Assembly (NCBI GenBank): GCA_033182465.1
Contig: CP137330.1
Span: forward strand, 868,001-932,000
DNA: 64,000 nucleotides
From: Sanghuangporus weigelae
Lineage: Eukaryota; Basidiomycota; Agaricomycetes; Hymenochaetales; Hymenochaetaceae
Direction: 5' to 3'
The position numbers and the translations under genes were made by a program. This document shows, one piece after another, positions 1 to 64,000 of the stretch. How positions within the stretch are numbered: position 1 is the first letter of the stretch; each line of letters opens with the position of its first letter. Below the pieces are notes generated by a model. The model worked only from the letters and a program-made list of their open reading frames with translations, was not told the DNA's origin and searched no databases.

Positions 1-1644
1 GGGGCTGCCCACAATACACTTTCACAGGCAACGTCACCTATGATAATATCCTGGCGCCAGCTCCGTGGCGTGTCTAGAGAAGTTGAATACGGAAGCGCAA
101 GCGTGCGCCAATCCGGACGTAAAAAGACACCATCATCTACCGGACGAACCCGTTCACCCTGTGCAGCGACGAGCTTCGACGCCGGCACTGCCCGCAGCTG
201 CTCAATAGTAGTCGCGTGCAGTGCTGACATGACTCGTTCCAAATGGTGGCCTGCCGAGCCGATATCCTGGACTACCGAAGATGACGGAACGAGTGCTCCG
301 GACTGCAGGATAGCACGGTGAAAGAGGGGTCCATCGTGGTCCGGGGGCGCAAAAACATCGGCTTCATTAGCTGAAGAAAGAAGGTGTGCATGTATATCCG
401 CCGCTCCCCAAGAAGAACCAAATAACGTGACATTATAGGGGTCACCTCCGAACCCCGATATATATTTCCGTATCCATTTCAAAGCCATTCGCTGGTCGTG
501 GAGCCCTATAAGCGTTCATTAGCATACGTGCTATGAGTATAGGCGCGCAAGGAACGTCGAGGACCTAATCCGAAAGTAATGAGTGACGTACCATAATTGC
601 CAACGCCTTCTTCACCTACAGCCGTGTTGTCCTCTCTTAAGAGTTCACTGGCACCAAATCCGAACAAACCGAGTCGGAAGCTATGGTCGAAGGTTAGAGA
701 ACCAAGGAAGTATGTAAGTCAGCATTGCCGAGTCATAACAGGAGTAGAAGCGGGCAAATTCGGAAAACTGAACACAAAAGAATGATGTGAAGTAAGATGG
801 TCAAGAGTGATCCTCGGTATAGGTAGAAGGTGAATAAGATGAGGAGTCATGGATGAAGCAAGATTAATGCAACAACACAACTGAAGCGAAGGGAATATGA
901 AGTAATTTCCAAAGTATACGATTAATAATAACGTAGATAATAATAAGACGTACTTGACAGCGACGATTATGATAGGTTTGTCGATCTGCACGCTCCTTCT
1001 CACGAGCGCGCCTGAGTCCCAAATCCAGTCTGTTCCGCAACCGGTGACGTTACCGCCCCCGTGTATCCAAACCATCACGGGAAGTAGCCCATTCTTCTCC
1101 CGACAGGCGGGGGCAGGCATAGTGACGGTCAGATTGAGGCATTCAAATTCATTTTCTTCGAGAACTTCCTTCTCAGGAATTATTTCTCGAGGAAGTCCGT
1201 ACAGACGCGTTTCGAGCCGCGTATTGCGTATTTGAGGACAAATTGGACTTAGCAAACAGATGTGAGGACAAAAAGTAATGAAAATAAAAGCGAGGAAAGA
1301 GAAACGGACCCGTTTTTGACAGCGTCTGTCTTGGCTGAAAAGGTCTCGTGCATGACAGGTCTGCGGAATCGCAATGGTACACTCGCATACTTGATGCCCC
1401 GGAACTGATGCACGTCGGCGCCATGCTCGGAGGCCCTGTGGCGAACGCCAACAAACTCGGTCTGCAAGCCAGGGTGCGCAAGCGAGACACGCTGTTCCTC
1501 CATAGAAGCAGGCTTGGACGTATGAAGGCGAGAGAGACGAGAAAGTAACTCAGACTCGTTGTCCTGGAGGTCGGGGTCTTGGAAACCTGCGCTCGCTGCG
1601 CTGTCTGTTGAGTCAGAATCAAAGTCTGGCGGAGCGATGGCCAT
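1..1644 (-). CDS. Type-B carboxylesterase/lipase, C-terminal part outside the window
   Basis: Alpha/beta-hydrolase of the carboxylesterase type B family, hydrolysing carboxylic esters. Exons read from 1644 leftward: an acidic N-terminal region ending in the family block [16 protein letters not shown]; an exon at about 1245-958 with [12 protein letters not shown] and the oxyanion-hole block VMVWIHGGG; an exon at about 681-590 with [14 protein letters not shown]; then an exon from about 503 to the edge with [19 protein letters not shown]. The nucleophile elbow is GSSWG, which fits GxSxG but differs from the usual GESAG. The acidic and His members of the triad would lie beyond base 1. The first about 60 residues are Ser/Asp-rich with no clear signal peptide, so an intracellular enzyme is likelier than a secreted one. 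The ATG at 1642-1644 is the first in frame. Substrate cannot be told. Confidence 0.85.
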
Positions 1645-3513
1645 AGCAGAAGAGGAGGATATGAAAGCGAAGGACGTAGTGATGTAGAATTACAGCAGCA
1701 GTGTCAGTATTGCGACACTGAACTGAAACGGAGCATAGCTAATTCATGACTGACGCGGGACACTGCCCTTTAGTACTTTCCAGATCCCGTCAATCCATTC
1801 CATCATCTACCCACAATCTCCATATCAGGTAAATTTATGTCACGCGATGTGACATCTACCTCGGAGATGACCGGATCCGAGTCACTCTTCATGGTATTCC
1901 GTTCCGCTTCCCCGGAGTCTAGATCTAGCTCTAGCATACTGCTCTCATACTCCGGTCTCTGCATCCATGATCAAGAGTGTGCTCGTAACCTACGCAGAAA
2001 CTCGAATGTCCAAGTTGCTCAATGTTATCCCACGCACCATGCTGATGTGATGTCAGACCTTCATTCACTTCAGGATCCAGATGACCGTTACCATTATAAA
2101 CACTTCGCGAAGACCGCAAGGACCCAGATCCAGCGCATCACCAGACCCCGTCCCACGCCATTTCCGTATTCAATGCTGAATACGAATGCGTTCTATGTCT
2201 AGGCAGCATCCCGGCGCCCCGGATACCCTGCTCTAATGCCACTAATGGCTGCCCCACGAAGCACCAACTGCATCGCACTGCAATGCACTGCAAAATGACG
2301 AGTGTTTAACCACTTTCGTCAGTGTGACCTCCGTCGTCCTTCGGGCGTGATGTCAGTTCTACCCGTTATGAAACGTTTCCGTGGGTGGATCCATAAGGAA
2401 GTCCCGTACTTCGACCTCAAGTTCAAGCTCCGAAATCACGTCTCGCCTTCCTTCGCAACTCATCACAGTTCGCGAAGGTCAGTAATATTCAGGCCTTCCC
2501 CAAGCATCAGGATACCGCACGGAAATAATTCCCGTTGGGTATCGTACGAGTTCTTCGGAATCCAGAACAGACTACAACGTAAGTGTCGTGTCACTCTTCA
2601 ACCGCATCCGAGTTGAACCGTTTGCATTCCCTTTAGTTACGTGTCTTCGTTCGATCATTCGATCGATAACAACATCTCGATATCAGATAGTTCCGAATCT
2701 GTGAGCGTAATAAGCAACGAAGCAAGTACAGGACGTTCTGATCCGGCATTCATGTGGGAAAGGGTAAAACACGAAACTCACGGAGGCGGATTCAAAGTAG
2801 AGAAGGGGAAGAACAGAAAACATTCATTTACGCATAATTAATTTTCTTGCTCGCACAGAGTGAGAACTTTATTTCTCCAAACCTTGATACTTGACTTATA
2901 CGGAAAGGTGATTTGATCGGTGGATCGTCGTTTCACGCTATACGAAACTCTAAATTCAACTCCAACCGAGCGGCGACTAGGATTTCTGCTGAAGAACCTT
3001 GTGAATGTCCTTCATGAGGCACTAGTTGCGAAGGTAGTTCTCAGTAGTCTTCCTCTCTGGGTTCGCTGCAAGAACCCGATACTCACAGCTATAAAATTAA
3101 CAGGCCTGCCTACTGGTCGTACTATTTTAGTACTCAGTAGAGTGGAGAAGCTTAAGGTCTCAACTCACATGAATGGGTGAACCGAACCTCATCCGTAAGG
3201 AAGCGCAGAAGGCATTGCAATTGGCCAAGGCTGATCTCATTCATTACTCGTATGTACGACACGCAACACAAAAGTTAGCCCACGGTGTCTATAGAATAGA
3301 AAGATGGTTTGAATTGACTGCCGATATTTGGATGTTCCTTACTTGTGCAAGTAAGTACAGGGGTGGCGTATTCAGCAGTAGCCTTCAATACATGTATGCA
3401 TCAATTCAGGATTTATTTCAGCTCTTCCACAGGACATCTCATCGGTATGTAGAGGCACTTGTTCGCATTTTTACGACCCTCCGTTCACCCCATGCTTGCA
3501 TCCTCACTTCAAC
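1645..3513. other. Intergenic, no supported gene
   Basis: About 1.9 kb between the carboxylesterase start and the 3' end of the dioxygenase gene. Open frames exist (for example 1837-2202 and 3173-3517, plus strand) but none shows a recognisable domain, and the plus frame at 3173-3517 runs into the 3' end of the dioxygenase gene. I see no repeat or RNA gene. Confidence 0.5.
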
Positions 3514-5111
3514 TTAATCGTTATATCCTCTCGGACCGCCATTCGCACCGGCATTGCGCGCCTTCTCGAGTGGATCAGACACACCAAACGACTTCCAGAT
3601 CTCCTTCTGCCAGTCCTTGGCTTTCTTCCCAGTCTTCTGTTCGTATTGTGCGACGGACAGAGGGCGCTCGCCGTGCGGCGTAGCGCGCAACGCATGCCTC
3701 CTGTGAGGCCAGAAGTCGAACGTAGCGGAGTGCGTGACGATCTAAGCAAGAGATAAATAAATAATAATTCCCGTCAGGACATACATAAAAACGCAGAGAG
3801 GATAAAGGAAAGAGGCAAATCGAGAAAAAGGGGGTAATCACTCACCCTATTATCCCAAATCCCAATCGAATCCCGCTCCCAGTGGAAGCGCACCTGGAAA
3901 TCCGGGTTCTCGCTGATCTGGTTGAACAAGAACTGCAAGATTGCATCGGACTCCGCCTTGGGCACACCGACGATACGTCTCGTGAAGCCGGGGTTGACGT
4001 AGATGGCCTTTGCGCCCGTCACAGGGTGCACGCGCACGATCGGATGGACGGTCTCGACCTCGTGTCTGCGGACGTGCAGTCCTGCGGCGCGCGACCCGGC
4101 GGCTTGCGCCGCGGCGCTGTGCACCGCGGAGAGACCCTCGAGGTATTGCTGGAAACCAGGCGAGAGGGAGGAGTAGAGTGCATAGCCTGAGCTCCAGAGT
4201 GTGTCCCCGCCGTAAGGAGGGACAGTTATTCCCTTGAGCGAGGTTATGCTTGGTGGCTGAATCTCGTATGAGACGTCCGAGTGCCAGAGTTCGAGCTTGG
4301 TGAAGGCAGATGGGTCGGGGCGACGCGAGGAATCATTGTAGACGACTAAAGCGGACAAGTCAATAAACCGATATCTCAGGGTTTGGACAGGTGACTCTCA
4401 CCATGGACTTCCTCAAGACCCGGTTCCTTCGGTATGGGTGTCGTAGCATGCTTGTGCAGAGGACCGTAATGGCGCGCAAGATCAAGCTGTTGGTGAATAT
4501 CAATCGGTTGATCCCGGAAGACTAATGTAGATTGATTAGCGAGAGTATCTGGCTCGATTGGCAGCGAAACCCACAAACAACGCCTCTCTCTGCTATCAGC
4601 AGTGCCCTTAGTGAACAAGCCAATCAATATAAGAATGTATGAGTATATAGAGATTTCGCGTACAGCTCATCCTTCTGTGCATCTGAAAGTTGCCTGAGGT
4701 CGATCCCTTCAATTTCCGTACCAATAGCCGGGGTGAGATGCGTCACCTTCTTCGCAGCGGAGAGTAAAGCGCGCTTCTCTGGATCAGCAAATTGAGCGCG
4801 GTCTTCGACTTCAAAAGGCTCGAGTGGTGGCCAGTCGACTTTCGGGAAGAACGGCTATCAACATCATCATAACGTCACGAACGAGTAGGTCAATCTCAAG
4901 CCGCAGAGATTCGCGTTAAGTTGGAACGTACCCTGTAACGATCGTATTCATAGTCATCATCCACCACATCGCCGGGAGGCGAATAGAATGGATTGAAGGA
5001 TGAGATCTTCTCCTGTAAATCCGAAGGATCGAATACGTCTGCCTTCGCCTTCACATTCTTCGTCGTGCCGTTCCCTTCGGACCGCTGTGATTCGGTTGCA
5101 ACTGGAGCCAT
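3514..5111 (-). CDS. TauD/TfdA-family 2-oxoglutarate- and Fe(II)-dependent dioxygenase
   Basis: Oxidises a small (often sulfonated) substrate while decarboxylating 2-oxoglutarate. Start ATG 5109-5111; stop TTA at 3514-3516. Exons in order: N-terminal part through FYSPPGDVVDDDYEYDRY; an exon with FEVEDRAQFADPEKRALL and THLTPAIGTEIEGIDLRQLS; a short exon ALLIAERGVV; VFFRDQPIDIHQQLDLARHYGPL; a long exon with the metal-binding HxD in LWHSDVSYE and later IWDNR; and a last exon with the distal His in VTHSATFDFWPHRRHALR, followed by the conserved Arg that holds 2-oxoglutarate. All three iron ligands and the Arg are present, so the enzyme looks active. It lies head-to-head with DIM1 across about 730 bp. 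Real substrate unknown; fungal relatives act on taurine or alkyl sulfonates. Confidence 0.92.
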
Positions 5112-5842
5112 TACTTCTGATCTTCAGATAATTTCAAGTCAAGCAGATGCCAGATATTGTTCCCACTGGTGATCGCAGAGCTTCTAGATGAGAGTCCAGT
5201 TCACTACCCTCCCATATCGCAAGGACAACCTTTTTATAATCCATCGGACCGCCCCCTCGTAGTCACGAGAATCACGAAAGTATGATGCTTTACGAGTCTG
5301 AATTCCAACATCTCCAACGCGGAGCACGTTACTGGATAGTATTGCGCGAGTCGAAGACTCGATGACACCATTCCGTGTGAGATAAGAACCCACAAATGCA
5401 AGCTATAGGCTTCGTGAAGTTTAGGAAAGAGGACGCTCCAAAAGGCTCGCTAGAAATGAGTTCGGAACGACGATAAAGTCCAAACACACAGGCGTTGATA
5501 GGGCCTCGCGAAGTTGGCATGGACAGAACTGCTCGTAGTCGGAACAAATCGATCATGGTTTGACCATAACGTGAGTTCTACGAAATGTTGAGCAATTGCA
5601 TCGATTGAAAGCTTATTCCCGAGATTCAAGTTTATCAATAGTTTATCATGATGAAGAGGCTCAAGGCGACCTTTATAGCCATTCTGGCCTTTTTCAGGGA
5701 GAAGAGAAGAAGACGAAACGTGAATATCAAATAAAAATCCGAGTCGATCTTTGTCGATCATGCCATTGCACGTGACCGTCCTCACGATTCATACAAACGG
5801 ATTCTACATCACATCGTTCGTTCTACGTTTCTATACCTCAAG
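5112..5842. promoter_or_regulatory. Divergent intergenic region, dioxygenase and DIM1
   Basis: 731 bp between two divergent starts (5111 minus, 5843 plus), so both promoters must lie here. Minus-strand open frames at 5184-5393 and 5450-5785 have no recognisable domain and I do not call them genes. No clear TATA element was recognised. Confidence 0.5.
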
Positions 5843-6563
5843 ATGTCCTACTTCCTACCGCACCTTCCTTCTGGCTGGCACGTAGATGAAGCGATCAAGT
5901 CTGAAGAGGATCGCATCGTTGTTATTCGCTTCGGACATGATTGGGACTCTCAGTGCATGAAGATGGACGAGACGCTTTATGGTGTCTCTGAGAAAGTGCA
6001 GAACTTCGCTGTCATCTACCTCTGTGATATCACGCAAGTGCCTGATTTCAACAAGGTATTTTGCTTTGTCTTGAAAATTATGCATCGTGGGAGAGCTGAC
6101 GTGTACGCGGGTTGTCGCGGTAGATGTACGAGTTGTATGACCCTTGCACGGTGATGTTCTTCTATCGGTAAGGATCTCTGGTCCCTGTATAACTCGAATT
6201 GCATCTCTTACAAAGGCTCCTTTAGAAACAAGCATATCATGATAGATCTCGGTACTGGTAACAATAATAAAATGTGAGTCCTGACTCTATTATATTTGAT
6301 GCCAATACCTGTCTGACACGTACCGCAAACTCAAGTAATTGGGCCATGGATAACAAACAGGAGGTACGATTGGTATTAAATTGTGCGCTAAGATCCGACT
6401 TGACGATGATCTTTAGCTCATCGATATCATTGAGACCGTATATCGGGGCGCTTCGAAGGGTCGTGGTCTCGTCGTTTCCCCCAAAGGTGCGCTTTATCTT
6501 AGTTTCATATTTCATTAGGCTAACTCCCAGGAATCAGACTACTCGACTCGCTACAGATATTGA
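5843..6563 (+). CDS. dim1: U5 snRNP 15 kDa thioredoxin-like protein DIM1/DIB1 (TXNL4A)
   Basis: Core component of the U4/U6.U5 tri-snRNP needed for pre-mRNA splicing in the nucleus; a thioredoxin fold without redox role. Six exons: 5843-6055, 6124-6167, 6226-6273, 6336-6363, 6417-6486, 6538-6563, totalling 429 nt and 142 residues, exactly the length of the human protein. Family blocks are near identical: MSYFLPHLPSGWHVDEAI, VIRFGHDWDSQCMKMDE, MYELYDPCTVMFFYRNKHI, MIDLGTGNNNKINWAM and the end SPKDYSTRYRY. The last acceptor is the second of two nearby AGs (6536-6537); using the first (6529-6530) would put the ending out of frame. Five introns in a 721 bp gene is typical for agaricomycetes. The 3' end faces the G-alpha gene tail to tail. 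Confidence 0.98.
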
Positions 6564-6956
6564 TTGTTAGGGCAGTCATTGCTTTGCCTTCCACTTCGTT
6601 CTCCTAAAGCTTTGTATACTACTTATCAGATATAAGAACCGGTGATTATATTTAGAACTTAGCACGCTGGCACCCCTAGTCTGGTCGTGTGCGAGCTTCA
6701 TGATGCCGCTCAGCTTCGTTGTATTGAATGAGTCTCGAAAGCAAGTCCGAGAATTATGTCTATTGGATAAAAGTCAATTGTCGACGGGCACATATCATAG
6801 ATTTAATGACACGACGGTGGTTGCTACAGAAACATAGGGTTTGTAGTGTTTGCTAATATAAGATTCCTTTTGCATAGGCCGCGGCAGAGAGAGCATATGG
6901 GGGAATTGCGGCTTCTTCAAGGATCCAGCTTGATGGCCGAATTGGAGTACAACGAT
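6564..6956. other. Tail-to-tail spacer, DIM1 and G-alpha 1
   Basis: About 390 bp holding both 3' ends. No open frame or repeat of note. Confidence 0.5.
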
Positions 6957-9567
6957 TTACAGAATGTCGCCTTTGACGAGGTTGCTAATTAAGACTTGCT
7001 CACTGACTAAATGCCCGGCAATGAGGAATTAGTAATTGTGATGTCAATAGGTTGGTTAACCAGGACGTACTGTGAGTAACAACTTTAGAAGTAGCACGAG
7101 AATCCTTATCATGCCACAATAAGATCATGGTTTAATACAACACGGAGGGAAGGTCACTTACTATCACGGAAGTAAGGTAAGCCCGGAGTTTTCGTGGTTT
7201 AGGAGAGAATTTTTTATGAGCCGCATTGAACGTGGCCAGCATATCTACGGTCCCAGATATTGTCTGTGAGATAGATGATCATAGTAGTCAAGATATTTCC
7301 GGAGCTCACATCTTGCTATACTCTCAGCATCGTTCTTCGCACCGTCTTGGTCATCGTAGTTGACGACATAATCAGAAAATCGAATTCCGGAACGTATCTT
7401 GGCCCGAAGAGCGTCGTACTTGTTCAAGAACAGGATAAACTCGACAGATGCGAGAAGGCGATTGGCACAGATTTCTCGCCAAAGGTGGAACGTGTCCTCC
7501 TGATGTGAAGAAAGCGTTATCGTCAGTTCTCCATCTCAACATCCCTCGTTGCAACGACGTGTAAGTGGGAAACTCAAACACTCACTAATCGATTGACACT
7601 TGGGTCCTCAGCAAGCCATTCGTCAAACGCCGAGATCGGGGCGAGAAAGATGATAGCATTCACTGTGAAGAGAAAAAAGCCACCGTGAAGGCCGACGAAT
7701 CGAGTTAGTAAATCTGATCAATCAAATCCGATGCACAGAGAAAGGGTCATCGTGATATCAGGGTTATCGCATTTCAAAAAGTAAGGCACATTCGCCCTCG
7801 AGATCGCGGCGTGTTTTCGATCACCAGTAAAGGAGAAACGGACTAACCAGTGTCAAAGAATGGCGCCCATGCAGCTCGTTGACTGCGAAATCCTCCGACG
7901 TCGTAGATTACCCATTCTTTACCCGCATCTGTCCCGGTCTCTAAAATCAGTCTGTGCTCCTCGACGCCCGTTGTTTGAAGACGAGCACGAAGGATATCAG
8001 CTGAAGGACACATTAGTCAATCACATGGATGATAGTTGCATCGCTTAGACTTACATGTAGTAGGCATGTAATCAAAGGCTGTGATGCGCAGGACATCGTT
8101 CAAGAAACTTCGTAATGCATTAGTCTTTATCTTCACCTTCCAGTAGGATGAAAGACGGCTTACAAGCCTGGTCGATTCTCTAGCCGAATATTCTTGCGCT
8201 TTAGGAGTCTTTGAACGTCCTCATTTCGCCAGAATTTTTCAATATCTTCTCCAAAGACCTGAATAATTTGTCGAGCTGATTGAAGCTCTCGCTCCTCCTG
8301 TTCGCCCATGGCGTCCAGGCTCGGACTCCTGGAACTGGGGTGGGAGAAGTCATGCTCTATAGATATGCTTGAGGTGCTGCGTCCAGAACTGAAACTATCC
8401 GGTATTCGTGCACGCCGTCTCCACCCTGTGCTCCCTCGTACTTTAACCGCAAAGGAGTCAACCAGACCATAAAGTCTGCTGTTTCGTCGATGATGGAGGC
8501 GTCCCTTCAACACCGCCGAATCCGGAGCCAAAGTCGCCGAAGGAATTCCACTGCTGTGCCCATTTGGATCTGTTGGACTAGGACTCGAGATAGATGACGT
8601 CGATGAAGTGGCCGAAGAAGAGATGGAGTGTCTCCTGAAACCAAGCAAATGCCTGTTGTAATTACCGGGTAACGAGGACTGTGCCGAAGCGGGACGGGCA
8701 TATGGATCTCGAGATTCCTTTATTTGCTGCTGGTATTTAGGAGCTTTTATTACACTCGATATGCCATCACGTAGCTCCGTCTTTGTTGGATCTACAACCG
8801 ATGGTTCAGCTCCGAGACGCTGTCGGAGTGTCTGTTCGATGCTTTTTAGGGGAAGGAGACTGAGCATCAGACGGCGAAGTTCAGTCGAGTATGCTGGGCG
8901 CTGTTGATTCGTCCTAGACTCAGTAGGGTAGCCAGCCGAGTTTTCAATTGATCGTAGTCGCGATTTCTCTTTCTCTATGAGCTGCCGGGAAGGCGTTGTA
9001 AATAAATATGGCAGCTTCTGTTGCTGCTGCTGTGCATCGTCCGCGTCAGGAAGTAATGATTCCTTCAGCACTTCCAACAGATAGCTCACGGAGATCAAGA
9101 GATTGAGATGAATGACAGTCCTCCATGCCTCTCCGTCTGCTTGGAACGCTTGTGGCGCTAGGTTCAATTGGAAGTTCCGAAGCGTAGTGGATTTCCCAGA
9201 CTCCGATTGACCTAGCCGGCCAAAATGCCCGATTGGATTAGTACGTGAGACGATCCATTAAGAGTAAGGAGAACTCACCCAGAAGCAGGATCTTCACCGT
9301 CTTATTCTTCTTTCTTCTCGAACGCTCTGCAGAAATGCTGAGATCAATCTTCTCATTCGTCTGTTGCGCCTCCCAATCCTCAGCAGCCTTCCGCGCCACA
9401 TCTTCAGCTGTCTCGAAGGTATCGTCCAGCCTGGGAGGCCAGTGCGACGAATCCTCCCTTTGCGAAGGTAGACTGGGCATCGTCCTGGACCTGGAAGCGG
9501 ATGGATCGAAAGTGTGGCCCGTTTGTCCTCGGGTACTCGACTTATGACGAGAAGACGAATGGACCAT
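6957..9567 (-). CDS. Non-canonical heterotrimeric G-protein alpha subunit (G-alpha 1)
   Basis: GTP-binding alpha subunit of the G-alpha family, enlarged to 658 residues against about 350 for canonical ones. Nine exons: 9567-9279, 9211-8164, 8107-8055, 8000-7848, 7662-7586, 7499-7310, 7244-7162, 7104-7071, 7006-6957 (1,977 nt). Order: about 97-residue charged N-terminal extension without an MGxxxS myristoylation site; P-loop GQSESGKST; a helical domain swollen by a Ser/Gln-rich low-complexity insert (about 150-330); switch I ILRARLQTTGV with Arg and Thr kept; switch II DVGGFRSQRAAW, where the catalytic Gln is Phe; base-recognition FLNKYD; and a C-terminal helix ending ISNLVKGDIL. Phe at the Gln position predicts weak GTP hydrolysis. 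Paralogue of the gene at 34484-38845, with shared intron positions. Possible partner receptors are unknown. Confidence 0.93.
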
Positions 9568-11075
9568 CAAGTTCGACGCATGATCCAGCCCTAAACTTGA
9601 TGGAGCGAGCTTGATGGGCTAGAGCAGATAGTGTACCGTGATCAAGTCTAGCCCGGGTACTTAAGGAGAGAACAATCACGTCAATGGTCGAGACGCTTTT
9701 GTTTTCGTTGCTCGGCTTTGTTAGAGGAATGGAGAGCAAGCGCCCGTAGCAAGACAAGATGGAAAGCGACTAAAAGATATGGACTTGCGGAGGGAGATTA
9801 GCTGAAGGCTCTTATACATTACGAAGGGCTACGCGATTGCGGTGTCCAACCATGATCGGCCAATAACTGGGAAGTTCTCATGTTCATGTGCACTGTTATG
9901 GAGCAATCTGGGTTAATTTGAGTTTCGTCAGGTCGATCACGACTCGGCCCATTCCTCTCATACCGTCGGCGCGGTTGCGGTCGGGACTGAGAGCGGCATT
10001 CTCCCCGATTTCAGTCATATGAGAGAGATTTGAAACGCGAATCTAACACGCCTCATGCTGGGATCTCTTCCATGACTACGTTGCGTTCGTGGTGCAGAAA
10101 CGTTTCAAGACCGCAGGATACTCATGGATAAGTATGGTAAACCGGACTCACTCCGCATGTTTTTGTTTCGGCATACCGTCCCAAGGCAAGGAACCCAAAT
10201 GAACCCTCGAACAAAATTAAATACATAATGTAACCTAACCTGGGAACGATAATCAGGGAAGAAAGCAGGGAAGAAAACCCATATGTCCCTTGTCTAGTGC
10301 TCAAATGGAAATGGGCCTGATGAAAATTGCAGCAGCGAGTGTTCTGATGGCTTACAAGAGTCGAGTCGAGAATACTCGCGGAGCATCCAATTTGGGAAGT
10401 TCCCACATTTCTTTTAGCGTCGTGTTACTGTGTAGTAAGAGTAAGATTAGTGGCAACTTATGAAATTACAGAATATCCCCCATGACGATCATGAACGCAA
10501 GCTCTAACATAAAATGAGCAAAACCATCTTCAACGACTATCACAAGCATCGCGGAAATAAGCTACAGAGTGTGAACAGACGAACTCAAATGATCTCAGAG
10601 TGACAATGCCATCGCCAAGAATACTTTCGATAGTACTACGTATATCTGACTTGATCACTGCTAGAGCATTTCTCGCTTACACTGAAATCGGGTTTCACTT
10701 CATTCAGAATGTAGATTCTTGAGTATCCATAACCTATTGTCTCGGATGAATTTGGTAGCTTTTGTCTGTAGCGGTCTTCTTAGTTTCCGATATTAAAACA
10801 ATCCGCAGACCAGAAGATCTGGAATCCCACCCATAGCTCAATTGTCATTTGTCAAGCCGTTTGAAGCCAGAAGCACGCGAAGCACCCGGAAAATGAAAGT
10901 CGGCTATTCCGGTGAGCGAACTCGCGATTATATTGCTAACCCTCCCTTGTTGTCTGCAAAGTACTTCTGTAAGCCAAAGAAATGCAGCAGATCTGATTGC
11001 TTAATTGTACAGAGATTAAATCTCTAGCGGAGTAGAGTGAATATCCTGAGTGAGGACATCAGATATGCGAGGTCA
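9568..11075. other. Intergenic, no supported gene
   Basis: About 1.5 kb between the start of G-alpha 1 and the 3' end of the CBS-domain gene. It must contain the G-alpha 1 promoter near 9568-9800. Short open frames (10122-10406 minus, 10842-11027 plus) have no recognisable domain. Confidence 0.5.
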
Positions 11076-11988
11076 TTAAACGCCGCGCCGTTTAAGAAAA
11101 CTCTGCGGTGAAAGGGGGGAGAAAAGTTAAGGAAGCCCTGCGTTGCCGAATTGACAATAGACGACTCACTTCCAAATCGCTTTGCGTAGCCACAGCTAAT
11201 ACGAATTTTCTTTCATAATCAGTGACTTTTTAATATGTATTTGGAAGAATCAGATATGGATAACGCTTGAACCTAATGGAATTGTGTGCATACCGAGAGC
11301 GAATAAATTATGCTTTAGAAAGTCTTCAAGCTCGTGTAACGGTGTATCTGGCGTAATGAGAGTATACGTCTGTGAAGGACCGCGGCGGAATTTGGTCATG
11401 TATTTTACGACGCTGTCGGTCTTAAATCCACAATTCGTCATAACTTCCTGTTGCGATAGAGGAGATGTTACATACTGGATCGGCTTCTCCAGCTTCCCAT
11501 TTGACCTTGAGCTTCGTGACATCGATATAGCCAACAGGTTTTCGTTGCTTTGATAGAATGCTACGTTGGACAGAGTTAAGGTTCCTAAAGGCAATTTACT
11601 AGATCATGAGAGAACACATACGGGATGTGAGAAAAATCGCGATCGTAAGCGAGTTCGATTGCACGGGCTATACTCTCGCTTTCTGGGAGTGCAAATGCAG
11701 GAGGAAGTTGTAAGTCCTGACCCACTTCAAGTAAGATGAGATGTCAAGTTGGCATAGGATTAGCGTGCGCACCTCCACTACTGCACCTCTATACAAATGA
11801 GCACCCGACGAGTATCCATGAACGCCGTTCAGGCTCCTATTCACTGCTGGCGAAACGCCTACGGATATACCGTTCATCGCGTAGAATGAAGTCTTGCTCT
11901 ACTTATCGACGTGGTGGTTGCCTTTCAAGTTGAAAGCGTTGGGGAAGCGGGGATTCAACGAGCCAGACATCAAGGCGTTTCGTGCCAT
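11076..11988 (-). CDS. Small CBS-domain protein
   Basis: Small protein made mainly of a CBS-domain pair; such domains bind adenine nucleotides and act as sensors. Start ATG 11986-11988 (MARNALMSGS), stop TTA 11076-11078. Recognisable exons: YRGAVVEDLQLPPAFALPES with SIARAIELAYDRDFSHIP; the exon at about 11594-11280 with VVKYMTKFRRGPSQTYTL and TPDTPLHELEDFLKHNLFAL; then DYERKFVLAVATQSDLE, spliced to the end SFLKRRGV. The pattern DLE...RRGV at the end matches fungal CBS-only proteins. The first one or two splice junctions (around 11830-11910) are uncertain. Head-to-head with TAO3 across about 320 bp. No enzyme domain is attached, so it is not cystathionine beta-synthase itself, although such proteins are often labelled so. 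Confidence 0.8.
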
Positions 11989-12305
11989 TTCTGTCGGGGC
12001 GAGCGTAATAATCCGAGGAGCCAAATTAGGTAATTAACTCTCACAGTTATAAAAGTCAATTATTAGATAATAACTCTTTGAAGTTGAAGACTTCTGCAAC
12101 AACACCAACGTCAACTCAACGACGACAACGACTGTAACGACTGACTTTCCTGCTCAGCAAGCGTACTCTGAGCTGGGGCAATCAGAGCTCGCGGCAAGCA
12201 AGTCTGCTGGACGGAAGTTGAACGGGCTGGATTCGGTCTTTGACGCGCTACGTACGCGCGGTAGACACGCTTTGCTGGTCCTGACCAGGCAGCACAGTGC
12301 CAAGG
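11989..12305. promoter_or_regulatory. Divergent promoter region, CBS protein and TAO3
   Basis: 317 bp between two divergent start codons. Holds a CAA/CGA-rich stretch at about 12090-12135, probably 5' leader of TAO3. No TATA box was recognised. Confidence 0.45.
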
Positions 12306-15300
12306 ATGACCGAAGGAATAAGCCAGATAACCATACCAGGTGCGTCCGCCATGCTCATCACATGAATATAAAAACTTATCCGTTTCATAGACCTTGATGA
12401 CGAAGAATTTAGTTCATCGTCTATACCTTTTGGTCGAAGTGGCAATGCCTTCGGCTTTGGTGTTTCATCTGGCTCAGATTCGCCGACGCTCTTGACTCCG
12501 ACTGCAGCACCAGACAGACCTTCAGGAGAGAGGGACTACTTTCATTCGCGTCAGGATTCCGCTGCATCCGAAGATTCTTCCTTTTCGCTTCACGCTCCTT
12601 CCGCATCGTTTGCCGCACGGTCAAATTCGTCTCTTCAGACGACGCACTCGTCGCAAGTATCGCTTCCAACATCTACACCATTCACAAAGAAAACGAGTTT
12701 TGCATCCCTGCGCAATGCTTTCAAAAGCGGTGGAAAGTCTAACGAGACTCCACCGGTCCCGTCTCTAGATCGTCAAGTGTATCCCGCCCTTCGCAATCCT
12801 TTCAGCCGATCTGCATCGTCGGTTGCGCATAGTGTATCTGCGCACTCGGCAAAGAGCCCACCAAGTGCGTATCATCGGCCGCCGACTCCTTCGTCAAGCA
12901 ATGACCATCGACATGGTCGCGCTATGTCTGCAAGATCGAAGGAGCAAGTATATGGGAAGGCTCAACATTCGCACACGGGGTCAACGTTTCATGCTTCGGA
13001 CGCAGGTAGCGATTATTCCTTTGGTTTCCATCATATAGCACCGCGGCAAACTACTCCGCCTCCTGTACCACGAGTTCCAAACGAATATTCCGGATCTGCT
13101 CAACGTTCTGAATTCCCAGTCACGAACGATACGGAGGGTCGAGCAGTCATGGATCCAAGAACACCATCTGAATACGCACTGCATGCAATCTTCATACAGT
13201 TCGCAGCCATGGCGGAGCACAAGATAGAGCGCTTTCTCAAAGAACCGATAGAACGGGACCCATCCTCAATTGACTTCTTTGGACCGCAAGTTGATACAAA
13301 ATTTGACGACCTTCTCGTTTCTCTGGGTCAGATTGCGATGAAGACCACAAAGCCTGTTGTAGACTCAATCATGCGCTGGCGCAGGTCTCAACAAGAAAGT
13401 GTTTCGGGTAGCATCATCTTGATTCATTCCTCTTCCTCCTCCTCGTATGCTCGATCTACTGGGCCGAAGGAGATCGTCAATATACTCAACGAGCGAAAAA
13501 GCCTTGCGAGTATATATATCATGTGCCGAGCACTAATTGCTGTAGTACAAACGGTGCCACGCGACGCTCTCGGTGACACTTTGGGATTCAATCTTGAGGA
13601 AACGACTTTCGATCAGTTTAAGCGGCCGAATCTGAAGGTTCTCACTTCGTCACGCAACCATACGATCAATGCCGACCTTTATGCAACTCTCTTAGGCAAG
13701 TTGGCTAAACATAGGTGAGCTGTTCTTCGCAGTCTCTTTGTCTCTCTATGTTAACTCCGTCATTCCAGATTTGAAAGTGTAACGGACCGATTTCTGCATG
13801 AGCTGGGACCCGTCGCGTCCAATCAGATACCGAAAGACATGGACATGAAGTACGAGATCCTTGTGAGGGCGCTCAAGCATATTGAGATCAAGGTCTGGCC
13901 GCCGGAAGCGTTTGAAGAAGGGGCAGAGTTCATGGAGTCTCTCTCGAAATGCTTTGAGCATGCACACGGTTACCGCCTTAAAGTTGCTTTCGCTGAGACG
14001 CTCGTCCATTTGTTACACCCGATCGGAAAGGTGAGAGTATATTCACGGCTAGCATTTGTGGTATCTTATGGTCCTGTTGTCAGACTGCGCAAGCGGAAGT
14101 TAATAATCCAGGTTGGGCAAAGGCTATGGAGGTAATCTATGGCAAAGCACGCGATATGATGAGCAAGCCTCGATACTGGCAAGTGGCATATCCGCTCGTG
14201 ATTACAAGTCTTTGCGTCGCACCTCAAGATTTCTTCTTGAAGAATTGGGTTCTGTGCTTTGAAACCAGTGTCCCAAAATTGAAGGTAGAATTCCAAGTTG
14301 ATCGTCTCGATAATGCAAATTTGTGACACTATGATTTAGGAGCGACCATACAGGCTACTTATCTTAAATGGAACTATGCGACTTGTATGGACCTACTTGT
14401 ACCGTTGCCGCGAGACAACTTCGACGGCGAGCACACGCCTAGACAGTTTACTGAAGCATTTTCTCCCTTCATCTCGTCTCGGGGTAAACTATTGCGATGA
14501 AAACCTGGAACCTCTGATTTATATAGTCCATTTTATTCTTTCGCGGCATTTCGACTATGGGAGCGAGCTGGTCCTCAGTTTGATACAGGAGCAACAGGTT
14601 AAGTCATCTCAGACAGGCACTGGATCAATTTCCTTCGCTCCTGAGCGTACAACAATCGGCCTGGAAGCGACTTTGCGTTCACTCCATCTGATTGAACGGG
14701 AGGAGATTGCTCCTACCTGGCCCTCGAGTCCGGATTTTACCATGCTTCCCTTCCGAGATGACTATCCATCCTCCGCGACCTTCTGTCCTCCGACAGTTTC
14801 ATCGAAGCCAGGCATGGAGGACTTCTTCAATAGAGTCGGCTCAACACTTGTTTCAGTTGTTGCTACTTGTGCAAAAGCAGTCGGGAGGATGTCAATTTTT
14901 GATGATCAGTGGTCTTACGTTCGCCCGAGTAATGCCTATGAGGACTCCTCCGGCCTGATCATCCGACAGCATCCCGAGGCTACGGTTGCGTATCCGACTA
15001 CGTACAGCGGGCAAATGAGTTTGCTGAGCGCGTGTTTTTCATCCTGGCCTCGCTGCCTCCACCCTTCCCTTCCTCTTGAAGAAGCTTTGGATATGTTAAT
15101 TCGAGCGATCATTCATGTTGAACCTTCTGTTGGAGAGGCAGCATCGAATGCTTTGCGTAACATTGCCGAGGACTGTACTCATCTTCCGCAAGTCCTCTCT
15201 AGGTTTGCGTCATTCCTATTTTCGCCGAAGCAGTTCACGTTAGAGACGTCCGGGACGAGATTCCCCTTCGAGAGTCTACGGCTTCTGAATGTTTGGTTCA

Positions 15301-18300
15301 GCATAGTAGAGGCCTGGGCTCAGATGATTACTTCACGATCGGGAGAATTCGCCGAGGGTTGGCTTAATTCGCAGTTCTTCGAAGTCGAGACCGCAGCGAT
15401 CTTCTTGCTTAGTTCGCGCTTACGAACGGCTCGCACGGTCGGTATCAAGCTCGTCCGTGTACTCGAACGAATTGTTGGCTACTTTCAAGGACAGCCGTCG
15501 ACGCCTTTGAACGAACTTTCGGATAGCTCGTTCTGGATTCTTGACGTGTTATTGGACAAACAGAACCAACAGACATTCTTGCATGGATTTGATGATCTTC
15601 TTGACGCAAAAGAATGTAATCGGCTAGCTCAGTGGCGTCAGTCGACTTCAGGCGAGATTCTTCTTCGGATGGCGGGAAGTGAGGATGAACGAGATCGAAA
15701 CCTCTGGTTACATGTTTATCCATCGATTATCCAACGGCAGGCAAATTACAAGTCGAAGGTTATTAAATCGTGCCGAGACATGTGGATTGCGGCGACTGTA
15801 CGATATCATGCTGTAGTTGTTTCTCTTGCGGGAATCAATGCTCGTATGCCACCACCTCAAACCACTCGAGGACCAGCAGGCGGAGTACGGGAAAGAGAAA
15901 AGATCATCGCCGATAATTTGCCTGTCATTGAACAGTGGCACATGTGGGTGAAACTCACCTGCTGTACGGCTGCTCCGCCGGAGCCCAAGGCATCAGGTCA
16001 TCACGCACGTGCACCTTCAGACGCTCTGCCTGATCGCGATTTGGTTTCGACCGATACCAGGGGTCTTTTCCGTTATCTTATGCCCTTCCTTGATTCCGAC
16101 AACAATATCTTCCGCGAAATTGGGGTACTCTGCATCAGTTCGTTTCCGGGTGATGCTTATAGAGATCTCTTGGAGGACCTCGGTTCCTTCTCCGCTCGCC
16201 ATTTTTACGTTGATACAACGCGAGTCAAGACATCCCCTACATCCACGAGGCGAAGTCGACGGCAGGACCGTCAGTATCTCGCTGTTGCGCATATATACCA
16301 ACTTACTGCCCATCATCTCAAAGATCAAAGGGGAGTTGGTCGGACTGATAGTTTAACTAATGTGCTGAAGTTTGTTCGTCATACGCAAGCATTCCTGAGC
16401 AATTCAGAGACCAGGAAAGATTGGCAGCAACAACGGTTACGAAGATATTTCTGTGGAATTGTGGAGCAACTGTTCGACGGTCTATCGAGCCTTCAGTCGT
16501 CGGATAGATTCATCCCTGCACACATGCATTTGACTCTCTACCGCCTATGTGAAGAGTGGTGTCAGTGCGGTAGTCAGTCCGAAAGCGTAAAGCAGCGCCT
16601 TGTGACGATGCAAACTGCTGCGACGGCTGGCTTTCCTGATCCTCAGCAGAAAGCTGCAGCGATCGCACAGTTCCAGACTGAGACGAGGCTCTTGTCACAT
16701 GCAGCATGTGGTGCGATGGCGTCGCTAGTGGTATGGCTTTTCCGAGACTTTGAAATCTTTTGGCAAACCTGACATCACTTTGTGTAGCAAAAGGCGTTCT
16801 TTCCTCCCGAAGTGTCGTCTGGTTCTCCAACAGATCGACTGTCGTCAGACTTTCTTGTACCGCTCGAAGTGGTGCCAACTCTTGACCGTATCATTGCAAT
16901 GCTTGCAAACATGCATGATCCGGTGAAGACCAATGGGAGGTAGGACTGCGCTTCGTCCTTCACTTTGAAACTATCTCATGTACTGTTTCAGAAAAGCACT
17001 TCGATCACTTGTGGATCACAAGGGCGGTGACGATGCATTCTTAGACGAGCTATTGCGAAGAAGCTTTGTGGCTTGCGTGGACCCTCGAACAAGCAACTAT
17101 CGATTCTTTGAGATTGTTGCCGACGTGATCTGCACAGGCGAATCTTGCCAGCTTACCTTTGCCCATGTGGTCTGCCTGGGCTTGGCAAACCTGTGTAGTC
17201 CACTTGTCGACACGCGTCGATTAACGTTGGCTGCTTTGGAAGCCGTGAACGAAAGGGCCGGAGGGAAAGCTTGCTTGTCTCTTTTTGAAGCGAACGTTGC
17301 AAGCTCCGCAGCAAACGTCTATCTTGATGCGCAATATCAGATTTCACGGATCCTGGCTGAGCAACGCCCTGAAGAGGCCTTTATGGTCATAATCCACTGC
17401 TCGTCGAAGTTATCCATTATTTATGATGTCTTGGATGCTTACGCCTTCTCGTATATCCTTAACGGACTATCTCCTTGGTTTGCCTCTGTTGACCTCCTTG
17501 TCAAGGACAATACCTCGCTAACGAAGGAAGGCCGGACCGTCCTGTATCATCTCATATCCTTGACTCTGCGCTACTCGGAGAGTTACCCGGAACAAGTGTT
17601 CAGTTTCTGGCGATGCCTCGTAGACGATAACATCCGCAATGGACATGCAACTATTCGATTCCTTCTTGAACACTCGTCAAAGGTCGGAAGCACGGGATTT
17701 GTCAGCACAGCGAGAAAAATTGTTGCATGCCTCTCACGAACATCTTGTGGTCGACAAGTAGTCGAAGAGCTATGCGAAGTGATTGAACCAGCGCGGATGC
17801 TACCCACAATTGACCATAAGTTCACGCCACCGGATGCCGAGGAGACCGATTTTTGGTCCGATTTGGATGCGCTATTTGCAGAGCAGCCAAAGCATATACT
17901 TGGTGCAGGGCAATTTGCTTTACTATTTCTTGGGGACGTGGCTCTATCACGTGCATGGGATATGAAGAAGACGCTTCCGAATATCTTGCAAGGTGTTTTT
18001 TCTCACATTGGTCATCGCAATCCTTTCGTCCGGGAGCAAGTTCGGAATCTGCTTTTCCAAACGCTACGTGCATGGCTCGCTGGCTACGACAGGCTTTCTA
18101 CGCAATCGGCATCGCCTTCTGTTGCGTCCATGAGATCAGCACTGCCTGCTCTGGAATGTGACAGTGCTACGCTCTTCTGGACTGAAGACGATTCTCCATC
18201 TCACATAGGTGAAAAGATGCGCGGCCTTTGCACGCTTGTCCTTCAGTGGCTAAGTCCACTTCATCCGGACTTGGCTGACGAGTGGGGTTCTCTCGCCTTG

Positions 18301-19965
18301 CTCTGGGGAACGACATGCTCTATTCGGCCCATTGCGTTCCGATCCCTTCAGGTGTTTCGTTCATTGATGCCCAAGATCACCCAAGCCGACCTCGCTCAAT
18401 TGTTGGGACGTCTTTCGAACACGATTGCTGCCCAGGAAGCTAATTTACATCCGTTCACCGTCGAGCTCATCGTTACTCTGAGCTCTGTCGTACATTCTGA
18501 CAGCTTGGACCTCTCGCTTCTACCACAGTTATATTGGTGTACCGTTGCTTGTCTATCGACGCCAATAGAGGCAGAATTTCTTCAACTTCTAGAGATGCTG
18601 GAATACCTGTTGAATCGACTTGATCTCAATGATTCGTATGTTCAGGAGGTCCTGATCGCGAACAGGCCGGAAAACTTTACAGGCGCTCAGTTTCTTCATC
18701 CGCTTTTGCTTAATGGCCTGCGGTCAGTGAAAACTTATTCTCGCACCTTTTGGATTTTGAAGAGGCTCTCTGACGTCGAGGATTCGGCGTTAATTGATCC
18801 GTCTGGTAGTCGCGTACGCGATATGTACACATTGATTTTACCCTGGTGCCTGCAGTCCATGGAGGAGAGTTCGAAGGACGAGCTCGTTGTCGAATTCTCC
18901 AATAACATCGCCAAATTCGCGGAAGATGAAGACCGCTCAAGCTTATCTCGTATTATGACTTCCTTCGCGAAGTCCCGCTTCCGCACGAAGGACGACTTTA
19001 TGCGCCAAGCAGCTGCCGCATTGCGAGAACACTACGCGCCGGATCAATGGACGGACGTTGTATCTTTGCTCATGAGTTTGGTTTTGAACTCGGAGCGATG
19101 GTTGCAAGCGAAAACCATGCAAATTTTGAAAGTGCTCTTTCAACTTCGTGAGACGAGAAACCCTGTCGACAGACTTGGCTCTGAACTGCTTATGCCCTTA
19201 CTGCGGCTGCTTCAGACGGACCTGGCTTCTCAGGCGTTGGACGTATTAGACGAACCGATCTCTATTTCAGGTGGACTGGCCGCGAAGCACGTGTTGCGCA
19301 TGAGTATGCATCTTGGTTCTGTTCCTCGGCAGGAAACCCCGGTTGACACCGAGGTCTTCGGCGTGCCAGAAGAGTCGGGCTGGAGTGTCGCACGTCCAGA
19401 CCGGCTACGGGAGATTTGTCGCAGAAATGTCATGGCTGTATTCGACACATGCAAAATGTCAACTCGTCCATCCCGAATTGAGTTTGAACCTGAAGTTGAT
19501 CGGTTTGCGGATACGTTCGAGGACGATCTAGGAGACCTGGTCCAGAATCTGCACGAACTGAGCACCTTCTTCCGTGGAGATGCGGATGGAGAAGTTCAGT
19601 CGCCTCCGCCTCTACTGGCAATGCCAAAGGCACCCCAGCACATATCAGCGACCTCGATAGCAAACCAACAACTAGAGGCGCGGGTCGCCGCGATCCTTGC
19701 GAAGTCGACTGATACAGCAGTAGCACTTGATTCTCCACAAACACCATTTGTCGATGTCTTCCATGTGAACCCAGTGGAGGTCCGGTCAAACGGATATCGA
19801 CATAGATTTGAGGGACATAGATTCGATGAATCCGATGAAGACTCCGACAGCAGCGAATTCGATGTGGATACATTTGCCTTTGATTCCTTCCCAAGCAACT
19901 CTTCTGACGGTGGGCATCACTTGCAAAATGGGTATTGGCAGAGGAACCGTCGACGTAACTTATAA
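12306..19965 (+). CDS. TAO3: Cell morphogenesis scaffold TAO3/MOR2/PAG1 (Furry family)
   Basis: Giant HEAT/Armadillo-type scaffold of the RAM/MOR pathway that presents NDR-family kinase to MOB and controls polarised growth and cell separation. Seven exons: 12306-12339, 12391-13714, 13769-14030, 14084-14284, 14340-16730, 16788-16939, 16992-19965; together 7,338 nt, 2,445 residues, close to yeast Tao3 (2,376). The start was chosen because exon 1 gives MTEGISQITIPDLDDEEF across the first intron, in frame with the rest. Order: Ser-rich disordered N-terminus (about 1-240); morphogenesis N-terminal domain beginning SEYALHAIFIQFAAMAEHKI; a long helical central part; the C-terminal domain (about 1,450 on); an acidic tail EDSDSSEFDVDTFAFDSF. 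All junctions are canonical and no break was seen. The 3' end faces MLH1. Confidence 0.96.
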
Positions 19966-20285
19966 AAATGTTTCTTTGTGCCTTGCATTAGACATTTCTT
20001 CCTGCTCTGCGCTGTTGACTAATTAACTTATATATGTATTATCATCGCATTTTCAGTAGCAATAAGTAGGTAGAGTGTGGCATCTGTATCAACATTACAA
20101 GATTAGTTTGAAAATGCTCCTGTTAGGCCGGAAGGAACATTGACGGACCAGTACTTTCGGAAGCGTGCTCGAATGAAGACATGTCCTATTCTGTGGGTCC
20201 AGTACAGTACCTTTGTACAAGTGGTTTAGGGAGTTCCACGATCACCATCTCCGAGAAGCAACGACAAAATGCCATTCTCAAGTCA
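19966..20285. other. Tail-to-tail spacer, TAO3 and MLH1
   Basis: 320 bp shared by two convergent 3' ends. Nothing else seen. Confidence 0.5.
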
Positions 20286-23171
20286 TTAGCATCGCTCAAA
20301 TACCCGATACAAGTCCGGCAAATTTGCCACTTGCAGGACGTCCCTGTCTAGTAAATTCCGTGGTGCCAATAAATACTTCCGCATGGCCGGGAACAAGACG
20401 TGTTCAATCTGCCAGCGTTCACGCTTTTCTCCTGGGTCATCCCCATCCACCTTCTCAGGCCCTTTGCCTTTTTGCGATATACTGAGATCGGCGGGACTAT
20501 AGAAGTACGCGAGCTCTCGTAGAAAAGTGTTGAAGCATTCTCGTTCTTGCGTCCAGCATACTTGAGGACCGAGGCGCATGAGGAAGAGCGGCAGTCGGGC
20601 GAGGTCTGGAATGTACGCTTGAAGGAGTAATGGCAAACTGGCCAGAGTGCCTTCGGGTGTAATGCGCATAGAAAAGTACTCATTGAGCATACCAGCGTTT
20701 TCCGTCAGCTTCGTGACGATACGCTTATCGGACGTAAGTCACATACATCAAAGGTACATAGACAGTATGTGAACTTACCTCAATGACTTCATCTGCTTCG
20801 ATATCCAGTCCACATTCTTTCCAACGCTCATTTTCTGTTCGCACAGCAAGGCGAACAAGATGCCGAATGGGTGGCGGTGGTTCTAGTTTTAAGCGTGCAT
20901 AGTTGCCAAACTGTCGTAAACCTAATTGATAGAAGAGTTCCTCGCTTGAAAACACGCTTCAGTATAGACAAAAGGTGAAGATAAGTTGGTCAACATACGC
21001 AAGAGATGCATGGTTTAACAGATAGAGCTTAGTTTCATGCTGGATCAGCGATAAAGAACGTCGGAGATCAACGATTCCCACAAAGACATGTTTCTGTACA
21101 ATTTCTGTTAAGACTGATATCCATCAAGAAGGGATATTGGTCAATATTTTCAATCCCAGCGAAGAAAGGATGCTTACAGTTGTGCTGAGCCTTTTCAACA
21201 TCTGAGCGAAGACCGTTCAAAGACGTTAGGTAGCATTCACTCTCTGGAATATCTTGTAAACGCTGGCTTTTGTTCGCCGCAGGAGTCTGAGTCGGCCTCA
21301 GCGAGCTTGAGGAGTTATCTCGAGATCTATACTTGTCTCTATCCCGCTCCATGGAAGAAAATTGCGTCGCAGAGGCTTGAGTTGCAGGATCCAACATGGG
21401 AAGCATAGAGTCAAGTTTGCGATCTGCTTGCGATACGCGAATTTTGTCTTTGGAGTAGACCGTTTTCTGTTTAGAGATCGTTCCAGATGGAGCGACAGCC
21501 TCTTCATCGTTCCCACTACCATCATCTTCCTCTCCCGCTTTCTCCTTTCCTTTTCCCTTCTTCACGCTTTGATTCACGTCCAGAATGCCACCGGTTAGCA
21601 ATGTCTGCGTCTTTGAACGATATGAGTATTCTATATGTAACGAGTTAATGGGGATCAGTTTCAGACCTGGTATTCAAACGTCCGGGAACGACCCTGGTCC
21701 GCCAACGTATGCTGGATTTCATCTGAGACACGTGAAATAATCGACTCCTCGTCGAGAAAATGAACTTCGCGTTTGGTCGGATGTACATTAACATCGACAG
21801 CTCTAGGGTCGATCTCGAGACTACATGGGCAATGAAGAAGGGCTCAAATGAACAGCATGAAGAAAGGTATACCTTAAATAGACGAAAGGAAAGGTCCCCT
21901 TGGGAAGGATCGTGCTATACACGCTCTCGATGGCTCGCTTTATGCGAGTGGACTCGACAAGCCTATCTATAATCAAATCAGGTGGCTGGTATTCGGTTGA
22001 ATAGTACGGGCGTACGATTGATGAATAGCAAGAAAACAGTCTTCTTCGCTTGATAATTCGCACTCGTGAAAAGTGCTTCGCCATGCCAACTGCCTTCTTC
22101 CGCATCATCGTTATCAACATCCATTGAGTCCTCATCTGCAGACCGCGCCCCGGAAGAGAACTTTGCGTCTAGGAGCTCTCGTGCAATAGTTTGACCATAA
22201 AGAAGTCGGATCGCTTGTTTCGTTGTTGAGTTCGAAGGTGTCGATATGTCAGGTCCAGCGGTGCCGGCCTAAAACAACAGCGAAGGGATCAGTTTAGTTC
22301 CCGCGTCGTTCAGATCCAAGTATACCTTTTTGCAGACGAAGGATACAGTGGAGTTATGAACAGCGTATCTAGTGACGACATCAAGAATTCGTGCGTATTC
22401 CTCAGACGAACTTCGCAGCGCCGCTAGTCGCGTGGGAGTATTGTAAAACAGATTTTCAGCCTTACATTCGAGAGCACGTTAGCATTCATGTCGAGAAGCA
22501 GCGAAGTAATCGACATACGGTTATTGTGGTACCATCGTTTCCGGCACAAGGCTTCGGATCGGCACTCTGCCCCGGCTTCGCAGATGTAAGTCGACCATCG
22601 AGATAGTGAGCTCTATATAGGAACATAAGCCCATCTCATGCAAGAATAGACCTACAGTGATCCTCACTTGTACGCACAGCTATCTGTCTTTGTCTTCGTT
22701 ATAACCGAGAGTTGAGCGACATGCGATATAGATGCGAGAGCTTCTCCTCGGAAGCCGTGCGTTCTCAGAGATTGAAGGTCGGAGAAAGTAGAAAGCTTGG
22801 AAGTAGTGAAACGTTCGGCAAGGATTGGAAGGTCAGATTTCTGAATACAGAAGGGAGTCAGAGTTTGCCCGGGGAGCCTGAACAAGAGCACCTCACGCGT
22901 ATCCCACATCCATTGTCTTGAATTTGCAAAAGCTTCAATCCGCCATCTTTGATCGTGACACGAATGGAAGTTGCTCGCGCATCAAGACTATTCTCTATCA
23001 GTTCCTTTAAGGCAGACGAAGGCCTGTGAATTATCTACAAGATAAGTACTTGAGGATATTCAGCAGAAAACGACTTACTTCTCCAGCTGCAATGCGATTT
23101 ATAAGCGACTCCTGCAAGTGACGGATAGGCTGGGGGCCAGCAGGTTCCGACGAAGAATCAGCGTTGTCCAT
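20286..23171 (-). CDS. MLH1: DNA mismatch repair protein MLH1 (MutL homologue)
   Basis: GHKL ATPase that pairs with PMS1/PMS2 to act downstream of MutS homologues in the nucleus. Start ATG 23169-23171 ([19 protein letters not shown]), stop at 20286-20288. ATPase motifs are in order: [16 protein letters not shown]; the DNGCGI region; [20 protein letters not shown] followed by [33 protein letters not shown]. Then [36 protein letters not shown], a Lys/Glu-rich linker (about 21600-21300) and the C-terminal dimerisation domain ending [11 protein letters not shown]. The terminal FERC is the invariant MLH1 end whose Cys contributes to the PMS endonuclease site, so the protein looks full length. About ten short introns; a few junctions near 22000-22060 are approximate. 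Confidence 0.96.
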
Positions 23172-23593
23172 TATTCAAAGATTCCTGTAATGCACCAAAG
23201 CTCAGCCCTATGGGTGACGTGGTGGTAAACTGCAAACGCGTCTCGTCACGCGTCGGCCATCCTTCCTTATGTAAGACGCACTCAAATGCCGCACCGCCAC
23301 AAATCTGTCATCAAGCTTCAATTCCTGCGCGATGTGCAGTGTCATTCCGTGCGGAAAGTTTAAAGGAGACTACTTCTTTCCAGTAATCACAGAGTGGCGA
23401 TGATACACCGGTATCCAATTCTTCCTGAAGTCAGGACCTTGAACCGGTTCGTACCTCCTCAATCAACCTGTTATCGTAAAATCGCTCTGCAAGACATGGT
23501 GTGCCTAACCAACATAATCTTTCTCTTCCGAACTAAATAATCGCTTTTACTGTTACATTTGTATACTCCAAGTCGGCGGGAACCTCTTGTCAT
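23172..23593. promoter_or_regulatory. MLH1 upstream region
   Basis: 422 bp between the MLH1 start and the 3' end of the epoxide hydrolase gene, both on the minus strand; it should hold the MLH1 promoter. No gene seen. Confidence 0.45.
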
Positions 23594-25172
23594 CTACTGG
23601 CGGGCCCAATGCTCTCCAAAGAACTCCCGTAAATCGCCCACGAACTCGGTCGGGTTATCGAGAGCAGGAAAATGACCGCCATTAGAATGCTCTATTGAAA
23701 CTAGTTAGAAATATGTTCTGAAAGTACAATAAACCCAACACGGGTTACCTTTGTAGTAGACCAGAGGACCGTATGGCACAATGTCGCACTTTGGTGCTCC
23801 GCCTATTTCAAATGGCTTCACAGCGGAGAATATTAGACAAGAAAACAAAGACAAAGGTAGGATGGACGGTAACCTACAAAAGCGGAAAATCCAAACTTAT
23901 TCTTAAGAGCCCATTTCCCCTTCGTCCCTGCTACAATTTCAGCGCGTTCCTTGCTCTGGAAAGATTAATCAGACTTTTACGCAGAGTAGCGCCCGCGCAT
24001 AGACAAATGTACTCGCTATACCTGGTTGTAAATGATCACGGATGTAGCAAACGAGTCACTCAGGATGTAAAGTGCGACAGTATCCAAAATGTCTTGGATT
24101 TCAACACGTTCGGGGTCGGACCACGTAAATATTTTCTCGCCGATGTAGGCTAGAACAGCAAGTGGTGATGACGCTATTGCTATCCCGATAGTGAAGGGCT
24201 ATCATGCCGATGTGTTACTCAATGCTAACAGAGAGGGTTACCCCAGAAGCTATACCTTCGTCATCTGGATCTCGAGGTAGCCCCTGCCCGTTGCGAAGAA
24301 TTCTTGTCTGCGTGCTACTACCCGCTTCTCTATTTCAGTGTATGATGATGGATCTGCATTTTTCGCAGGTGGAGTCCTGAACATATTGAAGTGCATGAGT
24401 AAGACAGATTCTGGGAATAAACTCCCCAAGATACGCAGGATGTAAGATCCCTAGAGCAGTATATTAGATTCTCTTTGATAAAATACGGTACACATTGCCT
24501 ACCCAGTCACCACCTTGTCCGACATATTGCTTGTAACCGAGAACGGAGGTCATGAGGCTGTTAAACAGTTTGGCAGTGTCCACCAAGCCCCAGCCATCGC
24601 GTCTAGGGAGTGTGGAAAGGAAATAGCCTGGAAGAGAAGGCACTACCACATGGAAGCTACCGCGGTTCAAATCAGTATATATATTTCGCGATTTCTCACC
24701 ACGGCTTACGCTGGGACGCTTGAACTCGGTGGATTGGTCAATGGCTTAATGACTTTATGAAAATCAAAGAAAGTTCCTTCACAGAGAAGAGTGTCGGAGA
24801 TTCTGAACCCGAAAATAATGGATTTCATGACTCACCCGGCCATCCATGTAAAAGAATCAGTGGGATCGCGTCAGCCCTAGGACTCTTAACGTGAACGTAG
24901 TGCAAGTCCAGTATATCTCCGTCACTTTCATAATGAACGATATAATTGTCGAGTTTTGCGATTTTCTTTTCAAGAGAATCCCAACTCCATTGAGTTTGGA
25001 ACGTCGTCTTCAACTTCTTGAGATATTCGTATTCAATTCCGAGCTTCCATGGGGTGTCTGCATCGATCGGGACTCTATTCGGGAAGGGCGCCGCTTGAAG
25101 CAGAGATAACATCCCTTGCACCTGGCTAGCATCATATTTAATATCGATATGTTTTGGGATATTGAATGACAT
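23594..25172 (-). CDS. Epoxide hydrolase (EHN domain plus alpha/beta hydrolase)
   Basis: Opens epoxides to diols through an Asp-ester intermediate. Start ATG at 25172, stop CTA 23594-23596. The N-terminal EHN domain fills exon 1 (MSFNIPKHIDIKYDASQVQG to DLHYVHVKSPRADAIPL), ending in the oxyanion HGWPG. Following exons give FFDFHKVIKPLTNP, FHVVVPSLPGYFLSTLPRRD, VLGYKQYVGQGGDWG (nucleophile Asp in GGDWG), LYILSDSFATSVIIYNQ and the last exon EHSNGGHFPALDNPTEFVGD with the catalytic His, ending FGEHWARQ. Nucleophile and His are both present; the acid residue was not pinned down. No signal peptide, so probably cytosolic or microsomal. Fungal members detoxify epoxides or act in secondary metabolism, but no biosynthetic neighbours are present here. 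Confidence 0.9.
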
Positions 25173-26319
25173 GATTGATCCAAGAGAAATAGGGACTCAA
25201 GTTGACCGTGACGATGGTGGTCAAGAATTAGTCATGGTTCATGAATCATGCACATCACGGATCACACTTGATTTGCGACTGTGACCTTCTGTGACTCCGA
25301 CAACATCTTGTTCTTGTTGAGTTGAAGTTGTTCTGTTAGGAACATAAAAAGATGAGGATTTCGTAGTTTCCACTTCCAACCCCTACCTGGACAAAGGGAA
25401 TTCGGTTATCGATGATGTCAATAAAATGTCCGGTAAGCTATGTCGCGCAAGATTTCCACAATCACCATGCTCATGTCAAAGATGTACTAGTCGCCATTGA
25501 CTCGCCAAGATGTACCACTTCCTCCACTTACATGACAAGCATTTTGCTAAGATTGCTGTGAAGATTTTCCCTGCCGAAGATTTCAAAACTTATGGAAAGA
25601 CCGATGTCATACATGTACGAAGGTGAAACGTTGGCCGATCTGGAACTAGTTCCAAATCTAGAATTGGAATTACGTTAGTCATAGTGTGAGTTGCTGTGCC
25701 TTGCTCAACAAGTTTTTCCAGTAAGTAACGGTCCAAATGTAGGAGGTCAAGTCTCGGTGAGAACTGTGTAATAGCGGATTGTACTCCGAGCATACTTGGA
25801 CCACCTGGAATCGCAAAATGTACCTTCAAACCCTCGAATAGAAGAACGTGCAACGGAGTGAAATATTAGTGAAATGCAGCTAAAGACGGTTTTGTGTCGG
25901 CTTGAGGTACTTACATAGAGGTTTGGCACCGCACTTGGCGAAACGAGGCGTGATCCTTGGTGAACAAAAGTTGGAGATAAAGCCGGCGTTGTGTTCCGTT
26001 CCTGGCTCCGTCCAAGTCGCCTTGCTCAATCTATATCAGTGCACACCGACCACGTATACATCGCATGGTGTCCAGATATCACTCGGTACTTTCTACAACT
26101 GCTCCTTTACGCCAGACCTTACTTCTCGAAACAGGTAACTAACACGTATGATGTCGTCCTTGAAGTGAATGAGGCAACACAAGAGAATGCAGCAGAACCA
26201 CAAACTGTTCGATTTCCAACAAGTGGTGATCATGCAGAGGTTCATCGTTCTAGATCCAGTCAAGTCAAAACTGTACAGAAATAGAAGAGATCCCGGCCAC
26301 GAAACGTGAGGTTGCGAAG
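25173..26319. other. Intergenic, no supported gene
   Basis: Open frames such as 25590-25853 (minus) and 25991-26284 (plus) are not recognised. A good donor-like site (minus, near 25912) hints that an unrecognised minus-strand transcript may exist, but I cannot support a gene. Confidence 0.4.
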
Positions 26320-26700
26320 AAATGACGACGAGACAGTGATTCTGAGGTCATTCCCGGAGGAACTGACACCTCGAAAGCTCTCATGACTGGCCGGGCCGAA
26401 GGATTCGGATGCCCTTGAGGAACTGGGAGGTACGGAAGGCATCCTCGGTAGTCTGTGGACAGATCCGAAGCGTGGTCCGTCTGGATCGGCATCAAAAGGA
26501 AAGGTGCTGTCGGCTTTGTTGCTTTATTTGAAGAGCGACAGCATGTCTATGGTCAAAATATCAACCCGGCCCGGAAGACAAAATCTTTCCTTGAGCTCAT
26601 GTGGATTGCATCGAAGCAGAGGCTGCTTGTGTTACTGACTGTAGCAGCGGTGATAGCTCTTGCGCTTGGTCATTTCCAAGATTTCGGCACGGCTCGGGTA
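26320..26700 (+). pseudogene. Fragment of a PMC1/PMCA-type Ca2+-transporting P-type ATPase
   Basis: Two blocks match the N-terminal end of fungal vacuolar/plasma-membrane Ca2+-ATPases: DALEELGGTEGILGSLWTDP (about 26400-26465, cation-ATPase N-terminal region), then ERQHVYGQNINPARKTKSF, LELMWIASKQRLLVLLTVAA and VIALALGHFQDFG (about 26530-26690, the first membrane helix). The first block carries an in-frame TGA just upstream (after TPRKLS), and the two blocks are in different frames with no usable intron between them. Nothing resembling the phosphorylation loop (DKTGT) or later helices follows in the next 1.6 kb. This is a truncated and broken host gene copy of roughly 130 residues out of more than 1,000. 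The intact parent is not in this window. Confidence 0.8.
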
Positions 26701-28335
26701 TCATTTACGTGTGGTCAAAACGAGACGTGCTACATACCACAAGTCAATTCTTGTGTCAACTACGTCAGTTGCTCGAAGTTGGTCTCAAGGTTCCTAGAAA
26801 CTGATGAGTGAATTTGATAATAAACAAATTATTTGTCATCTCTGATCAGGGCTGGACGTCCATGGAATCACGGTGAGAAGAGATCTCAAATCGATGCTGT
26901 CGCTCCGACGCGTCAGAACAGAATAAAAATACTGAGACGTACCTGATACTAGACGAGTAATCTATTGAGTTGTATTTTTTCTTCGGTATATTTGTAGTGT
27001 CACGAAGCAGCCACGCAGTTAAGTGCTGAAGAATTCCATTTCGTTGATGCAAATTGCTCTGGACGAAACCATGTTCTGCAAATGTCAATGAATGATGAAA
27101 TCTCTTCGTTTAATGCATATTGGTCCAGTGATTATGCCTTGTTGCATCGAGGTTTGTTGGAACTCAAGTTAGGGGTTGAGTCGATACGAGGGTAATGACT
27201 AGCCCAGCGATTTCGGATGTAAGCCTTCGTCGACCTGAAAGAAGGCGGAAAGAGGGGAAGCGAACGCACGGAAGGAAGAACTACCGCATGAGAAGCTAGA
27301 ATGATGCAGACGACGCACGTATCGTGGAGACAACAGATGCGTCATTTTGAATCTGTAGATCGATTCATATCCTCAGGATCAAACAATCGGAAGCCTCTAT
27401 ATTTCTATCGCGTCGCGGAGATTATTCTATTCTTTTTTGGGAGAGCATACTTCCGACTCGACAACCCTCTGTCATCTCCAAAATGATCAATCACAAGTGC
27501 CAGGAACGCAAATGGTGGTTACTGTTCAGCTTTGCTCATACCGCAAACTTTGTTGTTTGGCACAGATGATGATGTTTCGAGCGCTGTGAGACGAGTGACA
27601 AACCAAAAGGAACTGTGCGAGCATCTAGATTGTAGATCTCAAGAATGTCCAGGGAAACTAGAAACGCAGTGATCATGGCGGGAGCAAAGGCCCGATCAAG
27701 TGACGATACGTCAACGCCAGAGATGGTAGATATATAGTAAATGACTGGCGTCTGCGACGGTTGACTCGTTTCGGTCTGTCCCGTCTCGATAACACCCAAT
27801 AAAAATGTCCTATTATATAGTTCTGAATAAGCTTCTGTCGTGGTTACGACTGCTGCGGAGAAGAGGAGGAGGAACGCCTTCTCTCTGTCTTATATAAATC
27901 TCGATACGGTCGAGCTCGAGGCTGAACAGACAAATACCGAAGGAAGCAAGCGTTTTCAGCGATCGAATACGTTCCTTGAGCCTTCCGAGCGAGACCATTC
28001 GCCGAAGCAGAGACCGTCTGAGATCTTGGCGGCACGAGGGCAAGGAGAGAACTTTCTTGAAATGGCAATCGTGATACATTTTGGAACGAACTCGATCAAA
28101 TTTAAATTTGAATTTACGATTGTAGTATTACTGTTAGTGGGAGTCCACATGCTAAAATCTGACCTCCTCCAGTCTCTGACGACGAGATTCCTTCCAATCT
28201 CCTTCCACTCACAGCTCTGACCCTCCTTTTGATCTTGAGCCCAATCGAGAGCCGCGCTGCTCTATCCAGCTGCGTCGACGACAACGAATGAGAGCCAAGG
28301 CAGGGCGATCGAGGAGCATCGGACACTAGCCCATC
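26701..28335. other. Intergenic, no supported gene
   Basis: Contains open frames on both strands at 27536-28220 (for example minus 27536-27799 and plus 27840-28220); none carries a domain I know. The last part upstream of 28336 should be the promoter of the DUF6533 gene. Confidence 0.4.
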
Positions 28336-30595
28336 ATGCCTGACCTTCCAGACGAGTACGTCGGCGTTGCATACTTACGGATCGCATCAATGGCCATTGG
28401 ATTATATGAGTGAGCGTTGCGGACCAATATCTTGAAGTCCGGCTCCTAACTTCCCATTGATTCGACGCTGTACATGTAGACTAATATGCACTCTCCCTGC
28501 TGAATACCGCTTTTATCGTCAACAAATTCTGCGCCGTTCATTCAGGTATGCTATACCGCTTTCCTAAGGGTGCCTTTTGTTCTCCTGACGTGGTGATTCG
28601 TGCCTACGACCGCTCACAGCCAACAATGTCTCCTCTTCATTCTCATCCGGTAGACAGCTTGCTCGATTCTTCTGACTTGGGACACGCCTAACGACCTCCT
28701 TCCCCACCTGCGTCACTAGATATGTGAGCATCGTCGTCGTGGTTCTAAGCAACGTCGGTTTCTTTGGACGCTTCTCGTCGATAGAATCGTGTCGACGGTT
28801 CATGCTCATTTCGCCCATCTTCAAAGGTGACTAAGCAACGTTGATCTTATTTCCGTATCTAGATGCTCACAGAAATGGGAGTTCAGCACTTCAGACCTTT
28901 GTTTCTCAATTGATACTTGCCTCGAGGTTCGTGTTCATCAACGAGTCCATATTGTGACTATGCTACCTGTAACTGTGTACTTACACGAGTCTTAAATCTT
29001 CGACTATGAAGAACGTACTCAATTTCGAGAAAATCGCGATGGGTATTTTGGACGATGATGGTAACACTCGGGCTTACAGTTCCAGTAAGTTTGAGTCTTC
29101 TCAACGCTTCGTCATTATTTCCGGAAAGAACTGATCTGAAATCCTTCTAGATGGAGTTCTACAGTAATATTCGCGGAAGGACGCGTGAGTAATATGTGCT
29201 TGTAGCTGTTCAGCTGGACGTGTTAGAAGATATAAATCTTGCCTACCTCTTTTTTTGTTCGCAGCCGTTCACGATCCAGTTCTCGTAAGCCAGATCTCCA
29301 TCATTCGCCACTTGTTGAACTTACTGTGCAAAAACTTTGTCCACTTTTCAGCACAAGTACGTCTGTCGATTAGGATTGTGAAGCCGATTGAGTGGATTCT
29401 CATCCTGCTTGTTGGTAGCTGCACTTCCGGGAACTCCAACTCACTTAGAATAGCATGGGTACACTATCTCGATGCTGTGATTTTTGACTTGGTTGCTATT
29501 TGCATCTCGACCGGGTACTTGTGGTCATACAGCTCTACTGCGACAAGGTCCGCATGAGATTTCAATATTCGATGATGATTCGTTGAATAACGGAATGAAT
29601 CCTTTTGTCTAACTCGCAGGATATCACATTTCGTACACAGGTATGTCCACTACTCACTGGAAGGGCACTTTTCCCTCGAAAGCTGAATGCATTTACTTGC
29701 TTGTAGATTACTATACGAAGGATTGGGATATTTTGTCATTTTGACTGGTGTGTTGCACTAGCAGTGAGCGTATCGCTCTCCTCTTCTGATCATCGCGAAA
29801 GCCGTCAACGTCTTCAATTTGGTATTGTATCTTCGCGAAGACGAAAACAACCAAGTGAGTCAACATATGCGCTTTCTACCTCCTGGGACAGTTCTTGACA
29901 AGAATGTATCCGTAGTCATCTGGGTAGGTCGTCAAATTTTAATCACTGAAGGCGCAGAATGATGTTCATTTTCTAAAAGCGCATCCTTGGGATACGTTTT
30001 GATATTCATCATGAGCCAAAGGATCCTCATTCGACAACGAGGTCCGTGTTCTCTACATTCCCATATCTAGTCCTTGACCGTGACTTACCTATCCTCGAAT
30101 ATAATCCCAAAATACAACGCAGATTATGCGGACAAGTACAACGCAGCCACTTCGCTACCAAGTACCAGCCATCAAGTCTCCGTTTCTCGTCGACTCGATA
30201 CGACACGCGAGATAAACGAAGCGCTCCGTTCCCAATTCGATCACGACTCATCCCAAGGAGGGATCCTCGATTCGTTTGGGAGCAAACAATCCGTACCCGG
30301 TCCTCCAAGCTGGTATCAGGCCCCGCTAAGCCCCACGAGCGAGTGTTCTCAGTCTTCTCATTTACCGAGAACAGAGATGAAATCGGGTGACGTTGGGTTG
30401 GATTCAAGACGACAGCAGGGAGCGGAACACAGTGGGACTGCGGTGCGATATGAAGCGGAATCTGGACTCGACGTGGAAGTACGTGTCGAACGGACCGTCT
30501 CCGTTCAGAGGATTCCGACTGCCGTCGCTTTGGGGCGGGAAAACTACCGAAAACCGCGAGTTACGTGGGAGCAATGGCCCGTACCGGAGCGCTGA
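28336..30595 (+). CDS. DUF6533-family seven-helix membrane protein (copy 1)
   Basis: Basidiomycete family of unknown function with a receptor-like seven-helix layout. Start ATG 28336 (MPDLPDEYVGVAYLRIASMA). Spliced blocks in order: YELICTLPAEYRFYRQQILR; RYVSIVVVVLSNVGFFGRF; ALQTFVSQLILASRTYSISR; SRWVFWTMMVTLGLTVPMEF; YSNIRGRT; NSNSLRIAWVHYLDAVIFDL with VAICISTGYLW; LLYEGLGYFVILTGVLH; NVFNLVLYLREDEN; ASLGYVLIFIMSQRILIRQR. The C-terminal cytoplasmic tail (about 30074-30595) is Ser-rich and ends KPRVTWEQWPVPER. About ten introns; junctions around 29220-29340 and 29760-29830 are not fully settled. It differs clearly from copies 2 and 3, which form a closer pair. No ligand or partner is known for the family; a sensor role is inference from topology. 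Confidence 0.8.
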
Positions 30596-30789
30596 GCCTG
30601 TCAGCGAAGGCGGGATGCACGAGTTCATTGGTATGTTTATCTTTTGGTAGTCGTCAAGCACGTAGGATGGCATTGATCGACATTTTACATAGTACTCATT
30701 ATTCATGTAACGATATTTCTGCATCTATCTAAGCTATTCTTTCGTGTATTTTGTACAGCTCTCACAAAAGCATATATTGTTTGAATACA

Positions 30790-31008
30790 AGCGCACATGA
30801 TTGGCCGAGACGGGCCTGGTTTTTATCTCGGTTCGTCTATGGGCATCTGATGGGTGAAATATGGGAAGAGCAGGTCAGGTTCAAGAGGGCCGCTGTGGCT
30901 GTTCGAGCAACCGCATTGAGACTGAGGGAGATGGAGGTAAATGGACCAGACAATAACAAGGTTCCTGTCAACGCCCGGAGATGGGTCAACCTTGCCCACT
31001 TCGGTGCC
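30790..31008 (+). pseudogene. C-terminal scrap of a TPR-CHAT protease gene
   Basis: The frame reads FVYGHLMGE, EEQVRFKRAAVAVRATALRL and NARRWVNLAHFGA, matching the extreme C-terminus of the CHAT protein at 41550-45198 (AAAAVREAALHLRS, TERWVNLVHIGA). Only about the last 70 residues remain; both catalytic residues and all TPRs are absent. The original stop after the terminal Ala is lost and the frame runs on to 31122. It lies about 200 bp downstream of DUF6533 copy 1, the same kind of neighbour that the full CHAT gene has. It is a dead fragment of a former gene copy. Confidence 0.8.
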
Positions 31009-31472
31009 CGATTACTTTCGACGACTTCTTTCTTACACAGTATATACCACTTTAGAGGATTACATCGGTTATTCTCTTACTATGTCACTGCTGTCTTTCG
31101 GACTTTCGTCCGTGCTTTCTAACTGTATTTCATTGTTGTCTGCATGCTGTTGGCTTGGAGGTAGAATTACTAGAATTTGCTGTCTCGGATCTCTAACTAT
31201 ATAAACTCGCCTGTGAATATTTTGACTGCCTTGGTACTTTTCTCAACGTCGTCTACCTTATGAAAAGACTCTCCACGAGAACGCCGGATATTGAGGTCAG
31301 GTTCTTCTTGTCAGCTGAGATAGTCTGTCACTCAGTAACTCGGCATCCCTCTGTTCTGTAATGAACAAACTCTTGCAAGAAAAGCATAGAAAGTGAAATA
31401 ATTCTTCTCAAAGACACTGTAAGTCCGAGGCAAGCAGAATAGTGCTGATAGGGTCTGTAAGTCCAGTCGACC

Positions 31473-31660
31473 GAGATGAGTCTCTCTCTCTTCTCGTTCT
31501 CGAGTAAGAATGATGCCCGCTCGGTCTTCCAGTAGATCCGTTCGTCTCCGCCAGACAAGCGTTAGCACGAGATCATCCTGATAACCAAATCAAAGTGGAG
31601 CAGAGACTCCATGGACATTTGAACATGCCCGTGAACATGAACGTGCAAGAATCAGATTTC
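31473..31660. repeat. Duplicated segment, copy A
   Basis: Direct repeat of 32745-32937, by eye about 80% identical, sharing long runs such as TCGGTCTTCCAGTAGATCCG and GCGTTAGCACGA. On the minus strand both copies keep the reading TDLLEDR(A/P)GII. Not recognised as a known element. Confidence 0.75.
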
Positions 31661-32232
31661 CATGCAGAAAAGAATTGGACTAGATGATTCACGCCTTTCG
31701 TACACTCACATCGATGATAGTCGGAAGTGACACTCTGATAAGTTCGAGTAGCTTTAGCAGTGCGTATGATGGAGATGTGACTTGGAGGACGAGATATGAA
31801 ATGGCCCGTGAAGGAAACTTTAGAGTGAGCCCTAATCCCTAATGCAACATTCGAGTATGGAATGAGAGATGACTATGTAGTATGAACTTACTCTCACGCA
31901 AAATAACGATTCAATAGTAAGATGGATCTTGATTCATAAATCACTGCATGTCTACTTTTTAAATCCGACTCCGAGTGCTTCCAGGTATCTACTGTATCTG
32001 TCCGAGTCTGGCTCGAAAAAAACAAGACATTAGCACTAGTGATCAATAGCCCAGTCCTCCCATAACGTGGCGTCCAAGTCGATCTTCAAAGGGTCTGTAT
32101 TCATATTTGCTATAAGAACGGAGAGATGGCGAGAAGAAAACGAAACAGAGAAGAGAGGAAGAAGTAGAGCGAAGGCTGCGCGTAAATAAGGTTTGTTTAC
32201 ATACTTTACCACTATAGATAAGATAATTTGGA

Positions 32233-32256
32233 GGGCAGGGCAGGGCAGGGCAGGGC
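32233..32256. repeat. GGGCA pentanucleotide microsatellite
   Basis: About five tandem GGGCA units in non-coding DNA. Confidence 0.85.
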
Positions 32257-32744
32257 GAGATGTTGATTCTGAAAGCGCATGAATTCACAAGAAGGTTTTC
32301 GAGTCTGTAATGAGGATAATGATGATTGTTAGTCTAATCAATTGAGATGAATGTCGATTTACGACTCGGTCTTCATCTGGCTCCGTTCGTACCCGTTGAT
32401 CCAGTAACAATGCGTCTGAAACAAAGCATCACGTCAATATCTACATGAAGCTCTGAGGAACGATCAAGACTCACAATTCAGTGCACGCTAGTCGTCCGAC
32501 TCGGGCACCGTCTATGTACATATTCCTTTCACAACCAGGATGAACGAGAGAGAGATTCATTTCGGCGTGTTTGTGTAGTCTCATGGAAATCGGAGAAGGA
32601 GTCGTCAGAATAACAGAATGGATCAAAGGAGATATAGAGTATACGGCGCAAGGCATAACATGACATGTCTTGCGGCTCTGAGTTTGGCTCGCGATTGATA
32701 GTAAGTACTAGTACTAGTGTTAGTCGTAGGGACCGCTAGTCCTA

Positions 32745-32937
32745 TCAACCGAGATGAATCACTTTCGCCTCGTTCTCGAGTAAGAATATTAATGATGCCC
32801 GGTCGGTCTTCCAGTAGATCCGTCCATCTCCGCCAAAGTAGCGTTAGCACGACATCAACCCGATAGCTAAATCGAAGTGGAGCGAAGTGTCCATGGACAT
32901 GAGCATGAGCACGAGCACGAGCATGAATGTGCAAGAG
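32745..32937. repeat. Duplicated segment, copy B
   Basis: Second copy of the segment at 31473-31660, same orientation, about 1.27 kb further on. It carries a 6-nt in-frame difference (ATTAAT) and a run of imperfect GAGCAC/GAGCAT repeats at about 32899-32930. Confidence 0.75.
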
Positions 32938-33686
32938 CCAGGAATCCACATAGGTTAGATAAGATGATCTGATGAAGAGCAGATATGAAGACGAAGAATG
33001 TGTACGGGTAGCGAAGCGATATGAAATAAACGACGCAAGGCTTAAGGTAAATGAAAGAGTGGGAGAAGAGAAGGGAAGGGAAGAACAGAGCGATCGATCA
33101 TGAAGAACAGCGTAAGTGAAGAGCGATACTGCAATGTAATGATAAGTTAGCACTACGAACAGAGAGATATTAAGTAAAGTGCCGTTAATTAAGTACGGAT
33201 TAAGGTAACATTAAGGTAATGTCGAGCGTACACATGTTGTACTATGGATGAAAAGAGGATAGATTGCGTCCTTGGTCTTGTTTGCTTGTTACCCCAGACC
33301 TTCTGGAAGGCGTGCACGGGGACATAAGAGCAGCAGCACGCATCAACGGAGAAATAGTATTAGTATTATTAGTGACGGTAGATTCCAATAGCCCCAGGTT
33401 ATCAAGCCAAATGAAGCGAAGGGAGATGGCAAAGTCCGAAGACAGGCATGCTCAGTTCAGACCAGACAAGTTCTTCTGACACAAGCACGCATGTCGGGGA
33501 GATGTGGAGCTATAAAAGGGCGGGAAGTCACATATAGATAGAATAGAACAAATGTAGTTATTAGTTAAACTAGTTGATATTAATCCACGTTCCTGGGCCT
33601 CATTCGAGGCTTTCAAACTCAGACTCAGACTCAGAGGTTAAGCTAGAAGGACACGAGAGAGGCGTCGGGTGAGAGCCAGAAGGGTA

Positions 33687-33705
33687 CAGACAGACAGACA
33701 GACAG
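33687..33705. repeat. CAGA tetranucleotide microsatellite
   Basis: About five tandem CAGA units in non-coding DNA. Confidence 0.85.
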
Positions 33706-33959
33706 TGGGGGGCACAGAGCGGACTCGGGATGACCAGTACGGTTAAGTCGATACAGTACGTAGCATATGCCAATCGATGCGAGCGAGGCTTTACGGCTAT
33801 GCTCATTCGAAGCGTGTACTTACTTCCGAGGGGGGGACGTTTCGGATCTTCTCGTTCTTTTTCATTTGCTTGCGTTAGTCTTGAGAAGTTTAGGCGTTAA
33901 GGAGGAGGAGCAGGGTTAGTATGTAGGCTGTTTAGCATGAGGACAGACGGGCGATGTTG

Positions 33960-33986
33960 GTTGGATGGATGGATGGATGGACGGAC
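33960..33986. repeat. GGAT tetranucleotide microsatellite
   Basis: Tandem GGAT units degenerating to GGAC at the right end; non-coding. Confidence 0.85.
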
Positions 33987-34483
33987 GTGACGGCGAAAGG
34001 CGATACCGGCGGCGAAAGGCAGGCCAATGGCGATGGCGATGGCCGGCCAGTGGCGACTTGACTTGTTTGCATCTGACAGGCAGCTAAGAAATAAATAAAT
34101 AAAATGAAAATTTCCAAATATGTCAGAATTGTCATTTGTGTTCGATTCCGGTCATGGCACTCTTTCTCAATCGCTTGTGGTCCGTTGGGCGTTGGCCGAA
34201 CGACTTGGGCGACGTGATGGACGTCCAGGTCGAAGTGTTGACGGCGTCGCGACGAAGCGACCGAGTGTAAAGCAAGAAAGTCGCTGCCAGTTGTGATGAG
34301 CGCGTGCAGCAAGTCGCGTCTCTCTTCGCTTCCATCTTTGACACTCCCCATCAGCTCACCCACCCACCTCCTCCTTAGCTCTTCCTTTTTATTTTATTTT
34401 CATTTCTCTTCTTCTTTCTCTTGAACCACCACCATCGCATCTCCCTCTCCCCCCTCATTTCTTCTCTTGCGTTGTCGGATACG

Positions 34484-37400
34484 ATGGTCTCCGCTCGACG
34501 TGCACCAAAGCCTCCACCCGCCGAGGTCGTCTACGATGACCGCGTCCCGCCCTCCACCTCCGCCTCCTTCGCAGACCCAGCAGCCGAGCGCGAGAGGCTG
34601 CTTAACTCCGACGACCCGCTCACCCGTGCACTAGCCCCGCCGCCGAACGAGACGGCGCAGCAGCGTGCAGCGCGTCTCGCAGCCGCGGCCGAGGCCAAAC
34701 GCATCTCTGACATGATTGATGAGGAGCTGGCGCGCCAGCGTGCAGCGGAGAAGAAGGGCCAGCGGCCTGTCAAGATCCTCCTCCTCGGTAAGCGTCTTTA
34801 GCCCTCTGTTGAGCTGGCTGGAAAGTTGCTGATACATGCATACAATGTACATCTGTGTACAGGACAAAGCGAATCTGGTGCGTACCCGTTCCTGCTATCG
34901 GTTTTTTTTCCTTTTCTTTTCTGTTGCTGGGTGCAACGCAATGACCGAGCGCTTCGGCATATGCTTCCCAATTTCTTCTGCATCCCAATAATGTCTTGAA
35001 CATCGGAAATCTTACTTCCTCCTCAGGCAAATCGACTACTCTCAAGAGTGAGTTTCTCAATTGTCCTTCGGAGCCTTTTCTATACTAGACTCGGCTTCTT
35101 TTTGTCATTTGACAGATTTCCAATTAATGAACTCCCCAAAGGCGTTCCGCGCGGAGCGTCTCTCCTGGCGCGCAGTCGTGCAGCTCAACATCGTGCGCTC
35201 TGTACGACTCATCCTCGACGCCGTGGCAGATGCAGCGGAAGCGCAGGGTCTCTCCCTCGACGCGTCGTCCGCGGCGGGATCGGAGTCCGGATCGACACCG
35301 GGCACGCCCACTGACAAACAACACTTACCTCCATCACCTCAGACGAGAAATGGCAATGGGAACGGGAACGGAATTATATCCCCGACGCAGGACTGCTATA
35401 ACCTGATAACACCCGCGCATGTTGCCCTGCGCAGACGATTGCTTCCGCTACTAGACGCGGAGGCAACGCTTCTCGCGCGACTGATGCCCGTTGCTGCCGC
35501 TACGGGCACATCGTTAAGGGAAATTGAGAATCCACACGCGACGACCAGTTCGTCGAGCGGCTCAGCTCCGAACTCAGTTAAGGGAGGGAAGGGAGGGAGA
35601 AACTCACGTGAGTGCAGTTAGCAAGCAGGTAGCTTTTGAAATTGATGGCATTGGTTAACATGTTAGCGAGTGACTCTGCTTCGAAACTTGCGGAAAGTAA
35701 TGGATCGAGTCCGACGACGGGGACTGCACCTGCAACAGCAGGAACAAAGGAGGTCTCCGTTTTTGCAGGTTCGGCGTGGAAGACGGCGTTCACGAAGGTG
35801 CTTGGAGCAGGGCGGAATGGATCCGGGAAAGGTATGTAATTACCTTTCTCGTTTTAATCTTCATTGACGTCTCTTTAGGTGGTGTTGGAGAGGATGGAAT
35901 AGACTGGAGTGACGAACGCGATCCGACGCGCGTGCTTGCTGCATGCGGTGCGGATCTTCGTGCATTATGGTCAGACGCGAGGATACGAGCGCTGTTAAGC
36001 CGTAATAAGTTGCGGTTGGAGGAAATGCCTGGATTGTAAGTAGCATCTTCATCAAACTGTGAAGTCGAGTACGCTCATGCTAGTCACGCCAGCTTTCTCG
36101 ATTCACTCGATCGAATAACAAAAATCGATTATGTGCCCACAGACGGTACGTGCCTCTTTTACCTTATCGAGTAACCCGCCGCCATCTACAACTTCTGTTA
36201 TGATCGTCCTGTCACACCCGACAGATGACATTTTGAAAGCCCGGCTCAAAACCCTCGGAGTCACGGAGTACAGATTCACGATGAAAGCGGGTATGTCACA
36301 CCATCTCCCTGATTTGAATTCTGACTGATGAGTGGACGAAAAGGAAACGCTGTGAGCCATGATTGGCGAGTGTATGACGTCGGGGGGCAACGATCGTTGG
36401 TGAGCTTCTTTCTCGCCTTAGTGACGCGGTACTATCAGGCACTCATTCCCTATTCTCTCTGGACAGCGGGGTATGTCACCTTGAGTTCTTTCTGTCAAGA
36501 TAAAATTATGGAACGTTGAATTTGAATAGCCGCATGGGTCCCGTTCTTCGACGATATGAACGCGATCATCTTCCTTGCTCCGATAAGCTGTTTCGACCAA
36601 GTACTTATGGAGGATAACAGCGTCAATCGACTCGTGCGTCTTTCGTCAGAGTATAGTTCTAACCTCACCACCTTTGCTTTCTGTTGTCGTATACAGGAGG
36701 ATAGCGTCCTCCTCTGGAAGAGCGTCGTCTCAAATCAACTACTCGCAAAAACAAATCTCGTGCTGTTCTTGAACAAATGCGACGTGCTACGCGCCAAGCT
36801 GCGTGCGGGGATCCGACTAGGGAAGTATGTGATTAGCTACGGGGACCGACCGAATGACTTTGAGCACGCGAGTGAATGTGAGTTTCTTTTCTTCTTTCTC
36901 AGCTGCGTCACTTGACTTTGTTCTACATAGACCTCCGCCGTAAATTTTATAATATTCATCACGAGCACTCGCCAGAGCCGCGCCAATTTTATAGTCACTT
37001 TACGTCTGTCACGGTGCGTCACGTCGCGTTTTAGTTGTTCTATTTTTATTTTCCTTTACTTTTTATTTTATTTTTCTATTGTTTCCTTCACTTTTCGACA
37101 ATTCTGTTTTCCATCTTTTTGGTGCTCATCTATCCACCGCCGAAGGCTTCCTCCTTGCATAACGACGCCACTCTAATATCATAGGGGCACGGAAGGTGTT
37201 GTGGTTTTTACCAAAACCGTCGTGCAATCTTCCTATCATTGTTCACTGTCCTGGAGTTTTTTGGAGTCGAGGATTCATTAATCCTAATTTGTGCTCATCC
37301 CTTGATTCATGAGTTGTTCAACGTGTTTTTCGTTCTACAACTTTTTCTTTCTTTGCACGCTTTGCCCTTGAGTTTGACACTCTCCGGCGGATCCTTTCTC

Positions 37401-38845
37401 AGTAACAGGGTTTTTCCAACCCCGCATGTATGTTCGCGGTGATATTGAAACCTAGCTTCCTTGATGCATCGCGGCTTTGTTTTCCCGCTTCTTTCATTAT
37501 TTCTTTCTTTGGTGCTTTGATTCAAACTTCGTTGTTGCTTCTTCTTCGTGCTTTGGTTTATCCCTGCACGTAGCGAGTCTGCTTTGTTCTGTTCCGCTTG
37601 GCTTTTTGACTTTTTGACAACTCACAACTGATGATTCTGTTCTTTTTTCTTTTTCCGGTTTTTTTACACGCGTTTCCGCTCCGCTGGTTGCCGATTCTCC
37701 CTCGGAAAACCTTCGTATCACCATCAAATGCGACCGTACCGCCGTCTCCGCCGACCTGATATCTGCTACATCGCGCTATCGCGCTTCTCCCATTCACTTT
37801 GTATGTATTCCATCCATCATTCCGTTCGGTGCGGGGTAATATCCGGCAATATCCGGTAACTTCGGCGAATTAATCAACAATTCCGGCAATTCGGATTCCT
37901 TCCTACGATGAATCGGTCCGTTCGCCCGCATCTCCGGTTCCCATGGCGGTGGCGACGATACTTTCATGATATTCGATTTGGGGGGGATGGATATTTAGGA
38001 TACGAAAACGACATCGAAGATACTCGAGAATGGTGCGTTGAGCGTTAGATCTTCATTCCTCTCTCACATCCTGTCTCGGCAACGTTTATCCGTTGCTGTT
38101 TTTCCTTCTTCCTTCCTCACTATTCTTCATTCGTTTATCCGCTGTTTGCTGCTTTTCCCTATCTTGTCCTGAGTGGCGGCGGCGAAGATGAGCTGCTAGT
38201 CTATCTTCGCATCGCGATGGCTCAGCGCTCTGCTCCGCTTCCTTACTTTTCGTTTTTCGTAATTCTGTTTGCTCGTTCTAAGGATACTCCGACGAGCTAA
38301 GACTGAACTGGAGCGGGAGTTTGTCGTTAGGACGATCTTTGCTCCAACCCGGGGCTTCCTGATGATGAGCTCTGATCGGTCCTTCCCGTCAGTGCTTCGC
38401 TGTCTTCCTATCTCTGCGTTCCTCTGATTGATATCTCTCGCTCTGGTCACCGTTTTGCCTTCTTTGCGTGTTTCGTTTTGCGTTGGAGCGGTGTGGGCGC
38501 TTCCACGCTACGTCGCGGAAGGATGGATATGTGACGTTTCTTCTACTTTCCTTTGCCCCTTTCTTCTTCTTCCTGGGCCCCTGGTTCTAGTGCTTTCGTT
38601 TATCAAGGAAGGAAGAACTTCCGAGACTCTGGGAAGGTCTCGTAACATCCTACCATTTGACCACTGTTTCTGTTACGCTCTCTGTTGCTTCTTTCTTCAT
38701 TGATTGTTGCGATGATGATTACTGACGGAGATTTCTTTCCTGCGTTTGCTTTGTTCGGGTCGTACCGTGCGTGATGGAATGTGGACATCCAGTGGCCGAT
38801 ATGGTGTTACGCACGAACCTGAAAGCGTCTCAGCTTATCGGATAA
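34484..38845 (+). CDS. Non-canonical G-protein alpha subunit (G-alpha 2), 15 exons with micro-exons
   Basis: Second enlarged G-alpha, 595 residues. Exons: 34484-34787, 34863-34877, 35027-35047, 35116-35607, 35667-35831, 35879-36035, 36093-36145, 36225-36290, 36344-36399, 36467-36470, 36530-36633, 36697-36877, 36931-37013, 37999-38032, 38793-38845; they total 1,788 nt. Order: about 100-residue charged N-terminal extension with no myristoylation site; P-loop GQSESGKST; a helical domain with Ser/Gly-rich insert (about 150-280); switch I ILKARLKTLGV; switch II DVGGQRSLRAAW with the catalytic Gln kept; FLNKCD; FTSVTDTKTTSKIL; and C-terminal VLRTNLKASQLIG. The 4-nt exon 36467-36470 is needed to restore frame and gives the expected switch II. 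The last two introns are 985 and 760 nt. Paralogue of the gene at 6957-9567. Effector and receptor unknown. Confidence 0.92.
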
Positions 38846-39269
38846 TCTTTTGTTCTCGTTCCGATCCGATGTTTTCCCGGCTTGCGTCGTCTCCGCCCTA
38901 ATGAGTGATATGAGAGGCGCACAAGTGCTGTTGGGCGAGTGATCAGCGGCAAACCGGAGGAGGTGTATATTGTACCCTTGCTGTATCCTTTACCACTTGA
39001 ACTGAGTCAGTAGGAATAGTATTTACTATTCGTTCGGTTCTGTCTGTCGGCCGGCCTGCTTTGAAGTTATTCTCCTCCCCCCCTTCTCACGCACGCACTT
39101 TTCCTGTTTCGTGTTCGGGCCCTCGTTCGTGAAAGGACCCACCCCCTTAGAGCTCGCTCCGTGTCTCCTGTGCAAATGGCGAATGGTGCTGGACGCCTTT
39201 TACGAGATCAGATGCCGTAATTCATAATTTTCCTTCCCTCATAGCCATTCCATTCCTCTCTCTCTTCTA

Positions 39270-39313
39270 TCTCTCTCTCTCTCTTATCCCCTCGCTTGCT
39301 CGCTCGCTCGCTC
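39270..39313. repeat. CT and CGCT simple repeats
   Basis: A (CT)n run at about 39270-39284 followed by about five CGCT units at 39292-39313, in the pyrimidine-rich tract. Confidence 0.8.
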
Positions 39314-39388
39314 AGCCTCAGTTCATGACCATGATACACACGATATACGATATACGATCGTAACCCCCCAGTCAATGCTCGGCATGCA

Positions 39389-39423
39389 TATCATAACATA
39401 ACATACCATACCATATCATATCA
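39389..39423. repeat. CATA(A/C/T) pentamer-like repeat
   Basis: Imperfect CATAA/CATAC/CATAT tandem run in non-coding DNA. Confidence 0.7.
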
Positions 39424-40392
39424 CTTTCTTTCCTTTCCTTTCCCTATTGTCCTTTTTTCCTCTCGTGTTCCTTCAAACGCATTTCCGCATTAACCTGGCT
39501 TTCGCATATGCATCGTCCAAGTCTTCCGTCCCCTCGTCCTCGTCCACTTCAAGTCCGCTGTGGTTTGCTTCTTTTCGTGTTTTATTTCTTGCTCTCATTG
39601 TCTCTCCGCCTCCTTTTTCCTTTTTTTATTTGCTTGTCAACTCGACTTTCTTTGTTCCTGAGTTCCCCTCGTTCTATACTGTATTTTTCGTTCTTCATTC
39701 TTCATTCAGCATGCTGTGTTTATGTTCTTTTTTTTTCTTTTTTTTTTTTGCGTCTTGATGCCCGGGCTCTTCTTACTTGCTCTACCCTTTTTTATCCTCA
39801 TAGTCTGCGTCTCGGCGTCTCGTTTATTATTTTCTTTCCTTTTTTCTTTCTCTGTCCATCCTCTTTCGTACCTCTCTTATCGCGCGCCCGCCTCTCCTCC
39901 ATCACCCCCCTCTCACTTTTTTTTCTCATCGTCGTCTCTCCTGCCGATTCTCAGCTCACCTCTGCCGTTCAGCGCACAGTTGTTGTGTTTTTTTCGCGGT
40001 TGATGCTGCTGCTGCTAGATGTATGTATGTCTCGACCAGAATCGCAATTCTCATGTTTTTTATTTTATTTCGTTGGTCCGTCGTGATGATGATGCTGTTA
40101 GATTAGACAAGAAGAAAAGAAGAATGATATTTGTTCATGTTTGATTTTTTGTTTTACCCCGGTGAGGTCATGTAGGAAAATGGTTGGTCGGCGGGGGGGT
40201 GCGTTATGTAGTACTGATGATGTACCGACACGGAACAATGAATGTTGTACTGAGGAGTGATGATGTTCTACGTGAGAGAAGGGATGGTCAATCGCAGGAG
40301 GAAAGGCACGGTGCTTGGATCGACTCGACCCCACCCCCACCCCGAATGACGATGATAATGATGGTGGTGGTGGTGAATTACTGCGTATTCAT

Positions 40393-41000
40393 CTAACGAA
40401 CCTTCTTGCCATCTGCATACACGTAATCCTTCACATCCACGGTGTACCGCCTGCGCGCTCTCGCAGCTTGCGTGTTCGGATGGTCAGCCCCGAATTCAGC
40501 GAGGTCGTAATCATCCGGGTTGAAGTGCTTTTCGAGTCAAGCGATATATATATATCAAAACCCGTAGTCAGTAGGTGTTAGTTTTATTGTAAACACGATG
40601 CGATACTTTATTTTATTTTACTTACGCAGTGAACGGTATAAAGCGGATAGGGCAGGTATTCTACAGGACGGAGTCCGCGGGTGTGTTGACGCGGAGCGAG
40701 TACGACCATCGCACCAGCTCCCTTGGCCACAAACCGCTCCTTTCGGTAACTCGGATCCCTGCCTATCAGGTAATGTTCGTGGAAATACCGGACCTCCTCC
40801 AACTCATCTGTAGGCGCGAACGCGAGCTTCTTGCGGTGGATCCCGTAGGCGGTGAACACCCCGATGTTGTGATTCAGGTTTGATTTGTCGTTCTCGAACT
40901 CCCATTGGACCTTTTCCGTTACGCCGAATAGCTCGCGGGCGGTATTGGTGGGGATGGAAGTGCTTCGTACTGTCTTACTTGGAACAGTTGACTTGGGCAT
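40393..41000 (-). CDS. Hypothetical protein, about 168 residues
   Basis: Not recognised. Two exons: ATG 40998-41000 to a donor near 40624 (codon TGC, then GTAAGT), then an exon from about 40528 giving HFNPDDYDLAEFGADHPNTQ and the end DVKDYVYADGKKVR, stop CTA 40393-40395. Both exons read as ordinary coding sequence with good codon variety and a consensus donor, which is why I accept it. Blocks: VQWEFENDKSNLNHNIGVFT, DELEEVRYFHEHYLIGRD, GAGAMVVLAPRQHTRGLRP. Just upstream on the same strand (about 41066-41128) an open frame encodes a signal-peptide-like run, VSLGLLLLTSTGAV, but it has no ATG and no clean splice to this frame. The protein may therefore be a secreted one with a missed or lost first exon. 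It ends about 550 bp downstream of the CHAT gene stop. Confidence 0.55.
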
Positions 41001-41549
41001 CGAGATGATAGCCGGACGTTTCCGTTGTTCTTACTTAGCTCTGGCTGATGGGACGGAGTCGGAGACACTGCGCCTGTCGATGTGAGCAACAGCAGCCCGA
41101 GTGAAACTATGTAGGCTTTTAATAATATGAATTGAAGATAGGGACAGCGTCTTTATGACACTTCAACGGTCACAAATTGAACTCAGAAGAATAGTCGATA
41201 CGATGGAATGCTAACCAGAAGTCGGCAATGATTGAAACTGTCGATGGTTTGCTCAGATGGACGACTAGGAAATTGCGCATACAGACATCGGTCAAGCTGC
41301 TTGAACTTTGCAAAGCAGGACCTTCATGCAAACATCCTGTGCTGTGCCAAATGGAGTCAGTTATGTAATGAAACGCAAACCCAACGTACGGATGTTTTTC
41401 TCTTTCAAAATTTTTTAAGAAAGTGGATGGTCTTCCTAGTAATTCCCTCCGTTCAGATGCCGTGTCGGTTACGTTCCATAGGTGCCGAATCCAGGTAGAA
41501 AGTATGAGCCCATTGTTAAGGAAGACAGATAAATCAACACATGACACTG
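41001..41549. other. Spacer between CHAT gene and hypothetical gene
   Basis: About 550 bp. Holds the ATG-less signal-peptide-like frame at about 41066-41128 (minus) and otherwise nothing I can support. Confidence 0.45.
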
Positions 41550-44500
41550 CTAGGCACCTATATGAACAAGATTGACCCATCTCTCGGTCTTAATACCTTT
41601 GCTTTTCCCGTTCTTGGCTACATCTTCTCGCGACCTCAGATGCAGAGCGGCCTCGCGAACAGCAGCAGCAGCTCCCTTGAACATGAACTCTCTGTCCTCA
41701 CGATCACGCATGAGACACGTATATACAGCTCTGGCGAGAATAGGACCATCCCGATCCAGCAATTTCCACATCGTACCGATCACGCTTCGGAACCCGCAGA
41801 ACTGCATTGCTGCTGCCAAATGGAGCACTTCGTCATGTGCGCTGCCAGAGTGTTGTTCCGCGGTGTGGCAAGCAGAAAGGAAAGCGAACTCTGCATCGGG
41901 CAGTTGTGCTCGGGCGATGTCGAGCAGTGTCAACCCACCATCGGAAAGCTTGAGCGAGGATCGGAAAGGTTCTGCGTTCAGAAGTCCATGACAGGTGAAA
42001 TGCACCCAGTTCGCATTCTGAAGCTCACTCATAACCGCTTCACAAGAGGCTTGCTCCCCTTGAAGAAGTTTGTCGATACGCCTGCATGTACGAATAGCGT
42101 CATATTCTTTCTTTGCTGAAGGAAGGCTCGGATCGCCGACGAAAAGCAGTCTCTGGCTTCCGCTAGGTTGTCGAGATCGGGCGTCGATGAGCGACTTGAG
42201 TGTAGGTATATACGAGGAAATATAGTCGTCTAGCAGGTGCCTCGTGCGCCCGTAAGCATCCTGATAAGGTCCCGCGGCATGGAAGGGTAGACCAGATAGA
42301 ACGGAAGTGGGACACCACCAAATACGCGACCCTTCGCTTATTCCGAGTTCCTTTAGTTTCTGAACAACTTTCGAAACAATTCTATCCCACAGTTCCTTCA
42401 TCACTTGCCGAAGAATCTTATCGTACTTGATTGAATGTAACCCGAATTCTCAGCGTGCGACTGAGAGTTGAAAGCACATGAAGGACGAGTCGTCATACCA
42501 GTACTCGTCCAACTGAACGCAGTGGCATGGAACATTCCCATGCGACAGAATAATGAGGGCATCACATCGAAATTTGCAATGATTAATGATGATAACAGGT
42601 CCTTCTGAGGCCACTTGCTTCAGCGTCTCAAATGGTGTGGTCGCAAGAAAGTCTTCAAACCCGGGAACTTTCCGTATTTCAACAATTATGTTTTCCTGTT
42701 CCTGTGAAAGTCGCCGCATCTGCACCAGCATTTCATCAAACTCATTTCCTTGGGACCCTGCATATCCACCACTAACCGCATCACTATCCAATGAATGTGA
42801 TTCACGCGATGTTGTAAGGGTCTCCAGACGAAGACTAATATCTTTGAACCGGTCAGCGAGTGCCTTGTCTACCTCCGAAAGTCGATCTAGTGGTGCTCTA
42901 AGGCCTCGCATCTGTGACCAAAGTAATGCTCTGCCTTGTTCAAGGAACTCGATAGCCGTCTTGAGATCACCCTTCTCTATAGCATATGATGCTGCTTCTA
43001 AAGCTAGCTTTCGAAAATTGGCATTGCTGTTAAGAAATTCGTGCTGCATGGCTAGAGTTGGTCTAATGGCAAGTGTTCGTTGCTGAAGCATCATAGCTGA
43101 TCTATAAGCATCCAGGGTTGCACAGTGATTGTGAGATCGTGCCAGTGTCGACCACCGCTTTGCCGCCTCCAGACGTATTAACGAGTCTGAGAATGCATGA
43201 GTGAAGGCTTGAATCAAGGATTGGATAGAATTCTCGAGGTCATCCGCGTCTCCTTTCACCTGAAAACGAGAATAAAGAGCATTGCCAAGACCGAACAGTG
43301 TACGTGAACGATTATGATGATCTTCTGGGCGGAGAGCCACCGCAGAGCGAAACAATGCAATTGACTCGTCAAGATCAGCAACCTCTCCACATTTCCCGTC
43401 ATGAGTCCCAAAGCGCCTCCAGAGACTGGATGCAAGGTTGTTCATGATTACAGGAAGCCTATAATGACCTCCAGGACAGATTGCTAAGGCAGAGCGATTC
43501 AACACGATCGCTTCTTCGAGATCTTCCACATTTCCATTTCCATGTCCGTCAAAACGAGTTACAAGAGAACACGCAAGGTTGATCAATGACATGGCCCGAT
43601 CAGGATGTCCCTCGCCACGTAGGATCAAGACTTTACGATATAACGCAATCGACTCATTCAGGTCCTCGGGTCGGTGACTGCGTTCGAAGAGAGCACGAAG
43701 AGACTTCGCAAGGTTATTCATCGTCGTGGGTCGGAGAGGATGATCTTTGTGACAAATATCGAGGACTGCACGGTGCAGTGAAATTGCCTCGTTAAGATCC
43801 TGAACTCTGTCGAAATTCTCAAACCGAATCAGAAGGGAACATGCAAGATTATTAAGTGATGTAGGACGATGAAGGTGACCGTCGGGATAGAAGGTTATAG
43901 CACCACGGGAAAGGGCGATTGCATCGTCAAGGTCCTCGTCACGCCCGCCTCGCTTGAACCGGGAGAGGAGAGCGCTCGCAAGGCTCGTCTGCGTCGTGTA
44001 GTGGTCCGGATGTCCTTGACTGCGGAGAGTCAGGGCAGTTCGGTACAGAGCGATAGATTCATCAATGTCCGCAATGCTCCCGCATTGTTTATGGCGAATA
44101 AATAGAGATCCTGCGAGATTGATCAATGCGCTGCATCGGTCAGGACTACCCTCGGTACGAAAGGCTAAATTTGCGCGGTACGAGACTATCGACTCGTCCA
44201 GATCTTCGACTATACCGCCATGCAGGAACCGGGTTAATAGAGAAGTCGCAAGATTATTCAACGTTGCAGCTCGACGAGGATGGTCTTCTGGGAGAAGCGC
44301 AAATGCTATGCGGGATAGCGCGATTGACTCATCGAGATATTCAGCACTCCCTTCATGCTCAAACTGACTCTGGAGTGCGCCTGCAAGGCTGCTCAATGAA
44401 GAGTATCGGTGATGATTGCCTTCGGGACTAAGAAGTACAGCGGAACGGAGTAACGCAATGGTCTCACGAAGATCGCCTACTTGACAGTCACGTTCAAATC

Positions 44501-45198
44501 GAATGATGAGCGAGTTTGCAAGATTTATCAGCGATATAGGCCTCTCAGCGTGACCCTCGGTGCGAAGAGCTACTACAGCACGATGCAGAGTAATTGATCG
44601 GTCAAGATCGTGAAGGTCGTTGTAGTATTTAAATCGAATAACATGAGCTGCCGCTAGATTGTTCAGCGTCATAGATCGATGTGTGTGACCTTCGGGGCGA
44701 AGAGATAAAGCTGCATTATACAGAGCCATCGACTCGTCCAGATCATCAGCACTGCCATTGCGTTCAAAGCGGCCTAACAAGGAACTAGCAAGATTATGAA
44801 GCGTCTCGGAACGATCAGGATGATCTTCGGGGCAGAGAGCTATGGAATCTCGCTCGTACATAATTGCCCTTTCCAGATCCGACGGATCTCCCCATCGCTC
44901 ATATCGGGAGTGAAGAGAGGTTGCATGGCCACACAACAGACTCCAGCGATGAGGATGACTGTGAGGACAAGACTCAAGCACGAATTGCTTGAGGGCAATA
45001 GCCAAGTTAAGGTCAGTTCGACGGCCAAATTGCTTGAAGAGGTTGAATGAAGAAGTGGCTAGACGGGCGCTGAGGATCAGCCGCGACCTGTAAAGTTCAT
45101 CTGCCTGATCTACAAGAGAGTCCTCAAAATCCGATTGCTGTCGAGTTGTATGAGAATGTAGAATGTGAACGTCTAAATCTTCAAATCTGATCTTGGTA
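41550..45198 (-). CDS. TPR-CHAT protease (caspase/separase-like), frame interrupted once
   Basis: CHAT domains are Cys proteases of the caspase-separase clan, usually driven by attached TPRs. From about 45190 leftward come about 14 repeats of roughly 45 residues, each like DLDESIALYRTALTLR then LNNLA.SLL.RFE. A helical linker follows (FRKLALEAASYAIEKGDLKT, AIEFLEQGRALLWSQMRGLR), then the CHAT domain: SRIWWCPTSVLSGLPFHAAG, QRLLFVGDPSLPSAKKEYDA, catalytic His in WVHFTCHG (about 41982-41999) and catalytic Cys in FLSACHTAE (about 41857-41877), ending TERWVNLVHIGA. Both catalytic residues are present. One in-frame TGA (42450-42452) lies between linker and CHAT core; a 36-nt GT-AG intron could remove it without a shift, but that is short. 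An in-frame stop at 45201-45203 means the 5' exon is spliced on from further upstream; I could not fix the start. Confidence 0.82.
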
Positions 45199-46445
45199 CA
45201 TTACCAGAAGTCGCCTCAGCCAGTTTCCCATTTCTATGCCAAGACGTACAATAGTCCACAGAAGCCTCTCCCACGAGATAATTTCAGAGTCCTGTGAGGA
45301 CGTAAATACGGATCAGACTTTCAAATACAATGAGAAGACGGAAATGGTATACCTATAATGTTGCTTTAGAAACAGCTAGTCTGGAAGATTTCGCAAGCTC
45401 ACGAAATTGGACTATGTATTTTTGAAGGTGATGAGTGACAACATGAAAAGGACATAACTGCTGGCTGCAGACCTATTATTCGGTAGTACCTCGCTGTGGC
45501 GATTATCTAATCTTACATAATAAGTAAGAACTTACATGTATGGGAAAATATAATCTGTCAGCTTTTTTTCTCAGTTAAGCTGACGTGCCCTCGACACTTG
45601 ACCTATTATCAAATCGTACATAAATCCAAAATTAAAGTGGGGCAGGGTCTGTGGCATAATGTGACTAACATATCATGATCAAGCAACGTCGAGCTGAACG
45701 GGGTGTCTTTTGGATCATTCCCGTGAATTTATCCATAGAACTCGAGACGAAATCCCGACGTGACAACCATGAACGAGACTTGGGCCAGGAAAGCCGCGTC
45801 GACTCTGTAATTTAAGCCTTCATTAGCTCTTCGTGACGAAAAGGCTGTATTAAGCGTACACTCAGTTTCAAGAACCGCTGTAGTGCCATCCAACATTTAT
45901 TGGCAAACTTGACCACTTACCGTCGTCCCATCAAGTATTCTTTTCATCGAGGTCGATCTTTAGACCCAAATAGCTGTGTTGGCGGCTCTCAGCTTTCTCT
46001 GCACCCAAGTTGGTTCGCTACAGGCTATCCGATTTTCTCCAGCTTCTCTCTACCACCAATTGACTTGGCCTGTACGTCGGATCCTCAAGAAGATGAGCGT
46101 TGTTGTTTTGCGTTGTACGTGTTTCCACTTATCTGCCTTGGCTCTGAATTGAAGTCTTGAGCGAGATAGATCAAGCCGGTCAAGACCGTTGCGTTGGTTT
46201 TCCATCAGGCGACTTTCCTTGATCTCCGTGAAGTCTGTTCCGACCACCTAGACCCGTCCGTAGATAGGCGTCGTCGACCTGATTTCCAAGGCCGCATGGA
46301 AACTTGTTGTTAGATTCTCCAATGTTTTTTCATCAACCTACTTACATGGCAATCAATCGACTGGAGCAGGTGCTCTAGGGAATATCCATATAAATCGCAG
46401 GGAGCTTATACTAAAACGCCCGCTCTTAGCCCAATTAGCTCTTTA
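45199..46445. other. Intergenic with possible 5' exons of the CHAT gene
   Basis: Open minus-strand stretches at about 45215-45300 (SEIISWERLLWTIVRLG) and 45355-45450 (HHLQKYIVQFRELAKSSRLA) lie next to splice-like sites and may be upstream CHAT exons, but frames and junctions could not be reconciled. The rest shows nothing. Confidence 0.35.
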
Positions 46446-47977
46446 ATGACACACTCTGAATCTGATCCCATTCAAGTCGATCCAGGAATCATACCTCTTC
46501 TGGTCTCTCAGATTAGGGTCGGCCGATACTTACACGCAGCTCTGGTGTCGGTCCTAATATACCAATTTAGTATGCAGCTGCATTTTTTGGTTCAGAACAT
46601 CTATTAACGGCTGCCAATTAATGAAAGCTATCACTCCGGACAAAGAGGTTTGGAAGCTCGTCGTGCTCTTCTCGACGAACAAGTTCTCACATAGCTATAC
46701 TTCAAGATAAGTACTTCTGGGTGTATTACGCGTTTCGCTTCTGGAGTCTACATCATGATCTGACGAAACTTCGAAGGCAGATCCCAAATCCCTGGAGTTC
46801 TGTCAGTCTGGTCTATTTTGCGGTAAGTATTTTCGTGACTGACGTGAGGCAGCTCCTCACCTTGCGTAGAAATCGTTACGTAGGAATCCTTGGAATCACT
46901 AGTAGCATAGCAAGGAATTCTCGTAACACTCGATTATGAAAGTGATTTTTTGGCATGTGAGCGGATTTAAAGAGAATCTTACGAGGTATGCACTTGGAAT
47001 GATTGCTTTGCGACCTGAACTCTGACTTGCTGTCGGTACAACTGTGCGTTGTGGCCCTCGGTTCGAGAGATATTCTCTGACGATACGTAAATTAGGCCGA
47101 GTTCTACAATGGACGCTGTCTCTGTCCAGTATGTACTTTACTTACATTACTAACGTATTGCTGATCGTGACGTTAGACGTGATTATCATTGTCCTGATCG
47201 ACTGTGAGGGCCACCAAGCAAGTACAGCTCAAAGGTCCTTCTTACATCTTATGACTGCAGATATCCTACTTATTCGCGTCCTGGCTCTTTACCATAATGA
47301 TGAGCAGAAGACTTCGCGAAGATAAGCACGCGCTTGAGTTTTATCAGGCAAGAGATTATCAATTTGCCTCAAGTCAATATTAGCATGCGAGGCGTGTCTC
47401 CGTCTGGGCTTTCTTATTCAAGGAAATTTAGACCAACTCTGTAAGTCATAGATCCGTCTCTCTGCTTCTACTGACCTGAGATTACCTTAGTCTTCGTTGT
47501 TCGTCTTGCGGAGGGAGTCACGATTTGTGCAGTTCACACAGACTGTTTATCCTTTCTTGGTATGTAGGGGCACGTTACAGAGTAACGGCGTTTTTCTGAA
47601 TCATTGCAGGATCATACCGATGACATTCGGTTTCATTCTACTGTTCCTTGCGCTGTACAAGGCAGCACAGTATTAGAGAGTTTCGACAGGATTCCGAGGA
47701 TTTGAACTTGTCCAGATCATCGTGCGAGACCAACTCTTGTATTATGGATTGCAAGTAAAGGATATGATGACTTCCGACCTGATTATCACAGTGTCATTTT
47801 CTGTTGTGTTTTGAATATAGTACAGCTTGTCATAATAGATGTGAGCCCACTTGTTCACACAGTCTGGCAGCGGCAGGTAGCACGACGCTCCTTTGCGTTC
47901 TCGGAAGTCAGCTGTTGATCAACTTGAGAGGGGTGCCAATGGAGGGACAAGGACCGTAAGTAGGATTGCCTTCGCCT
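46446..47977 (+). pseudogene. Decayed DUF6533 seven-helix gene (copy 2)
   Basis: Follows copy 3 (59315-61011) exon by exon. Start ATG 46446 gives PGIIPLLVSQI then RYLHAALVSVLIYQF; then NPWSSVSLVYFA, NRYVGILGITSSIAR, VSGFKENLTR, LDVIIIVLIDC, DILLIRVLALYHNDE, CEACLRLGFLIQGNLDQL, RLAEGVTICAVHTD, IIPMTFGFILLFLALYKAAQ, GFRGFELVQIIVRDQLLYYG and VLGSQLLINLR. Relative to copy 3 it has one extra base at the NRYVG exon, a TAG where copy 3 has Trp (YW to Y-stop, about 47675), and a deletion near the end (about 47925) that shifts the frame before the tail. Intron positions are otherwise shared. So it is a recently inactivated paralogue in opposite orientation to copy 3, next to the CHAT gene. Confidence 0.8.
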
Positions 47978-50900
47978 GATGCAGCTTAAACGGCGACCGT
48001 GACGGACTCACGGGTGTCATTCTAGTCCAACCTGCCAGTGAAAGCATTGAACGGACATGTCGTACATCATGTCTTTGTCTGTTAGTTCTTCTCAGTTTCA
48101 ATCAATCGACAATTCAGTATCCGGATAAAGTAAGGTTATGGTTTGAATACCAATCTAAAACCTACTATGTAGGAGGAGTGGAGGACTCGTTAGAAATTGA
48201 GATATTTCCGACATTCCACGTGACGGGTATAAACAGGGACAAACACGTGGGTAGGTGGTTGGTTTTGGATTGATTCCTCCTCAACTCTTCCTGAGCGCGA
48301 TTCACGCGCAACTCTGAATGAGGCGGAGATTCAGACACTCTAACCCCTTCTTGAATCTTCGCTATTCTATGTTCGAATTGTTCTCATACACGTAATGTGG
48401 ACGCCTAGTCTCTGTCTTTTCTGTATTGCCATCATGTCAGGACGTCTCGACCGTTCTCGATCTGTCGAGCATGGCTTCCGATGCGTACGGACTGGATCGT
48501 GAGTCTCGATGCATACCATACTCTCCTATTGATGATATGCAGCCTAGTACTTAGTTACTGGGTGAAGGTACATCTGTGACTACAATACTGAGATTGTCGA
48601 TTATGATCGGTTCTGATCTTCCGTTAACCGGCCGGATTTCAGCCCTACTCCACTGATACTACATCTCAGGTACTCGAACCATGCTCGGAATGTCTCTTTC
48701 TCTGCCTCTCGGACTAAGTCTACGACCACGCCAGGCGCTCGGGATATGGTTCTCTTGTGTCGTTCAGTGTTTCCGGATACTTGCGGAGACGGAGGAGCGA
48801 TAGGATGGGCACCAACCGGAGAAAATGCGTGTGATTTTGACTTGCGGGGGCGAGCAATTCACCGAATCACGGAGGCGGTCCGGCATTTCCTAGCTCACCC
48901 GCGCTATAGATAACGAGCATGTAGAAATTCGTGATGGGATGAATTCTACGCATGTTCCTGGTCATCACGAATGGGCGGCTCTGAGTTTATGAACTGTTTT
49001 TAAGCTCTAGAGGCGGCAACGGTGGTCCGTATCCGGATAACTCACCACTTCTTGGTCAAATCGACTATGAGAAATAAGGTTGAACGCTTAGCAAGGTCCT
49101 TTTATTGCTTCTGAATGCCCCAAGCTTCCTGACGAGTTCAATCTCAGGTCTATGATAGGCACTCGCGCTGCCTCTGTTCCGCGGTGCAGCGATTCCTGAA
49201 GCATAGGAAGGTAAGTTGCACTGTTGGCCCTTATCTTTCTAAGTATCAAATACTGATTGACCCCCAACATTCTTGTGGTCAGAGTTTACAATTGGGTAAT
49301 CCGGAGCTTTTGCGTGATACGCATCTGCGCTAGACGTGCCGGGATGACCACAGAGGGTTGGTGAATGCTTCTTACGGAATCGTCGTATTTCTGCTCGATG
49401 TTCCAACCTCCATCCAGCCACATTGCAATCGGGTTTCCTGCTGTCCTTTCGCTCCCACACCAGTAATAGCGATGCCTCCCAATTCGCCACTCCTGGCTTC
49501 TTCGGATTTGTCGGCACTTAATCGGTCCTATGCCTCGAATTATCGCTACACGTACTGGCTGGGGGACGATGTCCTTGACGATTCCACCATTATGTCAAGT
49601 CAGTTTTATAAATGCAGTTGCGCACTGTCTTCTGCCGCAATGGCCAACATACCTAAAGGCAGCCTGCCGTTCCTCGGGCATCAGGTGTTTCACTGGAACT
49701 AATCAACGAGCAAGCCGTGAGTGGGACGTATAACCCGACAATCTGGACCTAAAAGAAACCGGTCATATCGTATCAACACGGCTCAGGTCTTCGCAACTTC
49801 CTACAGTCACAGGCTAACAGGCATATCCTCATTCATCTTCGCAAGCTTCCGAAGTCGAGCTCCGATTATCTCCCATATCCTCTCAACAGTCGAAGAAGGT
49901 CTTGTGATCACCGGAGGAAGACTTCTATCTCAAAACGTACGGCATAGTCTGCGACTTCCGCTGCTCCGTAGATACTACGCCGAGGGTAGTGATCTCACAC
50001 AAGGCCAAAGTTGCATCTCAGGAATCCTGGAACCTGAAGGTATCATCGAGTTAGCAGTAGGATATCTTCCACACTGTTACATAATAACAGCTCTTCTACT
50101 GGGGTTTCATTTCCTTCTCCTTCCCGGCGCCTTCCTCTTACCTGTAATAGAAAGCTAGGAAATCAGGTTCCTATTGGCGATGTTTGTCGTCGAATCTCTG
50201 CCTTGTTTATTCTTTCTCTTATCTTCCCCGCATCTCGATGCGCAATTCTTGGTGCTGGGAGATTAATTACCCTCTTCATCATTCGACTTCATTTGACTTT
50301 GTCTGAGATTCCGGCCTCCACTCAGCGCACAGAGTCCGTTATCTTGCGTTCAATTATAGTTGTTCTCCTGGCGCTCATACATCATAGACCTCTGTCAGAA
50401 CAGCGTTGAGAACAGAAACAGAGTTCCTTGAACAAGGTTCATCAAAGGAATCATGGGAAGAGTCCGAAGGTCCGACGAGAACGACGCGTGGCGGGGTTCA
50501 CCGAAGCGACCCCCGTTCAGATATGTATGTTCGGGAGGACGAGAGAATGCGGAATGGTGCGAAACGGCAGGTCTTGGTCTTGCATTTTTACGTAGTAGCT
50601 GACAGCGGGGTTTAGGAATTAGACATTGGGGATCTAGCGAACACCGAACAGACTAGGTTCCGATTCCCGACGAACGCTCCAGCTGTGACGCCGGTCGAGA
50701 ATTGCCATAGACCTACCGCTTCTCTTGCTCGCAGTTTAGGCGCTTTCTCGGACGCAATGGATGCAAGTAGTCCATAATTCTCAATGATCTCCGGAGAGAA
50801 ACATTGCGTGACAATGCGGCATTGGATATTCGCTATGCTTCTTGTCCTTAGTTTGTTTCTTCAGCCAACAATGTGGTTCGTGGATACCCTGATGATAAAC

Positions 50901-53900
50901 TTCGTTTACCCTTTAGTACCTGAACGAATGCCGGTATCACTGGAACCTGGAAGACTTTTTGGAGTGCGGATAATCCCTGTAAGCGTATTCGTTGATGAAT
51001 AGCAGTAGGAACTCTCGTCCGGACCGCTCGTATCTTTCCTATCGTATCGCAACTGCAGTGAACTCGCTAAGCATTCACTCGTTGGTTTTCCGGGTACAAG
51101 GCCTGGATTCGATCGATCGATTTTATCGAGAATATCGATTTCTCCTCGGAAGAGCAGGGAACAACGGAAGGCCAGGAAGCGATACAACTCCACGGAATAA
51201 GGTTTTCCTAATCCAAATCTAAACTAAATCCCACGGAACTGGGAAGCGTTACCTGCGTTTGTGCTGTGCTTGGCGCACCGAACATGCGCTGATAAAGTCC
51301 AGCTCCTTGGATTTTCGGTCGATTGAATATGATATCCACTATGGTCGCTTATGGGAAAACATCCTTGATGTAGAGTGATAGAATATACAGAAAAGTCCGC
51401 GGATTTCGAGAGTATGCGAAGATCACACGAAGTGAGTAACCGGACAATGCAACGAATTCTTGGTACCTCGCGAGTAGGTATTCTGTTGTGATCAATATCA
51501 CTCTATAAGACTGGGAATTCAGTTCGCAGTACGGGTTGCGGTGCCGTAAACCGAGCCGACAGTGAATGTGCTGCTCTTTGCTTTTAGTCTCATATTACCT
51601 CACGAAAACATAATGGGTAATTTTCTCGACCGGATCCACGTAAAAATAAATTGAAATCCTGGACGAAAGGATTGGAGCCGTTTACGATAGCCAGTAATCA
51701 TTGCGGATGAATAAAACGAATGGAAGATACTGCGCTATTCATCTCCAATCAAGTTTGGGTAACGGATTGTCCTGTACTGAAGAGAGCTTGTCGATTGCCG
51801 ATGTTATGAAACCCTTTCTTAGCTTCCACTGGCTTGGATCACGCATCGCAGCTCCAATGGCAACGCTCTTGCAATGCCTGAAACACGGATCGATAAAGAC
51901 ATGTTGTTCGTCTTGAAGGTCTTCGGCTATTACATTCTTGCTTCAGAAATCAGACCACACGCGCAGTACGCCCGCCTGTTCCAGGCTGTTCCGCAGCAGT
52001 TCTGAACGTTCGCCGCACACAGACCGCACGGGATCACGCAAGTATGTTTACATACTGTACATGTACATGCCATTTGGATCACATCACCCAATTCCCGATG
52101 TGAATGCTCTCGGTTCTCCGTGACATTGTGAATTAATATCAGCGGTACACTGCCGGGGATCGAATAAGTAAAGAACACCGATCGGCTTTACTGATTATTG
52201 ATGTGCAGTGCGTGCAAAACGTTAATGGTGACGGTAACGCGGCCACTCAGGGAGGTGCGGATTAGAATAGAAGCGGAAGGGGTAGGTAATATTAGATCAA
52301 AATGGAAGACAACCTTGGCCTGGACTCGGATCCCGATCTCCTGGTGGAATAGTAGTAAGGTAATCCAAGGGAAGGTGAGACACCCACGAAACAAGTTAGG
52401 ACACTAGTGTACTGGTAAGTTCACGTCTGACTCATCCTACTTTCATTAATATTATAAAATTGTGAAACAGCAGGTCCAAAAAAAGGGAAAGGAGGAGAAG
52501 AGGAGATCTAGTCAAAATTCCCAATTCGGTGGAATAATAGTAATGTTATTCCCTGTTAGATGAAACGCTGTGCTTGGGATTGGAAGGGAATGAATGCGGT
52601 GAGTATGGACGATGACCTCACCCCGCTCGCATAACGGTCCCGGTCTTCCGATTTCCAAATTCTACGAAATCATTTTCTTGTTTTATTTACGGTATGTATT
52701 TGGAAATTCCGGTATCTTATTTATTTGTTCGATGAGTCCTGAGGAGAGAGAAAGGAGATCAAAGAATGATATTCATCTATTCATCTCCGCATCGAAGAGA
52801 TGCACGAACAAAGAAATGGGATGGACATTCGTTCAGGGCCAGGGAAAAGATGCTTCTGCGGGACGGATGTACGGATTTTGTGGGGGACTTGCGGGAAGAG
52901 CGGTGGATAATCTTACCCCGCACACACGCGCGCGCATTGCGGCGTACCATATAGCCTATCTATCGAATCTGGCTTTGTGGAGACTACTGGGTGGGAGAGA
53001 TAGATTAGATGAGGCGTTATCTGCGTTCAGGTTCATTCTCGAGTGCGGTGAATTGATGCCCCGAGTTTCTGACATGCTCGGGTGGAACTCGAGATGTCTT
53101 TGTGCCTTATGTCCTCGAGGTGAGACATGCACGTCTTAGTCTGGGCTGGGGCTTGACAAGGCGGTCCCGGCACCTCTAAACATTTCTCAAAAATTTTTCA
53201 CAGATTGCATCGCAAGTAGAACTTACTCGTTGCAGATAAGCCGATAAGTCTAAAGCCCGGCAATCGGGTTGCGAATGTGGTACTAGCTGGAGTAGCCAGG
53301 GAACATGCTTAGGCGTTTCTGTGCGGGGTTTTGTATTCGAAAAGAAATGCCGAGGCGGTGCTTGGGTCCTTGCCGCGCACGCGCATATCGCAAATGTGGG
53401 GGGAATGAATTGCATGTGTGGGGAATGAATAGATGAACGGATCTGGTGTTTTATGCAGGCAGGGTTGTGGATATGAAACTTTTGCGCCCTTGTCTTATCT
53501 TGTCTCCGTCCGGGGTCGTTGCTCTTCGTCGTGGAAATGTACGCTCTTCCGTCTCTCGGTAGGACCAACATCCGGGACGATGTCGTTTATTGATAAGAGA
53601 AAGAATAGAGAAAAAAGACACCAAATCGTCGAAGAAGCTCTGAAATGTGCGGATATTTCGCGACTGGTTTGTCATCAAATATCAGACTCATTACTTGCAT
53701 ACATGTATTTGCGCGGATCGCGCTTCGGAGTCTGTTCATGAACTGAATTCGTGACTATATCCGAGATAGTCCTTTGCTAAGGTTCCGTCCGAGGGAAACA
53801 ATCTGCATGGAAAATGGTAAACAAGATAAAGACAACTCCATGTTTTTCTTGTCCTGAATTGAGAGGAAAAACGAAGTCCCGTCGCACTTACACGACGTTA

Positions 53901-54981
53901 TTGGTTGCTGTTCGGACTTTAGGCAGAGAAGAGCTGTGGAATGGTCCGATCGGGGTCTGTGGAATGAGTCATCTCTATCCGCGCGCTGCTGCGTCCTGAA
54001 TTCCAAAATTTCTGATTGGAACGTGATGTGGAACGAAAAAAAAAGATACTCCGCTCTTGGGATGACGTCGTCAGCTTGCGTGGAATGTCCATCGTTGGCA
54101 ATCAACGAAACTATTTTGGAGTTTACTTCAATTCGAAAGAGAAAAGACGACGACGGTGTTAAGAGATGGATATCGAGATCGTGGGACAGACCCTGACAGA
54201 GCGAGCACCGAGCACTGCCGACTGGAGCAGACGCGTGCCTGACTCTGACTTTCAAAATCAAGCACAGTGAAATGAAGGTACTGGTACTTCAGTGACGAGA
54301 AGTGGAGGTCTGCCACTTAGTGTGGGGAAGAGAGAGGGGAGATAAGGCAAGGACTGTGATTAGCTGGTGTGGTCAATCGATTGTACGGCAACCATAACAA
54401 ACTACAAAACTCCGGCGGCCAGTGTCCGATCTGGGGTCCGTCCGGGGAAATAACGTTTGATGGCTCGCGCTCATTACGTACAAAGCTCACTTCGGCTCCT
54501 CATTCCGGAATTCTCTGTGACAACTCCCTCGGTCTTCTTCGGCGTATGCCGTCATCCATGCCCGCATTTGGTGTGGATGACTCCGCATAAGGAGATCCCC
54601 TCGGCGCCAATGGCAGGAAAATAGCAAAGAAAAGGAAGCAGTGAATTGGTGTGACATGGTACGCCTGCCTGATATAGCAGCCAGAATGTATTCAAGTACG
54701 ACCACAACTCAACTCTTGTACGCCCCGCATCTTCCCCACCCCTGCCTTAGCCCTCCCATTCTCGCCATCGTCTCCCTTTCCCAACGCCATCATCGTTCAC
54801 GACGTCAACGATCTGTTAGCTCGTTGTTATTGACGAGCACGGACTAAAGTACTATAGTCAAAGTTTGAGCTCTTGGGCGTCGCTGTCAACGACAAGGCGC
54901 CCCCCACGGTTTTTGGTGTGTACAACACATATTTATGGTCAAGTTCGTGCTCGACTTGCTCATCGTCATCAAGCACCAGGA
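47978..54981. other. Gene-poor 7 kb region
   Basis: No gene could be supported. Open frames are short. The longest with an ATG is plus 52612-53139 (175 codons) and has no known domain. Others are 49721-50158 (plus, no ATG at its start, hydrophobic) and 50784-51002 (plus, 72 codons, one hydrophobic segment). A short imperfect duplication (GGTGGAATA.TAGTAA) occurs near 52342 and 52530. The final about 250 bp before 54982 should be the promoter and leader of the bHLH gene. I saw no long terminal repeats and no transposase motif. Confidence 0.4.
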
Positions 54982-57778
54982 ATGTCCTTTTTCTCGTCAT
55001 CTTCAAGCTCGTTCAGCTCGATCTCGCAGCCAAAGATGCGACAAGAAGGGTTTCACTTGTCCTCGCCCTCGCCAAGCTCAGGCCACCCGCCTTCACCTCC
55101 TCCAGGTCCCTTCGATCTTTTCCTGACTCATTCCTCGCATCATGCGCATCAAGGCGTCAACGATAACTCTAGCAACAATAATAACGGTGGTGGAAGTGGT
55201 GGTATGAATGGTGGGAGCGGTAGCGGGCTGCCATCATTATCGCTACCAGACGCTTTTTCACGCACGAATGCGATGGACCTGACTGATGAACTTGCGATGT
55301 CGCTTATGAACCCTGCGAGTCCTGCGACATCCAATGAACGGTCGACGCATACTCCTCCAGTGCATCAGGGTCAGAACCATGGTTCAGAACAGACGCATAT
55401 GCACAACATTTTCGATATTTCCGCCCCACCTTCATCCCACTTTACCGGCGCGGGCGCGCATGCGTTCTCCCTTCCACATACGTCTCACCGCCCCGATCTC
55501 CCTCCACTGAGCCAGCCGGCTTCCCTGGCGACATCGCATCTACATGGACATTATGATCACCATTCTGGAAACTACGCCGGACACAGTGTGCAGAACGGAT
55601 TATTTGGCGGTCGCGATACTTTCCCTGCGCACTTTAATAGCACGATACCTCCGCTGTCAACTCATCATGATCCGCACCCTCCATCTCTGGCCTTATCGGC
55701 ATCCGGAACAAATGATTTGACCGATCCGTTCGGCCCGTTCACTCCGACGTCTACCAGCAGTCTCCCGGCGCGGGACAGCGAGAGTCCGCAGCCGCTTGGT
55801 GGAAGTCGAAAGCGGGCGGATAGCCGGTCCGCGACAGGCGGGCCCAGATCATCGTCAAGAAGCCGCTCCCGTGCGAGACCAACCTCTGGCTCGTCGCAAA
55901 ATCAAAGCCAGGGAGGTGGGCCAACGCGCACGACGAAAGGCGCGAGCCGGCGAAGGGACTCGTTCACGCTGCCTCCTCACTTGTCTCACTCGCATTCTCA
56001 TTCGCAGTCTCATTCGATGAGCAATGTCAATCAGACGCAATTGGGACATCACCTCCACAACTTACCCTCTCCGCCCTTGGGTGGAGGCGGAAGTGCTCCG
56101 CGTCCATCATCGATTGTGATTCCTCCGCACGGCGGACCAGGCGGTGCGCTTAGTCCACTTGGGAACATGGGCGGGCTCGGCAGTGCTTTATCTCCTCTCG
56201 GGCCGGGTCCCGGCGTTGGCCATTTGAATGGTAACGGACCAGGGATTGGACAGGCAAGTGGATGGTTTGGAGTAAACGAGTTCAAAGGCGTCAACGGCAT
56301 CAACATCAACGGCATCAATGGTAATGGCCACTCAATGAATGCAGGTGCGAATGCTGGTAGTGCACCTGGCGCGGAGTTTAGTCTGCCGACACCGGACAGT
56401 GTTAGCCATGGACCTTTTGGTGCGTTTGGCACGAGGTATGTATTCATGTTCAAGGAAGAATCAAAGAGACGGCAAACTAATTCTGTTTAAAGTGTCGGAA
56501 GTATGGGCATTTCTCCGAAAGATACCGTCACTTCGGGTTCTGGTAAGGAAGAACCTGCTACTCCTTTGGATCCTGCAGCGAAACAGTTCGTTTCTTCAAT
56601 ATGATAATTTCAGCAACGTTACTAATAAGAACTTTCTTCTCGTATGGAGTAGAGCCGCGATTGTAAGTGAAAAACGCCGCCGGAGGCGCGAGTCTCACAA
56701 CGCTGTTGAACGACGCCGTCGGGATAATATCAATGAGAAAATCAGTGAACTTGCGACTCTCATTCCTCAAGTCATGCTCGATCCTACTGGTACTGTTTCT
56801 CCTGGTCAGTACTGCCTCTTCCTCATTATTTCCAAGGGCGTGAGCTCATCTATTTCACTGTTCCGCATCGATTTCATATCAGGCGCTAATGATGACAAAA
56901 AAGATAAAGATTTCGACGATGGGGACGTAGATGGTCCAGAAAAGCCTCCTGCATCCTCCAAATCGAAAACCGCTAAAGGAGATAAGGCTGAAAAGGAGAG
57001 CAGTTCTCAACCAGTTAAAGCGAACAAAGGCATGATCCTGCGCAAGAGTGTCGAGTACATTCGGTATCTTCAGCAGCTCGTCGGTGTACAAGCAGCGAGA
57101 AATCGAGATCTTGAATCGCGATTGGCTGAGGCTGGCATTGTTCCTCCAGTCTCAGCTGATGCTCTGCCTATCTTGCTTCCGGGCTCTGATACTAATCCTC
57201 AGGCGGATGAGCTGGCAGGTATCTTTGGCGCGGAGGGTCTGCACGTGTTTGATGATCGCGCCATGGAGCTTGGAGGGGTGAATGGAATAGGAATCGGAAA
57301 TGGCATGAGTGGCGGGTTCGCGTCGCACTTTGGTGGACTCGAGCCAATGGCTGAGATGGATATGGACATGGACATGGATATTGAAAGTACCCATGGAATG
57401 AACGGCAAGCATCCGGGAAACGCTGCGGCGGGTTCGAGCGACGCTGGAGATGATCGCGAAGCCGATGACCAAGATCGTGACATTGAGAACGATCGTGATC
57501 AAGATCAAGGCTCGTCGGTATCTGGCTCGGGCGCTTCAGATGCTTCCTCACCGCAAGAGCGACGCGACGTATCTTCAGATCGTTCGGAAGAGCCGAGCTT
57601 GGGCGGTATCAGCAATGATCGAGAAGAACGCGGAAGAAGGGGAAGGGATGGAAAGGTCCATTTGTCCGGGTCGGGTGTGGCCAAGAGCCCGAGTGTCTCG
57701 AGCTTGACTGGGAGGATATCAAGGAGGCGATCGAAGCTCGTCGCGGTTAAGGAGGAGAGCTCGGGAATGGAAGTATAA
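54982..57778 (+). CDS. bHLH transcription factor, RTG3/MITF-like
   Basis: Nuclear DNA-binding regulator expected to bind E-box sites as a dimer. The ATG at 54982 (MSFFSSSSSSFSSISQPKMR) was chosen as the first in the long frame. The N-terminal about 480 residues are low complexity (Ser, His, Gly, Pro, Asn). Introns at about 56436-56491, 56588-56650 and 56792-56882 place PLDPAAKQAAIVSEKRRRRR before the basic region ESHNAVERRRRDNINEK. Helix 1 is ISELATLIPQVMLDPT; an about 45-residue Lys/Asp-rich loop follows; helix 2 is KGMILRKSVEYIRYLQQL, running into a short coiled coil AARNRDLESRLAEAG. The basic region keeps the His, Glu and Arg that read CANNTG. The C-terminal region is acidic with Met-Asp repeats (about 57355-57385) and Ser-rich. 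Yeast RTG3 has the same long loop. Target genes unknown. Confidence 0.9.
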
Positions 57779-59314
57779 GACCGCCGACCGAACGACTTCA
57801 CACCGCGAAGCAAGATAAAAAAATTGGCCCTTGATTATTCTTCCTTCGTAAATATATTGCCATACTCGCGCCCTTTCTCTTTGACGGCGCGCACGCATTC
57901 GGTAAGCGTGCGTCCTATCCTATGCGCAGGAGGAAGTTTGTTCTCATATGACCAAGATATATATATTGAAGACCTCGGTTTGGATTACTCATGACACATT
58001 CGACTCATTTTTCTCTTCTAGTCTTTCTCCACCTTGTCTACTACACTTCATCCTCATCTCATCCTTCGTTATGCCCTTTCCCTTCTAGCATCCATCCGTC
58101 CACTGATATGGTTGATATGATTACATGGCCTTACGAATTTTTTCACCTGCCTCTCTACTTCTTCACTTTTTTTTCTGACTTTGAATTGTTCTTTTTCTGA
58201 CTTTTGGTATCTTCTACTCGCCATTCATTTCATCTGACACCTTCGCCTCGGCTGCTTCAGAATCAAAAAAGCTGTATAAATATCGCTCGTTGCGGCCCTC
58301 TTTTCTCTTTTCTCTTTTTTGTACAGTTAGTTGATTAGTTCGATCTTGATTACCTGTGGCTCATTTGTGGAGGGTAGGGACGTTGCAGCTGTGTGTACGA
58401 TTACAGTAATAGCAGTCGGGTTTGATATCTATCGCGACCTGACATGATTATGTATACAATTTACATTACATTACAAGCATGAGTACTACTAGCCTTGTTA
58501 CGGAGGTATCGAAATAGTCTGCGGGTGCATCTGAGACAGGGTCAGGAGATTTACGTTCGAAGACGGATGGATTGTCTGTTCCACTCCAGCCGACCCACCG
58601 AAGTTAGATGTGGGGTGGGGTACACCTGTCAGGTGCGCTCGGTGTTTCTTGCGGAAATGCTAGTGCGAAGAAGTTAGTCCGAGACAGGCCACTTAGTTGA
58701 CTTTCCGGATGATAATACGAGCATGCTCGGATTTACTAGTGACCTTTTTTTTTTTTGACAGGAGAAGAGAAGACTGTTAATATACGCGTAGGGGAGGGAC
58801 TCTGCGTCCCAGACTAGATGGAATCTAGGCTTCGCTTCAAGAGAGGGGGGCATCCGAGACTAGGCCCTATAGGAGGATCCGTCCTGGATTTGAGATAGGA
58901 TTTGGATCTGGAGTTGAGATCCTCCCGCATGGTAAGTAAGTAAGTAGTCGGGTAGCTTTATACGTATAGAAGAAGAATAACCCGCCGGTAGATCTGAGTT
59001 GCGGGCGCGACGAAGGTTAGGAAGGTTCCACTCTGGAGCGTTCCTGAGCGGGGTCAAACAGCGTTGTTCCTGAGCTGTGCGATATGAAATTGCGAATGCT
59101 ATTATATTATGCCCCCGTCCTTTGGTCCCTTGCTAACCTTCTTACATTAATATGCTTCGTGTCCGAAGGTTGCGTGATTGACCCCTCTTGGCATCGCGAC
59201 TCTTTATTGCCAGTTACGACACATCTACTGTACAAAGTTTGTTGGATATTAAGAAGAAAGGAAGCGGAAGAGGACATAGAAAAGACAGAAGCATACATGC
59301 TTTCCTGCATGGCC
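57779..59314. other. Intergenic, no supported gene
   Basis: About 1.5 kb between the 3' ends of the bHLH and DUF6533 copy 3 genes. T-rich stretches at 58140-58200 and 58740-58760. A GT(A)AGTAAGTAAG run occurs near 58932. No gene recognised. Confidence 0.45.
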
Positions 59315-61011
59315 TTACGCGAATTCCATACCACTCACACTCTTCGGTGTGTAGTTCGTTCCTCCGTTCGCGCCCCTCTCCCCAGCTTCTTTCAAATTAA
59401 TCAGAAGCTGGCCACCCAGAATGCAGAGGAGGGTCGGGCTCCCTACGGCAACCAATAGGACTGAGGCAATAGGATTCTCTACGGCAACCGTCACGATTTT
59501 GAGAACGCAGCAGAAAATGACGCTAAATGGCATATCGCGTCAGGGTCCAAGTTTTTTTTTTCGGCGTAAGAAGTAGAGAGTTCACTTACAATCCATAGTA
59601 CAGGAATTGGTCGCGGATGACGACTCGTACAAGCTCGAGACCTCGGAACCCGGAGGACGCTCGCCAGTACTCTGCCGCTTTGTAGAGCGCCAGGATAAGC
59701 AGAATGAAGCCGAAAGTTATCGGTATGATCCTGCAATGGTGCAAGTGAATCCGGTCCCTCCTACTAGTTCTGTAAGCTCACCAAGAAAAGATGTATAGAG
59801 TTGTACTAGTATCCGTGAACTCTGCGCAAATCGTGACTCGATCCGCAAGGCCAACAAGAAGATCTGGCGAGAGTTAAATATCGACATTGTGGATACGTAG
59901 GAGCATATTTGGGGAACACGACATCTTACTTGTTTGCGTTGAATTTCCCTGAATGAGCAAACCGATACCAAAACCCGCCTCGCACATAAGCATCAACTTG
60001 AGGCAGATCGACAGTTTCGTGTCTGACGAAGCTCAGCTCAGGATACTACTCTTGCTCGTAAAGCACAATGCTTACTTACTATTGTGGAAAAGCGCCAAGA
60101 CGCGAATGAGGAGGATGTCTGCGATTCGCAAATGCAAGGGAAAAGTATCAGTAGACGTTTCAAATACATGCAGACATATTATATGATTTACAGTCGATTA
60201 GGACGATAGTAGCGACGTCTAGTACAAGATGAGTACGAAGTCAAGGATATACAGTAGGTGAAGCACGTACTGCACAAGGATTGTATCCATTGAAAAGTTT
60301 GACCTATTTCTGCGGATCAGGATTTCATGCTGAGGGTAGTATGAGATGAGACGCACAGCTAAGTTAGCAGGGAAGTTCAATCTCAGACAAACGTCGTCAC
60401 TACCACACAACATTCGATCAACATACCTTGCAAAACTCTCTTCAAATCCGTTCACTGGTGAAGTTTCGAGCTTCATTTTCAGTCGCTTCGCTTGGTACCA
60501 ATAGATACGTCCTTACCGGCTACGTTACAAATGGCTCCCAAGAGTCCGACATAGTGGTTCTATTCCTCCAGGTTTGAGAGTGACTTCAGTTTACAAGCAT
60601 TAGTGGAGCTTACAGCAAAGTAGATCAAGCTGACTGAACTTCGTGGATTGGACTTCAAAAAAGGTATAGTCAAGTCTTACTGTAAATTCCGGATAAGCTG
60701 GTGCAACTCACCCAGAAGTACTTTATCTAGAAACAACGAGTCGATCAGGGCTTCTTTCGTAAAATATACATCGTGCTCACCTCTTTGTCTAACATGATGA
60801 CTATCATAACATGATTCTTGTCAGTGGAGAAAACCCTAAGAGAGACCTACGACGAACGAGATTGATAAACCAAGATGGTTACAAGAGCGACGTGGAAGTA
60901 TTGCCGAAAAAGAATCTCTGAGAAAAGCAAAGGTACGATACTTGGTTCGGCTTGGATATACTCCGTCGTAGAGCGGGCAAGGAATGAGTTAGTGAGGTTA
61001 TTATTCGACAT
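59315..61011 (-). CDS. DUF6533-family seven-helix membrane protein (copy 3)
   Basis: Start ATG 61009-61011 (MSNNNLTNSFLARSTTEYIQ). Spliced blocks: FRQYFHVALVTILVYQ joined to SLIMLDKEIKYFW (the DUF6533 signature); SNPRSSVSLIYFA; NHYVGLLGAICNVA; VNGFEESFAR; LISYYPQHEILIRR; VLDVATIVLIDC; DILLIRVLALFHN; CEAGFGIGLLIQGN; GLADRVTICAEFT; IIPITFGFILLILALYKAAE then YWRASSGFRGLELVRVVIRD; FSVIFCCVLKIVTVAVENP; LCILGGQLLINLKEAGERG; and the end NGGTNYTPKSVSGMEFA, stop TTA 59315-59317. About twelve short introns; the junctions around 60380-60200 are not settled. Seven hydrophobic segments are visible. The close paralogue at 46446-47977 is broken, whereas no clear break was found here. Function unknown; probably a membrane sensor by topology only. 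Confidence 0.75.
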
Positions 61012-62486
61012 TGAAGAATGGGTTAGAGTGATTGTAGGCCACACCACGTCTTAAGTAGCTCGGATCCAGGTCAAAAATAGCCCGCAGCGCCACTTATTGT
61101 CGTCGGATGGACACCAAATGATCCTTCTCGATGCTGATTCTCGATATAATCAATACGTTGCAAGACTACCTTTAAGATTATGACGACAGTGACGGAATCT
61201 AGGCGACGGAGATGAGAACAACCCTGACCTGAATCAAAGGCGACCGATTGATGGACATTGCCTTGCAGCGTCTAGCAACCGTGATCATGCTTATTCTTTC
61301 ACCGGAGCGGTCCTGATGAGCTAAGTCACAGGAATAGAGAGACAACGATCAGATTTATGACAGTCCGATGTGGAATATCAACATTGAAAAAGACTAGATA
61401 AAATAACGAAGCTCGGAGGGAACTTACAAGACTGCACTCCAGGTCTTCGAGGTCAAAGAAATGCGATAAACGAGACTATGACCGGTTTCCTTCACCACTG
61501 GCAGCCAGGACACTCTCAATAAGGGACGGGTAATGTGTGTTGAGTCTTTTTTCTTGTGGCTCTTGGGACAGGATAGAGAATAAGAACTCTCCTGCATACT
61601 TCACCGAGCTGCAGATTAGAAAGTTTACAGGTCACAGGTCGAACTTGGAATTAGGGAAAGGTAGACAATATCCTATGCTTTATTTGGCTTGAGACCGCTG
61701 CGGGGATTACAAGAAGCAAAACACAAGGTATTTGCATGGCTCATTAGTTGACTGTAGAAAGCTGTTGCTTGGTGCTGTGATAGAAATCAGCAACGGTACG
61801 TTGGACAACTTAGAATCGAGTACGTACGTTTTGCCACCTGGTCGTGTGAAATAGAGTCCAGATATGGAAAAATAGTCGTGCCGCTTCCGGGACCGCCTGA
61901 GAACTTGTGCAATCTATCGGTATTTCAGGTCGCGGAATACACACAAGCATTTCTGCGGCGTGAAATGATTTGGAGTCATGCAGAAGACGCGAACGGATAG
62001 GAAATCGGAGACTGAATTGTCGCGACTCCGACGCGTCGAATACACGTGCCGATTCATGGACCATCCTCCCGCTCTTTCTGACTCGACATGGTTTCCATGC
62101 CTATTTCAAGCATGCGCGTCGGGGCCGTTGCGCAGCTTGAGTCGCGAGCGAGAATGTGGATGAGATGAGTCAACGACACCATCAAGACAACTTTGGATCA
62201 TTGATGAGATGGCAATGCAGTCTCGTGGCTTTCCCCTAAGATGCTCTAAATCGAATAAGTCGGAATAAGTCAGTGACTGTTGGACTAGGAAACAGAGAGA
62301 GACGTTGCAGGGCACTGCTGCCTGATAGGGACATGCTGTACTTAATCAAGTATCAGTGTGACCATGAGTGGGCGCTTAACTCCATGAGCATATAAATATA
62401 CAATCACATCGTGCCTCGCCCTCAGCGCCTCCGCCCCCTTTCTCTCCTACTATCACATCCTCTCCCTCCTCCACCTCGACCACATC
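61012..62486. other. Intergenic, divergent promoters
   Basis: About 1.5 kb between DUF6533 copy 3 (minus) and the GNAT gene (plus). A TATA-like element, ATATAAATATA, lies at about 62391-62401, roughly 90 bp before the GNAT ATG, and is followed by a C-rich leader. The minus open frame at 61810-62064 is not recognised. Confidence 0.5.
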
Positions 62487-64000
62487 ATGACCGTGAGCGC
62501 CAACAGCTCAGTCAACGATGCCGCCGACGCCTACGTGCCGGCTCGCGTCGCACTCCGGCCACTCGTCTCGAACCTGGATACAGAGCACCTCATGGACTGC
62601 TGGCGCATTCTCCAGCGCTCGTCAGCTGATGCGGCCGTCCTGCCGTCATCTGCGAGTAATCTATTTGCTTTTGCTGATTCCTGCATCTACATTGCGAGTG
62701 TCCATGATCTGAACTTTGCCGAGAACGCAGAAAAGAAGTCAGAGAGTGAAAGGCAGCAGGCTGAAGAGGAAGCGTTTGCTGGAGGACGTGCCGCGCTCAA
62801 AGAGCTGTCCTTCTCTTCCGCGTATCGTCAAGGGAATTTAGCCAAGACTTTGCATATGGCGTTCAGTAATAATAACTCTCAGCCGCCTGCCAGCAGGTGC
62901 GAAAACAATCCGCTCGGAGTGACGAACTGGCAAGCACAAGCGTCATCATCAAGCACTAGCAATATCTCTCACGCTGCCGGCAATGCAGAAGCAGATCAAT
63001 ATCGCATCACGCCGTACTACATCAACTCGCCAGACGGGAAACATCTCGCGACAGTTAATTCTGATCGTAGAGTCAGCACTCGGAACGTTGACAGCGGCGA
63101 GCTCGTAAAAGAACTTTTCGGCGATGACGACGTCTCCTCCGTTGGATTCTCTCCGGATGGGAGACGCATCGTCTTAGGCGGAGATGAAACTTCCATCTGG
63201 GATGCTACGACAGACGTTCCCCATTCCCAAGAACAGATAATTCCTGACGAACTCAATGATCTTAATAACTTTGACATGACGATTCCTGAGGAACCTCCAA
63301 TTGAGAACGTAGGGACCAATTCTAAGTCAGCACCTTCCGATCTGATTGGCATAGCCTACCTTTATACGGCATCGGACGCCGCTTCCGCTGCCTGCGAAGT
63401 TTCTCTAGGTCTGGCGCTCCTACCGCACGCGCGCGGTAGGGGATGTGGGACCGAGACGGTCCGACAACTCATCGAGCTTGCGTTTGATGAATTAAACTTT
63501 CACCGAATTTCTGCTGGCGTGATTGGTCCGAGTCTCTGCCGCGCAGCAAGACCTACAATATCCAACGCAGCATCGGGTGCGGGTGCAAAGCAGCCAAATG
63601 CACCGCTGTTGTCGGGAACCATTGCGGAAACGGAAGCTGCCTTGCGAATGTTCGTCGCGCTCGGGTTCACGCTCGAGGGAACGAGGCGGCGCGCAATACC
63701 TGACATAGAGGACAACGGCGTGTGGCGCGACGCGCATTATCTCGCATTGCTGGACACGGATTGGTTTATGCTTCGTGCACGCCAGAATGCTAAGGGTGTA
63801 AACCCCAAGAATCGGCGGACTCGGTGGGATGAAATGCTTGCTCGCCATCAACTCGAGACAGATGCCCTCATCAGTGCTGAGTCCCGCATGAAGCGGAGTG
63901 CGAGTACCGAGACGCTCCGACCGGGTGCTCAGACTAACGGAGCTGCGATTGGAATTAATCTTGCGCCGTCTAGTGTTAGTGGCAGCTCTGCACCAAGTGA
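62487..64000 (+). CDS. GNAT-family N-acetyltransferase with internal WD40-like segment, cut by the right edge
   Basis: The frame is open from ATG 62487 to the end of the window (504 codons, no stop). Order: VALRPLVSNLDTEHLMDCWR (about 22-41, first GNAT strand and helix); an acidic helical part; a Ser/Asn-rich stretch (about 130-170); a WD40-like segment at about 181-242 with SPDGKHLATV, NVDSGELVKEL, VSSVGFSPDGRRIVLGG and IWDATT; then GNAT core strands IGIAYLYTASD, CEVSLGLALLPHARGRGCGT (about 301-320, acetyl-CoA pyrophosphate loop RGRGCG), ETVRQLIELAFDELNFHRIS and, further on, a strand LRMFVALGFTLEGTRRRAIP followed by WRDAHYLALLDTDWF. This is the RimJ/RimL-like order, so it probably acetylates an amine on a protein or small molecule. 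No in-frame intron removes the WD40 part. The rest lies outside the window. Confidence 0.82.
   Translation, partial: MTVSANSSVNDAADAYVPARVALRPLVSNLDTEHLMDCWRILQRSSADAAVLPSSASNLFAFADSCIYIASVHDLNFAENAEKKSESERQQAEEEAFAGGRAALKELSFSSAYRQGNLAKTLHMAFSNNNSQPPASRCENNPLGVTNWQAQASSSSTSNISHAAGNAEADQYRITPYYINSPDGKHLATVNSDRRVSTRNVDSGELVKELFGDDDVSSVGFSPDGRRIVLGGDETSIWDATTDVPHSQEQIIPDELNDLNNFDMTIPEEPPIENVGTNSKSAPSDLIGIAYLYTASDAASAACEVSLGLALLPHARGRGCGTETVRQLIELAFDELNFHRISAGVIGPSLCRAARPTISNAASGAGAKQPNAPLLSGTIAETEAALRMFVALGFTLEGTRRRAIPDIEDNGVWRDAHYLALLDTDWFMLRARQNAKGVNPKNRRTRWDEMLARHQLETDALISAESRMKRSASTETLRPGAQTNGAAIGINLAPSSVSGSSAPS

Follow-up and report, generated by a model that had tools for sequence, protein, structure and literature searches.

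Among the described systems closest to the locus reported here is a 1-nt exon in the CYP621A P450 genes of Fusarium, which is documented in 20 orthologues and by SRA reads and lies within a compound intron of 139 nt (PMC12940212). The P450 genes of Phanerochaete chrysosporium contain exons of 6 to 8 nt, 6 nt being the shortest microexon described for them, and many of these microexons are in silico assignments (PMC1184071). Plants have many microexons of ≤15 nt, which are established by RNA-seq and RT-PCR and conserved across species (PMC8831610). Inclusion of the Xlr2 microexon of Trichoderma virens is glucose dependent (PMC11121469), and in fungal stwintrons, introns lie so near each other that they are removed stepwise, by intron definition (PMC5639578). 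A search of the open-access literature, a scope that takes in few subscription journals, turned up no fungal G-alpha gene with a published microexon.

Here we describe a putative 4-nt exon, CGGG, in Galpha2, a divergent G-alpha gene of Sanghuangporus weigelae. Like the CYP621A exon, it lies in a conserved motif and was deduced from the reading frame and an uninterrupted relative, and its compound intron region (130 nt including CGGG) is likewise about twice the usual intron length. It differs from that exon in size (4 nt rather than 1 nt) and gene family (G-alpha rather than P450), and it was compared with paralogues rather than orthologues. Galpha2 resembles the Phanerochaete P450 genes in that both belong to multigene families of fungi, rich in short introns and including exons only a few codons long, but it belongs to a different family and its exon is shorter (4 nt versus 6 nt). 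As in plants, where VPS55 is an example, tiny exons escape annotation and occur in some paralogues and not in others. The Xlr2 microexon is a fungal precedent for an exon required for a functional domain. The Galpha2 exon is predicted from sequence, whereas the published accounts provide reads for CYP621A, RNA proof for the plant microexons, and glucose dependence for Xlr2. The closeness of its flanking introns recalls stwintrons; however, 4 coding nt are left between them, while the parts of a stwintron leave no exon.

Structure of the Galpha2 gene

The window, the whole 64,000-nt stretch of DNA that was analyzed, comprises bases 868001-932000 of contig C13 in a genome of 33.87 Mb (13 contigs). 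Unless a contig is named, coordinates are those of the window. A model assembled by hand resolves Galpha2 (L020) into 15 exons encoding 595 aa plus a stop codon, with the frame open throughout. Its features, with the evidence for each in parentheses, are as follows.

34484-34787, plus strand: exon 1 (hand model)
34863-34877, plus strand: exon 2, 15 nt, first half of the P-loop, QSES (hand model)
35027-35047, plus strand: exon 3, 21 nt, second half of the P-loop, GKSTTLK (hand model; split common to paralogue L017)
35116-35607, plus strand: exon 4, variable insert (hand model)
35667-35831, plus strand: exon 5, variable insert (hand model)
35879-36035, plus strand: exon 6 (hand model)
36093-36145, plus strand: exon 7 (aligner and hand model)
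36225-36290, plus strand: exon 8 (aligner and hand model)
36344-36399, plus strand: exon 9, with DVGGQRSL at its end (join check and hand model)
36400-36466, plus strand: intron 9, 67 nt, phase 0, GTGAGC...CAG (splice-site check)
36467-36470, plus strand: exon 10, the putative 4-nt microexon CGGG, an Arg codon plus the first base of the following Ala codon (join, aligner, shuffles, and enumeration)
36471-36529, plus strand: intron 10, 59 nt, phase 1, GTATGT...TAG (splice-site check)
36530-36633, plus strand: exon 11, AWVPFFDDMNAIIF... after two leftover bases (join check and hand model)
36697-36877, plus strand: exon 12, NKCD motif (aligner and hand model)
36931-37013, plus strand: exon 13 (hand model)
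37999-38032, plus strand: exon 14, 34 nt, DTKTTSKILEN (hand model)
38793-38845, plus strand: exon 15, VADMVLRTNLKASQLIG plus stop (hand model and product check)

The exon count and the total of 596 codons, ending with the exon at 38793-38845, reproduce those of a preliminary description of this DNA. Rereading the sequence also bore out its coordinates, its splice dinucleotides, and its placement of CGGG at 36467-36470.

The predicted product covers 333/333 positions of the Pfam G-alpha profile PF00503 (E value of 7.1e-97; 325 bits against a cut-off of 48.8). Within its 595 aa are QSESGKST, RLKTLGV, DVGGQ, NKCD, and VADMVLRTNL, which we take to be the P-loop, the Switch I RxKT motif, the DVGGQ motif, the NKxD motif, and the C-terminal helix, respectively; VADMVLRTNLKASQLIG, encoded by exon 15, is a fitting C-terminal helix. 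The leave-one-out aligner runs described below placed the introns of the variable insert (exons 4 and 5) differently from the hand model. The last two introns, 37014-37998 and 38033-38792, are 985 and 760 nt long, compared with 52 to 87 nt for 39 of the 55 modelled introns.

A putative 4-nt exon in Switch II

Exon 9 up to position 36399 encodes NAVSHDWRVYDVGGQRSL and ends at the donor junction TTG/GTGAGC. When exon 9 is joined to exon 11 through CGGG, the product reads DVGGQRSLRAAWVPFFDD (in a longer stretch, VYDVGGQRSLRAAWVPFFDDMNAIIF). Joining 36399 directly to 36530 loses the frame and gives DVGGQRSLPHGSRSSTI followed by a stop, confirming the earlier assertion that a single intron here shifts the frame and that CGGG restores it. 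Galpha1 (L018), which had been proposed as the uninterrupted counterpart, indeed reads FRSQRAAWAPFF at this place. CGGG supplies the Arg of GQRSxRxxW, and the motif aligns without gaps to GQRSERKKW of a solved G-alpha structure (chain 8xqp_A). The 4 nt are thus required for both the frame and conserved residues.

The location in the catalytic switch given by the preliminary description holds as to place, but the Gln at the end of DVGGQ, the catalytic residue, is encoded by the preceding exon 9. By motif, the microexon Arg corresponds to R208 of Galphai. In Galphai, R208 forms with G203 and E245 the G-R-E triad, which stabilizes the active form (PMC11092800).

CGGG is bordered on both sides by GT-AG introns that could each be removed separately, the acceptor of the second being slightly below the reference range. 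That range comes from 40 introns, 15 of the 55 modelled introns having been excluded for lengths outside 45 to 110 nt. Both donors flanking CGGG fall within it (6.5 bits for intron 9 and 6.2 bits for intron 10). Intron 9 has an acceptor of 4.4 bits and a CTCAT 25 nt before its 3' end. The acceptor of intron 10, GTTGAATTTGAATAG, scores 0.4 bits, under the reference minimum of 0.8, and the intron has no match to the branch-site patterns CTNAY/YTRAY, which 34 of the 40 reference introns contain. The region of this acceptor (36515-36529) is purine rich.

We enumerated the other ways of splicing this region. Seven single introns, with GT-AG, GC-AG, and AT-AC types covered, are free of stops and in frame; none of the seven keeps the Arg and one keeps the family length. 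Four of them retain AWVPFF, and all four need the weak 36529 acceptor as well. With the last acceptor fixed at 36529, introns of at least 40 nt, and a middle exon of up to 60 nt, nine two-intron solutions preserve the frame, and CGGG alone among them keeps both the spacing and the Arg.

A protein-to-genome aligner with splice scores was also applied; its penalties were set by hand, it imposed no minimum exon length, and its first pass was seeded by one canonical G-alpha, with some of the introns that it models in variable inserts likely to be wrong. When the query was the L009 protein, from a divergent, canonical paralogue with a single open frame, it placed an exon exactly at 36467-36470 unprompted. 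With a profile built from five microexon-free paralogues, Galpha2 scored 160.3 with the microexon and 149.8 with one intron. No shuffle of the Galpha2 interior reached 160.3 (0/500; maximum of 156.0), and the best model included an inner exon of ≤12 nt in 9 of the 500. Among 5,000 shuffles, AG-(Arg codon + N)-GTNNGY appeared in 3, AG-(Arg codon + N)-GT in 31, and AG-N4-GTNNGY in 57, patterns that, like those used for L016 and L017 below, were chosen after the data had been inspected.

CGGG is the sole enumerated splice solution that provides the frame, the fixed spacing of the family, and the Switch II Arg together. It is therefore very probably a genuine, constitutive internal microexon, and Galpha2, an intact though divergent G-alpha gene, would include it in most of its transcripts.

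Alternative explanations

The preliminary description had held that skipping of the exon would be harmful, and the conceptual products agree: translation would stop after 452 aa if CGGG were skipped, after 448 aa if intron 10 were retained, and after 495 aa if intron 9 were retained. Since each of these failures leads to an early stop, CGGG is predicted to be needed for a working protein. These early stops, together with the weak acceptor of intron 10 and the published case of a regulated fungal microexon in Xlr2 (PMC11121469), lend something to the proposal that CGGG is an alternatively spliced switch, whose regulated inclusion would let skipping or intron 10 retention silence the gene. We regard this as unlikely. 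Skipping would have to use the same weak 36529 acceptor, reached from farther away than the acceptor of intron 9, which is both stronger and nearer; skipping is therefore the less likely event, and the likelier failure would be retention of intron 10. Galpha2 and L017 each have a weak second acceptor, which makes two cases. If anything here is regulated, intron 10 retention would be the first suspect.

A less probable reading still dispenses with the microexon through one intron with a GC donor, 36404-36529, which lengthens exon 9 by 4 nt and gives the protein DVGGQRSLVTAWVPFF. This intron preserves both the frame and the family length, and L017 offers an equivalent in a GT donor (GTATCA) 4 nt downstream, which gives SRSQVTTW; the VT, however, is what any GTNA donor yields once 4 nt are added to the exon. 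The resulting VTAW has Val in place of the Arg that 9/9 genes whose Arg is not microexon supplied carry, the score of the donor GCTTCT is -8.6 bits, where the lowest among the 40 reference introns is 2.3, and the aligner score is the 149.8 given above rather than the 160.3 obtained with CGGG.

It is very improbable that a sequencing or assembly error creates the apparent need for CGGG or that Galpha2 is a pseudogene. A six-G run does lie immediately 5' of the region, but it reads GGG GGG, the in-frame Gly pair of DVGGQ. An error of 1 nt would repair the frame yet leave the protein one residue shorter than the spacing in the other models, which requires 4 nt, and the remainder of the 596-codon frame is open, with similar layouts in two paralogues. 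We give next to no credence to a stwintron, with one intron nested within a splice site of the other and no exon in between: although fungi do have close introns that need stepwise removal (PMC5639578), the frame breaks if nothing is retained between 36399 and 36530, the nested solutions of family length among those listed all rely on the GC donor at 36404 and so give VTAW, and, in an analysis covering splice-site nesting, 4 coding nt lie between the introns.

Switch II in the G-alpha paralogues

The analyzed set contains 11 G-alpha genes, 3 canonical and 8 in an extended group, and the split between the groups has support of 100/100. L019 (C5:1335k) was excluded from the set, as its motif is that of an Arf-type GTPase rather than a G-alpha. 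In viral and prokaryote contigs, 13, 105, and 41 pattern-matched stretches were retrieved as possible relatives, and none was confirmed by tblastn.

Arg occupies the microexon column in 11/11 models, or in 9/9 when counted independently, the Arg of Galpha2 and L017 coming from the microexon itself. Five of the eight extended-group genes have a Switch II without a microexon. L011, L012, and L018 run uninterrupted from DVGG to AW, L014 has a single intron just 5' of DVGG, and L015 has a single intron after RQ. The remaining two besides Galpha2 each contain a candidate microexon, located with the aligner and an intron map.

C13:418213-418216, minus strand: candidate 4-nt microexon AGAC (Arg) of L017
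C5:2443103-2443111, plus strand: candidate 9-nt microexon CGAGGCCAG (RGQ) of L016

The earlier remark that 4-nt exons are very rare is a fair one, but Galpha2 does not stand alone: these two candidates accompany it, and 1-nt as well as 6- to 8-nt exons have been published for other genes of fungi (PMC12940212 and PMC1184071). L017 reads DVGGSRSQ, intron, AGAC, intron, CTACGTGG. Its Arg codon is AGA, where that of Galpha2 is CGG, and the acceptor of its second intron is likewise weak, at 1.5 bits. L016 reads DVGGA, intron, CGAGGCCAG, a GC-AG intron (GCAAGC), CGTCACGCGTGG, and its nearest relative, L011, reads DVGGARGQRHTW unbroken.

The L009 query recovered both candidates unprompted. Leave-one-out family profiles recovered the microexons again, although the other microexon genes were represented in these profiles by their first-pass models. 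L016 scored 75.7 with its microexon and 68.6 without; 3 of 500 shuffles matched this, and the RGQ motif was found in 0 of 5,000. Support for the L016 microexon from these comparisons is good. L017 scored 62.9 with the microexon against 61.6 with a single intron, and 149 of 500 shuffles did equally well; among 5,000 shuffles, its motif appeared in 12 (strict), 113 (loose), or 227 (any 4 nt). The rival single intron, which loses the Arg, has a donor of -3.4 bits (reference minimum of 2.3), and it is this donor and the motif count that back the L017 microexon. On balance, the support for this candidate is mixed, and we consider it less secure than the Galpha2 exon.

An intron at position 347, phase 0, directly ahead of the Arg codon, is found in L016, L017, and Galpha2 (L020), and the 9-nt exon of L016 ends at it. 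Position 348, phase 1, which falls within the following codon, is occupied only in L017 and Galpha2, 344, phase 0, only in L016, and 349, phase 0, only in L015. L017 and Galpha2 also have in common a split P-loop that is absent from the other nine models. The tree of the 11 paralogues does not resolve these two as sisters (support of 48/4 and 61/42), so their layout may not have a single origin. Galpha1 lies at 7278-9215 on the minus strand of the window, ~25 kb from Galpha2, with which it shares intron positions 284/2, 302/1, and 383/0.

Among the eight extended-group genes, Galpha2 is the only one with Gln after DVGG (36382-36392); the other seven have A, S, T, or F. Given the catalytic role of this Gln, L011, L012, and L014 to L018 may hydrolyze GTP poorly or differently.

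A proposal for splicing and origin

Introns 9 and 10 (67 and 59 nt) both fall within the 52- to 87-nt range of most modelled introns. Because both flanking introns are of the usual length, we propose that splicing proceeds by intron definition, with each intron recognized as a unit, a mode indifferent to the length of the exon between them. The two would presumably be excised in sequence, one first, as splice factors could hardly fit both ends of a 4-nt exon simultaneously. A transcript that skipped CGGG or retained intron 10 would acquire a premature stop and would probably be degraded.

As to origin, the simplest account would be an older intron at position 347 with later neighbors on either side. 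The 347, phase 0, intron would be old in this branch of the G-alpha family. A second intron would have arisen later, 4 nt downstream of 347 in Galpha2 and L017 or, separately, 9 nt upstream in L016, and its gain would have left tiny exons within a conserved motif. Intron loss or sliding could result in the same pattern of positions.

Implications

The Galpha2 microexon, a well-supported prediction from the genome sequence, belongs to a rare but known sort of gene structure. What is new is its candidate recurrence at the same spot in L017 and L016. A more far-reaching idea, to which we attach a low probability, is that, in the extended G-alpha group, microexons recur at Switch II, which would serve as a point of post-transcriptional control. 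The 4-nt exons of Galpha2 and L017 would carry the Arg matching R208, inefficient removal of the weak downstream intron would cut output, and skipping of the 9-nt exon in L016 would produce an in-frame variant minus the three Switch II residues RGQ.

If confirmed in RNA, the structures described here would give a core signaling gene a coding exon of 4 nt, alongside 4-nt and 9-nt candidates in two of its paralogues. They would indicate that gain of an intron next to an older one can be tolerated even when it breaks a conserved motif into segments a few nucleotides long. They would also suggest that, at Switch II, automatic annotation probably gets G-alpha genes of this sort wrong. The Galpha2 microexon would also offer a natural test of the minimum exon length for the fungal spliceosome under intron definition.
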